DNA from: Phytohabitans houttuyneae
Lineage (GTDB): Bacteria > Actinomycetota > Actinomycetes > Mycobacteriales > Micromonosporaceae
NCBI RefSeq assembly: GCF_011764425.1
Contig: NZ_BLPF01000001.1
Location: 4,207,001 to 4,271,000, forward strand
Reading direction: 5' to 3'
Length of the DNA stretch: 64,000 nucleotides
Positions 1-64,000 of this stretch are shown here, one piece after another (positions within the stretch are counted from its first letter, which is position 1; every line of letters starts with the position of its first letter). A program made the position numbers and the translations under genes. The notes beneath the pieces are model-generated. The model was given only the letters and a program-made list of their open reading frames with translations, was not told the origin of the DNA and made no database searches.

Positions 1-1103
1 GAAGACCCAACCGCGATCATCCCGCGCGTGCCCGACGACGGGCGTTCGCCGCCTTCATCCCGTCCCAGCCCACGCCCTGCCACGCCCACCGGTCCGCCGG
101 TCGTGCCCGGCCCACCGATGCCAGGCCCACCGGTCGTCCCCGGTCCCCCGCTGGCCCTGTCGCCGGACGGCCGCCGGCTGACCTGCCGCCGCCCCCGGCC
201 CGCGTGCCGCTCGACCGGACCGAGACGCCCACGGCCATCATCCCGGCCGTGCCGTCGGACGCGACCGGCCTGCTCGGCGCCGTCCCGCCGGTGCCGCCCC
301 GACCCGACTCGCCCGCTGACAGCGCCGCGGACCGTCCCGCACCGGTCCAGCCGCGGCGAGGCGAGCGCGTGGTCAAGCTGCGGCCGGAGCAGACCGACGA
401 GGGCTACAAGAGCGTGTACTCCGAGCTCACCCGCCCGACGATCGGCTCGCGCATCCGCACCGGCGTCCGCGGCCTCGGCGAAATCATGATCACGTTTGGC
501 GTGGTGGTGCTGCTCTTCGCCGCGTACGAGGTGTGGGGCACCACCGCGGTCATCGGCTCCCACCAGGACACGCTCGACCAGCAGCTCAGCGAGGAGTGGG
601 ACCAGCCGGACCCGACCGTCGGGCCCACGCCGAGCGCCTCACCCAACCCGCTCGCCGGCAACGCGATCGCCCGCCTGTACATCCCGAAGCTGGCCAAGCA
701 GTGGGTGGTCGTGGAAGGCGTGACGCAGAAGGACATCCGGTACGCGCCCGGCCACTACCCCAGCAGCGCCGACCCCGGCAAGATCGGCAATTTCGCGGTC
801 GCCGGGCACCGCAACCGGGCCACCTTCTGGCGGCTGGACGAGCTCGACCCCGGCGACGCGATCGTGGTGGAGACCAAGACCGACTGGTACGTGTACAAGG
901 TCGTACAGACCCGCATCGTGCTGCCGACGCAGGTCGAGGTCGTGGCGCCGGTGCCCGGCCGTCCGGGCGTCAGGCCGACCCAGGCCATGGTCACGCTCAC
1001 CACCTGCAACCCGAAGTTCGACAACTACCAGCGCCTGATCGTCCACGGCGAACTGTCCCGCAAGCAGGCCCGATCTGCCGGCCAGCCCGCGGAGCTGGGT
1101 TAG
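1..1103 (+). CDS. Class E sortase, 5' end outside window, one apparent frameshift
   Basis: Membrane-anchored transpeptidase that in actinobacteria links surface proteins with LAxTG-like signals to the cell wall. The visible part has a proline-rich N-terminal region, one membrane segment (about 485-540), then the sortase domain with the catalytic His in AVAGHRNR (near 807), the Cys in TLTTCNP (near 1006) and the Arg in NYQRLIVHG. The start lies before base 1. The proline-rich region reads well in frame 1 up to the CCCCC run at 145-149 and in frame 3 after it. The similar motifs [11 protein letters not shown] (frame 1, base 1) and [11 protein letters not shown] (frame 3, about 222) show both frames belong to one protein, so one C is probably missing. 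The gene is followed closely by a small membrane protein gene and pabA. Family call is firm; the true N-terminus is unknown. Confidence 0.85.
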
Positions 1104-1112
1104 GGGCGCGGG

Positions 1113-1391
1113 GTGTACGCGTGGATCTGGCGGCACCTGCCGTTTCGCCAATGGCCGGCCAAGCTGGCCACCTCTCTGGTGCTCATCACCGCCGTCGGTG
1201 CGCTCCTCTGGTACGTCGTCTTTCCCTGGGCCGAGCCCCTGCTCCCCTTCGACGACGTGCAGGTGACCGAGGACTCCGGCGTGCCCGGCGGACCCGTCGA
1301 GCCGGATGCGCCGGGGGTCGGGGACGAGCCCTCGGGCGGAGACGAGCACGATATCCCTTACAGCACCAATGAGCCCGCGACACCAAGGTGA
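1113..1391 (+). CDS. Small single-pass membrane protein, unknown function
   Basis: A 92-residue protein starting at GTG, 9 bp after the sortase stop. It has one hydrophobic segment at about residues 17-37 (around LVLITAVGALLWYVVF), a short basic N-terminus and an acidic, Pro/Gly-rich C-terminal tail, so it is probably a membrane protein with an exposed tail. It sits between the sortase gene and pabA in the same direction, with only 4 bp before the pabA start, which suggests one transcript. I do not recognise a named family. The position next to a sortase makes a cell-envelope role plausible, but that is inference. Confidence 0.6.
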   Translation: MYAWIWRHLPFRQWPAKLATSLVLITAVGALLWYVVFPWAEPLLPFDDVQVTEDSGVPGGPVEPDAPGVGDEPSGGDEHDIPYSTNEPATPR

Positions 1392-1395
1392 TGGC

Positions 1396-2043
1396 ATGCG
1401 CGTCCTCGTGATCGACAATTACGACTCGTTCGTTTTCAACCTGGTCCAGTACCTGGGCCAGCTCGGCGCCGACTGCGACGTGCGGCGCAACGACGAGATC
1501 GACCTGGCCGCCGTCGGCCGCACCGGCGCCGCGGGCATCCTGCTCTCCCCCGGGCCGGGTACACCGGAGCGCGCCGGAATCTGCATGGACGTGATCCGGG
1601 AGTACGGCGGGAAGCTGCCCATCTTCGGCGTGTGCCTGGGCCACCAGGCGTTCGGCGCGGCGTACGGCGCGACGGTCAACCGTGCGCCCGAGCTGCTGCA
1701 CGGCAAGACCTCGGACGTGCACCACAAGGGCGCGGGGGTGCTTGCCGGTCTGCCCGACCCGTTCACGGCGACGCGCTACCACTCCCTGGCCGTGGTCGAG
1801 TCGACGCTGCCGGACGAGATCGAAGTGACCGGTCGCACGGATTCCGGCGTGGTCATGGCGATGCGCCACCGCGAACTCCCGATCGAGGGCGTGCAGTTTC
1901 ACCCCGAGTCGGTGCTCACCGAGGGCGGCCACGTCATGCTGGCCAACTGGCTGGCCACCTGCGGCCTGCCGAGCGCGGTCGACCGTGCGCCCGCGCTCGC
2001 CGCGGAGATCGAGGAACGCCGCCGCGCCGCCTTCGCGTCCTAG
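1396..2043 (+). CDS. pabA: Aminodeoxychorismate/anthranilate synthase glutaminase subunit
   Basis: Class I glutamine amidotransferase of 215 residues that supplies ammonia to a PabB/TrpE partner for p-aminobenzoate (folate) or anthranilate synthesis. It begins MRVLVIDNYDSF, typical of PabA/TrpG. The nucleophile Cys is in GVCLGHQ (about residue 79) and the His/Glu pair is in VQFHPES. The ATG at 1396 is chosen over the upstream in-frame start at 1306 because an AAGGTGAT Shine-Dalgarno lies just before it and family homology starts there. In mycobacteria the orthologue (trpG) likewise faces pknB convergently, which supports the call. Confidence 0.93.
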   Translation: MRVLVIDNYDSFVFNLVQYLGQLGADCDVRRNDEIDLAAVGRTGAAGILLSPGPGTPERAGICMDVIREYGGKLPIFGVCLGHQAFGAAYGATVNRAPELLHGKTSDVHHKGAGVLAGLPDPFTATRYHSLAVVESTLPDEIEVTGRTDSGVVMAMRHRELPIEGVQFHPESVLTEGGHVMLANWLATCGLPSAVDRAPALAAEIEERRRAAFAS

Positions 2044-2046
2044 GAG

Positions 2047-2074
2047 TTATCCACAGGCCGCAGAGTTATCCACA
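2047..2074 (+). promoter_or_regulatory. Pair of perfect DnaA boxes in direct repeat
   Basis: Two copies of TTATCCACA at 2047-2055 and 2066-2074, 19 bp apart, inside a direct repeat GAGTTATCCACAGGCC. They lie between the convergent 3' ends of pabA and pknB, about 57 kb from oriC. Both match the classic DnaA box exactly. Function (DnaA titration or control) is inferred. Confidence 0.65.
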
Positions 2075-2096
2075 GGCCTGTGTGTTCAGCGGGCGG

Positions 2097-3866
2097 TCAG
2101 CCCTCGGTCCCGCCACCGGTGCCGGGGGGCGCCGTCGTCGAGGTGCTCGGTGCCGGGGTCGTGGGCGGCGGCGTGGTCGGCTCGTCATCCTCCGGCTCCC
2201 CGAAGACGCTGAGCTCGATCTTCGTGCCCTTCTTCGCCTTGCCGGTCTCGCTCTGCCGCTGCACGGTGCCGACCTTGTTTTCCGAGGCGGCCGGGTCGCC
2301 CTCGACCTGCTCCACCACGAATCCGGCTGCTTCCAGCTCCTCCTGCGCGCTGTCGGCGTCGTCGCCCACAACGTTCGGAATCGGCACGATGTTGCCGCGC
2401 GAGACCTCGACGACCACCGAGGTTTCCTTGGCGACCAGCTTGCCCGCGTTGGGCACCGCGGTGACCTGGTTTTCCGGCGCCTCGCTGTCGACGAGCCGGA
2501 TGTCCGGCCGCAGCCCCAGCTCGGTGAGCCGCTTCTCGGCCGCCGCGCGGTTGCTGCCGACCAGGTCGGGGATCTCGACCTCTTGCGGGCCCTGGCAGAC
2601 GTTGATGACGACTTCGGTGTCCCGATCGACCCGCTCGCCGTCGGACTTGCTCTGCTTGGCGACCGTGCCCTTTTCGCAGTCGTCGCCGAAGTAGGCCTCC
2701 CCGACGGTCGGCCGCAGGCCGGCGTTGCGCAGGTCGGCCTGCGCGTTTGCCGGGGAGAGTCCGATCACGTTGGGCACGGTGGTCTGTGGCGTCTCGTTGC
2801 CCTGGTTGGAGAGGATCAAGCCGGCGATCAGCGCGACCACGGCCAGCACGCCGAGCGTGCTGAGCGCGGCCAGCACCCAGGCGGACGCCTTGCGGCGGCG
2901 CGGGTCACCGACCCGGGCGGTCGGCCGGGTGGCGGTCGAGTTGATGGGGCGGGTGACCGAAGTCTGGCCCATCATCGCGACGGTCTCGGCATCGCGGAGC
3001 ACCGGCGTCGCCATCACCGGGCGGCCGGCGGCGGCGCGGAGCAGGTCTGCCCGCATCTCCTGGGCGCTCTGGTAGCGGTTGAGCGGGTTTTTCGCGAGCG
3101 CCTTGAGCACGATCGCGTCGATGTCCGGGTTGACCTCGGGGTTGATCTCGCTCGGCGCCCGCGGGTCCTCCCGCACGTGCTGGTACGCCACGCTCACCGG
3201 GCTGTCGCCGACAAATGGCGGGTGGCCGCAGAGCAGCTCGAAGATCACGCAGCCGGCCGCGTACACGTCAGAGCGGGCGTCGACGGCCTCGCCCCGAGCC
3301 TGCTCGGGCGACAGGTACTGCGCGGTGCCGATCACGGCGCTGGTCTGCGTCATCGTGGTGGCGCCGCTGGCCAGGGCCCGGGCGATACCGAAGTCCATGA
3401 CCTTGACCTGACCGTTTTGGGTCAGCATGACGTTTCCGGGCTTGATGTCCCGGTGGATGATGCCGTGCCGGTGGCTGAACTCCAGCGCGGCACAGATGTC
3501 CGCGGAAATCTCCAGGGCACGGCGGGGCATCAGCCGCCCCTCGGCGGCGAGCACCTCCTTCAGCGTGCGCCCGTTGACGAACTCCATGACGATGAACGGC
3601 AGCGTCTCGCCGGTCGGCGCGATCTCCTCGCCCGTGTCGTAGACGGCGACGATGGCGGGGTGGTTGAGCGACGCCGCGTTTTGCGCCTCGCGACGGAAGC
3701 GCATCTGGAAGGTCTGGTCACGAGCGAGGTCCGTGCGCAGCATCTTGATCGCGACGTCCCGGCCGAGCCTCAGGTCGCGGCCGCGGTGGACCTCTGCCAT
3801 GCCGCCATAGCCGAGCAGCTCGCCGACCTGGTACCTGCCACCGAGCAGGCGGGCCTGCGCAGTCAT
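2097..3866 (-). CDS. pknB: Serine/threonine protein kinase with PASTA domains (PknB)
   Basis: Transmembrane kinase of 589 residues controlling growth and peptidoglycan synthesis. The N-terminal kinase domain (about 10-270) shows the Gly loop GYGGMAEV, catalytic Lys in VAIKML, HRDIKPGN, DFG and SPEQARGE. A juxtamembrane linker contains several Thr. One membrane helix lies at about 335-355 (VLAALSTLGVLAVVALIAG). The extracellular part has three PASTA repeats (starting near VPNVIGL, IPDLVGS and IPNVVGD) and a Thr/Pro-rich tail; M. tuberculosis PknB has four PASTA repeats. The start overlaps the pknA stop (ATGA), so it is the last gene of the coupled operon. PASTA domains are known to sense muropeptides or lipid II. 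Confidence 0.95.
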   Translation of the reverse strand: MTAQARLLGGRYQVGELLGYGGMAEVHRGRDLRLGRDVAIKMLRTDLARDQTFQMRFRREAQNAASLNHPAIVAVYDTGEEIAPTGETLPFIVMEFVNGRTLKEVLAAEGRLMPRRALEISADICAALEFSHRHGIIHRDIKPGNVMLTQNGQVKVMDFGIARALASGATTMTQTSAVIGTAQYLSPEQARGEAVDARSDVYAAGCVIFELLCGHPPFVGDSPVSVAYQHVREDPRAPSEINPEVNPDIDAIVLKALAKNPLNRYQSAQEMRADLLRAAAGRPVMATPVLRDAETVAMMGQTSVTRPINSTATRPTARVGDPRRRKASAWVLAALSTLGVLAVVALIAGLILSNQGNETPQTTVPNVIGLSPANAQADLRNAGLRPTVGEAYFGDDCEKGTVAKQSKSDGERVDRDTEVVINVCQGPQEVEIPDLVGSNRAAAEKRLTELGLRPDIRLVDSEAPENQVTAVPNAGKLVAKETSVVVEVSRGNIVPIPNVVGDDADSAQEELEAAGFVVEQVEGDPAASENKVGTVQRQSETGKAKKGTKIELSVFGEPEDDEPTTPPPTTPAPSTSTTAPPGTGGGTEG

Positions 3867-5248
3867 CTCGTCTGTCGTCCTTCGCTCGTCTGTGCGTCAG
3901 CCGGGCGGGTTTCTAGGCCTGCCCCACCCGACGGTACGGGGCGATCCAACGGAGCGTCCTGGCGCACCCCCATCTGCAACCCGGTTGGAACCGAGCTTGA
4001 GGTGTTCTGATTGCCCTGCTGTCCCACCAGGTAAGAAATGAGACCGGCGCACAGCAGCACCAAAACTCCCAGCACAACCGCGAGCACGATGAGGATCTGC
4101 CGGTTGGTCGAGCTGTCTTCGGGCTGTGCCGGCTGGTACCCGTACGGCTGGGCAGGCCGCGTCGGCGGACCGTTTGTCGGCGCGAGGGGGCGGCCGGGTG
4201 GCACCGATGCCGCGCCGGGGCGGTAGCCGCTGGGCGCCGGGTGTGCCGGACGGTAGGGCTGCTGGGACACCGGGGCAGGCGGGGCGGCGACCGGGCTGGC
4301 CGGCGCCGGCGGGTACGACGGGGTGGTGCGCGGTGGGACGGGCGTGCTGCCCTGGCCCGGGGACGAGGTGGGCGCCGGCGAGGAGGGTCGGCTGGGCTGC
4401 TGCGACGCGGGACGGCTGGCTGGCGCGGCACCGAGCGTGGCCGCGGCCTGGCGGGCGACCGCTCCGAGCATCGCAGCGGTCTGGAAGCGGGCGGCCGGGT
4501 CCTTGGCCATCGACTGGTCGACGATGCGCCGGATCGCGGGCGGGATGTCACCGGGCAGCGGCCGGGCCTGCTCGCGCACGTGCTTCATGGCGATTTCGAG
4601 TGGATTGTCGCCTTCGAACGGGCGGTGACCCGAGAGGCACTGGTAGGCCACCACGCCCAGCGCGTAGATGTCCGACGCCGCGGTGGCCGTGCCGCCGGCC
4701 GCCTGCTCAGGTGAGATGTACGACGCCGTGCCCAGCACCGAGCCTGCCGCGGTCAGCTGCCCCACCATCGCGGAGCGGGCGATGCCGAAGTCGGTGAGCA
4801 CCAGCGTGCCGTTGGGACGGACGAGGAGGTTGCCCGGCTTGACGTCACGGTGGACGATGCCCTTTTCGTGGGCGGCCTGAAGCGCGTCCGCCGCCTGAGC
4901 GACCAACGCCATCGTGCGGGCCGGGGTGAGGCGACCCACCCGGCTCAGCGTGCGCGACAGGGCATCTCCCTCGACGTACTCCATGACCAGGAAAGCGATT
5001 TGCTGGTCGCTGCCGTAGTCATACACGTCCACGACGCCCGGATGGTTGATGGTCGCCATCGTCCGGGCCTCGCCGCGGAAGCGCTCGGCGAAGCCGGGCT
5101 CCTCCAGCAGGGCTGGGAGCAGGATCTTTACCGCGACGGTGCGCCCGAGCACCTCGTCGGTGCCGCGCCACACGTCGCCCATGCCACCGCTGGCGATGCG
5201 CTCGTCGAGACGGTAGCGACCGCCCAGCAGGACGCCGCGACTGAGCAT
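3863..5248 (-). CDS. pknA: Serine/threonine protein kinase (PknA)
   Basis: A 461-residue membrane kinase. The kinase domain (about 1-275) starts MLSRGVLLGGRYRLDERI and has SGGMGDV, VAVKILL, HRDVKPGN and DFGIARS, followed by a long Pro/Ala/Ser-rich linker and one membrane helix near the C-terminus (ILIVLAVVLGVLVLLCAGL) with a short outside tail and no PASTA domain, as in PknA. The ATG at 5248 overlaps the pbpA stop (TGATG), which fixes the start; the longer upstream reading would be encoded inside pbpA. It is coupled to pknB by an ATGA overlap. The family phosphorylates division and cell-wall proteins. Confidence 0.95.
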   Translation of the reverse strand: MLSRGVLLGGRYRLDERIASGGMGDVWRGTDEVLGRTVAVKILLPALLEEPGFAERFRGEARTMATINHPGVVDVYDYGSDQQIAFLVMEYVEGDALSRTLSRVGRLTPARTMALVAQAADALQAAHEKGIVHRDVKPGNLLVRPNGTLVLTDFGIARSAMVGQLTAAGSVLGTASYISPEQAAGGTATAASDIYALGVVAYQCLSGHRPFEGDNPLEIAMKHVREQARPLPGDIPPAIRRIVDQSMAKDPAARFQTAAMLGAVARQAAATLGAAPASRPASQQPSRPSSPAPTSSPGQGSTPVPPRTTPSYPPAPASPVAAPPAPVSQQPYRPAHPAPSGYRPGAASVPPGRPLAPTNGPPTRPAQPYGYQPAQPEDSSTNRQILIVLAVVLGVLVLLCAGLISYLVGQQGNQNTSSSVPTGLQMGVRQDAPLDRPVPSGGAGLETRPADAQTSEGRQTR

Positions 5249-6750
5249 CAGTCGGCCCCCCGGTCGCGGATCACAGCCTGCATGATCTGGCCGCCGATCT
5301 CCGCCGCGGCGGAGCTTCCGCCGGACTCGCCGGCCCGCTCCAGCAGCACGCATACCGCCGAGATGGGTTGTCCGTCCTTCAACACGAACCCAATGAACCA
5401 CCCGTGGTCCTTTGGATCATCCCCATCCTGTGCCGTTCCGGTCTTGCCGCCGACCGTGAACCCGTCGATCTGGGCGCGGCGACCGGTGCCGTTTTCGACG
5501 ACGCTGACCATCATCTGCTGCAGGTCGGCCGCCACGTCGCCGGTGATCGGATTGTTGATCTTCTTGGGCGACGCGGTGCCGATCGTGCGCCGGTCCGGAC
5601 CGAGGAGCTGCTGCACGAGGTACGGCCGCATCCGCTCGCCGCCGTTGGCGATGGTCGCCGCGATCATGGCGCCCTGGAGCGGCGTCATCCGCACGTTGTT
5701 TTGCCCGATGCCGGACTGGGCGAGAGCGGCCTTGTCTTCGCTGCCGTCCGGGTTTTGGATGTCACCGGTGCGGCTGGCGGCGACCGTGAGCCCGCCACCG
5801 TCGAGGTTGCCCACCTTGAGGTCGGTGGTCTCGAAGCCGAACGCCTTCGCCTTTTCCTTGATCTTGTTAGCGCCGAGCTCGACCGCCAGGCGGGCGAAGC
5901 CGGTGTTGCACGACTCGGTGAGCGCCTGGATGAGCGTGACCTGCGACTCGGGGCAGATGCCGGACGAGGAGTTGCGGATCGGGCTGCCCGAGGTCGGCGG
6001 CGTGTAGGTAGGGCCGGCCGGGATTCGCGTGTTGAGCTGGTAGCCCGACTCGAGCGCGGCCGCAGAGTCGATCACCTTGAACGTCGAGCCCGGCGGCAGC
6101 ACCTCGCTGAGCGCCCGGTTTTTGAGCGGCCCCTGCTTGTCGGCGTTCAGCTTGTCGTACGCCGCCTGGGCCGCCTTGGTGTCGTGGCTGGCCAGCGGGT
6201 TGGGGTCGAAGCTCGGCATCGAGACCAGCGCCTGGATCGCGCCGGTGTTCGGGTCGATCGCGACCGCGGCACCGCGGGTGGAGCCCACGTCGTTGTTGGC
6301 CAGGCCCTTGATGGCGGCGTCCTGGGCGCGCAGCGACAGCGTGAGCACGACGTTTCCGCCGGCGGTGTCCTCCCCGGTGAACATGTCGCGGAACCGGTCG
6401 GCGAAGAGCCGGTCGCTGGTGCCCGCCAGGAACTCGTCCTCGGCCTGCTCGATGCCGGTCGCGCCGAGGTTGACCGGCTTGTACCCGATCACGTGCGCGA
6501 ACTGGCTCTTGAACGGGTAGGTCCGCAGGTACTTGAGCTCACCGTCGGTGGCCTTGTTTTCGGCGAGTGCCTTGCCCCCGACCTCGATCACGCCCCGCGG
6601 CCGGTTGTACTCGTCGACCTGGACGCGCGCGTTATACGGGCTCGTGCGGTAGTCGTCGGCCTTGTACGCCTGCACCCAGTTGAGGTTGGCGAAGAGCAGG
6701 CCGAAGAGGACCATCACGACCACGCCTGCACGGCGCAGTGGGGCATTCAC
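5248..6750 (-). CDS. pbpA: Class B penicillin-binding protein (PbpA/FtsI-like)
   Basis: Peptidoglycan D,D-transpeptidase of 500 residues, anchored by an N-terminal helix (GVVVMVLFGLLFANLNW). The C-terminal transpeptidase domain shows the active-site SxxK in PPGSTFKV, the SxN motif in ESCNTGF and KTG in GGKTGTAQDG. It pairs with the SEDS glycosyltransferase encoded just upstream, whose stop codon it overlaps by ATGA. Its own stop overlaps the pknA start. Role in elongation and septal wall synthesis is taken from the mycobacterial orthologue. Confidence 0.95.
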   Translation of the reverse strand: MNAPLRRAGVVVMVLFGLLFANLNWVQAYKADDYRTSPYNARVQVDEYNRPRGVIEVGGKALAENKATDGELKYLRTYPFKSQFAHVIGYKPVNLGATGIEQAEDEFLAGTSDRLFADRFRDMFTGEDTAGGNVVLTLSLRAQDAAIKGLANNDVGSTRGAAVAIDPNTGAIQALVSMPSFDPNPLASHDTKAAQAAYDKLNADKQGPLKNRALSEVLPPGSTFKVIDSAAALESGYQLNTRIPAGPTYTPPTSGSPIRNSSSGICPESQVTLIQALTESCNTGFARLAVELGANKIKEKAKAFGFETTDLKVGNLDGGGLTVAASRTGDIQNPDGSEDKAALAQSGIGQNNVRMTPLQGAMIAATIANGGERMRPYLVQQLLGPDRRTIGTASPKKINNPITGDVAADLQQMMVSVVENGTGRRAQIDGFTVGGKTGTAQDGDDPKDHGWFIGFVLKDGQPISAVCVLLERAGESGGSSAAAEIGGQIMQAVIRDRGAD

Positions 6751-8243
6751 GACCTGATCACCTCCGTCGGGGCGCCGTGCAGCTGGGCCGGAGGCCCACC
6801 ACCGCCGGGACCGCCTGCGCGACCGCCCGTGGCACCGGTGACCGGTCGCCCGGCGGCGTCCGAAATCCGCAGCAGCATCGCGATGATCAACCAGTTGGCC
6901 ATCAACGAAGATCCGCCGGCGGAGAGGAACGGCGTGGTCTGGCCAGTGAGCGGGATCAGCCCGGTGACGCCACCGACGATCACGAAGACCTGCAGGCCCA
7001 GCGTGAACGCGAGGCCGCCGGCCACCAGCTTGCCGAACGAGTCGCGCACGGCCAGGCCGGCACGCAGGCCCCGCTCGACGATCAGCAGGTACACGACGAG
7101 GAGGGCGGAAAGGCCGAAGAGGCCGATCTCCTCACCCAGCCCGGCGAAGACGAAGTCGCTCACGACCAGCGGGATCTTGTTGGGCTGGCCGCCACCCGGG
7201 CCGGCACCGAAGAGCCCGCCGGTGCCGAGGCCGAGCAGCGACTGGACCATCTGGAAACCGTCCGCGTACGGGTCGGCGAAGGGGTCCAGCCAGATCTCGG
7301 CCCGCTGGTAGAAGTTGGCGAACGGGCCGCCAACGCTCGCACCCAGCGTGTACGCCAGAAAGGCACCGCCGAAGAAGAGCAGCAGACCGATGATCAGCCA
7401 GCTGACCCGCTCGGTCGCCACATAGAGGATGACGACGAACATGCCGAAGTAGAGCAGCGCGGTGCCGAGGTCCTTCTCGAACACGAGGACCAGGAGGCTG
7501 AGCAGCCACACCGCGACGACCGGCCCGAGGTCGCGGCCGCGCGGGAAGTCGATGCCGAGGAAGCGGCGGCTGGCCAGCGACAGCACCTCGCGCTTGCGGA
7601 CCAGGTAGTACGCGAAGAAGGAGACCAGCGCGAGCTTGGCGAACTCACCGGGCTGGATCTGGAAGCCACCGAACTTGATCCACAGCTTGGCGCCGTTGAT
7701 CTCGGAGAACTTGCCGGGCAGCACCGCCGGGATCATCACCAGCACGATGCCGACCAGGCCCAGCGTGTACGCGTACCGCGAGACGGCCCGGTGGTCGCGG
7801 ACGATGATCAGCAGGCCGGCGGCGAGCACCACCGCGATGAGCGTCCAGGCGAGCTGCCGCCCGCCGACACCCGAGAAGATCGGCAGGTCGGCCCGCTCGT
7901 TGGCGTCGGCGAACGCGAGGTCGATGCGCCGCAGGAACGCCACTCCCAGCCCGTTGAGCAGGGCCACCGCCGGGACGATCGCCGGGTCCGCGTACGGCGC
8001 GAGGAAGCGGATCACCACGTGCAGGCCGAGGAACACGCCGGCCACCAGCGCGACCGGCACCCAGAAATCGCTCGTGATCGTGTCCAGCGCGGTGGCCTCG
8101 ACCGTCGCCGCGTACGCCAGGACGAGCAGCATGACGAACAGCAGCAGTGCCAGCTCCGCATTGCGCCGGCCGCTCGACTCGCGGACACGGGGCATCTCGC
8201 CCGTGGTGGCGGGCGTGGGTGCCGGCACGGCTGGGGCGGTCAC
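6747..8243 (-). CDS. rodA: SEDS peptidoglycan glycosyltransferase (RodA/FtsW family)
   Basis: A 498-residue multi-pass membrane protein that polymerises lipid II together with a class B PBP. Many hydrophobic helices are visible from about residue 30 to 470. The SEDS C-terminal region shows the conserved stretch TGLIPLTGQTTPFLSAGGSS, and the protein has the usual length for RodA. It is coupled to pbpA (4 bp overlap) and lies 36 bp downstream of the PP2C phosphatase gene. Confidence 0.95.
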   Translation of the reverse strand: MTAPAVPAPTPATTGEMPRVRESSGRRNAELALLLFVMLLVLAYAATVEATALDTITSDFWVPVALVAGVFLGLHVVIRFLAPYADPAIVPAVALLNGLGVAFLRRIDLAFADANERADLPIFSGVGGRQLAWTLIAVVLAAGLLIIVRDHRAVSRYAYTLGLVGIVLVMIPAVLPGKFSEINGAKLWIKFGGFQIQPGEFAKLALVSFFAYYLVRKREVLSLASRRFLGIDFPRGRDLGPVVAVWLLSLLVLVFEKDLGTALLYFGMFVVILYVATERVSWLIIGLLLFFGGAFLAYTLGASVGGPFANFYQRAEIWLDPFADPYADGFQMVQSLLGLGTGGLFGAGPGGGQPNKIPLVVSDFVFAGLGEEIGLFGLSALLVVYLLIVERGLRAGLAVRDSFGKLVAGGLAFTLGLQVFVIVGGVTGLIPLTGQTTPFLSAGGSSLMANWLIIAMLLRISDAAGRPVTGATGGRAGGPGGGGPPAQLHGAPTEVIRS

Positions 8244-8279
8244 GACTTAATCCCTGCAGTTCCTGTATCGGGCGACGGG

Positions 8280-9731
8280 TCAGTCCGCCGCACGGCACCC
8301 GGTCGGATCGACCGGCGGGTCCGAGTAGGCGGGCGGGGCGTCAGGCGTGGTGGCCGGTCCCGAACCGGCGGGTGAAGCGGTGTTTGCGGGCGGCGTTGTG
8401 CGCGGGGCACCGGTGGTCGCGGTGGTGCTGGCCTGCGGCGAGCTCGGCGACGGGCTCGGAGTGGCCGACGGCGTCGTGGTCGGCGGGCAGGTCGGCTTGA
8501 GGTTGGGGTTCGTCGGGGTGTCCGACGTCAGCTCGGCGAGCCGGCGCTGGGCGTCGGGCTCGTCGTCGGCCTGGATGCCCTGCTTGACCCGGTCCTGGGC
8601 GACCACGGTGAGGTCGTCCAGCCGCGTGCCGCTGGTCTCGTGCACGCTGGACAGGCTGAGCCCGGCGATCTGCCCCGGAACGCCGCGGAAGACAGCGAGC
8701 TGGCCCTCGTCGGTGGCACCCACGTAGTACTGCCGCTGGGTGTAGCTCCAGCCCACCCACAGGCCGCCGCCCAGGATGGCGAGCAGCGCGGCGAGCAGCA
8801 CGGCGGTGCGCACCGGGTGCCGGCGCGGACGCTCGGGCTCGTCGTGGTGGTGACCGCCGTTGGCGCCGTTGCCCGGGTCGGGCGCAGCCGCACGGGGCAC
8901 CGCAGCCTGGAGGGCCGAGGCGCGCGCGGCCGGCGTCGACTCGTGCACCGCCGTCGCCATGCCGCGGTCGCGGGCGGCCGCACCGCCGACGATCGGGGCA
9001 GCTTCCAGGATGTCCTGGTCGGTGGCGTCGGCGACGACGACGGTGATGTTGTCCGGGCCACCGCCGCGCAGCGCGAGCTGGACGAGCCGCTCGACGCACT
9101 GCTGCGGGTCGGTGAACTCGGTCATCGTCTCGGCGATGGTCTCCGCGCTCACGACACCGGACAGGCCGTCGCTGCAGATCAGGTAGCGGTCGCCGGTGAG
9201 CACCTGGCGGACCGAGTACTCCGGGTCGATGTCGCGACCGTCGAGCGCCCTGGTGAGCAGCGAGCGCTGTGGGTGGCTGCTCGCCTCCTCGGCGCTGATC
9301 CGGCCTTCGTCCACCAGCATCTGGACGTACGTGTCGTCCTTTGTGATCTGGTTGAACTCGCCGTCACGAAGCATGTACGCCCGGGAGTCACCGATGTGGA
9401 CCATCCCGATTTTGCTACCGGAGAAGAGCACGGCAGTGAGCGTGGTGCCCATGCCCTCCAGGTGGGGGTTGGCGTCAACGGTGTCGCGGAGCTGCTGGTT
9501 GGCCGTGTCGACTGCGCCGCGGAGGGCGTCGACCAGGGCATCGCCTGGCACGTCCTCGTCGAGGGGAGCCATCGCGGCAATGACGATGTTGCTGGCGACG
9601 TCACCGGCGGCCATGCCGCCCATGCCATCGGCGACGGCGAGCAGGCGCGGGCCAGCGTAGACGGAGTCTTGGTTTCCGTCTCGGATCAGGCCGCGGTCAC
9701 TGTGGGCCGCATAACGCAAGGTGAGAGTCAT
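8280..9731 (-). CDS. pstP: PP2C-family protein phosphatase (PstP)
   Basis: Membrane-bound Ser/Thr phosphatase of 483 residues that reverses PknA/PknB phosphorylation. The N-terminal PP2C domain (about 1-240) has metal-binding motifs RDGNQDS, VADGMGG, HIGDSRAY, CSDGLSG and GGPDNITVVV. A basic linker, one membrane helix (TAVLLAALLAILGGGLWVGW) and a Thr/Pro/Ser-rich extracellular region follow. The ATG overlaps the fhaB stop by 4 bp. Placement inside the fhaA-pknB operon agrees with mycobacteria and streptomycetes. Confidence 0.95.
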   Translation of the reverse strand: MTLTLRYAAHSDRGLIRDGNQDSVYAGPRLLAVADGMGGMAAGDVASNIVIAAMAPLDEDVPGDALVDALRGAVDTANQQLRDTVDANPHLEGMGTTLTAVLFSGSKIGMVHIGDSRAYMLRDGEFNQITKDDTYVQMLVDEGRISAEEASSHPQRSLLTRALDGRDIDPEYSVRQVLTGDRYLICSDGLSGVVSAETIAETMTEFTDPQQCVERLVQLALRGGGPDNITVVVADATDQDILEAAPIVGGAAARDRGMATAVHESTPAARASALQAAVPRAAAPDPGNGANGGHHHDEPERPRRHPVRTAVLLAALLAILGGGLWVGWSYTQRQYYVGATDEGQLAVFRGVPGQIAGLSLSSVHETSGTRLDDLTVVAQDRVKQGIQADDEPDAQRRLAELTSDTPTNPNLKPTCPPTTTPSATPSPSPSSPQASTTATTGAPRTTPPANTASPAGSGPATTPDAPPAYSDPPVDPTGCRAAD

Positions 9732-10210
9732 GGCCGTAACTCAAGAGAAGTGCGGCCGATGCGGATCGGCACGCCGAGGGGTACGGGGGTTGGTCCAGTG
9801 ACCTTAGCGCGATCCAGGTAGGTGCCGTTGGTCGAGCCGAGGTCTTCTATGAACCACTGTCCGGCGCGGGGGACGAGCCGGGCGTGTCGTGCGGACGCGT
9901 AGTCATCGGTGATCACCAGAGTGGAGTCTTCCGCCCGACCGATGGTGATCTGAGCCTCACCGAGAGTGATGCGGGTGCCGGCCAGCTGGCCGGCGGTGAC
10001 CACCAGCTGATGTGCCGCGCGGCCCCGCTTCACCTTTGCCGGGCGGGAGTGCCCCGTCGACGCGCCAACCCCCCGCGGCGCGGCGACGAGGCGACTGCTC
10101 CTGGCCCCGGCGAACAGGTCCCGGCGGATGACTCCCACCACTGTGAACACGAAGATCCACAGCAGGATGAGGAAGCCGAACCGGGCAACGGTGAGGACGA
10201 ACTCAGGCAA
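9728..10210 (-). CDS. fhaB: FHA-domain membrane protein (FhaB/FipA-like)
   Basis: A 160-residue protein with an N-terminal membrane helix (FGFLILLWIFVFTVVGVI), a basic linker and a C-terminal FHA domain (about 70-160) with IGRAEDS, SARHARL and DLGSTNGTYL, the residues that read phosphothreonine. It starts at a rare TTG (10210) preceded by AAGGA, 5 bp after the fhaA stop, and overlaps the pstP start (ATGA). It likely binds phosphorylated partners of the PknA/PknB kinases at the membrane. Confidence 0.9.
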   Translation of the reverse strand: MPEFVLTVARFGFLILLWIFVFTVVGVIRRDLFAGARSSRLVAAPRGVGASTGHSRPAKVKRGRAAHQLVVTAGQLAGTRITLGEAQITIGRAEDSTLVITDDYASARHARLVPRAGQWFIEDLGSTNGTYLDRAKVTGPTPVPLGVPIRIGRTSLELRP

Positions 10211-10215
10211 CGTCC

Positions 10216-10986
10216 TTAGCCATCCACTCGGAACGTGAGGGTGGTCGTTCCGAGCTGGATCATGTCGCCGGGGTTGAGCGCGACCGCGGAGACGCGCTGG
10301 CCGTTGACCATGGTCCCGTTGGTGGATCCCAGATCGGTGAGCACCACCTGGGCGCCGTCGAAGTCGAGGCGGGCGTGGCGGCGGGAGATGCCGACGTCGG
10401 GAAGGCGCAGGTTGGCCTGGTCACCCCGGCCGATGACGGTCGAACCCATCTGCAGCGGATAGGTGCGCCCGTCGCCGGAGACAAGGCGCACGTTGCGCCC
10501 ACCACCGCCGTGCTGTGGTGGCGGGCCGTAGCCACCGGGGGCCTGCTCGTACGGCGGGTAGGCCGGAGGCGCCGGCGCGTCATACGCCGGCTGCTGGACG
10601 GGTGCCACCTCGCCGCCGGTGTAGACCTCGGCCGTGACCCGGAACATGCCCGTGTCCAGCCCATCGCCCCGCTCGATCTCCACGATCACATCGCCGTAGA
10701 CGGTCCACGCCTGCTCGCCGATGAACTCCGCCTGAGACTGCGCGAGCTCCTGGGCGAGCGCGGCCGCGTACGGCGCGAGCCGGCTGTGGTCGTAGGGCGA
10801 AAGATCGATCACGTAGCGGTTGGGCACAAGGGTGCGCCCACCGGCCAGGATCGCTTTGTGCGCCTCGGCCTCCCGCTGCATGGCGTTGAGGATCTCCACC
10901 GGGTGGACTACCCCTTTGAACACCTTCGCGAAGGCCCCCTCGACCAGGCCTTCCAACCGCTTCTCGAAGCGTTGCAGCACGCTCAC
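10216..10986 (-). CDS. fhaA: FhaA: DUF3662 plus FHA domain protein
   Basis: A 256-residue cytoplasmic adaptor. The N-terminal DUF3662 domain (about 1-125, starting SVLQRFEKRLEGLVEG) is followed by a Pro/Tyr/Gly linker and a C-terminal FHA domain with VIGRGDQA, SRRHARL and DLGSTNGTMV. I chose the GTG at 10986, preceded by GAGGAGGAG, because family homology begins there; an ATG at 11013 in the same frame is an alternative. It is the first gene of the wall-signalling operon. In mycobacteria FhaA binds phosphorylated MviN and PknB; here that is inferred. Confidence 0.92.
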   Translation of the reverse strand: MSVLQRFEKRLEGLVEGAFAKVFKGVVHPVEILNAMQREAEAHKAILAGGRTLVPNRYVIDLSPYDHSRLAPYAAALAQELAQSQAEFIGEQAWTVYGDVIVEIERGDGLDTGMFRVTAEVYTGGEVAPVQQPAYDAPAPPAYPPYEQAPGGYGPPPQHGGGGRNVRLVSGDGRTYPLQMGSTVIGRGDQANLRLPDVGISRRHARLDFDGAQVVLTDLGSTNGTMVNGQRVSAVALNPGDMIQLGTTTLTFRVDG

Positions 10987-11218
10987 CGGCTCCTCCTCGG
11001 GTTCCGAGGACATGATGGTATCCGGCCGTCGCACGCGCAGGTTGCGCACCGACGTACCGCCCTGCTGCCGGCCTGTCTCGGGTGGCCGGTGTTGCCGTGC
11101 TACTCTTCCCACGCGCCACGGGCAGTAACCCGCACGTTGGTGCAAACCCACTCGTTGGGACAGCCACGCACAGCGTAATATGTGGCCGCATCGTGTCCAG
11201 GGGTTACTCCTGGGTCCG

Positions 11219-11300
11219 GGGGAAGTGGCGGAATGGCAGACGCGCACGGTTCAGGTCCGTGTGCCCGAAAGGGCGTGGGGGTTCAACTCCCCCTTCCCCA
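11219..11300 (+). tRNA. tRNA-Leu (CAG), one base short in the T/acceptor junction
   Basis: Cloverleaf with 5' acceptor GGGGAAG, D arm, anticodon stem CACGG/CCGTG around loop TTCAGGT (anticodon CAG), a long variable arm GCCC-GAAA-GGGC as in class II tRNAs, and T loop TTCAACT. The T stem GGGGG needs CCCCC and the acceptor CTTCCCC needs a further C, but only five C are present at 11289-11293. One C is therefore missing, probably a consensus error. CCA is not encoded. A terminator follows. Confidence 0.88.
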
Positions 11301-11310
11301 CCGCAGGGCT

Positions 11311-11345
11311 GAGGCCCGCCCGAAAGGGCGGGGCCTCGCTCTTTT
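11311..11345 (+). terminator. Rho-independent terminator after tRNA-Leu
   Basis: GAGGCCCGCCC, loop GAAA, GGGCGGGGCCTC, then a GCTCTTTT tract. The 5' arm is one C shorter than the complement of the 3' arm. Confidence 0.75.
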
Positions 11346-11434
11346 GGTCCACATCACCATCTGGTCACAATCCCGAGCGCCATCCGTCGCCCGCGCGTCT
11401 TCCCTGCAGGAATGCGCTTTCCTATGCTGGGCGC

Positions 11435-12793
11435 ATGATGAGGATCGACGACGGGCTCCAGCCCGACGGACTGTTGCCCAAGATCGAGCGCCTCTGGGAC
11501 GCCTCGGCGGAAAAACTCGACTCCATAGAGAAGACATGTCCCCCGGGCTCGCCGTCGCCGGTGTTCACGGTGGAGGGCCGCTACACGGCCCGCGGCTGGA
11601 CGGAGTGGACACAGGGCTTCCAGTACGGCTCGGCGCTGCTCCAGTTCGACGCGACCGGCGAGCGCCGCTTCCTGGAGGTCGGTCGAGAGCTCACCGTCCA
11701 GGTCATGGCGAGCCACGTCAGCCACATCGGCGTGCACGACCACGGGTTCAACAACGTCAGCACGTACGGAAACCTGTGGCGGCTCACCCGCGAGGGCCGG
11801 GTCGACGACGGCGACCTCAACTTCTACGAGCTGGCGCTCAAGCTGACCGGGGCGGTGCAGGCGGCCCGGTGGCGGGACACCTCGGACGGCACCGGCTACA
11901 TCTACTCGTTCAACGGGCCGCAGTCACTCTTCGTCGACACAATCCGCTCCTGCCGGGCGCTGTCCGTCTCCCACCAGCTCGGCCACGTGCTGATGGGCGA
12001 GCGGGACGAGCGGATCTCGCTGCTGGACCGGCTGGCCGAGCACGCCACCAACACCGCCCGGTGGAACGTCTTCTACGGCGAGGGGCGTGACTCGTACGAC
12101 ATCCGGGGTCGCACCGCACACGAGTCGGTCTTCAACGTCAACGACGGAAGCTACCGCTGCCCGAGCACCCAGCAGGGCTACTCGCCCTTCAGCACCTGGA
12201 CTCGCGGGTTGGCTTGGGCGATGCTCGGCTTCCCGGAGCAGCTGGAGTGGCTCGACACGGTCAAGGACGCGCCCGAAGGGCTCGCCGACACGATGCTCAA
12301 GGCGGCGATGGCCACCTGTGACTTCTACCTCGAGCACACACCGTCCGACGGCATCCCGTACTGGGACACCGGCGCGCCCGGCCTCGTGCACCTCGGCGAC
12401 TACCTCGACCGTCCGGCCGACCCGTACAACTCCCACGAGCCGGTGGACTCCTCGGCGGCCGCGATCGGCGCGCAGGGCCTGCTGCGGCTCGGCCGCTACC
12501 TGACCGCGCGCGGGCGGGCCGAGGAGGGCCGGCGCTACTGGCAGGCCGGGCTCACGGTGTGCGACACGCTCTTCGGTGAGCCGTACCTCAGCACCGACGC
12601 GCGTCACCAGGGCCTGATCCTCCACTCCGTCTACCACCGGCCGAACGGGTGGGACCACGTGCCGGCCGGCCAGGCGGTACCCAACGGCGAGTCGAGCATG
12701 TGGGGCGACTACCACGCGCGCGAGCTGGCCCTCTACGTGCAGCGGATAGCGCGCGACGAGCCGTACTACACCTTCTTCGGGAGCGCGGCGTGA
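11435..12793 (+). CDS. Glycoside hydrolase family 88-type unsaturated glucuronyl hydrolase
   Basis: A 452-residue protein, apparently cytoplasmic (no signal peptide), resembling unsaturated glucuronyl hydrolases. These remove the 4,5-unsaturated uronic acid left at oligosaccharide ends by polysaccharide lyases, through hydration. Visible family motifs are [15 protein letters not shown] (about residue 108), NVNDGSYR and [17 protein letters not shown] in the alpha6/alpha6 barrel. The ATG at 11435 is used because homology begins soon after; the open frame upstream runs through the tRNA. The stop overlaps the next gene's GTG, so the pair is co-translated. Exact substrate is unknown. Confidence 0.8.
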
Positions 12794-13562
12794 GTCCGGT
12801 CGCCGTCGTGACCGGCGGGTCGCGGGGCATCGGGCGCGGCGTCGTGCTCGCGCTCGCCTCATCCGGGTACGACGTGGTGATCAACTACGCCCGCAACGCC
12901 GCAGCCGCCAAGGAGGTCGCCGCGCTGGTCGACGACGCCGGGCAGCAGGCACACCTGGTGCAGGCCGACATCGGCGAGGCGGCCGACCGGCAGCGCCTGG
13001 TCGACGAGGCGATCGGCGCGTTCGGCCACATCGACCTGCTGGTCAACAACGCCGGCGTGGCGCCGGACGTGCGGGCGGACATCCTGGAGGCGAGCGAGGA
13101 GTCGTTCGACCGGCTGGTGGCGATCAACCTCAAGGGGCCGTACTTCCTGACCCAGCTCGTGGCCCGCCACATGGTCGAGGAAGTCGAGGCGGGCGCGCTC
13201 ATCAAACCCAAGATCGTCATCATCTCGTCGGTGAGCGCGTACGCGGCGAGCGTCAACCGCGGCGACTACTGCGTCACCAAGGCCGGCCTCGCGATGACGG
13301 CCCAGCTGTACGCGGCGCGGCTGGCCCAGCACGGCATCAACGTGTACGAGATCCGGCCGGGCGTGATCGAGACGGACATGACCGGCGTCGTGCGGGAGAA
13401 GTACGACGACCTGATCTTCAACCACGGGCTCACGCCGATCCGCCGCTGGGGCCGCCCGAGGACGTCGGCAAGGCCGTGGTGGCAATCGCGACCGACCTGC
13501 TGCCCTTCAGCACCGGCCAGGTCATCGACGTGGATGGCGGCTTCCACCTCCGTACCCTCTGA
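12790..13562 (+). CDS. Short-chain dehydrogenase/reductase, C-terminus frameshifted as given
   Basis: NAD(P)-dependent classical SDR: GGSRGIG cofactor motif near the start, NNAG, catalytic Ser in IISSVSAYA and YxxxK as YCVTK, then [12 protein letters not shown] at 12790 overlaps the upstream stop (GTGA). As written, the frame shifts after RRWGRP (about 13455) and runs on to 13641 with meaningless sequence. Adding one base at GGGGCCGCCC (13448-13457) gives the usual SDR ending ([15 protein letters not shown] ... [12 protein letters not shown]) and a stop at 13560-13562, 257 residues in all. Coupling to a GH88 enzyme suggests it may reduce the released keto-uronate (as DhuD/KduD do); this is inference. 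Confidence 0.8.
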
Positions 13563-13571
13563 AAATGTGAA

Positions 13572-13606
13572 CGGAGCCCCAGCGCCGCGACGGCGCTGGG
13601 GCTCCG
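13572..13606. terminator. Perfect 16-bp hairpin, bidirectional terminator
   Basis: CGGAGCCCCAGCGCCG at 13572-13587 and its exact complement at 13591-13606 with a 3-base loop. It lies between the convergent SDR and protease genes. There is no strong T-run. Confidence 0.7.
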
Positions 13607-13637
13607 CCGACCTCCCCAGGTCGGGTCCGAGAGCTGC

Positions 13638-15525
13638 CTAAGCGGTCAGCGTCCAGGTGTTGATGTAGCCGGTGTCGAAGAGCGCCACATCTTGTACGCG
13701 CAACGACCAGGTACCGTTCGCCGCCTCGCCCGAGAGGTTCACGGTGTAGGTCGCGTTGACGTTGTCCGCACTGTCCGAACTGGAGCTGTTCTTCAACCGG
13801 TACGCGGTGCCGTCCGGCGCCACGAGGTCGATGACCAGGTCACCGCGGTAGGTGTGGACGATGTTGACCGCCACCGTCGAGCTGGCCGAGCCGTTGCGGC
13901 CACACGCGATGGTGATCGTGCTGTTGACCGTGCTCAGGTCGGGGATGTTCACGTCCGTACCGTTGGTGCCCGCGCAGCTGCCGGTGCTCCCGCCGGTGAC
14001 GGTCAGGGTGTAGGTCGCGGTCCGCGTGCCGGCCGTGCCGGTACCGGTGACCGTGATCGGGTACGTCCCGTTGGTGACCGAAGCGGTCGTGGAGATCGTC
14101 AGGGTCGACGAGCCACCGGAGGTCACGGACGCCGGGCTGAAGCTCGCCGACGCGCCTGCGGGCAGGCCGCTCGCCGACAGGCTCACGGATTGCGCCGACC
14201 CGGCCGTGGTGGCCGTGTTGACCGTCGTGGCGACCGAGCTGCCCGCCGCGACCGAACCGGACGTCGGCGAGACCGACACGGAGAAGTCGTTGGCCGGCGG
14301 CGTTCCGTTCTGGACCACGAAGAGCAGCCGGTTCGGCGTACCGGTGCCCGGGTTCGTGACCACGTCGGGCGTGGCGTTGTTGACCAGGTAGTCGCGCACC
14401 TGGGTGTTCGACCAGGTCGGGTTGGCCGCGAGGACCAGCGCAGCCGCGCCCGCGACGTGCGGGGTGGCCATCGAGGTACCGCTGATCGTGTTCGTCGCGG
14501 TGTTGCTGTTGTACCAAGCCGACGTGATGCTCACGCCCGGCGCGAGGATGTCGACACAGGTGCCGAAGTTGGAGAAGCTGGCGGCGGCGTCGTTGTTCTG
14601 GGTGGCGCCCACCGTGATCGCCTCGGCCAGCCGGGCCGGCGAGTAGTTGCAGGCGTTCTGCCGCACGCCGAGCGAGTTGCCGTTGCCGGCCGCGATCGCG
14701 TACGTGACGCCCGAGTTGATCGAGTTGCGAACCGCGTTGTCGATCGCCGTGTTGGCGCCGCCGCCGAGGCTCATGTTGGCGACGGCCGGCTTGATCGCGT
14801 TGGCCGTGACCCAGTCGATGCCGCCGACGACCTGCGCGTTGGTGCCGCTGCCCTGGCAGTTGAGCACGCGCACGCCGACGAGCTGGACCGCTTTCGCCAC
14901 GCCGTAGGAGGTACCGCCGACCGTGCCCGCCACGTGCGTGCCGTGGCCGTGGCAGTCATCCGCCGCACCGCCGTCGATCGCGTCGAAGCCGCTGGTCGCG
15001 CGGCCGCCGAAGTCGTTGTGGCTGAACCAGATGCCGGTGTCGATGATGTACGCGTGCACCGTCGGCGCGGTCGACGGGTACGTGTACGAGCTGCTGAGCG
15101 GCAGGTTGCGCTGGTCGATCCGGTCCAGGCCCAGCTCGGGGGTTGTTCTGGGTGTCCTGGATGTGGACCGTGTGGTTCTGTTCGACGTACGCCACCGACG
15201 GATCGGCGGCGATCCGCGCCGCGCGCGCCGCGGTGGCCTTCACCTCAAAGCCCCGCAGCGCGGCGCGGTACGTACGCGCGACCGCCCCGTCGTGCTTGGC
15301 CGCGAGGTCGCGGGCCGCCTTGTCGACGCCCGCCCGGGTGACGGAGCTGTCCTTGAACACGACGATGTAGCTGTCGGCGACGGCGGTGTCGCCTCCGGCA
15401 TTGCGGATCGTGCCGGACGGCTCCTGTGCGAGCGCCGGCGGCGCCGCCATTGCGACGGCCACCGTCACACCGACGGTGGCCATGCCGAGCGTCGCCAGGC
15501 GGCGACGCATACGCGGGAGTGTCAT
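13638..15525 (-). CDS. Secreted subtilisin-like serine protease with P domain, frameshifted as given
   Basis: Exported S8 protease in five parts: signal peptide (about 1-33, ending ALA), I9 propeptide (about 45-115), catalytic domain, an Ig-like region, and a C-terminal proprotein-convertase P domain ending YINTWTLTA. The catalytic triad is Asp in IIDTGIW, His in GHGTHVAG and Ser in [23 protein letters not shown] precedes the ATG at 15525. The frame breaks at the GGGGG run 15138-15142: the N-terminal frame ends in nonsense after IQDTQNNP and the rest starts downstream. Restoring two single bases here (C5 to C6, and G3 to G4 a few bases on) gives [13 protein letters not shown], the family's usual sequence; a one-base excess is the alternative. 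Confidence 0.85.
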
Positions 15526-15695
15526 CTCCCGTCCTCCCTCTGACCGGCTCCACGGCCGTCCAGGCGCTTGTGGCGCCGGATCGGACAGAGATGTTTGCCG
15601 ATCGGAGGAGAGATTATTTGGTTATGTCAGCCAGCGACAGATGTTGAACTTTCTATATCACCGGCGATAGGTAACGCGCGTACTCCCCCGCCCCG

Positions 15696-16175
15696 CTACC
15701 GGGGGCGGTTGCCCTGCTGCACGTAGAGCAGTTCGAGGATGGATCGGGCGGCCTCGAACCAGCGGTCCAGCCAGCCGGGCGGCGGCACGGTGCCCTTCGG
15801 GGGCAGCTCGAGCAGCAGGCCGCGCAGCAGCGGGTGGTCGGCGAGCGTGGCGGGCGGGCCGTCCAGCCATGTGGTCGGCGAAAAGACCGGCTCGGTGAGG
15901 CCGGAGAGGTCCAGACCGCCGGCGCCGTTGCGGCCATGCGGCAGGTCCTGCTCGGGCTCCAGGTCGCCGGAGTGGTGGCCCAGCTCGCCCGGGTGCATCA
16001 GCCGTTCGCCCGGGTGTGGCTCGCGTCCGGACAGGCCGTCGCGCCCACCCAGCGGGTCCCGTCCGTCGGTGCGGTACCCGACCGGAGGCGTCGCGTACCG
16101 GTCCGCCGGTTCCGGGGGAAACCGCTCCTGCGTGCTCACCGGGCCATTCGCCCGCTCGTCAGGTCCAATCGTCAT
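15696..16175 (-). CDS. Conserved hypothetical protein, 159 aa
   Basis: A hydrophilic protein beginning MTIGPDERANGPVSTQERF. The N-terminal two thirds is Pro/Gly/His-rich and probably disordered. The C-terminal third looks folded and amphipathic (TLADHPLLRGLLLELPPKG ... WLDRWFEAARSILELLYVQQ). No catalytic motif or membrane segment is seen. A TATAAA-like -10 lies about 10-20 bp upstream of the start, so the mRNA leader may be very short. It lies downstream of the DUF397/XRE pair in the same direction, with a 240-bp gap. Function unknown. Confidence 0.55.
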   Translation of the reverse strand: MTIGPDERANGPVSTQERFPPEPADRYATPPVGYRTDGRDPLGGRDGLSGREPHPGERLMHPGELGHHSGDLEPEQDLPHGRNGAGGLDLSGLTEPVFSPTTWLDGPPATLADHPLLRGLLLELPPKGTVPPPGWLDRWFEAARSILELLYVQQGNRPR

Positions 16176-16417
16176 GACCGGTACAACGAGGTTTATAGGC
16201 TCGCGACTCTGGCTACTGCGCGCGAGCTACCGTATACTCACTCACGGTACGGATAACGTCATACGTATAAAGACGCGCGCCTATTGGGCGCGTGCGCGCA
16301 GCCGCGCCGCCACGTTGCATGGCGACACGGCTGCGCTCCAGACTGCGTCATTTGTTTCGTCCGTGGGCTAGAGGGCCACGCCTTCCCGCCAGACCACAAG
16401 AGCGAAACGAAATGCCG

Positions 16418-16645
16418 TCAGCCGAGGTCGAACTCGCCGTCCTTGGCGCCACCCACGAATGCGTCCCACTCGTCGGCAGTGAAGATCAGCACCGGACCGG
16501 TCGGGTTCTTCGAGTCCCGTACAGCGATCGCCTGGTCGACAAAAGCCACTTCGACACAGTTGTCGCAGCTGGGCCCGCTCCGCGTGCTCTTCTGCCACAC
16601 GGCGCGGCTCAGGTCCAGCCGGAACCCCTTTGTCTCGACTTCCAC
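16418..16645 (-). CDS. DUF397 family protein
   Basis: A 75-residue protein with the family pattern: WQKSTRSGPSCDNCVEVAF near the N-terminus, then VRDSKNPTGPVLIF and EWDAFV. It starts at GTG 16645 with AAGGAG 5 bases before it. It overlaps the end of the XRE regulator gene by 37 bp, the usual arrangement for DUF397/XRE pairs in streptomycetes and relatives, where the small protein and the regulator work together in developmental control or as a toxin-antitoxin-like pair. Its precise role here is unknown. Confidence 0.88.
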   Translation of the reverse strand: MEVETKGFRLDLSRAVWQKSTRSGPSCDNCVEVAFVDQAIAVRDSKNPTGPVLIFTADEWDAFVGGAKDGEFDLG

Positions 16646-17490
16646 AACGGCTCCTTAGTCAACTTACGGATGAGAGCCACGGACTCCTCCGGCCGGAGGG
16701 CCGCGGCGCGGATGTGATCGAAAATGAACATGTACTTCCGCAACTCCTCACTCTTCTCCAAGAACAGACCTCCGGTGGCATTTTCGGCGAAAACCACCCC
16801 CGGGTCGCTGGGCTCGGAGAAGCTGAGGATCGTGAAGGTACCGTCCATGCCGGCATGTGCGCCGACCTCGAAGGGCAATACCTGCAGTGTCACATTGGGT
16901 AACTCTGCGGCCTCTACGAGTCGCTCCAGCTGAGCACACATCACGGCGTCGCCGCCGATGGGGCGGCTGAGCACCGCTTCGTCGAGGACCACCCACAGGT
17001 CGATGGGATCGTCCTGTGTCAGTAACGACTGACGGTTGAGCCGGACACGTACCCGCCGCTCGACCTCGTCAGTCGTGATATCCGGCCGTGCGGCACGGAT
17101 CATTGCCTTGGCATATTCCTCGGTCTGTAGTAACCCGGGCATCACCTGCTGTTCGTATGCTCGAACCGATTCCGCTGCCTGCTCAAGGCCAACATAGGCG
17201 CCGGTAAGCACCGTGCTGTACGCATGCCACCAGCCCTTCTGCCGGGCCTCGCGGGCGATCTGCACGAGCTCTTCGCACTCGTCGCCGCGGACCCCGTAGA
17301 TCTCGAGCATGTCGCGGACGTCACGGGGAGTGGCCGTGGTGTGGCCGGTTTCGATTCGCGAGACCTTGGATGCCGAACATTCCAAACGCTCGGCCACTCC
17401 TTCGATCGTCACCCCCGCGGCTTCACGACGGCGCCGCAGCTCGGCTCCTAGCCGGCGGCGGCGAATTGTCGGACTCCGACGCTCCGTCAC
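16609..17490 (-). CDS. XRE-family regulator with DUF5753 domain
   Basis: A 293-residue DNA-binding protein. An N-terminal helix-turn-helix (about 12-70; LGAELRRRREAAGVTIEGVA, then CSASKVSRIETG) is followed by a DUF5753 ligand or partner domain with the typical QQVMPGLLQTEEYA and LQVLPFEVGAHAGMDG. The downstream DUF397 gene overlaps its 3' end. Such pairs are abundant in filamentous actinomycetes; targets cannot be told from the sequence. Confidence 0.92.
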   Translation of the reverse strand: MTERRSPTIRRRRLGAELRRRREAAGVTIEGVAERLECSASKVSRIETGHTTATPRDVRDMLEIYGVRGDECEELVQIAREARQKGWWHAYSTVLTGAYVGLEQAAESVRAYEQQVMPGLLQTEEYAKAMIRAARPDITTDEVERRVRVRLNRQSLLTQDDPIDLWVVLDEAVLSRPIGGDAVMCAQLERLVEAAELPNVTLQVLPFEVGAHAGMDGTFTILSFSEPSDPGVVFAENATGGLFLEKSEELRKYMFIFDHIRAAALRPEESVALIRKLTKEPLWKSRQRGSGWT

Positions 17491-17979
17491 GGGGTCACCT
17501 CCGCAAGTTGCGTCCCCAAGGTCTAGCGAGTCTGTCGCGAATCGGCGTCACGGGTACCCGTCACGGCGGACGCATGCTATGACGGAGCTGCGACATCGCG
17601 GCGAACCGGTCCGCGGTTACGCGGGGCATATCGTTCGCTCACGCTGACACGCAAAGGCACCGGCACATCGGCCGGTCACCGCGTTCAGTTTGCGCGTTTC
17701 CGAGCGGGACATCAAGCCACGATCCGCCCCCGGATGACCGGACCGGATCGGGCCGAAGTTGCAACTTGCATTGATCATGTTCATGGTGCACCCTGTCGGT
17801 ATGGCTCGGGTCACTCACCGTCTCCAGCCAGCCGGACAGGTCGCGGTCCCGCCGCAGCCAGAGGCATAGTCCGGCATCGGTGGAGACGGACACCCAGCGG
17901 GTGACCCCCGAGGTGAGCCGCGAAGCGCATAAGTCCGGCAAACTTTGGCTGAAATCGGTAGTTTTGGACAGGAGTCGAT
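17491..17979. other. Intergenic region, 489 bp
   Basis: Divergent region between the XRE regulator and the plus-strand gene at 17980. It should hold both promoters, but I see no confident -35/-10 pair. Short ORFs on both strands (for example 17801-17869 plus, 17617-17814 minus) lack family features and I do not call them. GGACAGGAG just before 17980 is the ribosome binding site of the next gene. Confidence 0.5.
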
Positions 17980-18266
17980 GTGTTACCCCGGTCCGGTGAC
18001 GTCCTACACGTGACCCGCGAGGCGAGCGTCCAGTTCGCCGACCCGATGCTCTTCCGGGTGATCCGGGTCCACGACTGGCCGACCTATGACGGCTGGGTCT
18101 GGCTCGATGGCTACGAGCTCAACGGTGGCGGCGAGGCCGTCGAGCGCAGGTCGATCTTCGTAAAGATCAGCGGCCTCCGCACGGTCGGATCCGCACCCGA
18201 CATCCGCCAGCGCAACGCGCGGCACCCGGCCCCCGACCTGCTGGGGTGCCCACCCGCTCGCGCTGA
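17980..18266 (+). CDS. Conserved small actinobacterial protein, C-terminus uncertain
   Basis: Starts at GTG with a GGACAGGAG ribosome binding site. The first 65 residues (MLPRSGDVLHVTREASVQF, then FRVIRVHDWPTYDGWVWLDG and RRSIFVKISGLR) resemble a compact conserved protein I recall from related genomes without an assigned function. The frame as written has no stop and would run into the next gene. A one-base gain near the GGCCCCC stretch (about 18226-18233) would lead to a stop at 18264-18266 and a 95-residue protein. The end given is that inferred one. Confidence 0.5.
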
Positions 18267-18429
18267 CCGGCCCTTCTCGAGCTGGGCGCACTGGTTGCGC
18301 CCAGCTCCAGGCTTTGCCCGCACACGGCCAAGTGTTGATCGTTCGCCGGCCGGTCATCCGTGCGCTCGCCTAAAATCAAGAGCACCCACCGACCCCATCC
18401 GTGACCCGGACCCCGAACCTGGGGACGGC

Positions 18430-19457
18430 ATGACCAGACAGCCGACCGCGCCATCACGCGCACCTCGGCATCCCTACTCGACCCGTGGGCTCAGCCTGCG
18501 CCTACTGCTCCTCGGCGCCATGCTGACGAGCCTCGCCATCGCCATGTCCGGCGGCCAGCCGGTCGGCGCCGCGTCTGACGGGCGCGAGCCGGCCAGCGAT
18601 TCCGCACGGCTCGCGGATGGTGGACCGGCGAGTGCGCCGGGCGGTCCCACGGGTGGATCCGCCGCCGGCGCGGGCAGCGAGCGCGACGGCGAGGGTGGGG
18701 TCGTGCCGGCGGCGAGCGCATCGCCGCTTTCCCCGACCGGTGGTTCCGCCGGTGGTCCGCCGGACGACTGGCATCGCTACAACCATTGGACCGATCCGTC
18801 ATGGCCCGATCCGGGACAGGCGGCCGGCGAGCGGTTCGACCCTGAAGCCCAACGCCCTGGGGCGCTGCCCCACTTCCGGCCCGAACGGCCGGCGGATTCG
18901 GCTGGGAGCAGCCGACCACCCCGACGACCGAGCCGACACCGTCGACCGGCTGGACACCAACTCCTGGCGACCCGACCGACCCGCCTCCGGGTACCCCGAC
19001 CGACGCACCGTCCACAACGGACCCGCCGCCCGACCCGACGACTCCTGACGAGGAGCCCGAGACGCCGGTACCGCCGCCGACCTCGGAGACACCGCCGGGC
19101 ACGAGCGGCGCGCCGGGTACACCCGTGGAGACACCCGGGCAGGGTCAGCCGGACGGCCTGGATGACCCGCGGACCGGGGCGTTGCCGGCGCCGACCACCA
19201 CGGAGCCGTGGCCGCGCGACCCGGTCGCCGCCGGCCCGGACGACGAGGATCTGGGGCTTGGCGAGACGGTCGACGAACCGACGCCGACACCCGAGCCGAG
19301 CCTCACGGGCGGGGCGGCGGCGCCACTGCGGGCTCAGCCGGTGAACCCGGCGCCCGCCGCCGAGTACCGGGAGACGCTTGTCTACTCCGGCCTGGTCGGC
19401 CTCGTGCTCGCCGCGATCGGCCTCACGATGGTCGGCCTGCGACGGCGCCGCTGGTGA
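18430..19457 (+). CDS. Secreted Pro/Thr-rich surface protein with C-terminal membrane anchor, frameshifted as given
   Basis: ATG at 18430 after CTGGGGAC. It has a signal peptide (LRLLLLGAMLTSLAIAMSG), a Gly/Ser/Pro-rich region, a long Thr/Pro/Asp-rich stalk, and a C-terminal helix (LVYSGLVGLVLAAIGLTMVGL) followed by RRRRW, the layout of a wall- or membrane-anchored surface protein. No LAxTG or LPxTG motif is seen. The first half is in one frame and turns into Arg-rich nonsense after about 18890. The stalk and anchor are in another frame beginning GGFGWEQPTTPTT. One missing G near CCGGCGG (18888-18895) explains this and gives 342 residues. Function unknown. Confidence 0.65.
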
Positions 19458-19480
19458 GCGTCGCACAACGGCGCAGCTGG

Positions 19481-20317
19481 TCAGGCGGTCGGAGTCGGCT
19501 CCAGGGTCGGCTCCGGCAGGGTCGGCTCGCCGGGCGTGAGCGGGCTGGCGATCACCAGCGTGACCTCGGTGCCTGACGGCACGGACTCCCCCTCCGCCGG
19601 GTCGGTCTCGATCACGGTGTTCGGCGCCTGCTCCGCGGGCCGGTACACGAGCCGGTAGCTCAGGCCCAGCCGGTCGAGCTCGTCCCGCGCCTGCTCGTCG
19701 GTCAGCCCGACCAGGCGCGGCACCGCCACGTCGGCGGGCGCGGTCGTGGGCGGAGGCGCCGAGCTCGTCTCCGGCGCGGCCGAGGTGGGCGCCGCGGATG
19801 TCCGTGCTGGGGTCGCTGAGGGCGTCGGCGTGGTTGTCGGCTCCACCTTGTTGGCGTTGTAGATCAGCCAGATGCCCGCGATCAGGCCGCCGAGCAGCAG
19901 CAGCGCAACGATGCCCAGCACGATCGGCATCCACCACCGGCCGCCGTCATCGGGCGGAGCCCACTCGGTCGGCGCCGGACCACGCCGGACCGTGGCATCC
20001 CGCGGAGGCACGCCGGCGCGTCCGGACCAGGCAGGCGGCTGGGTGGGTACCTGCGCTGTCTCGTCGGCCGCGGGCAGCTGCCGGGTCTCGTCACCGGCGG
20101 CCGGCATCTGTCGGGTCTCGCCCTGCGCGGCCGGGAGCTGCGCGGTCCGGTCGGGATCCGTGTCGGCCTCGCCACCCGCGGCTTGTTCCTCGGCGTCGTC
20201 GTCCGCGAACGGGTCGAACTCCCGGGTCTGGTCCGGCTCGTCCCTGGGGATGGAGCTGGGACCCGGCCCGTCAGCGGAGTCGGGCGCGGGGCCGTCCGGA
20301 TCGCGGTCGTCGGCCAT
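19481..20317 (-). CDS. Membrane protein with one PASTA domain and Thr-motif ladder
   Basis: A 278-residue protein. It has an acidic disordered N-terminal half, one membrane helix (about 127-148; IVLGIVALLLLGGLIAGIWL), a Thr/Ala/Pro stalk and one extracellular PASTA domain (VPRLVGLTDEQARDELDRLG). Five cytoplasmic motifs T[RA][EQ][hydrophobic] occur at Thr 31, 58, 68, 78 and 87, each with an acidic residue at -1 or -2. I start at ATG 20317, preceded by GGAGAGGAC; an upstream reading to 20395 is less likely. It has no kinase domain. It may be a PASTA sensor phosphorylated by PknA/PknB and read by FHA proteins, which is inference. Confidence 0.75.
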   Translation of the reverse strand: MADDRDPDGPAPDSADGPGPSSIPRDEPDQTREFDPFADDDAEEQAAGGEADTDPDRTAQLPAAQGETRQMPAAGDETRQLPAADETAQVPTQPPAWSGRAGVPPRDATVRRGPAPTEWAPPDDGGRWWMPIVLGIVALLLLGGLIAGIWLIYNANKVEPTTTPTPSATPARTSAAPTSAAPETSSAPPPTTAPADVAVPRLVGLTDEQARDELDRLGLSYRLVYRPAEQAPNTVIETDPAEGESVPSGTEVTLVIASPLTPGEPTLPEPTLEPTPTA

Positions 20318-20430
20318 CACGTCGTCCTCTCCGGCAGGTACGTTCCCGGTGGTCAACTTATCGGGCGATTCGCCCGTGGCCACATCGCCCCGCACGATCT
20401 CGATAGCGGAAGGCGGCTACGCTGCCCGGC

Positions 20431-21594
20431 ATGGCCGTTCGAGGCTGGGGAGGATCGATCGCGACCGCGATCGGCATCGCTGTGGGCGCAAGCGCCGCAC
20501 AGCTCGGTTTGGGCTATGGGCTCGGCATCATCGCTTGGCTGCCGTCGCCCAATGGCGCCAACGAGGCCACCTGGGTGGCCAGCCTGGCATGGGCGACCTG
20601 GATCGCGGCGACGTCGACGGTCATCGGAGCGATCTGCGCCGACCGCATGAGCGCCTCCATAGTGGACAGCCGGGACACCCTGTCCAGCGTGCTCGCCCGG
20701 GGTGCGCTCACAGTGGCGGCTGCGGTCGGCGCCCTGGCGACGGTGGCACTCGTCGCCGTGCCGGCCCGCGAGGCCGCCCGGGCGGACACGTTCACGCCGC
20801 AGACCATAGCCGCGGGGTACGCCGCGATCGGCGTGATCGTGGGCCTGCTCGTGGCGCTGTGGGCGGTGGGCTCCCGAGCCGTCGCGGCCAACGTCATCGC
20901 CACGGCGAGCTGGCTGTGGCTGCTGGCCGTGATCGCCGTGATCGACGGGGTCGCCACCGGACGCGGGCTCGCCTCCGCCCAGCTGGGCGTCTGGCAGATC
21001 ACCTCGGACGCCGACCGCTTCTGGTTCCGCAACATCTACCTGCCCGGCGCGGCCCTCACCCTCGGCTCGGCGCTGGTCATCGGCGCGCTCGCGGCGTGGC
21101 CGGCGGCAAAGCGGCTCGACGGCCGGGTGGGCACCGCGGTGTCCGGCGGTGTCGGTCCACTGCTCGTCGCCGCGGCGTACTTCCTGGCCGCCCCGACGCT
21201 TGTCGGCATCCGTGCGGAGCAGCTCTCCGCGCACCTGCTCGCGCCGTACGCGGTGATCGCCGGCCTCGCCGGATCCGTCCTGGTGACGGCGATCAGCCAG
21301 CGCCGCGAAGCACGCCAGAAAGAAGAGATGGCGCTGCTGCAGTGGCCCGACGAGCCCTCGCGGGAGCCGGACGCCGAGCCGGAGACCGACCTTGAGCGCG
21401 TGCCGGTGCCGGCACAGCCGGGCAGCGGTGGGGCAGACCTGGAAGACGACGCGTACGCGCCGGCCCGTGCCTACGTGTCCGACTCAGCGCCGGACACCGA
21501 ACCGGCGGCGAGCGAGCCGGCTCGTGGCCAGGCGTCCGTCGCCGCCCCGCTCTGGCCCGAGCCGGAGAAGAAGAAGCCCAGGCGCCGCGGCTAG
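20431..21594 (+). CDS. Multi-pass integral membrane protein, unknown function
   Basis: A 387-residue protein starting MAVRGWGGSIATAIGIAVG, divergent from the PASTA gene. The first 290 residues form roughly eight hydrophobic helices. The last 100 residues are charged, Glu/Pro-rich and end in KKKPRRRG, probably a cytoplasmic tail. I recognise no transporter signature. Its 3' end overlaps the convergent TetR gene by 4 bp. Confidence 0.7.
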   Translation: MAVRGWGGSIATAIGIAVGASAAQLGLGYGLGIIAWLPSPNGANEATWVASLAWATWIAATSTVIGAICADRMSASIVDSRDTLSSVLARGALTVAAAVGALATVALVAVPAREAARADTFTPQTIAAGYAAIGVIVGLLVALWAVGSRAVAANVIATASWLWLLAVIAVIDGVATGRGLASAQLGVWQITSDADRFWFRNIYLPGAALTLGSALVIGALAAWPAAKRLDGRVGTAVSGGVGPLLVAAAYFLAAPTLVGIRAEQLSAHLLAPYAVIAGLAGSVLVTAISQRREARQKEEMALLQWPDEPSREPDAEPETDLERVPVPAQPGSGGADLEDDAYAPARAYVSDSAPDTEPAASEPARGQASVAAPLWPEPEKKKPRRRG

Positions 21595-22223
21595 CGCGCG
21601 GCCGGGTAGTTGATGCCGGCCTCCAGCAGCGCGAACGCGCGGTCGGCCAGGTCGGAGACCTTTTCGTCGGGCTCGGTCTCCCGCCAGGCACGGACGGCGA
21701 CCTGCAGTGCCGCGCTGGCGACCGAGGCCACGAGCTTGGGCCGCGGGTCGCGCACCGGGTCGACGCCCATCCGGGTGGCCACCCGGCGGGACAGCTCGTC
21801 GAGCTGCTCGGTGCACATCTCCAGGCTCCGGGCCATCACGGCCGGGCTGTCCTGCACGAGCTGCATCACACACGCGAACTGGGTCGCGTCGGTCTCGCCA
21901 TCCTCGTAGGTCCGGAGGACCTCGACGCACGCCCGGCGCAACGCCGTGAGCACCGGCTCCTCGGCGGGGCGGGCTTCAAGCGCCGTGTAGACGTCGAGAA
22001 ACTGCTGCAGCTGCAGCGACGTGGCGACGTCTTCCTTCGACCCGAAGTAGCGGAAGAACGTGCGCGAAGACACCTCGACCGCATCGGCGATCTCGTCGAC
22101 GGTCGTCGCCTCGAAGCCCTTGGTGTTGAAGAGCTCAAAGGCCGCGTCAATGAGAGCCTCGCGGGTGCGCTGCTTCTTGCGCTCCCGCAGGCTCGTGCCA
22201 TCCACGGTCGTAGTCGGCGACAT
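21591..22223 (-). CDS. TetR-family repressor of the adjacent MFS pump
   Basis: A 210-residue regulator with an N-terminal TetR helix-turn-helix (about 15-60; RTREALIDAAFELFNTKGFE, then TVDEIADAVEVSSRTFFRYF) and a C-terminal ligand-binding domain. ATG at 22223 is chosen because the HTH begins just after it; an upstream extension covers the promoter region. It is divergent from the MFS gene, the standard arrangement for drug-responsive repressors. A palindrome in the shared promoter is the likely operator. Confidence 0.9.
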   Translation of the reverse strand: MSPTTTVDGTSLRERKKQRTREALIDAAFELFNTKGFEATTVDEIADAVEVSSRTFFRYFGSKEDVATSLQLQQFLDVYTALEARPAEEPVLTALRRACVEVLRTYEDGETDATQFACVMQLVQDSPAVMARSLEMCTEQLDELSRRVATRMGVDPVRDPRPKLVASVASAALQVAVRAWRETEPDEKVSDLADRAFALLEAGINYPAAR

Positions 22224-22299
22224 GCGGAAAGTATACGGGCAGTGTCCAGCTCCGACTTTATTCCCGGCATGACAGTAGTCACTATCAGACGTAAGTCGG

Positions 22300-22336
22300 T
22301 TGACGACATCTGTCATGCGCTGACAGATTCGCTGTC
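22300..22336 (+). promoter_or_regulatory. MFS promoter with palindromic TetR-type operator
   Basis: TTGACG (22300-22305) fits a -35 box. An inverted repeat ATCTGTCA (22308-22315), 5-bp spacer, TGACAGAT (22321-22328) sits between it and the expected -10 region. Transcription would begin about at the MFS ATG (22337), so the mRNA may be leaderless. Confidence 0.65.
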
Positions 22337-23935
22337 ATGTCACAGGCAACCCTGACCCGGCCCACGGGGCCGAACACCGACTTATGGCGGCCCAGCCGCC
22401 GCGGCCATGGTCACCCCTGGCTGACCTTGCTGGCCGTAGCCCTCGGCGTGATGGTCGTGGGTCTCGACGCGACGGTCGTGGCCATCGCCAACCCGGCGAT
22501 CGCGCGTGACCTCGGCGCCAACTTCGCCCAGCTCCAGTGGGTCACCAACGGCTACCTCCTCGCCCTCGCGGTCTCGCTGATCGTGGCCGGGCGCCTCGCC
22601 GACCGGTTCGGCCGCAAGACCGTCTTCCTCGTGGGCGTCGCCGGCTTCGCGGTCGCCTCGGTGGCGGTCGGCCTCTCCGGCTCGATCGAGATGGTGATCT
22701 TCTGGCGGGTGGTGCAGGGCTTCGCCGGCGCACTCCTCCAGCCGGCCAGCCTCGCGATCCTCCGCAACACGTTCCCCGCCGAGAAGCTCAACATGGCGAT
22801 CGGCATCTGGGCCGGCACCTCCGGCCTGGCCATCGCCAGCGGCCCCATCGTGGCCGGGCTGCTTGTCGAAAACGCGAGCTGGGAGTGGGTCTTCTTCCTC
22901 AACGGCCCGGTCGCCGCGGTGGCGATCCTGCTCGGCCTGTGGGTGGTGCGCCAGTCGCGGGATCCGAACGCCGCGGGGTCGTTCGACCTGCCCGGCGTCG
23001 GGTTGCTCTCCGCGGCCCTGTTCAGCTTGGTCTGGGGCCTGATCAAGGCGCAGGAGTACGGATTCGGCGACATCGTGCCGCTCGGCTTCTTCGCCGGCGC
23101 CGCGGTGCTCGGCACGGCGTTCATCGTGCGCGAGCGCACCGCACGCCACCCGCTGATGCAGCTGAGCCTCTTCCGCAACCGCTCGTTCTCGGCCGGCGCG
23201 GTACTGGCCATGCTCGGCTTCTTCGCCCTCTTCGGCGCCTTCTTCTTCCTGACCCTGTACCTGCAGCAGGTACACGGCATGAGCCCGGTCGACGCGGGCG
23301 TCCGGCTGCTGCCGATGACCGCGACGTTCATCGTGGCGTCGCCGGTGGCGGGCGCGCTAACCGCCCGGTTCGGCCCGCGCCCGCCGCTCGTGGGCGGGAT
23401 GCTGCTGACCGCGGTCGCGCTCTTCGCGCTCTCCCGGATGTCCGTACAGGCCGACTACCTCTCGATGTGGCCGTGGTTCGTCGTGATCGGCTTCGGCTTC
23501 GGCTTCGTGCTGGTCGGCAGCACCGAGGCCATCGTCGGCAACGCGCCGGTGCAGCTGGCCGGACTCGCCGGCGGGATCCAGCAGACGGCCGCCCAGCTCG
23601 GCGGCGTGCTCGGCACGACGGTGTTCGGCACGATCCTGGCCACCCGGGTCGGCGACGTGCTGCTGGAGAAGCTGACCGGCGCCGGGGTGCCGGCCGAGAT
23701 GGCGCCCGGCTTCGCGGCGGCCGAGGACTACGTGGCGCAGGGCGTCGCACCGGTACCGCCGGGCGCGCCGCAGCCGCTGGCCGACGCGATCACAACCGGC
23801 AGCCACCTCGCGTTCATGACGGGCTTCCAGACGGCGCTGACCGTGGGAGCGGCGATCGCGTTGATCGCGGCCTTCGCGGCGCTGCTGGTGCGGCGCGGGG
23901 AGAACACCACCGCCGGAGCCCACGCAGGCGTCTGA
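22337..23935 (+). CDS. MFS drug efflux transporter, DHA2 (EmrB/QacA) type
   Basis: A 532-residue proton-driven exporter with about 14 membrane helices. Visible motifs: GLDATVVAIANPAIARDL in helix 1 (DHA2-type), GRLADRFGRK (motif A) in the loop after helix 2, and GTSGLAIASGPIVAGLL (motif C, antiporter) in helix 5. The start is directly downstream of the promoter without a clear ribosome binding site. Paired with the divergent TetR gene, it is likely induced by a toxic substrate; the substrate is unknown. Confidence 0.92.
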   Translation: MSQATLTRPTGPNTDLWRPSRRGHGHPWLTLLAVALGVMVVGLDATVVAIANPAIARDLGANFAQLQWVTNGYLLALAVSLIVAGRLADRFGRKTVFLVGVAGFAVASVAVGLSGSIEMVIFWRVVQGFAGALLQPASLAILRNTFPAEKLNMAIGIWAGTSGLAIASGPIVAGLLVENASWEWVFFLNGPVAAVAILLGLWVVRQSRDPNAAGSFDLPGVGLLSAALFSLVWGLIKAQEYGFGDIVPLGFFAGAAVLGTAFIVRERTARHPLMQLSLFRNRSFSAGAVLAMLGFFALFGAFFFLTLYLQQVHGMSPVDAGVRLLPMTATFIVASPVAGALTARFGPRPPLVGGMLLTAVALFALSRMSVQADYLSMWPWFVVIGFGFGFVLVGSTEAIVGNAPVQLAGLAGGIQQTAAQLGGVLGTTVFGTILATRVGDVLLEKLTGAGVPAEMAPGFAAAEDYVAQGVAPVPPGAPQPLADAITTGSHLAFMTGFQTALTVGAAIALIAAFAALLVRRGENTTAGAHAGV

Positions 23936-23951
23936 ACAACCCTCCCCAGAT

Positions 23952-23982
23952 CGGGGCGCTCCGCGGGCGGCGGGGCGCCCCG
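23952..23982. terminator. Hairpin between convergent MFS and GCS2 genes
   Basis: CGGGGCGC (23952-23959) pairs with GCGCCCCG (23975-23982), followed by TCATTTG on the plus strand. Confidence 0.6.
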
Positions 23983-23994
23983 GTCATTTGCTCC

Positions 23995-25473
23995 CTACTC
24001 GACGGGCCAGGTGTGTACCGGCTCGTTGGTGCGCTGGAACCGCCCGTATCGCTGGAGCATGTCGTGCAGCGCGTCGCTGCGGTCGAGGTCGCGGCGACGC
24101 TGGGCGGCGGCCACCGCTTCGGTCTGCCACACGGCGCCGTTGCGCTGCAGCAGGCAGCGCTGCTCGATGATGCCGAGCAGCCGGTCACGGATCGCCGGCC
24201 TGACGCCGAACCGGTCGAGCCCCGCGTATGCCTTGGGCAGCAACGACTCCAGCACCAGCTCGGTGACCCGGATCTCGCCGACGCGTGGCCAGTGGACGGT
24301 GGCCTCGATCCCGCGGCGGGCGGCGGCGTGGAAGTTTTCCTCGGCCGCGCTGAACGTGAGCTGCGACCAGATCGGCCGGTCCGCCTCGGCAAGCTCCCGC
24401 GTCAGTCCAAAGTAGAACGCCGCGTTGGCGAGCATGTCCACGACGGTGGGACCGGCCGGCAGCACGCGGTTTTCCACGCGGAGGTGGGGACGGCCGTTCA
24501 TGACGTCGTACACCGGGCGGTTCCACCGGTAGACCGTGCCGTTGTGCAGGCGCAGCTCACCGAGGTGCGGTACGCCGCCGGCGTGCAGCACCTCGACCGG
24601 GTCCTCGTCGTCGCAGATCGGCAGCAGTGGCGAGAAGTAGCGCACGTTTTCCTCGAACAGGTCGAAGATCGACGTGATCCACCGCTCGCCGAACCACACC
24701 CGCGGGCGTACCCCCTGGGCCTTCAGCTCGTCCGGACGGGTGTCGGTGGCCTGTTCGAAAAGCGCGATGCGGGTCTCCGCCCACAGCCGCTTGCCATACA
24801 GGAAGGGGGAGTTCGCCCCCACAGCGACCTGGATGGCTGAGATCGCCTGCGAGGCGTTCCAGTAGTTGGCGAAGCTCTCCGGCGAGACCTGGAGGTGAAA
24901 CTGGACACTCGTACACGCGGCTTCGGGCGCGATCGAGTCGGTGTACGTCTGCAGCCGCTCGACGCCCCGGATGTCCAGCTCGATGTCTTCGCCCCGGGCG
25001 GCCACGATCTGCTCGTTCAGCACCCGGTACCGATCGTTCGTCGAGATGTTGTCGAGGACCAGGTGGCGAGGGGTCAGCGTGGGCAGTATCCCGATCAGGA
25101 TGATCGTGGAGTCCGCCTTCACCGCGCGGTGCTCCGCCCGGCCGAGGCTGGCCTGGAGGTCTTCCTCGTAGTCGGCGAAGCCTTCGTTTTCGATGAGGCG
25201 CGGCCGCGCGTTCAGCTCGAGGTTGAACTGGCCGAGCTCGGTCTGGAACGTCGGGTCGGCCAGGTTGGCCAGGATCTCCGCATTGCGCATCGCCGGCTCG
25301 GCTTCGCTGTCGACCAGATTTAGCTCGATCTCCAGGCCGGTCGTGGGACGCTCGGCGTCGAATCCGAAGTCGTCGAGCATCAGCGCGAAGACGTCCAGGC
25401 ACCGGCGCACTTTCTGCCGGTACCGGGCGCGATCCTCCCGGGAGAACGCACCCTGCGAGACGTCCTTCCCCAT
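23995..25473 (-). CDS. GCS2-family carboxylate-amine ligase (glutamate-cysteine ligase-like)
   Basis: A 492-residue ATP-dependent ligase of the GCS2 family. Family-like stretches are TTGLEIELNLVD near the N-terminus, ELGQFNLELNARP, QFHLQVSPESFANYWNASQ and LRVENRVLPAGPTVVDM. ATG at 25473 is chosen for its GGGAGGGG ribosome binding site and because homology starts soon after. Actinobacteria use such enzymes in gamma-glutamylcysteine formation (ergothioneine EgtA) or on unknown amino-acid pairs. No egt neighbours are present, so the substrate is open. Confidence 0.8.
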   Translation of the reverse strand: MGKDVSQGAFSREDRARYRQKVRRCLDVFALMLDDFGFDAERPTTGLEIELNLVDSEAEPAMRNAEILANLADPTFQTELGQFNLELNARPRLIENEGFADYEEDLQASLGRAEHRAVKADSTIILIGILPTLTPRHLVLDNISTNDRYRVLNEQIVAARGEDIELDIRGVERLQTYTDSIAPEAACTSVQFHLQVSPESFANYWNASQAISAIQVAVGANSPFLYGKRLWAETRIALFEQATDTRPDELKAQGVRPRVWFGERWITSIFDLFEENVRYFSPLLPICDDEDPVEVLHAGGVPHLGELRLHNGTVYRWNRPVYDVMNGRPHLRVENRVLPAGPTVVDMLANAAFYFGLTRELAEADRPIWSQLTFSAAEENFHAAARRGIEATVHWPRVGEIRVTELVLESLLPKAYAGLDRFGVRPAIRDRLLGIIEQRCLLQRNGAVWQTEAVAAAQRRRDLDRSDALHDMLQRYGRFQRTNEPVHTWPVE

Positions 25474-25644
25474 ATGGCCCCTCCCGGCGCGCACGGCGAT
25501 ACGGGCGCCGTCGCAAAGCCTCGTTGCCCCCACCGGCGCGGTGACCTTCACGTTAGGAGCGCGATCGCCGTCTGGGCTAGGGACAAAACAGGCACTTATC
25601 ACCGGTCGTGAGCATGGGAGCGCGCTTAGTCCACCTAAGCAATA

Positions 25645-25678
25645 TGCCTCGGTAGCCGCGAAACCGGCCACCGAGGCA
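25645..25678 (-). terminator. Terminator hairpin downstream of the YceI gene
   Basis: TGCCTCGGT (25645-25653) pairs with ACCGAGGCA (25670-25678), with further pairing inside the loop. A separate short palindrome GCTTAGTCCACCTAAGC lies next to it (25624-25640). Confidence 0.55.
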
Positions 25679-25713
25679 CATTCTGGACAAGCCTATGGCT
25701 CCAGCCCGCCGTC

Positions 25714-26289
25714 TTACTGGCGGATGGCCTCGCCCTCAAGCTCGATCTTGATCTTCTTGCCGACCATGACGCCGCCGGTCTCCAGGGCAACGTTCCAGGT
25801 CAGGCCGAACTCTTCGCGGTCGATCTCGGTGCTGGCGCTGAAGCCGAAGATCTCAAAGCCGTACGGGCTGCGGCCGACGCCCTCGAACTCGACCTTCAGC
25901 TCGACCGGGCGGGTGACGTCCTTGATCGTGAGGTCACCGGCGAGAACGAACTCGCTGCCGCTGTGCGACTTCACCCCGGTGCTGCGGAACTCCAGGGTCG
26001 GGTACTTCTCGGCCTCCAGGAAGTCGCCGCTGCGCAGGTGGTTGTCCCGGTCCTTCTGACCGGTGGTGATGCTGGCGGCCTGGATGGTCGCCACGACGGA
26101 CGACTGCAGCGGGTCCTCGGCGACGGTGATCGTGGCGCTCGCCTCTTCGAACACACCGCGCACCTTGCTCACCATCATGTGGCGAGCGCTGAAGCCGACC
26201 ACCTTGTGGGCCTGGTCGAGCTCGTAGGTGCCAGGCGCGGGGATCGTCAGGCCCTCGAACTGCCGCGTAACTGGCGATGTGTCGGTCAT
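25714..26289 (-). CDS. YceI family protein
   Basis: A 191-residue lipocalin-like beta-barrel protein of the YceI family, thought to bind isoprenoid lipids such as polyprenyl chains. It starts with a polar leader, then TYELDQAHKVVGFSARHMMVSKVRG, a family hallmark, and shows GDLTIKDVTRPVEL and GFSASTEIDREEFGL. There is no signal peptide, so it is cytoplasmic, unlike E. coli YceI. CTGGAGGAG precedes the ATG. It is divergent from a MarR regulator with a palindrome between them, suggesting MarR control. Confidence 0.92.
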   Translation of the reverse strand: MTDTSPVTRQFEGLTIPAPGTYELDQAHKVVGFSARHMMVSKVRGVFEEASATITVAEDPLQSSVVATIQAASITTGQKDRDNHLRSGDFLEAEKYPTLEFRSTGVKSHSGSEFVLAGDLTIKDVTRPVELKVEFEGVGRSPYGFEIFGFSASTEIDREEFGLTWNVALETGGVMVGKKIKIELEGEAIRQ

Positions 26290-26326
26290 GGGATACTCCT
26301 CCAGGAGATTCTTGACGGTTCTACCT

Positions 26327-26338
26327 TTGCCTAAGCAA
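26327..26338. promoter_or_regulatory. MarR-type operator candidate
   Basis: TTGCCTAAGCAA, with perfect TTGC/GCAA arms, lies between the divergent yceI and marR genes. It differs by one base from TTGCCNNGGCAA, the E. coli marO half-site pattern. Confidence 0.6.
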
Positions 26339-26387
26339 CTATACGCACGGCAATATTCCGCGTGTCAAGGGGTGCTAGGCTGTACAC

Positions 26388-26885
26388 GTGTCCGATGACC
26401 TCCTTGACGACCCGCGGCTGACCGCCGCCGGGCTGTTCTTCGAGGTGCACACGGGGCTCAACGCCCGGTTTGCCGCGCAGCTTTGTGAGCACGGCCTCTC
26501 GCCGGTCGAGTTCGAGGTCCTCATGCGCCTCGCCCGCTCTCCGGGCCACCAGCTCCGGATGACCGACCTAGCCTCTCAGACGTCACTGTCGACCAGCGGT
26601 GTCACGCGTGTCGTCGACCGGATGGAGCGCGACAGATACATCACGCGGCGCGCCTGCCCGTCCGACCGGCGCAGCTCGTATGCCGTGATCACGCAGAGCG
26701 GCCTGACCAAGCTCGAAGAGATCCTTCCCGAGCACCTTGCGCTGATCGAGCAGTGGTTCACCGGCCGCTTGCCGGCCGACCAGCTCGCCACCTTCCTCGA
26801 CGCGCTGCGCACGATTCGTGACGCGGTCAACCCCGGCGCGACGGCCGGCTCGACGCCATCCGAGCGCGTCGTGGTCGAGGTGTGA
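26388..26885 (+). CDS. MarR-family transcriptional regulator
   Basis: A 165-residue winged-helix regulator starting at GTG. The DNA-binding core is visible: EFEVLMRLARSPGHQLRMTD, then TSLSTSGVTRVVDRMERD (recognition helix) and the wing RRACPSDRRSSYAVIT. It is divergent from yceI and probably represses both genes, releasing DNA on ligand or oxidant binding. No Cys pair indicates OhrR-type peroxide sensing. Confidence 0.92.
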   Translation: MSDDLLDDPRLTAAGLFFEVHTGLNARFAAQLCEHGLSPVEFEVLMRLARSPGHQLRMTDLASQTSLSTSGVTRVVDRMERDRYITRRACPSDRRSSYAVITQSGLTKLEEILPEHLALIEQWFTGRLPADQLATFLDALRTIRDAVNPGATAGSTPSERVVVEV

Positions 26886-27168
26886 CGCAGCGAGATACCA
26901 ATCAGGCGTGACCGGCAGAACGACCGGCAGAAGTGATTTTACGACTCCTGCAACTAGGTCTTAACCGGACATATATCCCCGCAGAAGTGGCTAGCGTGAG
27001 CGACGCGGAGTGAGTGAAACCATCTGACTCAGCGGCTTGCGCTGGCGGCGGCTCGAAGCAACGCGACGAGGCGACGCCAAGCGCACGGGAGGGGCACCAC
27101 GGGGGTGCGGCGCGGGCGGGTCGAGGGGGACCCAAGTCGGGGGCGTCTCCGTTCGCGCCGCCTACGAA
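26886..27168. other. Intergenic region without recognised gene
   Basis: Follows the marR gene up to the terminator hairpin. Repeated short motifs (CCGGCAGAA twice near 26911-26931) and G-rich stretches are present, but I see no gene, RNA or promoter I can support. Confidence 0.4.
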
Positions 27169-27225
27169 GTGATCAGGGCGCCTTTCAAGCTGTACTCGCG
27201 TCGGCCTGAGAGGCGCCCTGATCAC
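27169..27225 (-). terminator. 15-bp hairpin downstream of the STAND regulator
   Basis: GTGATCAGGGCGCCT (27169-27183) and its exact complement (27211-27225) enclose a 27-base loop, ending 5 bp from the regulator stop codon. Confidence 0.65.
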
Positions 27226-27229
27226 GCGG

Positions 27230-29778
27230 TCAACCGCTGATGAGAGCCCGCTCCCGGGGCAGCAGGGTGATGCCACCCTCCTTGCAGACCGAGGTCAGCC
27301 AGTCGACGACCGCCCGCCGGGCCTCCGGCTCCTCGGTGCTCGCGGCGAGCCAGACCAGTGCCTCCGCCACGTCCCGCAGGTCGTGCCCACCGGCGTACGC
27401 CTGGGCCGCCGCGTTGAACCACTCCGCCGCCGACTCCTTGTCGCCGCGGTTGAACGCCAGTACCGCCTCGATCGAGGCAGCCTCCCCGGACTCCACGCGG
27501 CCCAGCGCCAGGCGCTCCGGCGTTGCCGGCTCGGACGCTGCCACCAGCTGGCGGATCTCGGCCAGCACCGCGCGCGCCTCCTCGACCTGGCCGGCCTGTG
27601 CGTGTGCCCGCCCGATCGTGCCGAGCACCCGCCGCCGGTGACCTGGGTCGCCGAGCTCGGCGAGGGCGGTGATGGCCCGCCGGCCCACCACCTCGGCCTC
27701 GGCGTACCGGCCGTCGAGCCGAGCCACCTCCGCGAGGTTCGCCCGGGCCAGAGCGCGCAGCCGGTGCTCGCCGCACTGGGCCGCGAGCCGGTCGACCGCG
27801 GCCAGCCGGCGCCGCGCCGCGCGCAGGTCGCCGAGCCGGATCTCGTGCCAGGTCAGGTTGTTCTGGGCCACCGCCATGTCCCGGATCCGCCCGGCCCGGC
27901 TGGCCAGCGCGAGCACCGCCTCACCGTGGCGGCGCGCCTCGTCGTACCCGCCGGTGGTCATCCACAGGCCGCAGAGCAAGCTGCGGGCGGAGAGTTCGCC
28001 GGTCAGGTCGCCGGCACGCTGAAACTCCGCGAGCGCGGCCTCGACCGCCGGGAGTTCCTCCGCGCCACCCCCGTGCTCGACCGCGAGCTGCCCGACCCCG
28101 ACGCCGGCCCAGGCGCGGACGATCGGGTCGGCGTCGGCGGTACGCGGGTCGTCCAGGAGGCGCCGCAGCCACTGCCGGCCCGGCACGTCCCGCCCGCGGA
28201 AGCGCCACCACCGCGGCAGTCCGGCGGCGAGGCGCAGCGCGGTGTGCGGGTCGTCGTTCGCCGAGTACGCCAGTGCGGCCCACAGGTCGCTGGCCACGTC
28301 GTCGAGGCGGCCGACCGCGGCGGAGAAGTTGCCGCCGGCCAGCTCGGGCGCGGTCCGGTTGGCCAGGGCCGAGAAGACCACCGCGTGCCGGCGGCGGATC
28401 CGGCCCAGCTCGCCGTTGGCAGCGGCTCGCTCGGTGGCGAAGTCGCGTACGACGTCGAGGAGGCGGAAACGAAAGGGGCCTGAGCCGCGGACGCTCAGCA
28501 GCCCGAGCGCGATCAGGCGGTCGAGGAGCTCGACCGGGTCACCGCCGGCGACCTGGCCCGTCTCGTCGGCGAGCATCGACTCTGCGAGGTCGACGGACCA
28601 GCGGTTACGAAACGCCGACAGCCGCCGGAGCGCCCGCCGCTCGTCCGCTTCCAGCAGCCGGTAGCTTGCCGCGACGGCGTCCCGCAGCGTCACCGTCACC
28701 GCCGGCTCGCTGCGCGTGTCGGGCGCGACGGCGGCCCGGCTGACCGTGGCCGCTTCGGTCGCCGACGGCGCGGGAGCCGGGCCGGCCAGGTCCAGGACCC
28801 GGTCGCCGTACCGGTTGAGGATCTCGTTGAGGTCGAGCACCCGCCCGCGGGCCGCGGCCAGCTCCAGCGCGAGCGGAAGCCCGCCGAGCCTGCGGACCAG
28901 GCCGATGAGCGCGCCGACCTCGTCCGGCTCCAGCGGCTCGCGCCGCACCTGCCGCAGCCGGGCCAGGAACAGGGTCGCCGCCGGGTACCCGACGACCGCC
29001 TCGAGATCCGCCTGGACGTCGGCCGGCGGCACCTCCAGCGGCGCCACCGGCCACACCCGCTCCCCGACAGACCGATCGGGTGCCGCCCCGTGGCCAGCAC
29101 CCGAAGGGTCGGCGCCGCGCCGGCGAGCCAGCTCAGCGCGACCGCGACCGCGTCCGGAGCCCGCTCGATCGCGTCGACGACGAGCAGGGCGGGCGCACCG
29201 GCAAGTCGCCCGGCCAGGTCGGCCGCGCGGCCGACCCCGAAGACCGAGGCGATGGCGGCGAGCACGTCGTCCGGCGTCGACACGTCGGACACCACGATCC
29301 CGGCCACGCCGGCCGGGTGTGCGGCCGAGACACGGTGAGCCACCGCCAGCGCCAGGCCGGTCTTGCCGACACCGGCCAGGCCGACGAGGCTCACCGTGCG
29401 ACTGTCGAGCCCGTCGAGCAGCGCGGCAAGCTCCGAGATGTCGCGGTCGCGCCCGATCAGGTCGCCGGCCGGTGGCAGCTCCACACCGGCCGGCCCGGCC
29501 GAGATGACCGGACCGCTCTCGACGCTCGCGCCCCGCGCGGCGCCCAGAAACTCCGCCCGCTCCCGCCCGGCGAGGCCGAGGGCCTTGGCGAGGAGCTCCA
29601 TGGTCGTCCGTTGCGGCCGGGACCTGCCACGCTCAAGATCGCGGACGGTCCGTATGCCGACGCCGGCCCGCCCGGCAAGCTCAGCCTGGGTGAGGCCGGC
29701 CGCCAGCCGCTTGGCGCGCAGTAGCGCGTCAAACGCGGTGCTGCCCTGGTCAGGGCCATGATCCGGGGTCATGGCCAC
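27230..29778 (-). CDS. XRE-HTH / STAND (NB-ARC) ATPase / TPR regulator, frameshifted as given
   Basis: Large signal-transduction ATPase of about 849 residues. It has an N-terminal XRE helix-turn-helix (AKRLAAGLTQAELAGRAGVG, IRTVRDLERG), an NB-ARC-type ATPase with Walker A GLAGVGKTGL and Walker B-like LLVVDAIE, then a winged-helix region and about eight TPR-like helical repeats rich in Ala/Leu/Arg. The frame breaks at the CCCC run 29062-29065: after GRHPIGLSG the frame gives Arg-rich nonsense, while the next frame resumes WPVAPLEVPPADVQADLEAV, the expected continuation. One missing G on the coding strand restores a single ORF. Such regulators control secondary metabolism or stress genes; the target is unknown. 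No SARP domain. Confidence 0.85.
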
Positions 29779-29902
29779 GAAGAGTACGCATCAGTAGCGA
29801 CCTTGGGGAGCGATGCGTCGCCTCGCCGACCGGTGGAGCTTCGGATACCCGACAGAACGGCCCTCGACGGCCCGAACGTCCTACTCGGTAGTGATCGTGT
29901 AC

Positions 29903-31042
<1,140 letters not shown>

Positions 31043-31057
31043 GGTCGACTCCTTTTG

Positions 31058-32590
31058 TTAGACGGGCGTCACGCCGTGGCGGCGCTTGGAGAAATGCCGT
31101 TCCTTGCCACGCGCCGCCGCGAGCCGGCGGATCAGCTCGTCGCGCAGCTCGTGCGGCTCGACCACCGCGTCGACAACCAGTTCGCTGGCAAGGCGGGCGA
31201 TGTCGATGTCGCGCTCGTACTCCGTGCGCTTGGCCGCCACGAAGGCGGCCCGCTCCTCCGGGTCGGCGATGGCCGCGATCTTGTTGGCGTAGACCGCGTT
31301 GACCGCCGCCTCCGCACCCATGACCGCGATCTTCGCGGTGGGCAGGGCGATCGTCGCGTCCGGCTCGAAGCCGGGGCCGGCCATCGCGTAGAGGCCTGCG
31401 CCGTACGCCTTGCGTACCACCACACAAATCTTCGGTACCGTCGCCTCCGCGACCGCCGTGATCATCTTCGCGCCGTGGCGGATGATGCCCTCTTTCTCCA
31501 CCGCGGTGCCGACCATGAAGCCGGGCACGTCGGAGAGGAAGAGCAGCGGCACGTTGAACGCGTCGCACAGCTGGATGAACCGGGTCGCCTTGTCAGCCGA
31601 GTCGACGAAGAGCACGCCGCCCTTGAACATCGAGTTGTTGGCCACGACGCCGACCGTCTCGCCGGCGAGGCGACCGAAGCCGATCGTGAGCTCCTTGGCC
31701 CACAGCGCCTGGATCTCGAAGAAGCTGCCCTCGTCAAGCAGGCCACGCGCGTACCGCCGCATGTCGAAGGCCTGCCGCTCGCTCGCCGGCACCAGCCCGG
31801 CGAGGTCTACATTGGACGGCGCTGCGGCCGGCGTGGTGGCGGGCGGTGCCTGTGTCCAGTTGTCCGGCAGGTACGACAGGTACCGCTTGATCGTGTCGAG
31901 CGCCTCGACCTCGGTCTTGCAGAGGAAGTGGCCGACGCCGGACTCGCGGGTGTGCACCGCCGCGCCACCCATCGCCTCCAGCGTGGTCTTCTCGCCGGTG
32001 ACCATCTCGACCATGCGGTCCGAGCCGAGGTACATGCTGGCGTTGCCCTCGACCATCGCCACCACGTCGCAGAACGCCGGGATGTACGCACCGCCGGCGG
32101 CGGACGGGCCGAAGAGGGCACATGCCTGCGGGATCGAGCCGGAGGCGCGCACCTGGTTCCAGAAGATCTTGCCGGCGCCGCGGCGGCCCGGGAAGAGGTC
32201 GACCTGGTCGGTGATCCGGGCGCCGGCCGAGTCGACCAGGTAGATCATCGGCACGCCTGTCGTGTACGCCCGCTCGATGATCCTGATGATCTTTTCGACC
32301 GTTCGCGCACCCCAGGAGCCGGCCTTGACCGTGGAGTCGTTGGCCATCAGGCAGACGGGGCGACCGTCCACGGTGGCCTGTCCGGTGACCACGCCGTCGG
32401 CGGGCAGCCCGTCGGCGAGCGCGTTCGCATACAGCCCGTCCTCGACAAACGATCCCTCGTCGACCAGCAGCGCGACCCGCTCGCGGGCGAAAAGCTTGCC
32501 CTTGGCCGCGTTGGCCGCGTGGTATTTTTCGGCACCACCCGCGAGGGCACGCTTGCGCAGCCGTTCGAGCGCCTCACCGTCGAGCGTCAC
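31058..32590 (-). CDS. Acyl-CoA carboxylase carboxyltransferase (beta) subunit
   Basis: A 510-residue carboxyltransferase with the two crotonase-like halves of propionyl-/methylcrotonyl-CoA carboxylase beta subunits. It transfers CO2 from biotin to acyl-CoA. Markers include MANDSTVKAGSWGARTVEKI, YLVDSAGARITDQVDLFPG, GPSAAGGAYIPAF, FLSDVPGFMVGTAVE and KAYGAGLYAM. The order carboxylase-acyl-CoA dehydrogenase is typical of methylcrotonyl-CoA (leucine) type operons. The biotin carboxylase gene of the likely pair lies 3 kb upstream beyond two secreted-protein genes. Confidence 0.92.
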   Translation of the reverse strand: MTLDGEALERLRKRALAGGAEKYHAANAAKGKLFARERVALLVDEGSFVEDGLYANALADGLPADGVVTGQATVDGRPVCLMANDSTVKAGSWGARTVEKIIRIIERAYTTGVPMIYLVDSAGARITDQVDLFPGRRGAGKIFWNQVRASGSIPQACALFGPSAAGGAYIPAFCDVVAMVEGNASMYLGSDRMVEMVTGEKTTLEAMGGAAVHTRESGVGHFLCKTEVEALDTIKRYLSYLPDNWTQAPPATTPAAAPSNVDLAGLVPASERQAFDMRRYARGLLDEGSFFEIQALWAKELTIGFGRLAGETVGVVANNSMFKGGVLFVDSADKATRFIQLCDAFNVPLLFLSDVPGFMVGTAVEKEGIIRHGAKMITAVAEATVPKICVVVRKAYGAGLYAMAGPGFEPDATIALPTAKIAVMGAEAAVNAVYANKIAAIADPEERAAFVAAKRTEYERDIDIARLASELVVDAVVEPHELRDELIRRLAAARGKERHFSKRRHGVTPV

Positions 32591-32661
32591 GCCAACCCCT
32601 TCCCCTGAACGATCGTTAGGGTACCATCCCGCGCCATCGGCGGAAGGCCAGCGTATGCATG

Positions 32662-32697
32662 AAAGCAGGGCCCCGCTGGTTGCGGAGGCCCTGCTTT
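32662..32697 (-). terminator. Terminator of the chaplin-like gene
   Basis: AAAGCAGGGCC (32662-32672) pairs with GGCCCTGCTTT (32687-32697), with a smaller CCGC/GCGG stem in the loop. Confidence 0.75.
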
Positions 32698-32732
32698 TGG
32701 TTGCGTTCAGTGGATCACGAGATCCGCTGCGG

Positions 32733-34070
32733 TCAGGCCGGAACCTGGCTCAGCAGGCCCATCGGGTCCACGCCCGCGACGTTGACCTTGCTGGTCTTGA
32801 CGCCGCTGCCGAGGTCACCCGCGACCGGCAGGGAGGAGGCGTCGCCACCGGTGGGCAGGCCACCCGTGGGCAGGCCGCCGGTGGGCAGGCCACCGGCCAG
32901 CGTGCCGGCGAGGCCGCCGACCAGGGGCAGCGACTCCTTCTTGGCCGACTTCTTGTAGTACCCGTGGTCGCCGCCGCGGTCCTTCTTGTAGCCGTGGTTG
33001 CCGTTGCCGTCCTTGACGTCCACGTCCTGGGCGGCACCGTTGAAGCAGCCACCGCTGACGCCGATGCCGACGCCGAGGACCGCGCCAACGCCGTTGCCGC
33101 AGACGTTGATCGGAACCTGGACCGGGACGTAGGCCTGGTTGCCGTTCAGGATCCCGTCGTTGTCACCCGACACCTGGGCGGTGTCCTCGGTGCGGGAGGC
33201 CTTGCGGGACTCCTCGATGTCCGCGTCGTGGATGGCCCCGTTGAAGCAGGCACCGCTGATGCCCGCGCCGACGCCGAGCACGCCCACGCCGTTGCCGCAG
33301 ATGTTGATCGGAACCTGGATCGGCACGTAGATCTGGTTGCCGTTCAGGATCCCGTCGTTGTCACCGCTCCACTGGAGGGTGTCCTCCGTGCGGGACGACT
33401 CCTTGTGGTCCACGTCCTGCGCCGCACCGTTGATGCAGGCGCCGCTGATGCCCGCGCCGACGCCCAGGACGCCCACGCCGTTGCCGCAGATGTTGATCGG
33501 GATCTGGACCGGCACGTAGACCTGGTTGCCGTTCAGGATCCCGTCGTTGTCACCCGACACCTGGGCGGTGTCCTCGGTGCGCTTCGACTCCTTGTGGTCC
33601 ACGTCCTGCGCGGCACCGTTGGCGCAGATGCCGTTCAGGCCGACGCCGATACCCACGACCGCACCCACGCCATTGCCGCAGACGTTCACCGGAACCTGGA
33701 CCGGCACGTAGGCCTGGTTGCCGTTGGCGATCCCGTCGTTGCCCCAGCTGAACTGCAGCGTGTCCTCGGTCCGCTTCATGTTCTTGCGGGACGACTCGGC
33801 GCGCGCCGACTCCTCGTGGTCCACGTCCTGGGCGGCGCCGTTGACGCACGCCCCGTTGAGCCCGACGCCGACACCGATGACCGCGCCCACGCCATTGCCG
33901 CAGACGTTCACCGGGATCTGGATCGGCGCGTAGGCCTGGTTGCCGTTGGCGATGCCGTTGTTGTCGATCGACACCTGCGCGGTGTCGGCCTGGACCGCCG
34001 ACGGCGCGAACAGGAGCGCACCCGCGGCCAGCACACCGACGCTGAGCGTCTTACGAACCCAAGTCTTCAT
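32733..34070 (-). CDS. Secreted protein with five tandem chaplin-like domains
   Basis: A 445-residue exported protein. A signal peptide (about 1-28, ending VQA) is followed by five repeats of 63-74 residues. Each has a core like VPVQVPVNVCGNGVGAV and a second Cys followed by Asn-Gly (CVNG, CANG, CING, CFNG, CFNG), matching the chaplin pattern PVNVCGN...C.N, joined by charged linkers rich in DHKESxRTED. The C-terminal part is Lys/Gly/Tyr-rich, then has LPTGG three times. No hydrophobic anchor or LAxTG is seen. Chaplins form amyloid-like, surface-active films on aerial hyphae and spores; each usually has one domain, or two in long chaplins. Five in one secreted chain is unusual. It is encoded between two halves of an acyl-CoA carboxylase locus, and a strong terminator follows. 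Confidence 0.85.
   Translation of the reverse strand: MKTWVRKTLSVGVLAAGALLFAPSAVQADTAQVSIDNNGIANGNQAYAPIQIPVNVCGNGVGAVIGVGVGLNGACVNGAAQDVDHEESARAESSRKNMKRTEDTLQFSWGNDGIANGNQAYVPVQVPVNVCGNGVGAVVGIGVGLNGICANGAAQDVDHKESKRTEDTAQVSGDNDGILNGNQVYVPVQIPINICGNGVGVLGVGAGISGACINGAAQDVDHKESSRTEDTLQWSGDNDGILNGNQIYVPIQVPINICGNGVGVLGVGAGISGACFNGAIHDADIEESRKASRTEDTAQVSGDNDGILNGNQAYVPVQVPINVCGNGVGAVLGVGIGVSGGCFNGAAQDVDVKDGNGNHGYKKDRGGDHGYYKKSAKKESLPLVGGLAGTLAGGLPTGGLPTGGLPTGGDASSLPVAGDLGSGVKTSKVNVAGVDPMGLLSQVPA
33015..33986 (-). repeat. Five tandem chaplin-domain coding repeats
   Basis: Units at about 33986-33765, 33764-33573, 33572-33384, 33383-33186 and 33185-33015 (222, 192, 189, 198 and about 170 bp), well conserved at DNA level. 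Units 3 and 4 are most alike in their VLGVGAGISGAC core, which suggests duplication within the gene. Confidence 0.85.
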
Positions 34071-34401
34071 GATGAAGAATTGCCCTTCGATAATTGTCAG
34101 GAAATGGCACTGCTATTCGGTTGTGATTTGTTTGCTATTTCTTGCGAGCGACCGTACGAACACGCTCGCCGTTCGGTTTCGGGCGCGGTGGAGCCACGGC
34201 TGTTCGAACCTTGAGCCCACCTGTCGACTGCGCCCAATTCGGTGATCGGTGTACGGGAGATCCGCCGCCGGTAAAAGCGGTTCCGGGACTCTTCCGTGCG
34301 TCGCCGCCTATCCGCGCTTCCGGTGAAGACGTACCGGTGAGCTGGATGGGGCCGGGTGTGCTTCCTGCCCGGTCATCGCATGACCGGCACAGTCCACCCA
34401 G
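34071..34401. other. Intergenic region upstream of the chaplin-like gene, 331 bp
   Basis: Should hold the promoter of the minus-strand chaplin-like gene. The first 80 bp is AT-rich for this genome (around TTTGTTTGCTATTTCTTGCG on the plus strand, 34127-34146). AAGGGCAA on the coding strand, about 10 bases before the ATG, is a weak ribosome binding site. No other gene is supported. Confidence 0.5.
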
Positions 34402-35526
34402 TTAGTCAGGTGAGACGGTCGGGGCCTCGGCCACATGCCGCAGGACCGCGACGTCGGTCGTGACCGGCAGCCGGTGGAACGCCACCGTGCTCTGCACGAC
34501 CGAGGAGGGAAGGACAGCGAACGCGCCGCCCTCCGCGTGGGATCCGGGCCCACCGGCCGGGATCCCGGCACCCGCCCCGAGGTACGCCCGAAGGGGCGCG
34601 GGGTAGTGCCGATCGGGCAGGTTACCGCCGCCCGGGCGCTCGTCCGGCGATCCGACCGAGCGCAGCTCCGTGCCGGCATAGCGCCGGTCGCCGGAGAGAG
34701 AACCTGTGCTGACCTCGGTGTAGCCCACCGTCCGCGTGCCGAGCACGGCTGCCGGACCTGTCTGGGCCGGCCCCGCCTCGGCGGCGAGGACCGGTGTGGT
34801 CCTCGGGATCAGCTCGTACCCCCGCTGCGCCGCCGGGTCACCCCCGAACGCCGCCCGCGTGACCGAGCCCAGCGCCGCGGTGACCGGCTGCGCCGCGGTG
34901 AGCAGCACGCCGGTGACCGGACGCAGGACCCTGTCCAGCGGGGCGACCACCGGGTCGACCGCTCGGGTCAGCGGAGTGAGAAGGCCCGTCGGCCCAGCCA
35001 GCGCACCGGTTAGCCCCAGTGGCGTGGTCAGGCCGCGGACCGCACCGGTCAGAGCGCCATCGCTGGCACCCGCCCGGTCCCGCGCGTTGCTCGGCGCAGC
35101 GGCGGGCGCCTTGGCACCCGCCGGCTCGCCGGCCGCCCCGCGGGCGGAGCTGTCCCGGTCGCCGCCCGGCCGGTTGGCCGGCTGCGAGGTGACCGGGACG
35201 GAGGACGCGGCAGTGGCGCTGGGCAGCACAACCGTGCTCGCCCGCCCCACGTGTACGAGATCGGTCGCGACCAGCGCGGTGTCCAGCGTCTCCGCGATGG
35301 GCGAAAGCGCTGAGGACCCGGCAGGGCCGGCGACCAGCGAGACCACCGAAAGATCGGCGGGCGCGTCCTCGGTGGGCAGGGCGGCCTCCGCGGCGTGTGC
35401 CGAGGCAGCGGACAGGAGCCAGGCCGCTCCCGCCAGACCGCCGACGGCCAGCACGCGCAGGCCGAGGCGGACATGCGCCGGTCGCGTCGCCGTGCGCTGA
35501 GTGCGCTCGACTCCCGACCTTGTCAT
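34402..35526 (-). CDS. Secreted Ala/Pro/Thr-rich protein, unknown function
   Basis: A 374-residue protein with a signal peptide (LGLRVLAVGGLAGAAWLLSA, cleavage near AHA-AEA). A low-complexity Ala/Pro/Ser region follows, with repeated LTxPxxLTGxL and VxRPVTGVLL stretches. A more ordered C-terminal segment contains AFAVLPSSVVQSTVAFHRLP. No membrane anchor or sorting motif. ATG at 35526 is used because the signal peptide starts soon after; the frame upstream to 35700 is probably untranslated. It shares direction and neighbourhood with the chaplin-like gene, so a hyphal-surface role is possible, by inference only. Confidence 0.65.
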   Translation of the reverse strand: MTRSGVERTQRTATRPAHVRLGLRVLAVGGLAGAAWLLSAASAHAAEAALPTEDAPADLSVVSLVAGPAGSSALSPIAETLDTALVATDLVHVGRASTVVLPSATAASSVPVTSQPANRPGGDRDSSARGAAGEPAGAKAPAAAPSNARDRAGASDGALTGAVRGLTTPLGLTGALAGPTGLLTPLTRAVDPVVAPLDRVLRPVTGVLLTAAQPVTAALGSVTRAAFGGDPAAQRGYELIPRTTPVLAAEAGPAQTGPAAVLGTRTVGYTEVSTGSLSGDRRYAGTELRSVGSPDERPGGGNLPDRHYPAPLRAYLGAGAGIPAGGPGSHAEGGAFAVLPSSVVQSTVAFHRLPVTTDVAVLRHVAEAPTVSPD

Positions 35527-35662
35527 GTCCCGCCTTTCCCCTGCGTTACTTCGTTCGTGGCGGCGATCCGATCTATTCGGACCGGTTTGACCGCCGCTCG
35601 TAATTGGTAACGATACGGGCGCGCTCGGGTCACGCGACGTATTTGGGGAAAGTGTTTTGGCT

Positions 35663-37003
35663 TTAACGCATCCGGGCGACGATGCCGGTGTCGTAGTCAC
35701 CCGAAATGAACTCGTCGTTGTCCAGCAGCTCGGCGAAGAACGGCAGGTTGCACTTCGGCCCGGCGATCTCGAATCCGGCGACGGCGGCGCGGGCCCGCTC
35801 GATGGCGGATGCCCGGTCGCCGGCGTACACGATCAGCTTGGCCATCAGCGAGTCGTAGAACGGCGTCACCGTCGTGCCGGCCGCGTAGCCGGAGTCGACG
35901 CGTACCCCTTCGCCGCTCGGCTCGTTCCACGCGGTGATCGCGCCCGGGCCGGGCAGGAAGCGCTTGGGGTCTTCGGCGTTGACCCGCAGCTCGATCGCGT
36001 GCCCGCGCGGTGCCAGCGCGTCCGGATCGAACGCCGGCGGCAGGCCGGCCGCCACGCGCAGCTGCTCCTCGACGAGGTCGAGCCCGTAGACGAGCTCGGT
36101 GACAGGGTGCTCGACCTGGAGCCGGGTATTCATCTCCAGGAAGAAGAAGTCGCCGCTGCCCGGGTCGAAGAGGCACTCGACGGTGCCGGCGTTGCGGTAA
36201 CCGACCGCCTCGCCGGCCCGCACCGCGGCGGCCAGGAGCCGCTCGCGCAGCTCCGGCGTGACCGCCGGGGACGGCGACTCCTCCAGGAGCTTCTGGTTGC
36301 GGCGCTGCACCGAGCACTCCCGCTCGCCGAGCGCCACCACGCGACCGTCGGCCAGGCCGAGGATCTGCACCTCGATGTGGCGCACACGCGGGAAGTACCG
36401 CTCGATGAGCACCGAGCCGTCGCCGAACATCCGCTCCGCGAAGCTCCGCACCTTCTGGTACTCCGTGTGCAGCGCCGCCTCGTCGACCGCCACGCCCATG
36501 CCCATGCCGCCGCCACCCGCGGCCGCCTTGACCATCACCGGGTAGCCGATCGAGGCGGCCGCCTCGACGGCTGCCTCGACCGTGGCTGCCGGGTCAGTGG
36601 TGCCGGGCGCGACCGGCACGCCCGCCGCGGCCATCAGGTTGCGGGCATTGATCTTGTCGCCCATCGCGGTGATCGCATCCGGGCCCGGACCGACCCAGAG
36701 CAGGCCGTTGGTCTCGACCGCCCGCGCGAAGTCCGCGTTTTCCGAGAGGAAGCCGTAGCCGGGGTGCACCGCCTGCGCGCCGGTCGCCTTGGCCGCGGCC
36801 AGGATCGCCTCGCCGTTGCGATAGCTCAACGCCGGGTTGGCCGGGCCGATGTTGATCGCCTCGTCGGCCTCCGCCACGAAGGGCAGGGCCGCGTCGGCCT
36901 CGGAGTGCACGGCAATCGCGCGCACGCCGAGACGCTTGGCGGTGCGGATCACCCGGCGCGCGATCTCGCCCCGGTTGGCGACGAGGAGGGACTCGATCAT
37001 CAA
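35663..37003 (-). CDS. Biotin carboxylase subunit of an acyl-CoA carboxylase
   Basis: A 446-residue ATP-grasp enzyme that carboxylates biotin. Markers: IESLLVANRGEIARRVIRTA at the start, HPGYGFLSENADFA, AAAGGGGMGM, RHIEVQILG, ECSVQRRNQKLLEE, FLEMNTRLQVEHPVTEL. It ends at ARMR without a biotinyl (BCCP) domain, so the carrier must be encoded elsewhere, whereas many actinobacterial acyl-CoA carboxylase alpha subunits carry it fused. It is coupled to the TetR gene by an ATGA overlap. The matching carboxyltransferase may be the gene at 31058-32590. Confidence 0.9.
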   Translation of the reverse strand: MMIESLLVANRGEIARRVIRTAKRLGVRAIAVHSEADAALPFVAEADEAINIGPANPALSYRNGEAILAAAKATGAQAVHPGYGFLSENADFARAVETNGLLWVGPGPDAITAMGDKINARNLMAAAGVPVAPGTTDPAATVEAAVEAAASIGYPVMVKAAAGGGGMGMGVAVDEAALHTEYQKVRSFAERMFGDGSVLIERYFPRVRHIEVQILGLADGRVVALGERECSVQRRNQKLLEESPSPAVTPELRERLLAAAVRAGEAVGYRNAGTVECLFDPGSGDFFFLEMNTRLQVEHPVTELVYGLDLVEEQLRVAAGLPPAFDPDALAPRGHAIELRVNAEDPKRFLPGPGAITAWNEPSGEGVRVDSGYAAGTTVTPFYDSLMAKLIVYAGDRASAIERARAAVAGFEIAGPKCNLPFFAELLDNDEFISGDYDTGIVARMR

Positions 37004-37629
37004 GGTCCGACCAGCGCCGCCAGCGTCGCCTCACGCAGCAGCGCCGCACGGCGCTCCCGCTCGACCTCGCCGCCGAGGAACGGCGTCGAGTTCATCAGGC
37101 CGAACGCGGCGTGCGCCAGCACCCGGGCCTCGCCGGCGACGAGCTCGGGGCGCAGGTTGGTCAGGACGTTGACCCACTCCTCGACATACAGCCGCTGGAG
37201 CCGGCGGATCTGCCGCCGCGGCTCCTCGGGCAGCCGGTCGAGCTCGTGCAGGTGCAACGCGATCACCGCCGGATTGGCGAGCGCGAACTCGACGTGGAAG
37301 TCGATCAACGACTCCAGCGCGGCGCGAGCGTCGTCGGGGTGGGTCGCCACGCGGGCGCGACCGCCCTCCAGGAGGCCTTCGCTGACCGGGATCAAGGCCG
37401 CGACGAGCATCGCTTCCTTGCCCGCGAAGTGATGGTAGAGCGCCGGACCCGTCACTCCCGCGGCCGAGCCGATGTCGTCCATCGACACGCCGTGGTAACC
37501 ACGGGCCGCGAAAAGGCCTACAGCGATCTCGATTATCTCGTCGCGCCGGGTCCGCCTACGGGCCGGCACCGACGACGTCTGCTGCTCCACCGTCACGGGG
37601 TCAGCGTAACCAAATGTCAACACACGCAT
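37000..37629 (-). CDS. TetR-family regulator of the acyl-CoA locus
   Basis: A 209-residue regulator with an N-terminal HTH (RRDEIIEIAVGLFAARGYHG, then SMDDIGSAAGVTGPALYHHF) and an alpha-helical ligand domain. It overlaps the biotin carboxylase start (ATGA), so it is the first gene of that transcript and likely autoregulates it. It resembles regulators of acyl-CoA catabolism; the ligand is probably an acyl-CoA, which is inference. The first ATG-like start of the open frame is used; a slightly later start is possible. Confidence 0.88.
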   Translation of the reverse strand: MRVLTFGYADPVTVEQQTSSVPARRRTRRDEIIEIAVGLFAARGYHGVSMDDIGSAAGVTGPALYHHFAGKEAMLVAALIPVSEGLLEGGRARVATHPDDARAALESLIDFHVEFALANPAVIALHLHELDRLPEEPRRQIRRLQRLYVEEWVNVLTNLRPELVAGEARVLAHAAFGLMNSTPFLGGEVERERRAALLREATLAALVGP

Positions 37630-38004
37630 ATCATGCGATCGGCGCCCTCTCCCTACCAGCGTCGAGACATCAGACTCGCCAGAGTGGCGCCGGCCGCGGC
37701 CGCCGACACCCGTCCACTGAGGACAGCCGACCCGGGTTTACGGGGTACCGGCCCAGCTCAACGACGCTGGAGGCAACCGTGGCCCGCGCGAAGGCCCGCC
37801 ATGCGGCGGCGACTTGTGGACCGCCGGGATCGGCGCGAAAACCCCACGACGTCGAAGACCGAAAGATTGCCTCTATCTGCACCATAACTGTGCCGGCTGC
37901 AGTCCACTGGTGGGCGTTGTCACGCTACGGAGTCGGTCGAAACGAGTGAGGCGGTAATCACACGTCCGCGGAACCGCCGCTTCCCGCCACGCCTCTTTCC
38001 CGGC
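37630..38004. other. Intergenic region, 375 bp
   Basis: Divergent region between the TetR gene and the lipoprotein gene. It must hold both promoters. Small ORFs on either strand look like noise. No confident promoter boxes seen. Confidence 0.45.
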
Positions 38005-39264
38005 ATGACGAATCCTCCGGGGCTGATGTACCGGCGCACAGTCCTTCAGCTCGCCGGGCTCGCCGGCGCCGGCACGGTGCTCGGCGCCTGCGACTCGGGT
38101 CCAGCGGCCAAGCCGAAGGCAGCTCCCGGCGACCTGCTCGTCGTGGAGACGCAGGCGGGACTCGCGGTCGTGGACGCCGGCACCGGCCAGGTCACACTGC
38201 CCGCCGCCCCGTCGATCGTCACGAGTGACCGCACCCGGCTGGTCCGTACCGAGTGGACCGGCAAGGGCACCAAGCTGGCGACCCACGGGCTGCCCACCGG
38301 CGAGGTGGTCTCCGGGAGCGTGGTCCGCGACAAGCTGGCGGCGCGCGTCGTCTCCGCCGAAGGGCGCCTCGTCGCGCTCGCTCCACCCGCCGGGCCGCGT
38401 AGCCGTACCACCATCGCGGTCGCCGACGGCAGCGGCGAGCGGACCCGCGTCGACCTGCCGGGCAACCTCGACCCCGAGGCGTTCGACGTCACCGGGCAGT
38501 ACCTCTTTGTCCTGGACTACCTGCCGCCAACCGCGCCGGACCGGTACCGCGTCCGCGCCCTCAACCTGCGCTCCGGCGCCCTTGAGCCGCTGCTGACCCG
38601 AAACAAGGCGGTCCTGCCGCCAGGTGCCGAGGAGGAGATGCGCGGCCAGGGCCGGCAGGCGGTGTACGACGCGAAGCGGCAGCAGCTCTTCACGCTTTAC
38701 ACCCACCAGCCCGACCACCTGCACAGCCGCGACCTCCTGGCCGGTGCGCGGGACAGCGCGCCGCACGTACACGCTTTCGTGCACACGCTGCACCTGGGTC
38801 AGCGGTGGGCGTACTGCATCGACCTGCCGGAGCCGTTCGGTGTCCGGGCGGCCGACCGCCACGCGATCGCCCTCAGCGGCGACGGACTGCGGCTCTGCGT
38901 CGTCGACGCGGTCACCGGCACGGTCGCGGTGATCGACCCGGAGGGCCTCACGGTGGCGAGCACCGCTCCACTCGCCGCACCGGCCGGCGCGGGACCGGCG
39001 ACCGCCGCCCTCACCGCCGACGGCGGGCGGCTCGTCGTGGGCGGCGGCGACAAGGTTGTGGTCATGCCGATGGGTACCTCCGGCGCCGCCACCCGGTGGT
39101 CGACCGGCTCGCCGGTGCGCGGGTTGGCGCTGCTCGACGGCACCGAGAAGGTGTACGTGGGCCAGGAGGGCGCCATCACCGCGCACGACCTGACCACCGG
39201 CAAGCAGCTGTCCCGAACCGCGGTGCCCGGCCTGGTCTCGATCCGCCAGGTCATCGCCCGCTGA
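38005..39264 (+). CDS. Lipoprotein with beta-propeller-like repeats
   Basis: A 419-residue exported lipoprotein. MYRRTVLQLAGLAGAGTVLG is followed by the lipobox Cys (LGAC at about 30); the two Arg suggest possible Tat export. The body has repeated beta-strand units of the type LAVVDAGTGQV, VVDAVTGTVAVIDPEGLTV and ITAHDLTTGKQL, as in YncE-like propeller proteins. It is convergent with the exported aminotransferase-like gene, separated by 1 bp. Function unknown; it may be an extracytoplasmic binding or scaffold protein. Confidence 0.7.
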   Translation: MTNPPGLMYRRTVLQLAGLAGAGTVLGACDSGPAAKPKAAPGDLLVVETQAGLAVVDAGTGQVTLPAAPSIVTSDRTRLVRTEWTGKGTKLATHGLPTGEVVSGSVVRDKLAARVVSAEGRLVALAPPAGPRSRTTIAVADGSGERTRVDLPGNLDPEAFDVTGQYLFVLDYLPPTAPDRYRVRALNLRSGALEPLLTRNKAVLPPGAEEEMRGQGRQAVYDAKRQQLFTLYTHQPDHLHSRDLLAGARDSAPHVHAFVHTLHLGQRWAYCIDLPEPFGVRAADRHAIALSGDGLRLCVVDAVTGTVAVIDPEGLTVASTAPLAAPAGAGPATAALTADGGRLVVGGGDKVVVMPMGTSGAATRWSTGSPVRGLALLDGTEKVYVGQEGAITAHDLTTGKQLSRTAVPGLVSIRQVIAR

Positions 39265-39265
39265 C

Positions 39266-40579
39266 CTAAACGAGCGTTCGGGCCGCCTTCACCGTGGCCT
39301 CCACGTCGGCCTCATTGTTGACGATCGTCGTACCGAACCGCAGCAACGTCGGCCGGTAAGGCGTCGCGCTGGCTACGACCTTGAGGCCGCGCAGCCGGGC
39401 CACGGCCTCGTCGACGCTGACCTCGGGCACCTGGCAGCAGACGACACCGGCGGACAGGTCCGGGCTCTTCGGCGTCATCAGCTTGAGCCCGCCGATACCC
39501 GCGAGCCCGTCCTTGAGGGCGGTCGCCAGCTCGTGGGTGCGTGCCGCGACCCGCGGCCGCCCGATCGCCTTGTGAAAGTCGAACGCCTCGGCTAGCGCCC
39601 ACCTGTGCTCGAAGCTGTGGTAGCCACCCGGTGTGGCCGCCGGGCCGGGCGGGGTGGCGCCGCCGTCGAAGCCGAGCCACGCGCCGATGCTGCGCCCGTC
39701 GAACGTGGGGATCAGCGGTGTGAACCGCGCCCAACCCTCGGTCGACCCCCAGACAAGCCCGGTGCCGCGCGGGCCGAGCAGCCACTTGTGGCACCCGGAG
39801 ACAAGGAAGTCGCAGCCGAGGTCGCCCGGACTGGCGTCTTCCGCGCCGAAGCCGTGCACCGCGTCGACACAGAGCAGCACGCCGCGCCCCCGCAGCGCGT
39901 CGGCCATCGCCCGGATCGGCAGCTTGACCCCGGTGCTGGAATGCACCCAGGTCACCGCCACCACCTTGGTGCGCGCGGTCACCGCCCGGGTCAGGTTGCC
40001 CACGATCTCGTCGGTGCTGGCGGCGGCGGGGTCGGCGTAGAGCCGGGCCCGCCGAACGGTCGCCCCGTCGCGCTCGGCCCGCAGCCGCAGCGACTCGTGC
40101 GTCGCGTAAAAGTCGTGCTCGGTGGTCAGCACCTCGTCGCCCGGCCCGAGCCGCAGCCCGCTGTAAAGCAGCCCCAGCCCCATCGTGGTCGAGTCGGTGA
40201 ACGCGATGTCGTCCAGCCGCGCGTCCAGGTAGTCGGCGGCCGCCACCGCGACCCGCTCGTCCAGCCGGGCCTCGTTTTCGTGCAGGTAGCCGATCGCGTC
40301 CGCGTCCAGCCCGGCGCGGTGCCGCTCGATCGACGCGCGGACCGGCGCCGGATGCGGCGCGAACACGAAGGTGGACAGATGCGCGATTTGGGGATCGACC
40401 GCGAACTGGGCCCGTACGCTGGCCCAGTCCGTGGGAATCAGAGGCGGCGCGCTCGCAGGCGCGGGCGCCGCCGCCGGCTCCTCTTCGCACGCCGAGGCCG
40501 CACCCACCAGCCCGGCCGCTGCCGCCACCCCCAGCAGGCTTCGCCGTCTCATGCCGATAGCCTGCGCCGTCGAGGTCAC
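39266..40579 (-). CDS. Exported class V aminotransferase-fold protein (isopenicillin-N-epimerase-like)
   Basis: A 437-residue PLP-fold protein with an export signal: MRRRSLLGVAAAAGLVGAAS and a lipobox-like Cys (ASAC), i.e. a Tat-type lipoprotein. The class V fold shows THWVHSSTG-like VTWVHSSTGVKLPI, DAVHGFG (the PLP-binding Asp) and the Schiff-base Lys in SGCHKWLLGPRGTG. Cytoplasmic relatives are cysteine desulfurase and isopenicillin N epimerase types. PLP enzymes are seldom exported; Tat would allow folded, cofactor-loaded export. It lies 2 bp downstream of an SGNH hydrolase gene, probably in one transcript. Reaction unknown. Confidence 0.8.
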   Translation of the reverse strand: MTSTAQAIGMRRRSLLGVAAAAGLVGAASACEEEPAAAPAPASAPPLIPTDWASVRAQFAVDPQIAHLSTFVFAPHPAPVRASIERHRAGLDADAIGYLHENEARLDERVAVAAADYLDARLDDIAFTDSTTMGLGLLYSGLRLGPGDEVLTTEHDFYATHESLRLRAERDGATVRRARLYADPAAASTDEIVGNLTRAVTARTKVVAVTWVHSSTGVKLPIRAMADALRGRGVLLCVDAVHGFGAEDASPGDLGCDFLVSGCHKWLLGPRGTGLVWGSTEGWARFTPLIPTFDGRSIGAWLGFDGGATPPGPAATPGGYHSFEHRWALAEAFDFHKAIGRPRVAARTHELATALKDGLAGIGGLKLMTPKSPDLSAGVVCCQVPEVSVDEAVARLRGLKVVASATPYRPTLLRFGTTIVNNEADVEATVKAARTLV

Positions 40580-40581
40580 GA

Positions 40582-41373
40582 TCAGGATGCGGCGTTACCT
40601 TCCGGCTCCACCGGCCCGAGAATCGGGCGCTTTGCGGTGATCAGGTCTCCCGAGGAACGGCCGGTGATACGGCGCTTGACCCACGGCGCGAAATAGCGCC
40701 CGGCCCAGCGCAGGTCGGCCGCGCGGGCGGCCAGCCAGGGGCTGGGCTCTGGACGTGGCGGCACCAGCAGCCACTCCTCGTCGCAGCCCACGCCGAGCGC
40801 GTTCAGCACGTGCCCGGCGACGCGGCGGTGGCCGAGCTCGGACAGGTGCAGGCGGTCGACGCTCCACATCAGCGGGTGGTGAAAGGCCGGGTCCTCGTTG
40901 AGGTTGACCAGCTTGGCGCCGGTCGACTTCGCGGCCTGCTCCACCGCCTGGTTGAGCAGGGTCCCGCGCGGCAGGGTGATCCGCGCGCCCGGCAGCCGGG
41001 TGACCCAGGCATCCGAAAACCGGAAGAGGATCACGTCGGCGCCGCTGCCGCGCAGCTCCTCGACGACCTTGAAGAAACGCTCGATCAACGAACCAAGATC
41101 GAAGTTGCGGCGCAACATGTCGTTGCCGCCCGCCGCGAAGCTGATCAGGTCGGGGCGCATCGCCAGCGCCGCCGGTACCTGCTCGGACACCACGCCGGGA
41201 AACAGCCGCCCCCGGATCGCCAGGTTTGCGTACCGGAAGTCCGGCCCGACCTCGGCCGCCAACCGCGTCGCCACGAGATCCGCCCACCCGCGGTAGACAC
41301 CCTTCTGCGGGTACGGATCGTCCATTCCTTCGGTAAAGCTGTCCCCGACCGCCACAAAACTGCGCCAACTCAC
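40582..41373 (-). CDS. SGNH/GDSL-family hydrolase
   Basis: A 263-residue esterase-like protein. Motif I VAVGDSFTEG (Ser nucleophile), block II Gly in AIRGRLFPG, block III AAGGNDMLRR (Asn) and block V VDRLHLSELGHRRVAG (Asp-x-x-His) are all visible. No signal peptide. The C-terminal 60 residues are basic and Trp-rich. Likely substrates are acyl or acetyl esters of lipids or sugars; the specificity is unknown. It is divergent from proS and upstream of the exported aminotransferase-like gene. Confidence 0.9.
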   Translation of the reverse strand: MSWRSFVAVGDSFTEGMDDPYPQKGVYRGWADLVATRLAAEVGPDFRYANLAIRGRLFPGVVSEQVPAALAMRPDLISFAAGGNDMLRRNFDLGSLIERFFKVVEELRGSGADVILFRFSDAWVTRLPGARITLPRGTLLNQAVEQAAKSTGAKLVNLNEDPAFHHPLMWSVDRLHLSELGHRRVAGHVLNALGVGCDEEWLLVPPRPEPSPWLAARAADLRWAGRYFAPWVKRRITGRSSGDLITAKRPILGPVEPEGNAAS

Positions 41374-41428
41374 GATGGCCAGGGTAATGCGGGTGCCCTG
41401 ACCCTCTGCCGGTGCCTACGCTGCGCAC

Positions 41429-43135
41429 ATGTTGTTGCGGATGTCCACGCTCTTCCTTCGTACGCTGCGCGAGGACCCCGCCGACGCTGACGTGCCAAGC
41501 CACCGGCTGCTGCTGCGGGCGGGCATGATCCGGCGGGCCGCGCCGGGCGGGTTCACCTGGCTGCCGCTGGGCAAGCTCGTGCTCGACCGGGTCACTCAGG
41601 TGGTCCGCGAGGAGATGGCGGCGATCGGCGGCCAGGAGGTGTCGTTTCCGTCACTCCTGCCGCGCGAGCCGTACGAGACGAGTGGCCGGTGGACCGAGTA
41701 CGGCCCGGACATCTTCACGCTCAAGGACCGCCGCGGCGCCGAGTACCTGCTCGCACCCACGCACGAGGAGATGTTCGCCCTGCTCGTGCGGGACACGCTC
41801 AGCTCGTACAAGGACTACCCGGTGATCCTCTACCAGGTGCAGAGCAAGTTTCGCGACGAGGCGCGGCCGCGGGCGGGGCTGCTGCGCGGGCGCGAGTTCC
41901 TGATGAAGGACGCGTACTCGTTCGACCTGGACGACGCCGGCCTCGCCGCGGCGTACGAGAAGCACCGCGGCGCGTACCAGCGGATCTTCGACCGCCTGGG
42001 GTTGGACTACTCGATCGTCGCCGCGATGTCCGGCGCGATGGGCGGCTCGGCGTCCGAGGAGTTCCTCGCCGTCTCGCCGGTGGGCGAAGACACGTTCGTC
42101 GGGTGCACCCACTGCGACTACGCGGCAAACACCGAGGCCGTGCGGACACCCGTGCCGCCGGCGCGCGACCCCGCCGCACAACCCGCGCTCGAAGTGCACG
42201 ACACCCCGGACACCCCGACGATTGACACGCTCGTCGCGCTCGCCAACTCACGCCGCCTCGGCGGGCGTGCGGACTGGACCGCCGCCGACACCCTCAAAAA
42301 CGTCGTGGTCACCGTCTCGCCGCCCGGCGCCGAGCCGTACCTCCTTGTCATCGGGGTCCCTGGCGACCGTGAGGTGGACCTGAAGCGCGCGGCTGCCGCG
42401 CTGCACCCCGCGGGCGTCGCGATGTTCGACGAGTGGGCGAGCCGGTCCGACCTGGTCCGCGGCTACATCGGTCCGCAGAAGCTCTCCCTGCGCTACCTCG
42501 TGGACCCCCGCGTCGTCCCCGGCACGTCGTGGCTGACCGGCGCCAACGAGCCCGGTCGTCACGCGATCAACGTGGTGTGCGGCCGCGACTTCACGCCGGA
42601 CGGCACAATCGAGGCGGCCGAGGTGCGCGCCGGCGACCCCTGCCCGGCGTGCGGCGTGGGCACGCTCACGATGCGCCGCGGGATCGAGATCGGGCACATC
42701 TTCCAGCTCGGCCGCCGCTACACGGACCTCTTCCAGGTGGACGCGCTCGGCCCCGACGGCAAGCCGGTGCGGCCCACCATGGGCTCCTACGGCATCGGCC
42801 TCTCCCGCGCGGTCGCGGCGGTCGCCGAGCAGCACCACGACGAGCGGGGTCTGATGTGGCCGCGCGACGTGGCGCCGTTCGACGTGCACGTGATCGCCGC
42901 CGGCAAAGACCTCGGCTCCGCGGCGGTCGAGCTTGGCGGTCGCCTCGCCGCCCGCGGCCGGCGGGTGCTGGTCGACGACCGGACGCAGGTCTCCGCCGGG
43001 GTGAAGTTCACCGACGCCGAGCTGATCGGCATCCCTGAGGCCGTCGTGGTCGGGCGCCGTTTCAAGGAGGGGTACGTGGAATGGCGTGACCGGGCCACGG
43101 GCGAGCGCTCCGAGGTGTCTCTCGACCGGGTGTAG
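41429..43135 (+). CDS. proS: Proline--tRNA ligase
   Basis: Class II synthetase of 568 residues charging tRNA-Pro. It begins [20 protein letters not shown] as in bacterial-type ProRS. Motif 2 region [21 protein letters not shown], motif 3 [10 protein letters not shown], and the inserted editing (INS) domain (about 230-390) are present, along with the C-terminal anticodon-binding domain. Length equals the E. coli enzyme (572). A free-standing YbaK-type editing protein is encoded 460 bp further on, so two layers of mischarging control may exist. Confidence 0.96.
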
Positions 43136-43163
43136 CGCTCGGACGTGCGGGTACGAATGTCCC

Positions 43164-43589
43164 ATGGGTATCCGAACCGTGGCCGACGTGATGACCAGGC
43201 AGGTGGTCTACCTACCGGCCGAGACCACAGTGGACGAGGCCGCGCAGGCCATGCGCTCGGCCGACATCGGCGACATCGTGGTCACGGATGGCCCGGCGCT
43301 GGCCGGCATCCTCACCGACCGGGACATCGTGGTCCGGGCCGTGGCCGAGCGTCAGGATCCGACCCTCGTGACTGTTGGCTCGATCGCCAGCCGCGACCTG
43401 ATCATGATCCAGCAGGATGCCAGCACTCAGGAGGCGGCCCGCCTGATGCGCGACCGCGCGGTGCGCCGGCTCCTCGTGTGCGACGCCGACCGCCAGCTGG
43501 TCGGCGTGGTCTCGCTCGGCGACCTCGCGACCTACCTCGACCCGTCGTCCGCGCTCAGCGACATCACCGAGGCCGCGCCCAATAGTTGA
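43164..43589 (+). CDS. CBS-domain pair protein
   Basis: A 141-residue protein made of two CBS domains (DVMTRQVVYLPAETTVDEAAQ, then RDLIMIQQDASTQEAARLMR). It contains VTDGPALAGILTDRDIVVRA and RLLVCDADRQLVGVVSLGDL, typical of stand-alone adenosine-nucleotide-sensing modules. ATG at 43164 is preferred over the longer frame starting inside the proS end. No effector domain, so it probably regulates a partner. Convergent with the YbaK gene, 3 bp apart. Confidence 0.9.
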   Translation: MGIRTVADVMTRQVVYLPAETTVDEAAQAMRSADIGDIVVTDGPALAGILTDRDIVVRAVAERQDPTLVTVGSIASRDLIMIQQDASTQEAARLMRDRAVRRLLVCDADRQLVGVVSLGDLATYLDPSSALSDITEAAPNS

Positions 43590-43592
43590 TCT

Positions 43593-44165
43593 TCAGGTTT
43601 CACGTGCAACGGTATCGACAGCCTTGGCTAGATCTTCCACCACCTGGGCATTCGCGAGCGCGCCCAGCGCTGGCCCGGGCAGCACGATCTTGCTGTGACG
43701 CACGCCGGAGCCAACGATCACGTTAGGTGCGGCGACCACGCGGGAGTCGACGAGGATCGGCCAGTCTTCGGGGAGCCCGATCGGCGTGATCCCGCCGTAC
43801 TCCATCCCGGTCAGCTCCACCGCCTCCGACATGGGCGCGAAGCTCGCCTTGCGCACGTCGAGCATCTTCCGCACCACGCCGTTGACGTCGGCCCTGGTGG
43901 TGGCCAGGATGACGCAGGCCGCGTACCGGGTCACGCCCTCGCGCTTGCCGGCGACCACCACGCAGTTGGCCGAGACGTCGAGGCCCACCTCGTACGCCTC
44001 GCAGAACGCGGCCGTGTCCGCCAGCGTGGGGTCGATCGGCGCGACAAGCACCTCGTCCACGTCGACCGGCGCATCGGCCGGCCACGCGTCGAGCGCGGCC
44101 ACGGTGGGCGCGGCGAGCAGATCCGGTCGCGTGCGGGCTGGCTCGGTCTTCAGAGTCCCTATCAC
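43593..44165 (-). CDS. YbaK/EbsC-type aminoacyl-tRNA deacylase
   Basis: A 190-residue single-domain protein of the YbaK family, which clears mischarged tRNA (for example Cys-tRNA-Pro or Ala-tRNA-Pro). Family features: ANCVVVAGKREGVTRYAACV, LTGMEYGGITPIGLPEDWPI (substrate loop) and GSGVRHSKIVLPG. GTG at 44165 overlaps the NAD(P)-binding protein's stop (GTGA), so these two genes are coupled. The position near proS fits a tRNA-Pro editing role, but substrate is inferred. Confidence 0.85.
   Translation of the reverse strand: MIGTLKTEPARTRPDLLAAPTVAALDAWPADAPVDVDEVLVAPIDPTLADTAAFCEAYEVGLDVSANCVVVAGKREGVTRYAACVILATTRADVNGVVRKMLDVRKASFAPMSEAVELTGMEYGGITPIGLPEDWPILVDSRVVAAPNVIVGSGVRHSKIVLPGPALGALANAQVVEDLAKAVDTVARET
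43597..43610. promoter_or_regulatory. parS-like site (ParB binding)
   Basis: GTTTCACGTGCAAC matches the bacterial parS consensus GTTTCACGTGAAAC at 13 of 14 positions. It lies in the last codons of the YbaK gene, about 16 kb from oriC, the distance range where actinobacterial parS sites cluster. Confidence 0.65.
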
Positions 44166-44944
44166 GCCTGCGAGTCTTGCACCGGCGCGTACCGCTCGGC
44201 GAGGTAGGCCTCCCACGTCCGGATGCCGGTGGGCTGGTCGGTGGTGGTGAGCGCGCCTTCCCGCATCGCGCGAAGCATCTTGCCGGGCAGCCGCAGGGAG
44301 ATCACCGGGCGGTGCCTGCCGGTGGCGCGCAGCCAGGAGCGCACGATCTCGTCCAAGGTCTGCACCTCCGGCCCGCCGAAGTTTTCCACCCGGTAGCTCG
44401 GCCCGCCCGCGAGCAGCTCGCCGATCCGGCCCGCGACGTCGCGCGGGTCGACAAGCTGCACGGTGATCCCGGGGTCGGTGACGAGGACGCCCAGGCGGCT
44501 GGCGAGAGGCAGGAAGCGTTCATCCACAAGCTGTGGAAACTGGGTGGCCCGCAGGATCGACCACGGCACCTGGCTGGCTTGTAGGACCTTCTCGGCCGCC
44601 AGCTTGGAGCGGTAGTAGCCGAACGGGATCCGGTCGATGCCGACGATCGAGACGAGCACCACGTGAGCGAGGCCCGCCCGCTCGGCCGCGGTGACGAGGC
44701 GGCGCGTGCCTGCCACGTCCACCTCGCCGGCCTTGCGGTACTGCTTGGTCGCGGATGCGAGGTGCACCACCGCCTCCACGCCGTCCACCGCTTCGACCAG
44801 TCCCTGCCCGGTCGCGAGGTCGGCCTTCACCCAGCCGGCCCTCGGGTGACGGCTGGTGCGGCGCACGTCGTGGCCGTCCTCTTCGAGGCGGGGGACCACC
44901 GCGCTGCCCAGGACTCCGCTCGCACCTGTCACGAGAACCTTCAT
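44162..44944 (-). CDS. NAD(P)-binding SDR-like epimerase/NmrA family protein
   Basis: A 260-residue protein with a Rossmann fold. MKVLVTGASGVLGSAVVPRL is the glycine-rich motif, with VVHLASATK and the YYRSKLAAEK motif (YxxxK). The C-terminus is short and variable, as in NmrA/UDP-sugar-epimerase-like oxidoreductases. It is upstream of the coupled YbaK gene, and divergent from the alpha/beta hydrolase with an 80-bp control region. Reaction and substrate unknown. Confidence 0.85.
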   Translation of the reverse strand: MKVLVTGASGVLGSAVVPRLEEDGHDVRRTSRHPRAGWVKADLATGQGLVEAVDGVEAVVHLASATKQYRKAGEVDVAGTRRLVTAAERAGLAHVVLVSIVGIDRIPFGYYRSKLAAEKVLQASQVPWSILRATQFPQLVDERFLPLASRLGVLVTDPGITVQLVDPRDVAGRIGELLAGGPSYRVENFGGPEVQTLDEIVRSWLRATGRHRPVISLRLPGKMLRAMREGALTTTDQPTGIRTWEAYLAERYAPVQDSQA

Positions 44945-44987
44945 GCGGGGTGGACGGATCAGTCCGGCGGAACGTGACCGAGCCGGC

Positions 44988-45024
44988 TTGACGTACCCAA
45001 GCTAATGCTGTTAGCTTTTTAGCT
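44988..45024 (+). promoter_or_regulatory. Hydrolase promoter with 7-bp palindrome operator
   Basis: TTGACG (44988-44993) as a -35. An inverted repeat AAGCTAA (44999-45005), 5 bp, TTAGCTT (45011-45017) lies over the expected -10. The CDS starts at 45025, so the leader is a few bases or absent. Shape and spacing fit a TetR-type dimer site. Confidence 0.65.
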
Positions 45025-45834
45025 ATGACAACTAGTTACCTGGACCGCGGCGAGGGCCGGATCGCGTACGAGGTGAGTGGCGAAGGGCCGCTGGTCGTGT
45101 GCGTGCCCGGCATGGGCGACCTGCGCTCGACCTTCCGCTTCACCGTCGCCGCCCTGGTCGACGCGGGCTACCGGGTAGCGGCGATGGACCTGCGCGGCCA
45201 CGGGGACAGTGACGACGGCTTCGGTGCCTACGACGACCCCGCCGTGGCATCCGACATTCGCGCTCTGGTCACCCACCTCGGCGGTCGGCCGGCGCTCCTG
45301 GTCGGCAACTCGATGGGCGCCGCGGCCTCGATCATCGCGGCCGCCGAGGAGCCCGAGCTCGTCGCCGGCCTGGTGCTGCTGGGCCCGTGGGTGCGCGACC
45401 CCAAGCCCAACCCGGTGATGCGGCTGATGCAGCGCCTGATGCTGGTCAAGCCGTGGGGCCCGGCCGCCTGGCGGGCGTTCTACAAGACCCTCTATCCGGG
45501 CCGCCGCCCCACCGACCTGGCCGCCCACCTGGACCGCATCGGTGCGAGCATGCGCCGCGGCGACCACTGGCGTTCCTTCCAGCGGACCGTTGTCACCAGC
45601 CACGCCCCGGTCGAGGCCCGCCTTGACGACGTGCTGGCGCCCGCCCTGGTCGTGATGGGCGAAAAGGACCCCGACTTTCCGGACCCGGCGGCCGAGGCCC
45701 GCTTCGCGGCGGAGCGGCTGCGCGGCGAGCTGCTGATGGTGCCCGACTCGGGCCACTACCCGCAGGCCGACTCCCCCGACGTGGTCAACCCGGCGGTGCT
45801 GGCACACGCCGCCTCGGTCTTCGCCCGGTCGTAG
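45025..45834 (+). CDS. Alpha/beta hydrolase
   Basis: A 269-residue alpha/beta hydrolase-fold enzyme. PGMGDLRSTF (oxyanion region), the nucleophile elbow GNSMGAA (Ser about 95), Asp in MGEKDPDF and His in PDSGHYPQAD are in the right order. Starts at ATG with almost no 5' leader. Likely an esterase or haloalkane/epoxide-type hydrolase; substrate unknown. Its promoter carries a palindrome, so it is probably inducible. Confidence 0.9.
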   Translation: MTTSYLDRGEGRIAYEVSGEGPLVVCVPGMGDLRSTFRFTVAALVDAGYRVAAMDLRGHGDSDDGFGAYDDPAVASDIRALVTHLGGRPALLVGNSMGAAASIIAAAEEPELVAGLVLLGPWVRDPKPNPVMRLMQRLMLVKPWGPAAWRAFYKTLYPGRRPTDLAAHLDRIGASMRRGDHWRSFQRTVVTSHAPVEARLDDVLAPALVVMGEKDPDFPDPAAEARFAAERLRGELLMVPDSGHYPQADSPDVVNPAVLAHAASVFARS

Positions 45835-45871
45835 CCGTGCGGCGGCAGGCCCGCGGCGTGATGATGGCGGC

Positions 45872-46669
45872 ATGCGGGTTGCCACGCTCAACCTCTGGTG
45901 CCAGCACGGCGACTGGTCCGCACGCCGTGACGTGCTGACCGCCGGCTTCGCCGAGCTGCGGCCGGACCTGATCGCGTTTCAGGAGTCGATCGTCACGGAC
46001 GACTACGACCAGATCGCCGACCTGCTCGGCGATGGGTACGAGCTGCACCACGGCGGCGGCCGCACGCCACGGGACGGTGCCGGCACCACGATCGCCAGCC
46101 GCTGGCCGATCGCCAAGGTGCACGAGCGGGACCTCAGCGTCACCGCGCGCGTCGACCCGGCCGAGCCCTGGATCGGCCGCGTGTACGCGGCGGAGATCGA
46201 CGGCCCTGAGCCGCTGCTGTTCGTCAACCACAAGCCGTCGTACCCGTTGCACATGGAGCTTGAGCGCGAGCTGCAGGCGGTGGTCACGGCGCGCATGGTC
46301 GAGGATCTGGTCGGCGCCGACCTTCCCCACGTCGTGCTCGCCGGCGACTTCGACGCCACACCCGACGCGGCGAGCATCCGCTTCTGGTCCGGCAAGCAAT
46401 CGCTTCAGGGCGTGAGCGTCTGCTACCGAGACGCGTGGGAGCAGGCGCACCCGGGCGAGGCGGGGTACACGTTCACCACCGGCAACCCGCTGATGGGCTG
46501 GGACTGGGACCGGCGGATCGACTACATCTTCGTCCGGTGCGAGGCCAAGGGCCCGACGCTGCGGATCGACCGGTGTGAACGGCTCTTCGCCGAGCCGGTC
46601 GACGGCGTGTGGGCGAGCGACCACTTCGGACTGGTGGCCGACCTCAGCCTGGCGGCTTCTCGTACGTGA
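45872..46669 (+). CDS. Endonuclease/exonuclease/phosphatase family protein
   Basis: A 265-residue metal-dependent hydrolase of the EEP superfamily. RVATLNLWCQHGDW, the Glu in IAFQESIV, VLAGDFDATPD, IDYIFVRC and the terminal ASDHFGLVADL are the classical metal and catalytic motifs. No signal peptide. It may act on nucleic acid, phosphoinositide-like or sphingolipid-like substrates; unknown. Its 3' end overlaps the convergent methyltransferase by 26 bp. Confidence 0.88.
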   Translation: MRVATLNLWCQHGDWSARRDVLTAGFAELRPDLIAFQESIVTDDYDQIADLLGDGYELHHGGGRTPRDGAGTTIASRWPIAKVHERDLSVTARVDPAEPWIGRVYAAEIDGPEPLLFVNHKPSYPLHMELERELQAVVTARMVEDLVGADLPHVVLAGDFDATPDAASIRFWSGKQSLQGVSVCYRDAWEQAHPGEAGYTFTTGNPLMGWDWDRRIDYIFVRCEAKGPTLRIDRCERLFAEPVDGVWASDHFGLVADLSLAASRT

Positions 46670-47327
46670 GGCAGTAGTCGCCGCTCAGCCCTGGCAGCAG
46701 CGCGTCCCAGCACAGGAACGTCTCGCTGCGCAGCACAAGGTGGCGGCAGAGCACGCGGCCCATGTCCCAGGCGAGCGGCGTGATGTACCCGTCGTCTTCG
46801 AGGTTGGCCACGTTGACCACCGCGTGCCCGCCGGGCCGGAGAAGCCCTGCCACCTGCCGGAAGACGTCACCGATCTCGGCGAGGTAGGTCACGTAGTCGC
46901 CGTCCAGCGTCTCGTACGCGGTCAGCGGGTTTTCCGGGTGGTCGGTGGCGGTCATGTACGGCGGGGACGTCATGCACAGGTCAATCGGCCCGTCGACCAG
47001 CGCGGAGAGGTTGCGCGCGTCACCCTGCACGACGCGGACGTCGTCACCGCCGCTCAGCCGGCCACGGATCAGGTCGACGCGCTCGTCGAGCAGCTCGACG
47101 CCGATCGCCCGCCGGCCCATGCGCTCGGCAACCACCAGCGTGGTGCCGAAGCCGGCGAACGGGTCGAGCACCAGGTCGCCCGGGCCCGTGAACTCCTCCA
47201 GCACCGCCTCGACCAGTGCCTCCGGGTAGTGCACGTCCTCGTCGGCGCCCTCCGGGCGCTGCGCGATGAGCTCAGTCGCCTTCAGGTACAGCCACGGTTT
47301 CACTGCGCCAGTATCCGGCCGCAGCAC
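46644..47327 (-). CDS. Small orphan DNA methyltransferase-like protein
   Basis: A 227-residue SAM-dependent methyltransferase. SAM motif DPFAGFGTT comes first, then the catalytic TSPPY of amino-methyltransferases (N6-adenine or N4-cytosine), with HYPEALVEAVLEEF ahead of motif I. The order and small size leave no room for a normal target-recognition domain. No restriction gene is adjacent. The start is uncertain: GTG 47327 or GTG 47303. It could act on DNA or on a structured RNA. Confidence 0.78.
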   Translation of the reverse strand: MLRPDTGAVKPWLYLKATELIAQRPEGADEDVHYPEALVEAVLEEFTGPGDLVLDPFAGFGTTLVVAERMGRRAIGVELLDERVDLIRGRLSGGDDVRVVQGDARNLSALVDGPIDLCMTSPPYMTATDHPENPLTAYETLDGDYVTYLAEIGDVFRQVAGLLRPGGHAVVNVANLEDDGYITPLAWDMGRVLCRHLVLRSETFLCWDALLPGLSGDYCLTYEKPPG

Positions 47328-47390
47328 TTCTTTTCGGAGCCCGCCCGTGCCCTATGCTGCCGCCGGACGGCTTCACGGGGAGGGTGGACG

Positions 47391-48290
47391 ATGCGGCGAA
47401 TGCGGTGGCTGGCGTTGGGCGTACTGGCGGTCGCGGTCCTCACCGGCTGTTCCGGACCGGCCGGCGTCGACGGCGACCTGACCGACGACTGGACCGCGCT
47501 GCCGGAGCCCAAGCCGTTCGTCCCGGCGTCGGGCGTCTGCCACGCCGGCTTCAAGCAGCTCACCGAGGCATCTCAGGGCGTCTACTTCCCGTTGGACTGC
47601 GGCGGGCAGCACGGCGCGGAGACCGTACACGTCGGGCAGTTCACCGGAGCCGACGCCGAGCGCGCCACGATGCCGCCGCGCGGCACGAAACCCACCCTCG
47701 CCGCGTTCGCCGAGTGCGACGCCAAGGCCAAGGAGTACGTCGGCGGCGACTGGCGCCACGGCCTGCTGAAGCTCGACCTGATCCTGCCGTCGCTGCAGGC
47801 GTGGGCGGGTGGCGGCCGGTGGTTCCGCTGCGACCTGCGGCAGCTCGAGTCGATCGACACGTACAGCGGAACATCCCGCGCCGCGCCGCTCAAGGACGCG
47901 CTGAAAGACGAGCCCAAGCTGCTGTTGGGCTGCTTCCGCCCGGTGCTGTCAAAGGATGGAAGGACCATCGACGTCATGAACGCGGCGGCGTGCACCACAC
48001 CGCACCGCGCCGAGTTCGTCGGCATCTGGACGGCGCCGGACACGAGCTACACCGACTTCATCAAGAACACCCAGCGGATCCTGGCCGGGTGCGGCGGCGT
48101 GCTCGCCGCGTTCGCCAAGCTGCCCAACGACCGCAACCTCACCTACCGGGTCGGCACGACCTACGGCGTCGTCAGTGAGGAGGAGTGGCGCTCCGGCGAC
48201 CGCGGCATCAAGTGCTACCTGTGGATGTACGACCGGGAGGTGCGGCGCTCGATGAAAGGCGCTGGTCCGGGCGTGCTCCCGGTCCGCTGA
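47391..48290 (+). CDS. Lipoprotein of the septum-formation-like family
   Basis: A 299-residue exported lipoprotein: MRRMRWLALGVLAVAVLTGC, lipobox LTGC at 17-20. GGGGAGGGTGGACG precedes the ATG. The body has several Cys (VCHAGF, PLDCGGQHGAETVHVGQF, FRCDL, LLGCFRPV, AACTTPHRAEFVG) and the repeated C-x-x-xH-x-E-x-V/F-G motif known from septum-formation-type proteins (DUF4190/septum_form relatives). Two copies of that motif are visible. Function unknown; the family name rests on weak evidence. Confidence 0.7.
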   Translation: MRRMRWLALGVLAVAVLTGCSGPAGVDGDLTDDWTALPEPKPFVPASGVCHAGFKQLTEASQGVYFPLDCGGQHGAETVHVGQFTGADAERATMPPRGTKPTLAAFAECDAKAKEYVGGDWRHGLLKLDLILPSLQAWAGGGRWFRCDLRQLESIDTYSGTSRAAPLKDALKDEPKLLLGCFRPVLSKDGRTIDVMNAAACTTPHRAEFVGIWTAPDTSYTDFIKNTQRILAGCGGVLAAFAKLPNDRNLTYRVGTTYGVVSEEEWRSGDRGIKCYLWMYDREVRRSMKGAGPGVLPVR

Positions 48291-48340
48291 CGCCACGCAC
48301 GCGCCGGCTCTGGGACCGCTGAGGAGTGAAAACGCTCTGG

Positions 48341-48412
48341 TGGAGCCGAGGGACTCGAACCCCTAACCCCTGCCTTGCAAAGGCAGTGCTCTGCCAGTTG
48401 AGCTACGGCCCC
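48341..48412 (-). tRNA. tRNA-Ala (TGC), one base short in the T stem
   Basis: Acceptor GGGGCCG pairs with CGGCTCC, anticodon loop TTTGCAA (TGC), T loop TTCGAGT. The T stem AGGGG requires CCCCT but the sequence gives CCCT (run of three G at 48350-48352 on the plus strand). The encoded CCA (48338-48340) follows. Probably a missing base call rather than a dead tRNA. Confidence 0.92.
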
Positions 48413-48440
48413 GCCGGCGGCGTGACCGCCGACGAGTGGA

Positions 48441-48569
48441 CTAGCGAAGGTCGGGCGCCGTGGTGGCCTCGTGCCACAGAGCGCGCTCGTCGTTGGACTC
48501 CTTGACCTTCTTGGCGATCAGGGCAGCCGCGCCGATCACGCCGGCGATGACGATGAGCTTCTTCCACAT
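48441..48569 (-). CDS. DLW-39 family small membrane protein
   Basis: A 42-residue protein not listed among the longer reading frames: MWKKLIVIAGVIGAAALIAKK, then KVKESNDERALWHEATTAPDLR. It has one hydrophobic segment and the closing Asp-Leu-x shared by the DLW-39 family, found beside gyrA in actinobacteria. AAGGGG lies about 10 bases before the ATG. It lies between tRNA-Ile and tRNA-Ala, exactly as in related genomes. Function unknown. Confidence 0.85.
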   Translation of the reverse strand: MWKKLIVIAGVIGAAALIAKKVKESNDERALWHEATTAPDLR

Positions 48570-48669
48570 GGGGTTGATCCCCTTCAGGTTGAGTTATCTC
48601 GGCCAGACAGACGGGTGGTAAACCTCATGCGAAGCCGACCGGGATCGGCAAACAGCCTTGACCGGCTCG

Positions 48670-48743
48670 TGGGGCTAGATGGAATCGAACCATCGACCTC
48701 AGAGTTATCAGCTCTGCGCTCTAACCGACTGAGCTATAGCCCC
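48670..48743 (-). tRNA. tRNA-Ile (GAT)
   Basis: Complete 74-nt cloverleaf: acceptor GGGGCTA/TAGCCCC, anticodon loop CTGATAA (GAT), T stem GATGG/CCATC, T loop TTCGATT. CCA is not encoded. Between the DUF3566 gene and DLW-39. Confidence 0.96.
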
Positions 48744-48831
48744 GCGCCTGCGACGACGAGCAAGGTTACCGTACCCGGGAAGCTTCTCCCAAGTTGGGGC
48801 GCCCGCCACGCCGGACGCCCCAGATGCCTCG

Positions 48832-49691
48832 TCAGTCGCGCTCGGCCAGGGTCAGCTCGACGCCGCCCACCAGGTCGGCGCAGACGTTGTAGATGAACGC
48901 GCCGAGCGTTGCCAGCGCCGTGAAGAGCACGACGTTGACCGCTCCGATCAGCGCGGACGTACCGATGACGCCCTTTGCGGTGATCCGGAACGTGCTCGCG
49001 TTTTCCCCACCGCCGGCACTGACCAGATCGGTCAGGCTGCTGTTGACGCTCTCGAAGACGCCCATGGCGTCGAGCGCCAGGTACAGCACGGAGGTGGCCA
49101 CGATCACCACGATGAAGAGCACCAGCGACACCGCGAACGAGAACTTCATCACCGACCAGGGGTCGATGCGCTTCACGTTCAGCTTGGCCCGTCGCGGGCC
49201 TCGGGAGGCCGCGGACGCCACCGTGCTACGGGCAGCCCGCACCGCCTCGCCGACCCGTGCCGCACCTACCGCGGCCGCGCCTGCGCCGGCGGTGCCCACC
49301 GTGCGCACCGATGCTCCACCCGCGGCGGCCCGCCCGGTGCCCGGTCGCGCTCCCGCGCCCGGGGCATGGGTGGCATGCCCGGTGCGACGCCCGGATTCAC
49401 CTGCGTGGCGCCCGCCGGTGGCGAGCTCACAGGTGCTTTGCCGGAGGCCACCGGGGCGGCCGCGCTTGGTGTGCCCGGAGCACCCCCCGGCTTCTGGGCC
49501 TCGGCCGGCTGATCCGGCGGCGGTGGCATACCAGGAGCCCGAGTGAACTTCGGGGACGGTGCCTCAGCGGGGACTGCCGCCCGGCCCACGACCGCGCGAC
49601 CGGTCGCCGGCGTGCCGCCAGCGGCGGCCTCCTCCTCGACCGGGTTGGTCGAGGTCCCCGCAGCCCCCGACTTCGCCGTTGTCTCCGTCAT
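48832..49691 (-). CDS. DUF3566 transmembrane protein, frameshifted as given
   Basis: Membrane protein of about 286 residues found just after gyrA in actinobacteria. The N-terminal two thirds is Pro/Ala/Gly-rich and disordered. The conserved domain is at the C-terminus: KRIDPWSVMKFSFAVSLVLF, IVATSVLYLALDAMGVF and IGAVNVVLFTALATLGAFIYN (two membrane helices). ATG at 49691, 3 bp after gyrA. The reading frame breaks at the GGGG run 49361-49364. Restoring one base gives [18 protein letters not shown] and joins the two halves. Function unknown; it is linked to gyrA by transcription. Confidence 0.85.
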
Positions 49692-49694
49692 CAA

Positions 49695-52220
49695 CTAGTC
49701 CTGTTCGTCAGGCTCGTCGGCATTGCGAGCAATGGCCACGATGGTTACACCGTCTGGCAGGTCCATCAACTTGACCCCCATTGTGTTCCGATCGCGAGTG
49801 CGGCGTACAGGCTTCACCGGAGTCCGGATAACTCCGCCGTTACTTGTGATAGCGAAGAGCTCGTCGTCCGGGTTGATGACGACCGCACCGACAAGTCCAC
49901 CACGACGCTCAGTGATCTTGGCGGTCAACACGCCCTTGCCGCCGCGACCCTGCACGGGGTACTCCTCGATCGGTGTCCGCTTGGCATACCCGCCGTTGGT
50001 CGCAACCAAAACGTCCATGCCCTCGCGTACGACCTCCATCGCGAGAAGCACGTCGTCCTCGCTGAACCGCATGCCTATCACACCGGAAGTGGCCCGACCC
50101 ATCGGGCGTAGCGCTTCGTCGGTGGCGTTGAACCGGATCGCCTGCGCCTGCTTGGAGACCAGCAGGAGGTCGTCCTGCGGGCCGGCGAGCGCGGCACCGA
50201 CCAGCTCGTCCTCGTCGCGCAGGTTGATGCCGATGATCCCGCCGCTGCGGTTGGAGTCGAACTCCTCCAGCCTGGTCTTCTTCACGAGGCCATTCTTGGT
50301 GGCGAGCACAAGGTACGGCGCGACCTGGTAGTTCTGGATCACGATGACCTGCGCGATGTGCTCCTCCGGCTGGAAGGCGAGCAGGTTGGCCACGTGCTGA
50401 CCCTTGGCCACCCGGCTTGCCTCGGGCAGCTCGTATGCCTTGGCGCGGTACACCCGGCCCTTGTTCGTGAAGAACAGCATCCACGAGTGCGTGGAGGTGA
50501 CGAAGAAGTGGCTGACGATGTCGTCCTGGCGGAGTGAGGCCCCGCTCACCCCCTTGCCGCCGCGGCGCTGCGAGCGGTAGAGGTCGACCTTGGTGCGCTT
50601 GGCGTACCCGGTGCGGGTGATCGTGACGACGACGTCCTCGCGCGCGATGAGGTCTTCCATCGAGACCTCGCCGTCGAACGGCACGATCTTGGTACGGCGG
50701 TCGTCGCCCCACTTGGCGACGATCTCGGCGAGCTCGTCGGAGACGATCTTCCGCTGCCGCTCGGGCTTGGCCAGGATGTCCTTCAGGTCGGCGATCTCGA
50801 TCTCGATCTTCGCCAACTCATCGATGATCTTCTGGCGCTCGAGGGCAGCGAGGCGGCGCAGCTGCATGTCCAGGATCGCGGTGGCCTGGATCTCGTCGAT
50901 GTCGAGCAGCTGGATCAGGCCGTTTCGAGCCTCTTCGACGGTGGGCGACCGCCGGATGAGCGCGATCACCTCGTCCAGCGCGTCCAGCGCCTTGACCAGA
51001 CCGCGCAGGATGTGCGCCCGCTCCTCCGCCTTGCGCAGCCGGAAGGCGGTGCGCCGGCGGATCACGTCGATCTGGTGCTCGACGTAGTAGCGGATGAACT
51101 GGGCCAGGTTGAGCGTGCGCGGCACACCGTCGACCAGCGCCAGCATGTTGGCGCCGAACGTCTCCTGCAGCTGGGTGTGCTTGTACAGGTTGTTGAGCAC
51201 GACCTTCGCGACCGCGTCGCGCTTGAGCACGATCACGATCCGCATGCCGGTACGGCCGGAGGACTCGTCGCGGATGTCGGCGATGCCGGCGAGCTTGCCC
51301 TCCTTGACCAGCTCGGCGATGCGCTCGGCGAGGTTGTCCGGGTTCACCTGGTACGGCAGCTCGGTGACGACGAGGCAGGCGCGGCCCTTCTTGTCCTCCT
51401 CGACCTCGACCACCGCGCGCATCCGGATCGACCCACGGCCGGTCCGGTACGCGTCCTGGATGGCGGCCATGCCGACGATCAGGCCGTACGTCGGGAAGTC
51501 GGGGCCCTTGACGATCTGGATCAGCTCGTCGAGCGTGGTGGCCTCGTCGGCGTCCGGGTGCTCCAGGCACCACTGCACCGCCGCCGCGATCTCCCGCAGG
51601 TTGTGCGGCGGGATCTTCGTGGCCATGCCGACCGCGATGCCCTCGGAGCCGTTGATCAGCAGGTTGGGGATCCGCGACGGCAGGATCGTGGGCTCCTTGG
51701 CCCGACCGTCGTAGTTGTCCTGCATGTCGACGGTGTCTTCGTCGATGTCCCGCAGCATTTCCATGGCCAGCGGGTCGAGCTTGCACTCGGTGTACCGCAT
51801 GGCGGCCGCGGGGTCGTTGCCCGGCGAGCCGAAGTTGCCGTTGCCGTCGACCAGGGGGTAGCGCAGCGACCACGGCTGGGCCATACGCACGAGCGCGTCG
51901 TAGATGGCCGAGTCGCCGTGCGGGTGGAACTGACCCATGACGTCGCCGACGACCCGGGAACACTTGACGTAGCCGCGGTCCGGGCGGTAGCCCGAGTCGT
52001 ACATCGCGTAGAGAATCTTGCGGTGCACCGGCTTGAGGCCGTCGCGCACATCCGGCAGCGCCCGACCGACGATCACGCTCATCGCGTAGTCGAGGTAGGA
52101 GCGCTGCATCTCCACCTCGAGTCCGACCGGTTCGACCCGGAGGCGCTGGTTTCCGCCCTCGCCGCTCTCGTCGGCTTCGTTCGAGTCTTCCGGTTCGCTA
52201 TCGAATGGAGTGTCCGTCAC
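49695..52220 (-). CDS. gyrA: DNA gyrase subunit A
   Basis: An 841-residue subunit carrying the DNA cleavage-reunion domain. The active-site Tyr is in [11 protein letters not shown], and the quinolone-determining region reads [10 protein letters not shown], i.e. the susceptible-type Ser and Asp. The GyrA-box QRRGGKG lies in the C-terminal wrapping domain of beta-pinwheel repeats. I use GTG 52220 with AAGGG upstream; the TTG 6 bases earlier is less likely. It introduces negative supercoils with GyrB, encoded upstream. Confidence 0.97.
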
Positions 52221-52257
52221 AATCAAACCCTTATCAGACTAAAAGCCGCATAAAGCC

Positions 52258-52297
52258 TGTGGACAACGGCTGTGGAAACTGCAAAAGCTGTGGATAA
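52258..52297 (-). promoter_or_regulatory. DnaA boxes between gyrB and gyrA
   Basis: Reverse-strand TTGTCCACA (52258-52266) and TTATCCACA (52289-52297), with a weaker GTTTCCACA (52271-52279) between. Located just upstream of gyrA. Confidence 0.7.
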
Positions 52298-52313
52298 CGT
52301 TGTGTGCCCGCGC

Positions 52314-54257
52314 CTAGATGTCCAGGAAGCGCACGTCCTTGGCGTTGCGCTGGATGAACGAGCGACGCGCCTCGACGTCCTCACCCATCAGGACGCTGAA
52401 CAGCTCGTCGGCGGTTGCGGCGTCGTCCAGGGTCACCTGGCGCAGCGTACGGGTGCCCGGGTTCATGGTGGTGTCCCACAGCTCCGGGTAGTTCATCTCG
52501 CCGAGACCCTTGAACCGCTGGATGTCGTCGGGCTTGGCGTTGGGCTTCTTCTCCTGGCGGAGCCGGATGAGCCCATCGCGCTCGCGGTCCGAGTACGCGT
52601 ACTGCGCGTCGTCGCCCTTCTTGTTCCACTTGATCTTGTAGAGCGGCGGGGCGGCGAGGTAGACGTGGCCCAGCTCGACCAGTGGCCGCATGAAGCGGAA
52701 GAGCAGCGTCAGCAGCAGCGTCTGGATGTGCTGGCCGTCGACGTCGGCGTCCGCCATGAGGATGACCTTGTGGTACCGCAGCTTCTCGATGTCGAATTCC
52801 TCGTGCACGCCGGTGCCGAGCGCGGTGATCAGCGACTGGACCTCGTTGTTCTTGAGCACCCGGTCGATCCGCGCCTTTTCGACGTTGAGGATCTTGCCGC
52901 GGATCGGCAGGATCGCCTGGGTGCGCGGGTCGCGCCCCTGCTTGGCGGAGCCGCCGGCGGAGTCGCCCTCGACGATGAACATCTCCGACTCGCGCGGGTC
53001 CGTCGACTGGCAGTCGGCCAGCTTGCCCGGCATCGAGCCGGACTCCAGCAGCGACTTGCGGCGGGCCAGCTTGCGGGCCTGTGCCGCGGCGATCCGGGCA
53101 CGGGCCGCGGCGGACGCCTTCTGGATGATCGTCTTGGCCTCGGCCGGGTTGCGCTCGAACCAGTCGGTCAGCCACTCGTTGCAGACCCGCTGCACGAAGC
53201 TCTTCACGGGGGTGTTGCCCAGCTTGGTCTTGGTCTGGCCCTCGAACTGCGGGTTGGCCAGCTTGACCGAGATGATCGCGGCGAGGCCTTCACGAATGTC
53301 CTCGCCGGAAAGCTTCTCGTCGCCCTTGAGCAGCTTCTTGTCCGCGCCGTACTTGTTGACCACGCTGGTCAACGCCGCGCGGAAGCCCTCTTCGTGCGTG
53401 CCGCCCTCGTGCGTGTTGATCGTGTTGGCGAAGGTGTAGACCGACTCGCCGTACGACTCGTTCCACTGCATGGCGACCTCGGCCGCCATGCCCTCCTCCT
53501 CCGCGCCGAACTCGATCACCGTCTTGTGGATCGCGCTCTTGGTCTGGTTGAGGTGGCGGACGAAGTCGGCGATGCCGCCCTTGTAGAGGAAGGTCACCTC
53601 ACGCGGCTTGCCGTCGTCTTCGAGCGTCCGCTCGTCGCGCAGGTGGATCGTGAGCCCTCGGTTGAGGAACGCCATCTCCTGGATCCGGCGGTAGATCGTC
53701 TCGAAGGCGAACTCGACGGTCTCGAAGACCTGCGGGTCCGGCCAGAACGCGACCGAGGAGCCGGTGCGAGTGGTCGGCTCACCCTTCTCCAGCGGGGAGG
53801 GCTTGGAGTCCCGGTACTGCTGCCGGTACGTGTAGCCGTCCTTCCAGATCTCCAGCTCCATCCGCGCGGACAGCGCGTTGACGACTGATACGCCCACACC
53901 GTGCAGACCGCCGGAGACCTGGTACGCCTTGCCGTCGAACTTGCCGCCGGCGTGCAGCACGGTCAGCGCGACCTCGACGCCGGGCTTCTTGAGCTTCGGG
54001 TGCAGGTCGACCGGGAAGCCACGGCCGTTGTCGATCACGCGAACGCCGCCGTCGGCGAGGATGATCACGTCGATGGTGTCGCAGTAGCCGGCCAGCGCCT
54101 CGTCGACCGCGTTGTCGACAACCTCCCAGACCAGGTGGTGCAGACCCCGCTCACCGGTGGAACCGATGTACATGCCGGGGCGCTTGCGGACCGCCTCCAG
54201 GCCCTCAAGGACGGTAATCGATTCGGCGCCGTATTCCTGCTTCTTCTGCGCTGCCAC
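52314..54257 (-). CDS. gyrB: DNA gyrase subunit B
   Basis: A 647-residue ATPase subunit. GHKL motifs [18 protein letters not shown] and [20 protein letters not shown] motifs [16 protein letters not shown] and [12 protein letters not shown]-terminal [12 protein letters not shown]. The ATG is at the expected point for the family. A 97-bp spacer with DnaA boxes separates it from gyrA. Confidence 0.97.
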
Positions 54258-54726
54258 CCTCGGCCACTTTCTCGCACCACCCAGCGCTGGTCGGCGCGGG
54301 GGCGCGGGGTATGGCGGGCAGTCGCGATGGCAGGGGCGCGCGCCACCGCAACGTATGCTGGTGCGGGCGCTCCCGTCACCGCGGTCGCCCGCGGATCACG
54401 TTCACTCCGAGCGCCGGATTCACCCGGCGTCTTCGTCGCCCACAATCTTACTGTGCGGACGCCGGAAACCGGGTACACGGCACCCCATGCGGGCACCTGA
54501 GACCTTCGTAGCCGGCCGAATGGCGCCGGTCACGACTCCCCCACACGCACGGCACCCCGACACGGAAGACCGCCCAGCGGGACCGAAACTGCGGGAGTGC
54601 CCACTCGGGGGTCGCGCGAAGGGCACACCGTGTCGTAATTTTGCCCGGCGCCGTTTGAACGACCAGGCGCCTATCGCACTTGGCAGGCGCACGGTCACGC
54701 TGCGCTACAGAGAGGGTGACCCCACG
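54258..54726. other. gyrB upstream region, 469 bp
   Basis: Divergent region containing the gyrB promoter (minus) and the promoter for the gene at 54727 (plus). AATCTTAC (54445) would give a TAAGAT -10 on the minus strand, without a matching -35. A CGTAATTTTG stretch near 54632 is AT-rich. No gene is supported. Confidence 0.45.
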
Positions 54727-55281
54727 ATGGGGCTGGACAACGTCGCCGTGAAATGGCCGCGTACCGGCCGCTTTTACGACCCGGTGGCTCCGGCCGAGTT
54801 CGTCGACTTCGCCGAGCTCGCCGATGATCCACAGGTCTCGGCACCCACCGCCGCTCTTGCCGGCCACATCGCCAAGACCGGTACGGTGCGGGCAACCGCA
54901 TATACGGAGCTGGTCGACCTGCTGCTCGGTCTGGACGGTGTGCTCTACGCCACAGAGGCCGCGGCGGAAGACGAAGACCCGGTGATCGACCCGGACGGCT
55001 GCGCCTGGATCGCTGGTGGGCTGGAGCGCTTCGTGGAGAGCCACCGGGAGCACGGCGAGGCGGTCACGTTCGACACCGTGGGCGCGGTGCTGCGCGGTGC
55101 CCTCGCCGGCGGCCGCCTGGCCGACCAGCAGCTGCGGTGGCTCGACAACCGGCTCGACGGTCTCCGCGACGAGTCCGGCGGCGCGCCGCAGTGGAGCTTC
55201 TCCCGCTCCGAGCTGGGAGTGCTGTCGCGCTTCTACCGCCGCTGCGCCGACCGCGGCTTCGCGGTCTACGCCGACTTCTGA
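54727..55281 (+). CDS. Conserved hypothetical protein in the replication cluster
   Basis: A 184-residue soluble acidic protein. MGLDNVAVKWPRTGRFYDPV leads, then Ala/Leu-rich helices, and it closes FSRSELGVLSRFYRRCADRG. GAGAGGG precedes the ATG by 12 bases. No known motif is seen. It is the only plus-strand gene between dnaA and gyrA, sandwiched between dciA and gyrB, and codon usage looks native. Function unknown. Confidence 0.7.
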   Translation: MGLDNVAVKWPRTGRFYDPVAPAEFVDFAELADDPQVSAPTAALAGHIAKTGTVRATAYTELVDLLLGLDGVLYATEAAAEDEDPVIDPDGCAWIAGGLERFVESHREHGEAVTFDTVGAVLRGALAGGRLADQQLRWLDNRLDGLRDESGGAPQWSFSRSELGVLSRFYRRCADRGFAVYADF

Positions 55282-55292
55282 CCGCTCGACGC

Positions 55293-55832
55293 TCAGCCGT
55301 AGGTGTCGCGAGGGCCGCGCCCCCGCACCCGGCGGGTGCCGCGCGACCAGGACGGGGCGGCAGGGCCATGGATGTGGAGCTTGCGCACCACATTGTGGCC
55401 GACCTCGGCGGCGATCCGTACCAGCAGCGACGCCGCGAGCAGGCGCAGCTGAGTGGCCCAGGCCGTGGACTCGGCCTCCACGGTCAGCTCGCCGTCGTCC
55501 AGCTTGATCGGCCGGCTGTGCTTGGCGACGTCGGGACCGACCACCCGCTCCCACGCTCCGAACACAGTCGCCTCCGCCGCCGGCCGCTGCCAGCCGCGCG
55601 CCTTGACCAGCTTGGCGAGCACATCGCCGAACGCCTGCGGGTCGCGCGGGTCGGGCCCGGGCCCGGAATACCCTCGGGCCCGCCGGCCGCCGCCGCCTCC
55701 GCCGGAGGAGTCCTCTCCAGCAGCGGGGGTACGCCGCCGCGGCGGAGCGGCCTGGCGACGGGCTTTGGCCGCGTCGAGTACCGCGCGGGCCAGCTCGGGT
55801 CCGGTCTTTTCGCTCTCCGGATCAGTCGACAC
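55293..55832 (-). CDS. dciA: DciA-type helicase loader (DUF721)
   Basis: A 179-residue protein. A charged, Gly-rich N-terminal region precedes the DUF721 domain ([20 protein letters not shown], then [20 protein letters not shown] and [17 protein letters not shown]). DciA recruits the replicative helicase in bacteria lacking DnaC/DnaI. GTG at 55832 overlaps recF by 11 bp, and the gene lies in the typical recF-dciA-gyrB context. The alternative upstream start lies inside recF. Confidence 0.92.
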
Positions 55833-56949
55833 GGCGCACCTGACCTTCCGCCACCTCGTACCGCGCGCCGCGGAGGACCGCCGGCACGTCTTCGGCCACC
55901 GCGCAGGTGACCAGCAGCTGGCTGGCACCGCCGACGAGCTCGGCGAGCCGGGCCCGGCGGCCGGCGTCGAGCTCGGCGAAGACGTCGTCGAGCACCAGCA
56001 CGGGCTCGATGCCTTCGGTGCGCAGCAGATCGTACGCGGCGAGCCGCAGGGCCAGCGCGTACGACCAGGACTCGCCGTGGCTCGCGTACCCCTTGGCGGG
56101 CAGGTCGCCGAGCGTCAGCGTGAGGTCGTCGCGGTGCGGGCCGACCAGCGTCACGCCCCGCTCCACCTCGGACGGCCGGGACTCGGCGAGCGCGGCGGAC
56201 AGCGCTGCCTCCAGCGCCTCCCGGCCCGGCGGGTCCACCGGCACCGTGGCCTTGTACCCGATCGAGGCGCCGCCCTTGCCGGCCGCCACCGCGTCGTACG
56301 CCTTCGTCACGTGCGGCGAGAGCGCGGCGACCAGCTCCAGCCGCCCCGCAAGCAGCTCGGCGCCGTGCCGGGCCAGGTGCGCGTCCCAGACGTCCAGTGT
56401 GGACAGATCGCCACCACGGCTACCGCCGGTCTTTCGGGCCAGGTAAGCCGTGCGCAGCAACGCGTTGCGCTGCTTGATCACCCGGTCGTAGTCGGCGCGC
56501 ACCCCCGCGTACCGGGGCTGGCGGGCGACCAGCAGGTCGTCGAGGTAGCGGCGGCGCTCGGACGGGTCGCCGCGGACCAGCTCCAGATCCTCGGGTGCGA
56601 AGAGCACCAGCCGCAGGGCGCCGAGCACGTCGCGCGCCCGCCGCACCGGTGACCGGCCGAGACGGGCCCGGTTGGCCTTGCCGGGCACGAGCTCCAGCTC
56701 GACCAGCAGCTCCCGTCCATCGTGGACGATCATGCAGCGGATCACGGCGGCCGCCGCGCCGGCGCGGACCAGGGGCGCGTCCGTGGCCACCCGGTGACTG
56801 CCCAGCGTGGCGACGTAGCCAAGCGCCTCGATCAGGTTTGTCTTGCCGACGCCGTTCTGCCCGACAAGCACCGACCCGCCCGGCTCGAGGTCGACCTCCA
56901 CCCGCTCGTACGAGCGGAAGTCGACCAGCTCGAGCCGTTTGACATGCAT
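55822..56949 (-). CDS. recF: DNA replication/repair protein RecF
   Basis: A 375-residue ABC-type ATPase of the SMC/Rad50 superfamily, acting in RecFOR gap repair and restart. Walker [11 protein letters not shown] near residue 35, the family start [20 protein letters not shown], signature [13 protein letters not shown], and Walker [13 protein letters not shown]. Lies 7 bp downstream of gnd and overlaps dciA. Confidence 0.96.
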
Positions 56950-56956
56950 CGCGCGG

Positions 56957-57832
56957 CTACGGCCGCTTGCGCACGGCGTGCCCGCCGAACTGCTGGCGCA
57001 GCGCGGCGACCGCCTTCATGGCCGGCGAGTCGTCCTGCCGGGACACGAATCGGGCGAACAAGGACGCGGCGATCACGTTCATCGGCACGGCCAGCCGGAT
57101 CGCCTCCTCCACCGTCCACCGACCTTCGCCGGTGTCGTCGGTGTACCCGCTCAGGTTGGCCAGGTCCGGGTCCTCGTCGAGCGCCCGGTCGAGCAGGTCG
57201 AGCAGCCACGACTCGACGACCGACCCGTCGCGCCAGGACTTGATCACGCCGGGCACGTCGGTGATGATCTCCGACTTCGTGAGCAGCTCGTAGCCCTCCG
57301 CGTACGCGTGCATCAGCCCGTACTCGATGCCGTTGTGGACCATCTTGGCGTAGTGACCGGCGCCGACCGGACCGGCGTGCACGAAGCCGAACTGGCCCTG
57401 CGGCTTGAGCGCCTCGAACACCGGCTCGAGCCGGGCGACATGCTCGGCGTCGCCGCCGACCATCAGCGCGTACCCGTTTTCGAGGCCCCACACGCCGCCG
57501 GAGACACCGACGTCCATGTAGCCGATCCCCTGCTTGGACAGCCGCTCCGCACGGGGCGCGTCGTCGCTGAAGCGGGAGTTGCCTCCGTCGATGATCAGAT
57601 CGCCCTTGTCCAGGAGCGCGGCCAGCTCCTCGATCGCCGCGTCGGTCACGGCGGACGGGACCATCACCCAGACCGCGCGCGGCGGTGCCAGCCGCTCGAC
57701 CATCTCGGCCAGGCTGCTGACATCGCTGACGTCCGGATTGCGGTCGTAGCCGACAACCTCGTGCCCGGCCGTACGCAGACGGCCGCGCATGTTGCCACCC
57801 ATCCGGCCAAGGCCCACCAGGCCTAGCTGCAT
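56957..57832 (-). CDS. gnd: 6-phosphogluconate dehydrogenase, decarboxylating (short form)
   Basis: A 291-residue NADP-type enzyme converting 6-phosphogluconate to ribulose 5-phosphate. Cofactor motif GLGRMGGNM at the start; substrate site [13 protein letters not shown]-terminal [20 protein letters not shown]. The short class is usual in actinobacteria, where gnd sits between dnaN and recF. Confidence 0.95.
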
Positions 57833-57878
57833 GACTTCGTCCCCCTTGTTGTCCCTGCTGTCGCGCCGGATAAGCCGG

Positions 57879-59012
57879 TCAGCGGGTTACCCGGATTGGC
57901 ATGATCAGATAGCGGTAGCCGGGAACGATCTCGCCGTCTTCGCCCGCCGGTGAGATCACGGCCGGCTTGAAGGCGTCGACGAACGACAGCAGCGCGGTGG
58001 GGGAACCGAGCGCGGCGAGGCCGTCGAGCAGGTACTGCGGGTTGAAGCCGATCGTCAGCGGCTCGCCCGTGAACGTGGCCTCCATCGCCTCGCTGGCGCG
58101 CGCCTCCTCGGTGCCGCCGGCCTCGACCACTAGGCCCTCGTCGCTGAAGCTCAGCAGGACCGGCGTCGTACGGTCGGCGACCAGCGCGACGCGGCGGACC
58201 ACCTCGTTGAGCGCGGCGACGGACACCCGGGCCTCGGCGTTGTGCGAGGCGGGGAAGAGCGAGCGCACCGGCGGGTAGTTGGCACCGTCGAGGAGGCGGC
58301 TGGTGGTGCGCCGGGCGCCACCGACAAAACCGATCATGCCTTCGCCGGCGCCGCCGTGGGCCAGCGCCATCGTCACGTCGCCGCCGAGCGGGCCGAGTGT
58401 CTTGGCGGTATCGGCGAGCGTGCGCGCCGGCACCAGCGCGTTGATGCTCACGTCGGGGTTTTCCGGCCGCCACTGCATCTCGCGCATCGCCAGGCGGTAG
58501 CGGTCGGTGGCGAGCATCGCCAGCGAGCTGCCGTTGAGCTCGAGGCGGACGCCGGTCATCATCGGCAGCGTCTCGTCACGGCCGGCGGCGATCGCGACCT
58601 GCGCCACCGCGGAGGCGAACTCGGCCGCGTCGATCGTGCCCGCGCTGTCGGGCATCTCCGGCAGGGTCGGATAGTCCTCGACCGGCATGGTCGGCAGCGT
58701 GAACCGGGCGCTGCCGCAGACCAGCTCGAGATGGGCACCGACGGCGGCGATGTCCACCGGCTTGGCCGGCAGTGCTTTGGTGATCTCGGCGAGCAGCCGG
58801 CCCGACACCAGGGCCGCGCCGTCGGCGTCACCCTGGACGTCGACGCTCACCTGGCTCGAGACCTCGTAGTCGAAGCCGGACACGTTGAGCTGCCCCTCGG
58901 TCACCCGCATCATCACGCCGGCGAGCACCGGCACAGAGGGCCGGTTGGGCAGGCTCTTCGCCGTCCACGCCACGGCGTCGGCGAGCGCGTCGCGCTCAAC
59001 TCGGAACTTCAT
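57879..59012 (-). CDS. dnaN: DNA polymerase III sliding clamp (beta subunit)
   Basis: A 377-residue clamp made of three similar domains, starting MKFRVERDALADAVAWTAKS and ending VPGYRYLIMPIRVTR. It tethers the polymerase to DNA. It lies 46 bp upstream of gnd and adjoins oriC. Confidence 0.97.
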   Translation of the reverse strand: MKFRVERDALADAVAWTAKSLPNRPSVPVLAGVMMRVTEGQLNVSGFDYEVSSQVSVDVQGDADGAALVSGRLLAEITKALPAKPVDIAAVGAHLELVCGSARFTLPTMPVEDYPTLPEMPDSAGTIDAAEFASAVAQVAIAAGRDETLPMMTGVRLELNGSSLAMLATDRYRLAMREMQWRPENPDVSINALVPARTLADTAKTLGPLGGDVTMALAHGGAGEGMIGFVGGARRTTSRLLDGANYPPVRSLFPASHNAEARVSVAALNEVVRRVALVADRTTPVLLSFSDEGLVVEAGGTEEARASEAMEATFTGEPLTIGFNPQYLLDGLAALGSPTALLSFVDAFKPAVISPAGEDGEIVPGYRYLIMPIRVTR

Positions 59013-59179
59013 GCCTGTGCCTCCGCGTCGACTTGGTGGTGTGGCGGGCTGGACCGTGCGCGCAGGTGCAGAACCGCCCTACCGACCATAGGGCTCCCCG
59101 GCCGGCGGCGTACGCCCACCCCCGGTGGTTTGCCCGATCAGATACCTAGCTTGGGCCGGCGGGAGCCGGTCCACAGAAC

Positions 59180-59660
59180 GCACAACGCCGGTGATTGGTT
59201 TTTGTTGTCTTAGAGGATCAAGTTCATCGTCTTCATAGGGCCTGTGTGTTCTGTGGAAGACCGGCGTCTCCCCTGGCCAGACTGTTATCCACCGGTGTTT
59301 TGGCTGTGGAGAAGCAGGGTACGAAGCGGCCGTTCTCTCCACAGCTTCGCGATCGAGCAACAGTTGTCCACGTCTGTCCACCGGTAATCCACCGGCTATC
59401 CCCCGGTTTTCTCCCCAGGGTGTGGAGAGCGTGGCGGGACCCCACCAACACTTGTCCCCAGAACCTTCAACATCTTGTACACACCCGGGCCATCGGTCGT
59501 GGACAGAGTTGTTACCCGCCGTACACGTCCACAGCAGTTTCCCCAGGAGTTGTCCACAGGTTGTGGGTAACCCTTCGCAAGAACACAAGGGGTTGTCCAC
59601 CGACAGTGGACGCAGCGTGTGGACGCGTGTGGATGGGTGTGGAAACCCGACTTTCGGCCA
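59180..59660. other. Replication origin oriC
   Basis: The 729-bp gap between dnaN and dnaA holds many DnaA-box-like 9-mers in both directions. Examples are TTATCCACC (59285), TTGTCCACG (59374), CTGTCCACC (59384), TAATCCACC (59395), TTGTCCACA (59550, perfect) and TTGTCCACC (59593), plus reverse-strand copies. GGTTTTTGTTGTCTTAG near 59196 is the most AT-rich part and may be the unwinding element. Location agrees with actinobacterial oriC. Confidence 0.92.
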
Positions 59661-59741
59661 GGACTTGCGAGCGCGCCTGTGCACACCGCGCCACGTCGCC
59701 AGCCACACGCGGAGCGGTGGCTGGGTCGCGCGGGGCGACGG

Positions 59742-61496
59742 TCAGGAGTTCTGCTTGATCCGGTTGGTCAGCTCGGCGATCTGGTTGTAGAGCGAGCGGC
59801 GCTCAGCCATCTGCTGACGGATCTTCCGGTCGGCGTGCATGACCGTGGTGTGGTCGCGGCCGCCGAATGCCTGCCCGATGCGGGGCAGCGAGAGGTCGGT
59901 GAGCTCGCGGCACAGGTACATGGCGACCTGGCGGGCGTTGACGAGCACCCGCGAGCGCGAGTGCCCGCGCAGGTCCTCCAGGCTCACTCCGAAGTAGTCG
60001 GCCGTCGACACCATGATCTGGTCGGCCGTGATCTCGGGACCCGAGCCGTCCGGGATGAAGTCGCGCAGCACCTCTTCGGCCAGCGACAGCTCCACGGCGG
60101 AGCGGGTCAGCGACGCGAACGCGGTCACCCGGATGAGTGCGCCCTCGAGCTCGCGGATCGAGTTGGAGATGCGGGAGGCGATGAACTCCAGCACGTCCGG
60201 CGGCGCGAACAGCCGCTCCTGCGCCGCCTTCTTCTGGAGGATCGCGATGCGGGTCTCCAGGTCCGGCGGCTGGATGTCGGCGAGCAGGCCCCACTCGAAG
60301 CGCGTGCGCAGCCGGTCCTCCAGCGTCGCGAGCTGCTTCGGCGAGCGGTCCGACGTGATGACGATCTGCTTGTTGGCGTTGTGGAGCGTGTTGAACGTAT
60401 GGAAGAACTCCTCCTGCGTCCGCTCCCGGTTTTCCAGGAACTGGATGTCGTCGATCAGGAGGATGTCGACGTCGCGGTACCGCCGCTGGAAGGCACTCGT
60501 CTTGTCGTCGCGCAGCGAGTTGATGAAGTCGTTGGTGAACTCTTCGGTCGAGACGTACCGCACCGAGCGGGCGTTGCCGAGCGTCGTGGCGTAGTGGCCG
60601 ATCGCGTGCAGCAGGTGTGTCTTGCCCAGCCCCGAGCTGCCGTAGATGAACAGCGGGTTGTACGCCTTTGCCGGCGACTCGGCCACCGCGACCGCGGCCG
60701 CGTGGGCGAAGCGGTTGGACGAGCCGATGACGAACGTCTCGAACATGTACTTCGGGTTGAGCCGGTTGCCACCGGACTCCGTACCCCCGCCTGGTCGGCG
60801 GTCGTCGCGAGACGGACCGCCCGGGCGGTGGTCGGCGCCGCGGTCGGGCATCGCCGCGCGACCGGGACCGCTGTCCGGGCCGCTGTCGTGGCGCATCTCG
60901 CGGGTGGGCGGCTCGTCGCGGCGGGTGAGGTCGGGGTAGTGCATCTCGTCGCGGTAGTCGGGGACGGCCTCGGCGCGCACCGGCATCCGGTCGACGTCGC
61001 CTAGCGGCTCGCTCACCTGCCGCGGCGCGGCGAAGAGGGCGGTCGGCTCGTCCTGGGGGTCGCGGGCCATCGGCACGGTCGCGGATCCGGTCGCGGGCAC
61101 GACCGCCGGCGAGATCGGGTGCTGCGCGGAGCCAGTGGGTCCCTCTTCCTCCACGAAGGCGCCTTCGAACCCGTCGTCGCCGGAGTCAAGATCGGGCGGG
61201 CTGCCATAGATCGTGCCGGACGGGCGGCCCTGTCCGTCTTCCGGCGGCCGGATCGTCACAGCCACCTGGATCGGCCGGCCGAGCCGGCGGGAGAGAGCGT
61301 CGGTGATGGCGGGGCGCAGGCGTGACTCGATCACGTCACGGGTGAACGCGTCCGGCACGGACAGCAGGGCGATGTCCTCGACGATGGCGCCGAGGCGGGT
61401 GAGCCTGAGGTACGCGCGCTGCTGTGCCGAGACGATTTCGTCGGCCAGCTCTTCCGTCGCCGCCATCCAGACGACGGCCAGATCGTTGTCGGCCAC
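59742..61496 (-). CDS. dnaA: Chromosomal replication initiator DnaA
   Basis: A 584-residue AAA+ initiator. Domain I (about 1-90), a long disordered linker rich in Asp, Arg and Pro, the ATPase with Walker [11 protein letters not shown] and Walker [10 protein letters not shown], and domain IV with the DnaA signature [18 protein letters not shown] 61496 is chosen to match the family start ([10 protein letters not shown]); GTG 61508 and the longer frame are alternatives. Actinobacterial DnaA carries an extended linker, as here. Confidence 0.96.
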
Positions 61497-62012
61497 TCCT
61501 CGCGCCACCCCCTTCGCCCCGAGTCCCCCGTGCCGCCAGGTGTCCAGCGGCCGTTTTCCACAAGTTATCCACAGCCTGTGTACCGACAGTCCACGTACCG
61601 ATCGATTGTGGCGCCCCGCCCGACCCACCAGCGGAGCGCACACGGCCTGCGGCGACGCTGAAGCGGGTACACCGTGCCGAACGACTGACCGCCTCGTCCG
61701 GTTTTGCACCGATATGTAGCTGCAACGACTCTCCAGACAGACCGGCAATCGGGCACGCTAACAGCGTTGTCCACAACCCTTCAACCGCTGTCCACACCGG
61801 TTCGTTGTCGGTGGCCGCGAAACCGCGCATTGAGGCCACTGCCCACGGTGATGCGGAGAGTACGCCTAGTTTCTATTGAGCGTTCGACGGCCTCGTCACC
61901 CGGTCGTTTGACGGTCATTGCCAGCGTGCGTAAGCTTGAGCGGCTGCTCCGTGGCCTGACGGAGCACCTTCTGCTGAGCAAAAAGCACCGGTAGCGAAGA
62001 CGGAGATCTGAC
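61497..62012. promoter_or_regulatory. dnaA-rpmH divergent promoter region with DnaA boxes
   Basis: A 516-bp gap. TTATCCACA (61565-61573), TTGTCCACA (61767-61775) and CTGTCCACA (61788-61796) support DnaA autoregulation. The promoter elements of rpmH probably lie at about 61900-62000. No gene seen. Confidence 0.75.
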
Positions 62013-62150
62013 GTGAGCAAGCGCACCTATCAGCCGAACAACCGCCGGCGTGCCAAGACCCACGGTTTCCGGCTGCGCATGCGCACCCGCGCCGGTCGTG
62101 CCATCCTCGCCTCCCGCCGTTCGAAGGGCCGCACCCGCCTGTCGGCATGA
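62013..62150 (+). CDS. rpmH: 50S ribosomal protein L34
   Basis: A 45-residue basic protein beginning at [23 protein letters not shown], then [20 protein letters not shown], the L34 signature. It is too short for most ORF lists. Head of the rpmH-rnpA-yidD-yidC block, divergent from dnaA. Confidence 0.98.
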
Positions 62151-62180
62151 GCCCGGCGGGCTGGTCGAGGTGAGGTAGTC

Positions 62181-62654
62181 GTGCTGGCCGCGGCGCAGCG
62201 ACTGCGGCGCAGCAGCGACTTCGCCGCAGCGGTACGCGGTGGCCGCCGGGCCGGCCGCGGATCCGTGGTCGTCCACCTGACCGTCCCACAGCAGCCAGAG
62301 CTTTCCGAGCCGGCGCGCACCGAGGACCTCTCGGTACGCGCCGGCTTCGTCGTGTCCAAGGCCGTCGGTGGCGCAGTGACGCGGAACACCGTTCGTCGGC
62401 GCCTGCGCCACCTCGTCCGCGAGCGCATCTCCGCCCTGCCGCCGGGCAGCGTGCTGGTCGTGCGGGCGCAGCCGAGCGCGGCCGATACGCCGTACGAGCG
62501 GCTCGGCACAGACCTCGACGCCGCGCTCGCCGCCGCCCGCTCGCCATCCCGCGGTCCGGGCCGCGGCCGCCCCAGCCGCTCCGGTGGTACGGGCGGCGCC
62601 GGTGGTCCCGGCAGCTCCGGCGGCGCCGGTGGGAAAGGGCATGGGCATGGGTGA
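62181..62654 (+). CDS. rnpA: Ribonuclease P protein component
   Basis: A 157-residue protein starting at [23 protein letters not shown] leads; the RNA-binding RNR motif is in [15 protein letters not shown]. The last 35 residues are Gly/Ser-rich and probably disordered. The end overlaps the yidD start by 14 bp. Confidence 0.92.
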
Positions 62655-62952
62655 CGAGCAGCACGACCAGCAGGCACCGAAGGCCCGGCTCGGGATAGCG
62701 GCCCGGGTGCTGAGCGCGCTGGTCATCGCGTACCGTCGTTGGATAAGCGCGGCATTGCCGGCGCGCTGCCGGTTCTACCCGTCATGTAGTGCGTATGCCC
62801 TCGAGGCCATCGCCACGCACGGCGCCCTGCGGGGGACCGGCCTCGCGACCTGGCGGTTGCTGCGCTGCCACCCGTTCCACCCCGGCGGGTACGATCCCGT
62901 GCCCCCACCCAAGAGCCACCGTCGTGCCGATGTGACTGGAGCCCCGAATTGA
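62641..62952 (+). CDS. yidD: Membrane protein insertion efficiency factor YidD
   Basis: A 103-residue protein: [40 protein letters not shown] and [14 protein letters not shown] are the conserved YidD motifs with Cys residues. The start is ATG 62641 (or 62647), inside the rnpA 3' end. It assists YidC and its stop overlaps the yidC start. Confidence 0.93.
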
Positions 62953-63959
62953 GTCTCGACTGGATCTACTGGGCGATCTCGTGGATCCTGCTGCGCTGGC
63001 ATTCGCTGTGGGAAATGATCGGCGTCCCGGATGGCACCGTCCTGGGCACCAACTGGGCCTGGATTCTCGCGATCATCTTCCTGGTCGTCACCGTCCGGGT
63101 GATCCTCTTCCCGGTCTTCGTCAAGCAGATCAAGTCGCAGCGCGCGATGCAGGCGTTGCAGCCGCAGGTCAAGGCCCTCCAGGAGAAGCACAAGGGTGAC
63201 CGGGAGACGCTCCAGAAAGAAATGATGGAGCTGTACCGGAAGGAGAAGGCCAATCCGCTCATGGGCTGCCTGCCCATGTTCCTGCAGATCCCGGTCTTCC
63301 TCGGTCTCTTCCACGTGCTCCGCCGCCTCGACCCGAGCAAGCTCAACAAGACGTTGTACGGCTGGACCGCCGAGCAGTTCGACAGCGCGGCGAGCGCGAA
63401 GCTCTTCACCGCGCCGATCGCCGGGCAGTTCGGCTCCTCGGCCGCGGAGCTGGAGCGCCTGGGCGCCAACGGCACGACGGTCAAGATCATTGCGGGTGTC
63501 CTCGTCCTCATCATGATGGGCACGACGTACCTCACCAGCCGCCAGATGATCCTCAAGACCGGCTGGGCCGAAGACCCGCAGCAGCGGATGATCCAGCGAC
63601 TGATGCTCTACGGCATCCCGGCCTCGCTGCTCGTCTCCGGCGCGATCTTCCCGATCGGCGTGATCATCTACTGGGTCACCAACAACCTCTTCACCCTCGG
63701 CCAGCAGCAGTGGGTGCTCCGCAAGTACCCGCCGCCGGTCATCAACAACAAGGACGGCAAGGCCGTGCCCGGGCCGGGCGCGCGCAAGTCCACCGGCACC
63801 CAGCAGCCGCAGGACAAGCCGAGCCGGTTCAGCCGTTCCAAGGCCAATGGCGCCGTCCAGGACACCAAGCCGGCGGTCGACGGCAAGGCCCTCGCCCCGA
63901 AGCCCGGCGCGAAGCCGGTCAATCCCAAGAAGCGGAAGCCCGCGAAGCGCCAGGGTTGA
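62949..63959 (+). CDS. yidC: Membrane protein insertase YidC
   Basis: A 336-residue insertase starting at TTG 62949, overlapping yidD (TTGA). Helices: [54 protein letters not shown], the translocation-pore region and [20 protein letters not shown]. The cytoplasmic tail is Lys/Pro-rich. No signal peptide, as is usual in Gram-positives. Confidence 0.96.
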
Positions 63960-63965
63960 TGCGAC

Positions 63966-63997
63966 CGGTGCCCGCCGGCTTCGGTCGGCGGGCACCG
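63966..63997 (+). terminator. 12-bp hairpin after yidC
   Basis: CGGTGCCCGCCG (63966-63977) pairs exactly with CGGCGGGCACCG (63986-63997), loop GCTTCGGT. No U-run is visible before the window ends. Confidence 0.6.
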
Positions 63998-64000
63998 TGG

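Follow-up and report, generated by a model that had tools for sequence, protein, structure and literature searches.

A five-domain chaplin encoded by a single gene in Phytohabitans houttuyneae, and its multi-domain relatives

Most of what is known about chaplins stems from Streptomyces. A wider listing also exists, presumably the work of Chandra and Chater. In the accessible part of that paper, chaplin-like genes are recorded in a few other actinobacteria, and domain numbers are not given (PMC4255298). Streptomyces coelicolor chaplins have one or two domains per protein, according to the available text of a review (PMC5618241). A Streptomyces pangenome study counts proteins with the chaplin domain PF03777, without domain numbers in the part consulted (PMC9640686). 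Another paper in the same field mentions chaplins in Streptomyces in its available text (PMC13293333), and in PMC5765111 the word "chaplin" occurs in the reference list only. In a study of Actinoplanes missouriensis, two surface proteins were compared with long chaplins, and the text available concludes that both are without chaplin domains (PMC13251363). A literature search, mainly of open-access papers and of the portions of text they made available, turned up no account of a chaplin that exceeds two domains. Pfam architecture pages probably list multi-domain chaplin proteins. Phytohabitans houttuyneae is a soil bacterium and a relative of Actinoplanes. One of its genes encodes a chaplin with five domains in one chain. 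The window, which is the whole stretch of DNA that was analysed, comprises 64,000 nucleotides of the P. houttuyneae genome.

Domain layout and surface anchoring

The chaplin gene lies on the minus strand (32733..34070), as do all of its parts given below, and was defined by ORF translation and a PF03777 profile search. It has an ATG start and encodes 445 aa; from residue 29 onwards, the computed mass is 41.4 kDa. The N-terminus, MKTWVRKTLSVGVLAAGALLFAPSAVQA (aa 1-28; 33987..34070), resembles a signal peptide when judged by eye: it has a basic start, a hydrophobic stretch and an A-x-A-like end, and it is conserved among orthologues. Five chaplin domains with two Cys each are found at aa 37-82 (33825..33962), aa 111-156 (33603..33740), aa 175-219 (33414..33548), aa 238-282 (33225..33359) and aa 304-349 (33024..33161). 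They are separated by four charged linkers, at aa 83-110 (33741..33824), aa 157-174 (33549..33602), aa 220-237 (33360..33413) and aa 283-303 (33162..33224). The tail of 96 residues (aa 350-445; 32736..33023) consists of a Lys/Gly/Tyr-rich stretch, variable LPTGG repeats (three copies) and a conserved C-terminal peptide, DLGSGVKTSKVNVAGVDPMGLLSQVPA (aa 419-445; 32736..32816), which was recognised in an orthologue alignment.

The original prediction was made from the DNA letters and described one chain with five chaplin domains. This is confirmed. PF03777 (ChpA-C) matches the protein in five stretches (E 1.7e-36; 124.3 bits against a Pfam cut-off of 21), and in a whole-genome profile search each domain alone exceeds the cut-off (27.3 to 40.5 bits); a mismatch between the chaplin profile and the repeats is thus ruled out. 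Four of the five domain matches span profile positions 14-16 to 47-52 of 57, and one spans 5-57. PF03777 is the sole Pfam match up to E 1, and a hydrophobin domain was not found. Neither solved structures nor curated NCBIfam names gave a match at E up to 1. The predicted Cys pairing of the domains is also correct, with ten Cys in the protein and two in every domain, and the charged linkers, the Lys/Gly/Tyr stretch and the LPTGG copies are all present as described. The computed GRAVY of the five domains is 0.40-0.57. This falls inside the range of 0.163-0.600 given for whole short chaplins in the accessible part of PMC3079736. Chaplins of 11 Streptomyces-like genomes (family f18) score 63.6-105 bits against PF03777, with one exception at 43.2. 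Since the five domains described here score 27-40 bits, the protein belongs to a divergent chaplin branch.

A sortase-anchored long chaplin was considered and rejected because the 445-aa protein has no sorting signal. A motif scan for L[PA]xT[GA] found no copy anywhere in the ORF. LPTGG differs from the LPxTG motif and is not followed by a hydrophobic segment and basic end; the highest 19-residue mean hydropathy of the tail is 1.02, and the tail has no basic end. In a control scan, L[PA]xTG was present in all 12 two-domain ORFs of the f18 loci. It should be added that the sortase motif alone is loose, as it also matches the start of L040 and the loci L073, L079 and L105, which have no sortase-type end. 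A class E sortase gene (NF033747; 238.8 bits against 160) is located in the same window at 204-1103 on the plus strand, about 32 kb from the chaplin gene; of nine sortase matches genome-wide, it ranks first.

The absence of a sortase anchor had been predicted, and it stands. The LPTGG repeats that it named are present, but they vary among the five orthologues, whereas in aa 420-437 one position differs, in one of the five. The prediction also proposed release of the protein; the conserved C-terminal peptide could instead hold it at the surface.

Distribution and variation of the domain array

No second PF03777 match was found in the 11.3-Mb genome by the whole-genome profile search, and a profile built from 11 chaplin domains gave no further match. 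The genome, in five contigs, is 95.44% complete, so a second chaplin gene may have been missed. In five of six genus genomes, a single ORF with a length of 434-459 aa encodes five chaplin domains; the remaining genome (G001, 89% complete) gave no PF03777 match. A separate short chaplin gene was not found in any of the six with either PF03777 or the 11-domain profile. Three of these genomes, namely P. suffuscus (G005), P. maris (G002) and one filed as Micromonospora sp. CPCC 205371 (G004), are counted both here and, as L053, L054 and L055, in the survey of 32 loci below. The four orthologues are 71-92% identical to the 445-aa protein, and dN/dS is 0.31-0.47 in all ten pairs of the five (Nei-Gojobori). 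Judged by these ratios, the gene is under moderate purifying selection. The ratios and the occurrence in five of six genomes argue that the five-domain gene is more than chance.

In the family as a whole, PF03777 matches were obtained in 140 of 354 genomes, with match counts per genome that are lower bounds; 214 gave no match. Since a match is also missing from one of the six Phytohabitans genomes, the poly-chaplin is dispensable to many relatives. Among 34 distinct domain-bearing ORFs in fetched loci, 13 have five domains, 15 have four, four have three and two have one. An overlapping set of 32 named relative loci includes Actinoplanes, Paractinoplanes, Amorphoplanes, Couchioplanes, Catenuloplanes, Nucisporomicrobium and Longispora. 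Here, five domains in one ORF are present in 27 loci, four in two (L078 and L083, the latter with an extra single-domain ORF) and three in three (L073, L077 and L080). PF03777 also matches all 19 members of alignment A2. The named loci were picked by the patterns MKTWVRKT and [TL]QFSW[GD]N[DN], which matched 44 stretches, 32 of them confirmed relatives. The N-terminus common to these loci is thus a selection effect; the search of 354 genomes is independent of it. Of 34 proteins (the 32 loci and two g4 proteins described below), 31 agree with a strict pattern for the N-terminus and 21 with one for the C-terminus. No single end motif therefore covers the family.

Beyond the family, PF03777 matches were found in 54 of 397 genomes of an order-wide sample, among the candidates listed, and in 15 of 396 genomes of a phylum sample, P. 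houttuyneae included. Members of other families have six to ten domains in one ORF together with a C-terminal LPxTG or LAxTG motif, a hydrophobic stretch and a basic end. By custom profile, L095 (719 aa) and L100 (672 aa) have ten chaplin domains and L111, L146 and L147 have six each, all with a sortase-type end, although several of these domains are weak profile matches. The 11 f18 genomes have at least 113 PF03777 domain matches, one or two per ORF and never three among the matches listed, in a tally made by eye. The custom profile gave 23 one-domain and 12 two-domain ORFs (35 in total) in the f18 loci. Its threshold was 0.05 for order and f18 loci and 0.01 elsewhere, and the reported counts are unchanged at 0.01. 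Outside the Streptomyces-like group, therefore, multi-domain chaplins are frequent, whether or not they carry a sortase signal. The original prediction took one domain or two as the norm, which holds for the Streptomyces-like genomes examined here but not for the wider chaplin family. The rarity that it implied is wrong, since arrays of at least three domains are common in this family and present in others. The search for homologues and domain counts that it proposed gave five domains in five of six genus genomes and in 27 of 32 named relatives.

Domain orthology was judged from best matches. Among 24 other five-domain relatives, a domain and its best match share their array position in 1925 of 2760 comparisons; within the Phytohabitans type, the figure is 54 of 100. 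Between the two groups this falls to 275 of 1200, near the chance expectation of 20%. Arrays have therefore either been evened out within each lineage or been built separately. Borders of domains and linkers in these comparisons, and in those of Cys and linkers below, were set by the custom profile.

Cysteines are gained and lost in pairs. Two Cys are present in 150 of 255 distinct domain sequences, none in 105 and a single one in no case; the sequences were pooled from two locus sets and are related, so they are not 255 independent events. In the P. maris protein, domains 1 and 2 have neither Cys. The pair is always gained or lost together, which agrees with an intradomain disulphide. Loss of the pair need not abolish function, because Streptomyces short chaplins form fibrils in vitro without Cys, as stated in the accessible part of PMC3079736. 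Variation in domain number and Cys pattern would also suit a drifting low-complexity repeat protein without any chaplin role, as would the absence of a Pfam chaplin match from the locus in two g4 genomes. However, the dN/dS values of 0.31-0.47, the five domains in 27 of the 32 named relatives and the strict pairing of Cys across the 255 domains argue against drift, which is considered highly improbable.

The linkers bear on a further claim, that the chain is a precursor cut at these charged segments. Secreted proteases would cut after Arg and yield five single-domain chaplins, and one gene would supply a whole pool of short chaplins. The motif R[T/A/V]E is found in all 20 inter-domain linkers of the five Phytohabitans-type proteins, which favours such processing, as does the lack of a detected short chaplin gene in the six genus genomes. 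In the 24 other five-domain relatives, however, the motif occurs in only 9 of 96 linkers; Lys or Arg is present in 76, and 20 have neither. Because of these 20, a basic cutting site is unlikely to be shared by the whole family, and it is simpler to assume that the chain acts intact. Multi-domain chaplins of the sortase type also exist elsewhere, and cutting of their linkers would presumably free all but the last piece. Processing into single domains is thus unlikely. The predicted cutting is weakly supported: the Phytohabitans-type linkers agree with it and most of those of other relatives do not. From the motif distribution, cutting after Arg could be a local feature as opposed to a family one.

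The carboxylase locus and the secreted neighbour

The chaplin gene is located between a biotin carboxylase subunit gene (35663..37003, minus strand), which forms the upstream border of the conserved locus, and a carboxyltransferase subunit gene (31058..32590, minus strand), which forms the downstream border. The same two genes enclose it in all 32 named loci. Beyond the carboxylase pair there is an acyl-CoA dehydrogenase gene, and a TetR-type regulator is present in 31 loci; it is not found in L083, whose stretch ends near that side. These metabolic genes are probably mere flanks. Between the biotin carboxylase and chaplin genes lies a gene for a secreted-looking protein (34402..35526, minus strand; ORF open from 35700, ATG at 35526), which has no Pfam match up to E 1. 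A second copy was not found in this genome. A relative of this neighbour is beside the chaplin gene in 28 of 32 named loci by tblastn, with many matches covering only 43-160 residues; it was not detected in L062, L079, L080 and L083. The count rests on tblastn since a C-terminal pattern for the neighbour was too strict and fits four of 32. The last ~65 residues of the neighbour (34402-35526, minus strand) are the part that is matched in many relatives. The middle of the neighbour thus seems variable, and its plan of fixed ends is much like that of the chaplin.

Six genomes without a PF03777 match were compared at this locus. In G001, the neighbour was not detected either, and 126 bp separate the two carboxylase genes as far as these were matched. 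In three g24 genomes without a PF03777 match, neither the neighbour nor the chaplin was found at the locus; 1 to 3.4 kb of other sequence is present there, including an HMGL-like gene in L131 (by Pfam) and L130 (by eye). The cases are few, but the shared presence and absence of the chaplin and the secreted neighbour in these comparisons is suggestive. Two genomes of g4, a genus which includes Nucisporomicrobium flavum and Couchioplanes caeruleus, also lack a PF03777 match and have an HMGL-like gene at the locus (L133 by Pfam, L134 by eye). Beyond that gene, each encodes a protein (L133:5342-6523, plus strand; L134:1915-3006, minus strand) with an MKKTWVRK N-terminus and a similar C-terminal end, for which Pfam gave no match up to E 1. 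Recognisable chaplin domains give way to repeats, for example HQGFTG or AVQAVQ. The custom chaplin profile found a trace in L133 (E 0.004) and none in L134 up to E 1; for the secreted neighbour, a partial match was obtained in L133 and none in L134. Because these proteins keep both ends without a Pfam chaplin match, chaplin domains can be lost while the ends are kept.

Upstream of the chaplin gene, the element CAAYYGAATA (34114..34123, minus strand) was recognised by its conservation among loci. Here it lies 53 nt before the ATG; 19 of 32 named loci have it at a distance of 53-64 nt from the start, compared with 0.005 per 32 in shuffles that keep composition. It may be part of the chaplin-gene promoter, although the relatedness of the species lowers the weight of this count. 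A scan of 32550-34500 for sigma-70-type promoters found none, and the two terminator matches in the same interval are no more than chance (shuffle mean 1.5). The coding sequence opens with 30 nt (34041-34070, minus strand) that are near-identical as DNA, third positions included, in this gene and ten loci of Phytohabitans type, Actinoplanes type or related types.

Proposed function and comparison with known systems

The protein is probably, if not with high confidence, a secreted poly-chaplin which acts intact as a multivalent, self-assembling surface coat. In favour are the five matches above the cut-off, the lack of a further chaplin match in the genome, conservation in the genus and among the named relatives, the paired Cys, the domain hydrophobicity, the dN/dS values and the relatives' linkers without basic residues. 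Against it weigh the low per-domain scores, the R[T/A/V]E motif of all 20 Phytohabitans-type linkers, the many relatives without a PF03777 match and the g4 proteins that keep their ends without Pfam chaplin domains. The N-terminus would serve as a signal peptide and export the chain. Each domain, with its own disulphide, would then assemble in a chaplin-like manner to form a surface-active layer rich in beta structure, and five joined domains would make each chain a ready-made multivalent building block. With its domains joined, one gene would fulfil a task that in Streptomyces is divided between anchored long chaplins and several short ones. Until assembly, the acidic linkers may hold the domains away from one another and in solution. 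The basic Tyr/Lys stretch, together with the conserved peptide at the C-terminus, may tether the chain to the wall or to some partner, possibly its secreted neighbour. Hyphae, spores or spore vessels could be where the coat acts, or it could serve in attachment.

Attachment could also be the main role. The protein would then serve mainly as an adhesin or in a matrix, for attachment to surfaces, for biofilm or for the sporangium, and not as a surfactant of aerial growth. Some chaplins do serve in mycelium attachment, according to the available part of PMC4255298. In the accessible text on A. missouriensis, the formation or strength of the sporangium involves the sortase-anchored CwpB and SspA, and the suppression of exploratory growth involves CwpA and CwpB, both without chaplin domains (PMC13251363). 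However, the domains belong to a family that is surface-active in Streptomyces, and a predominantly adhesive role is considered rather doubtful.

The preferred reading, an intact multivalent coat, can be extended to a wider proposal, which is put forward tentatively. Micromonosporaceae and relatives may have a separate coat design, in which uncut poly-chaplins of three to ten linked domains serve as multivalent amyloid-like blocks. In Phytohabitans, one such gene with a conserved secreted neighbour would replace the whole set of short and long chaplins. A C-terminal peptide of non-sortase type would keep the chain at the surface, and the array between the fixed ends would be free to change or be replaced. 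The original interpretation is, as a whole, partly supported. The five-domain form is not unique to P. houttuyneae but common to many relatives, and from the comparisons made here the proposed function is plausible. As the genome has a single detected chaplin gene with five domains, whether one poly-chaplin suffices for a water-repellent coat can be tested genetically. The natural array series, with three to ten domains and a sortase signal in some members but not in others, offers ready material for the study of functional amyloids.

Among the closest described proteins are the short chaplins ChpD-H of S. coelicolor, which share the PF03777 domain, the hydrophobic stretch, the Cys pair (except ChpE) and the lack of a sortase signal. 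Streptomyces-like chaplins of L135, L137, L138, L151 and L156 also have ends rich in Gly, Tyr, Lys and His, as does the Phytohabitans tail. Short chaplins, however, have one domain and several genes per genome, whereas in Phytohabitans five domains and one gene were found. The long chaplins ChpA-C likewise have more than one chaplin domain per chain; according to the available review text they have two domains and a C-terminal sortase signal (PMC5618241), in contrast to five and no signal. L095, L100, L111, L146 and L147 resemble the Phytohabitans protein in having many domains per ORF (six to ten), but the sortase-type end is theirs alone. CwpA and CwpB of A. missouriensis are hydrophobic surface proteins from the same bacterial family; unlike the Phytohabitans chaplin, they are without chaplin domains and are anchored by the sortase SrtE, according to the accessible text (PMC13251363). 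The fungal polyhydrophobins CFTH1 and CPPH1 of Claviceps have three or five interface-active domains per chain, joined by linkers, and their cleavage into single units is raised as an open question in the text available (PMC12375992). In plan they come nearest to the poly-chaplin; their domain is unrelated, and the likeness is one of plan only. Since the plans are parallel, the poly-chaplin bears on the question of why interface proteins have repeatedly been joined in tandem.
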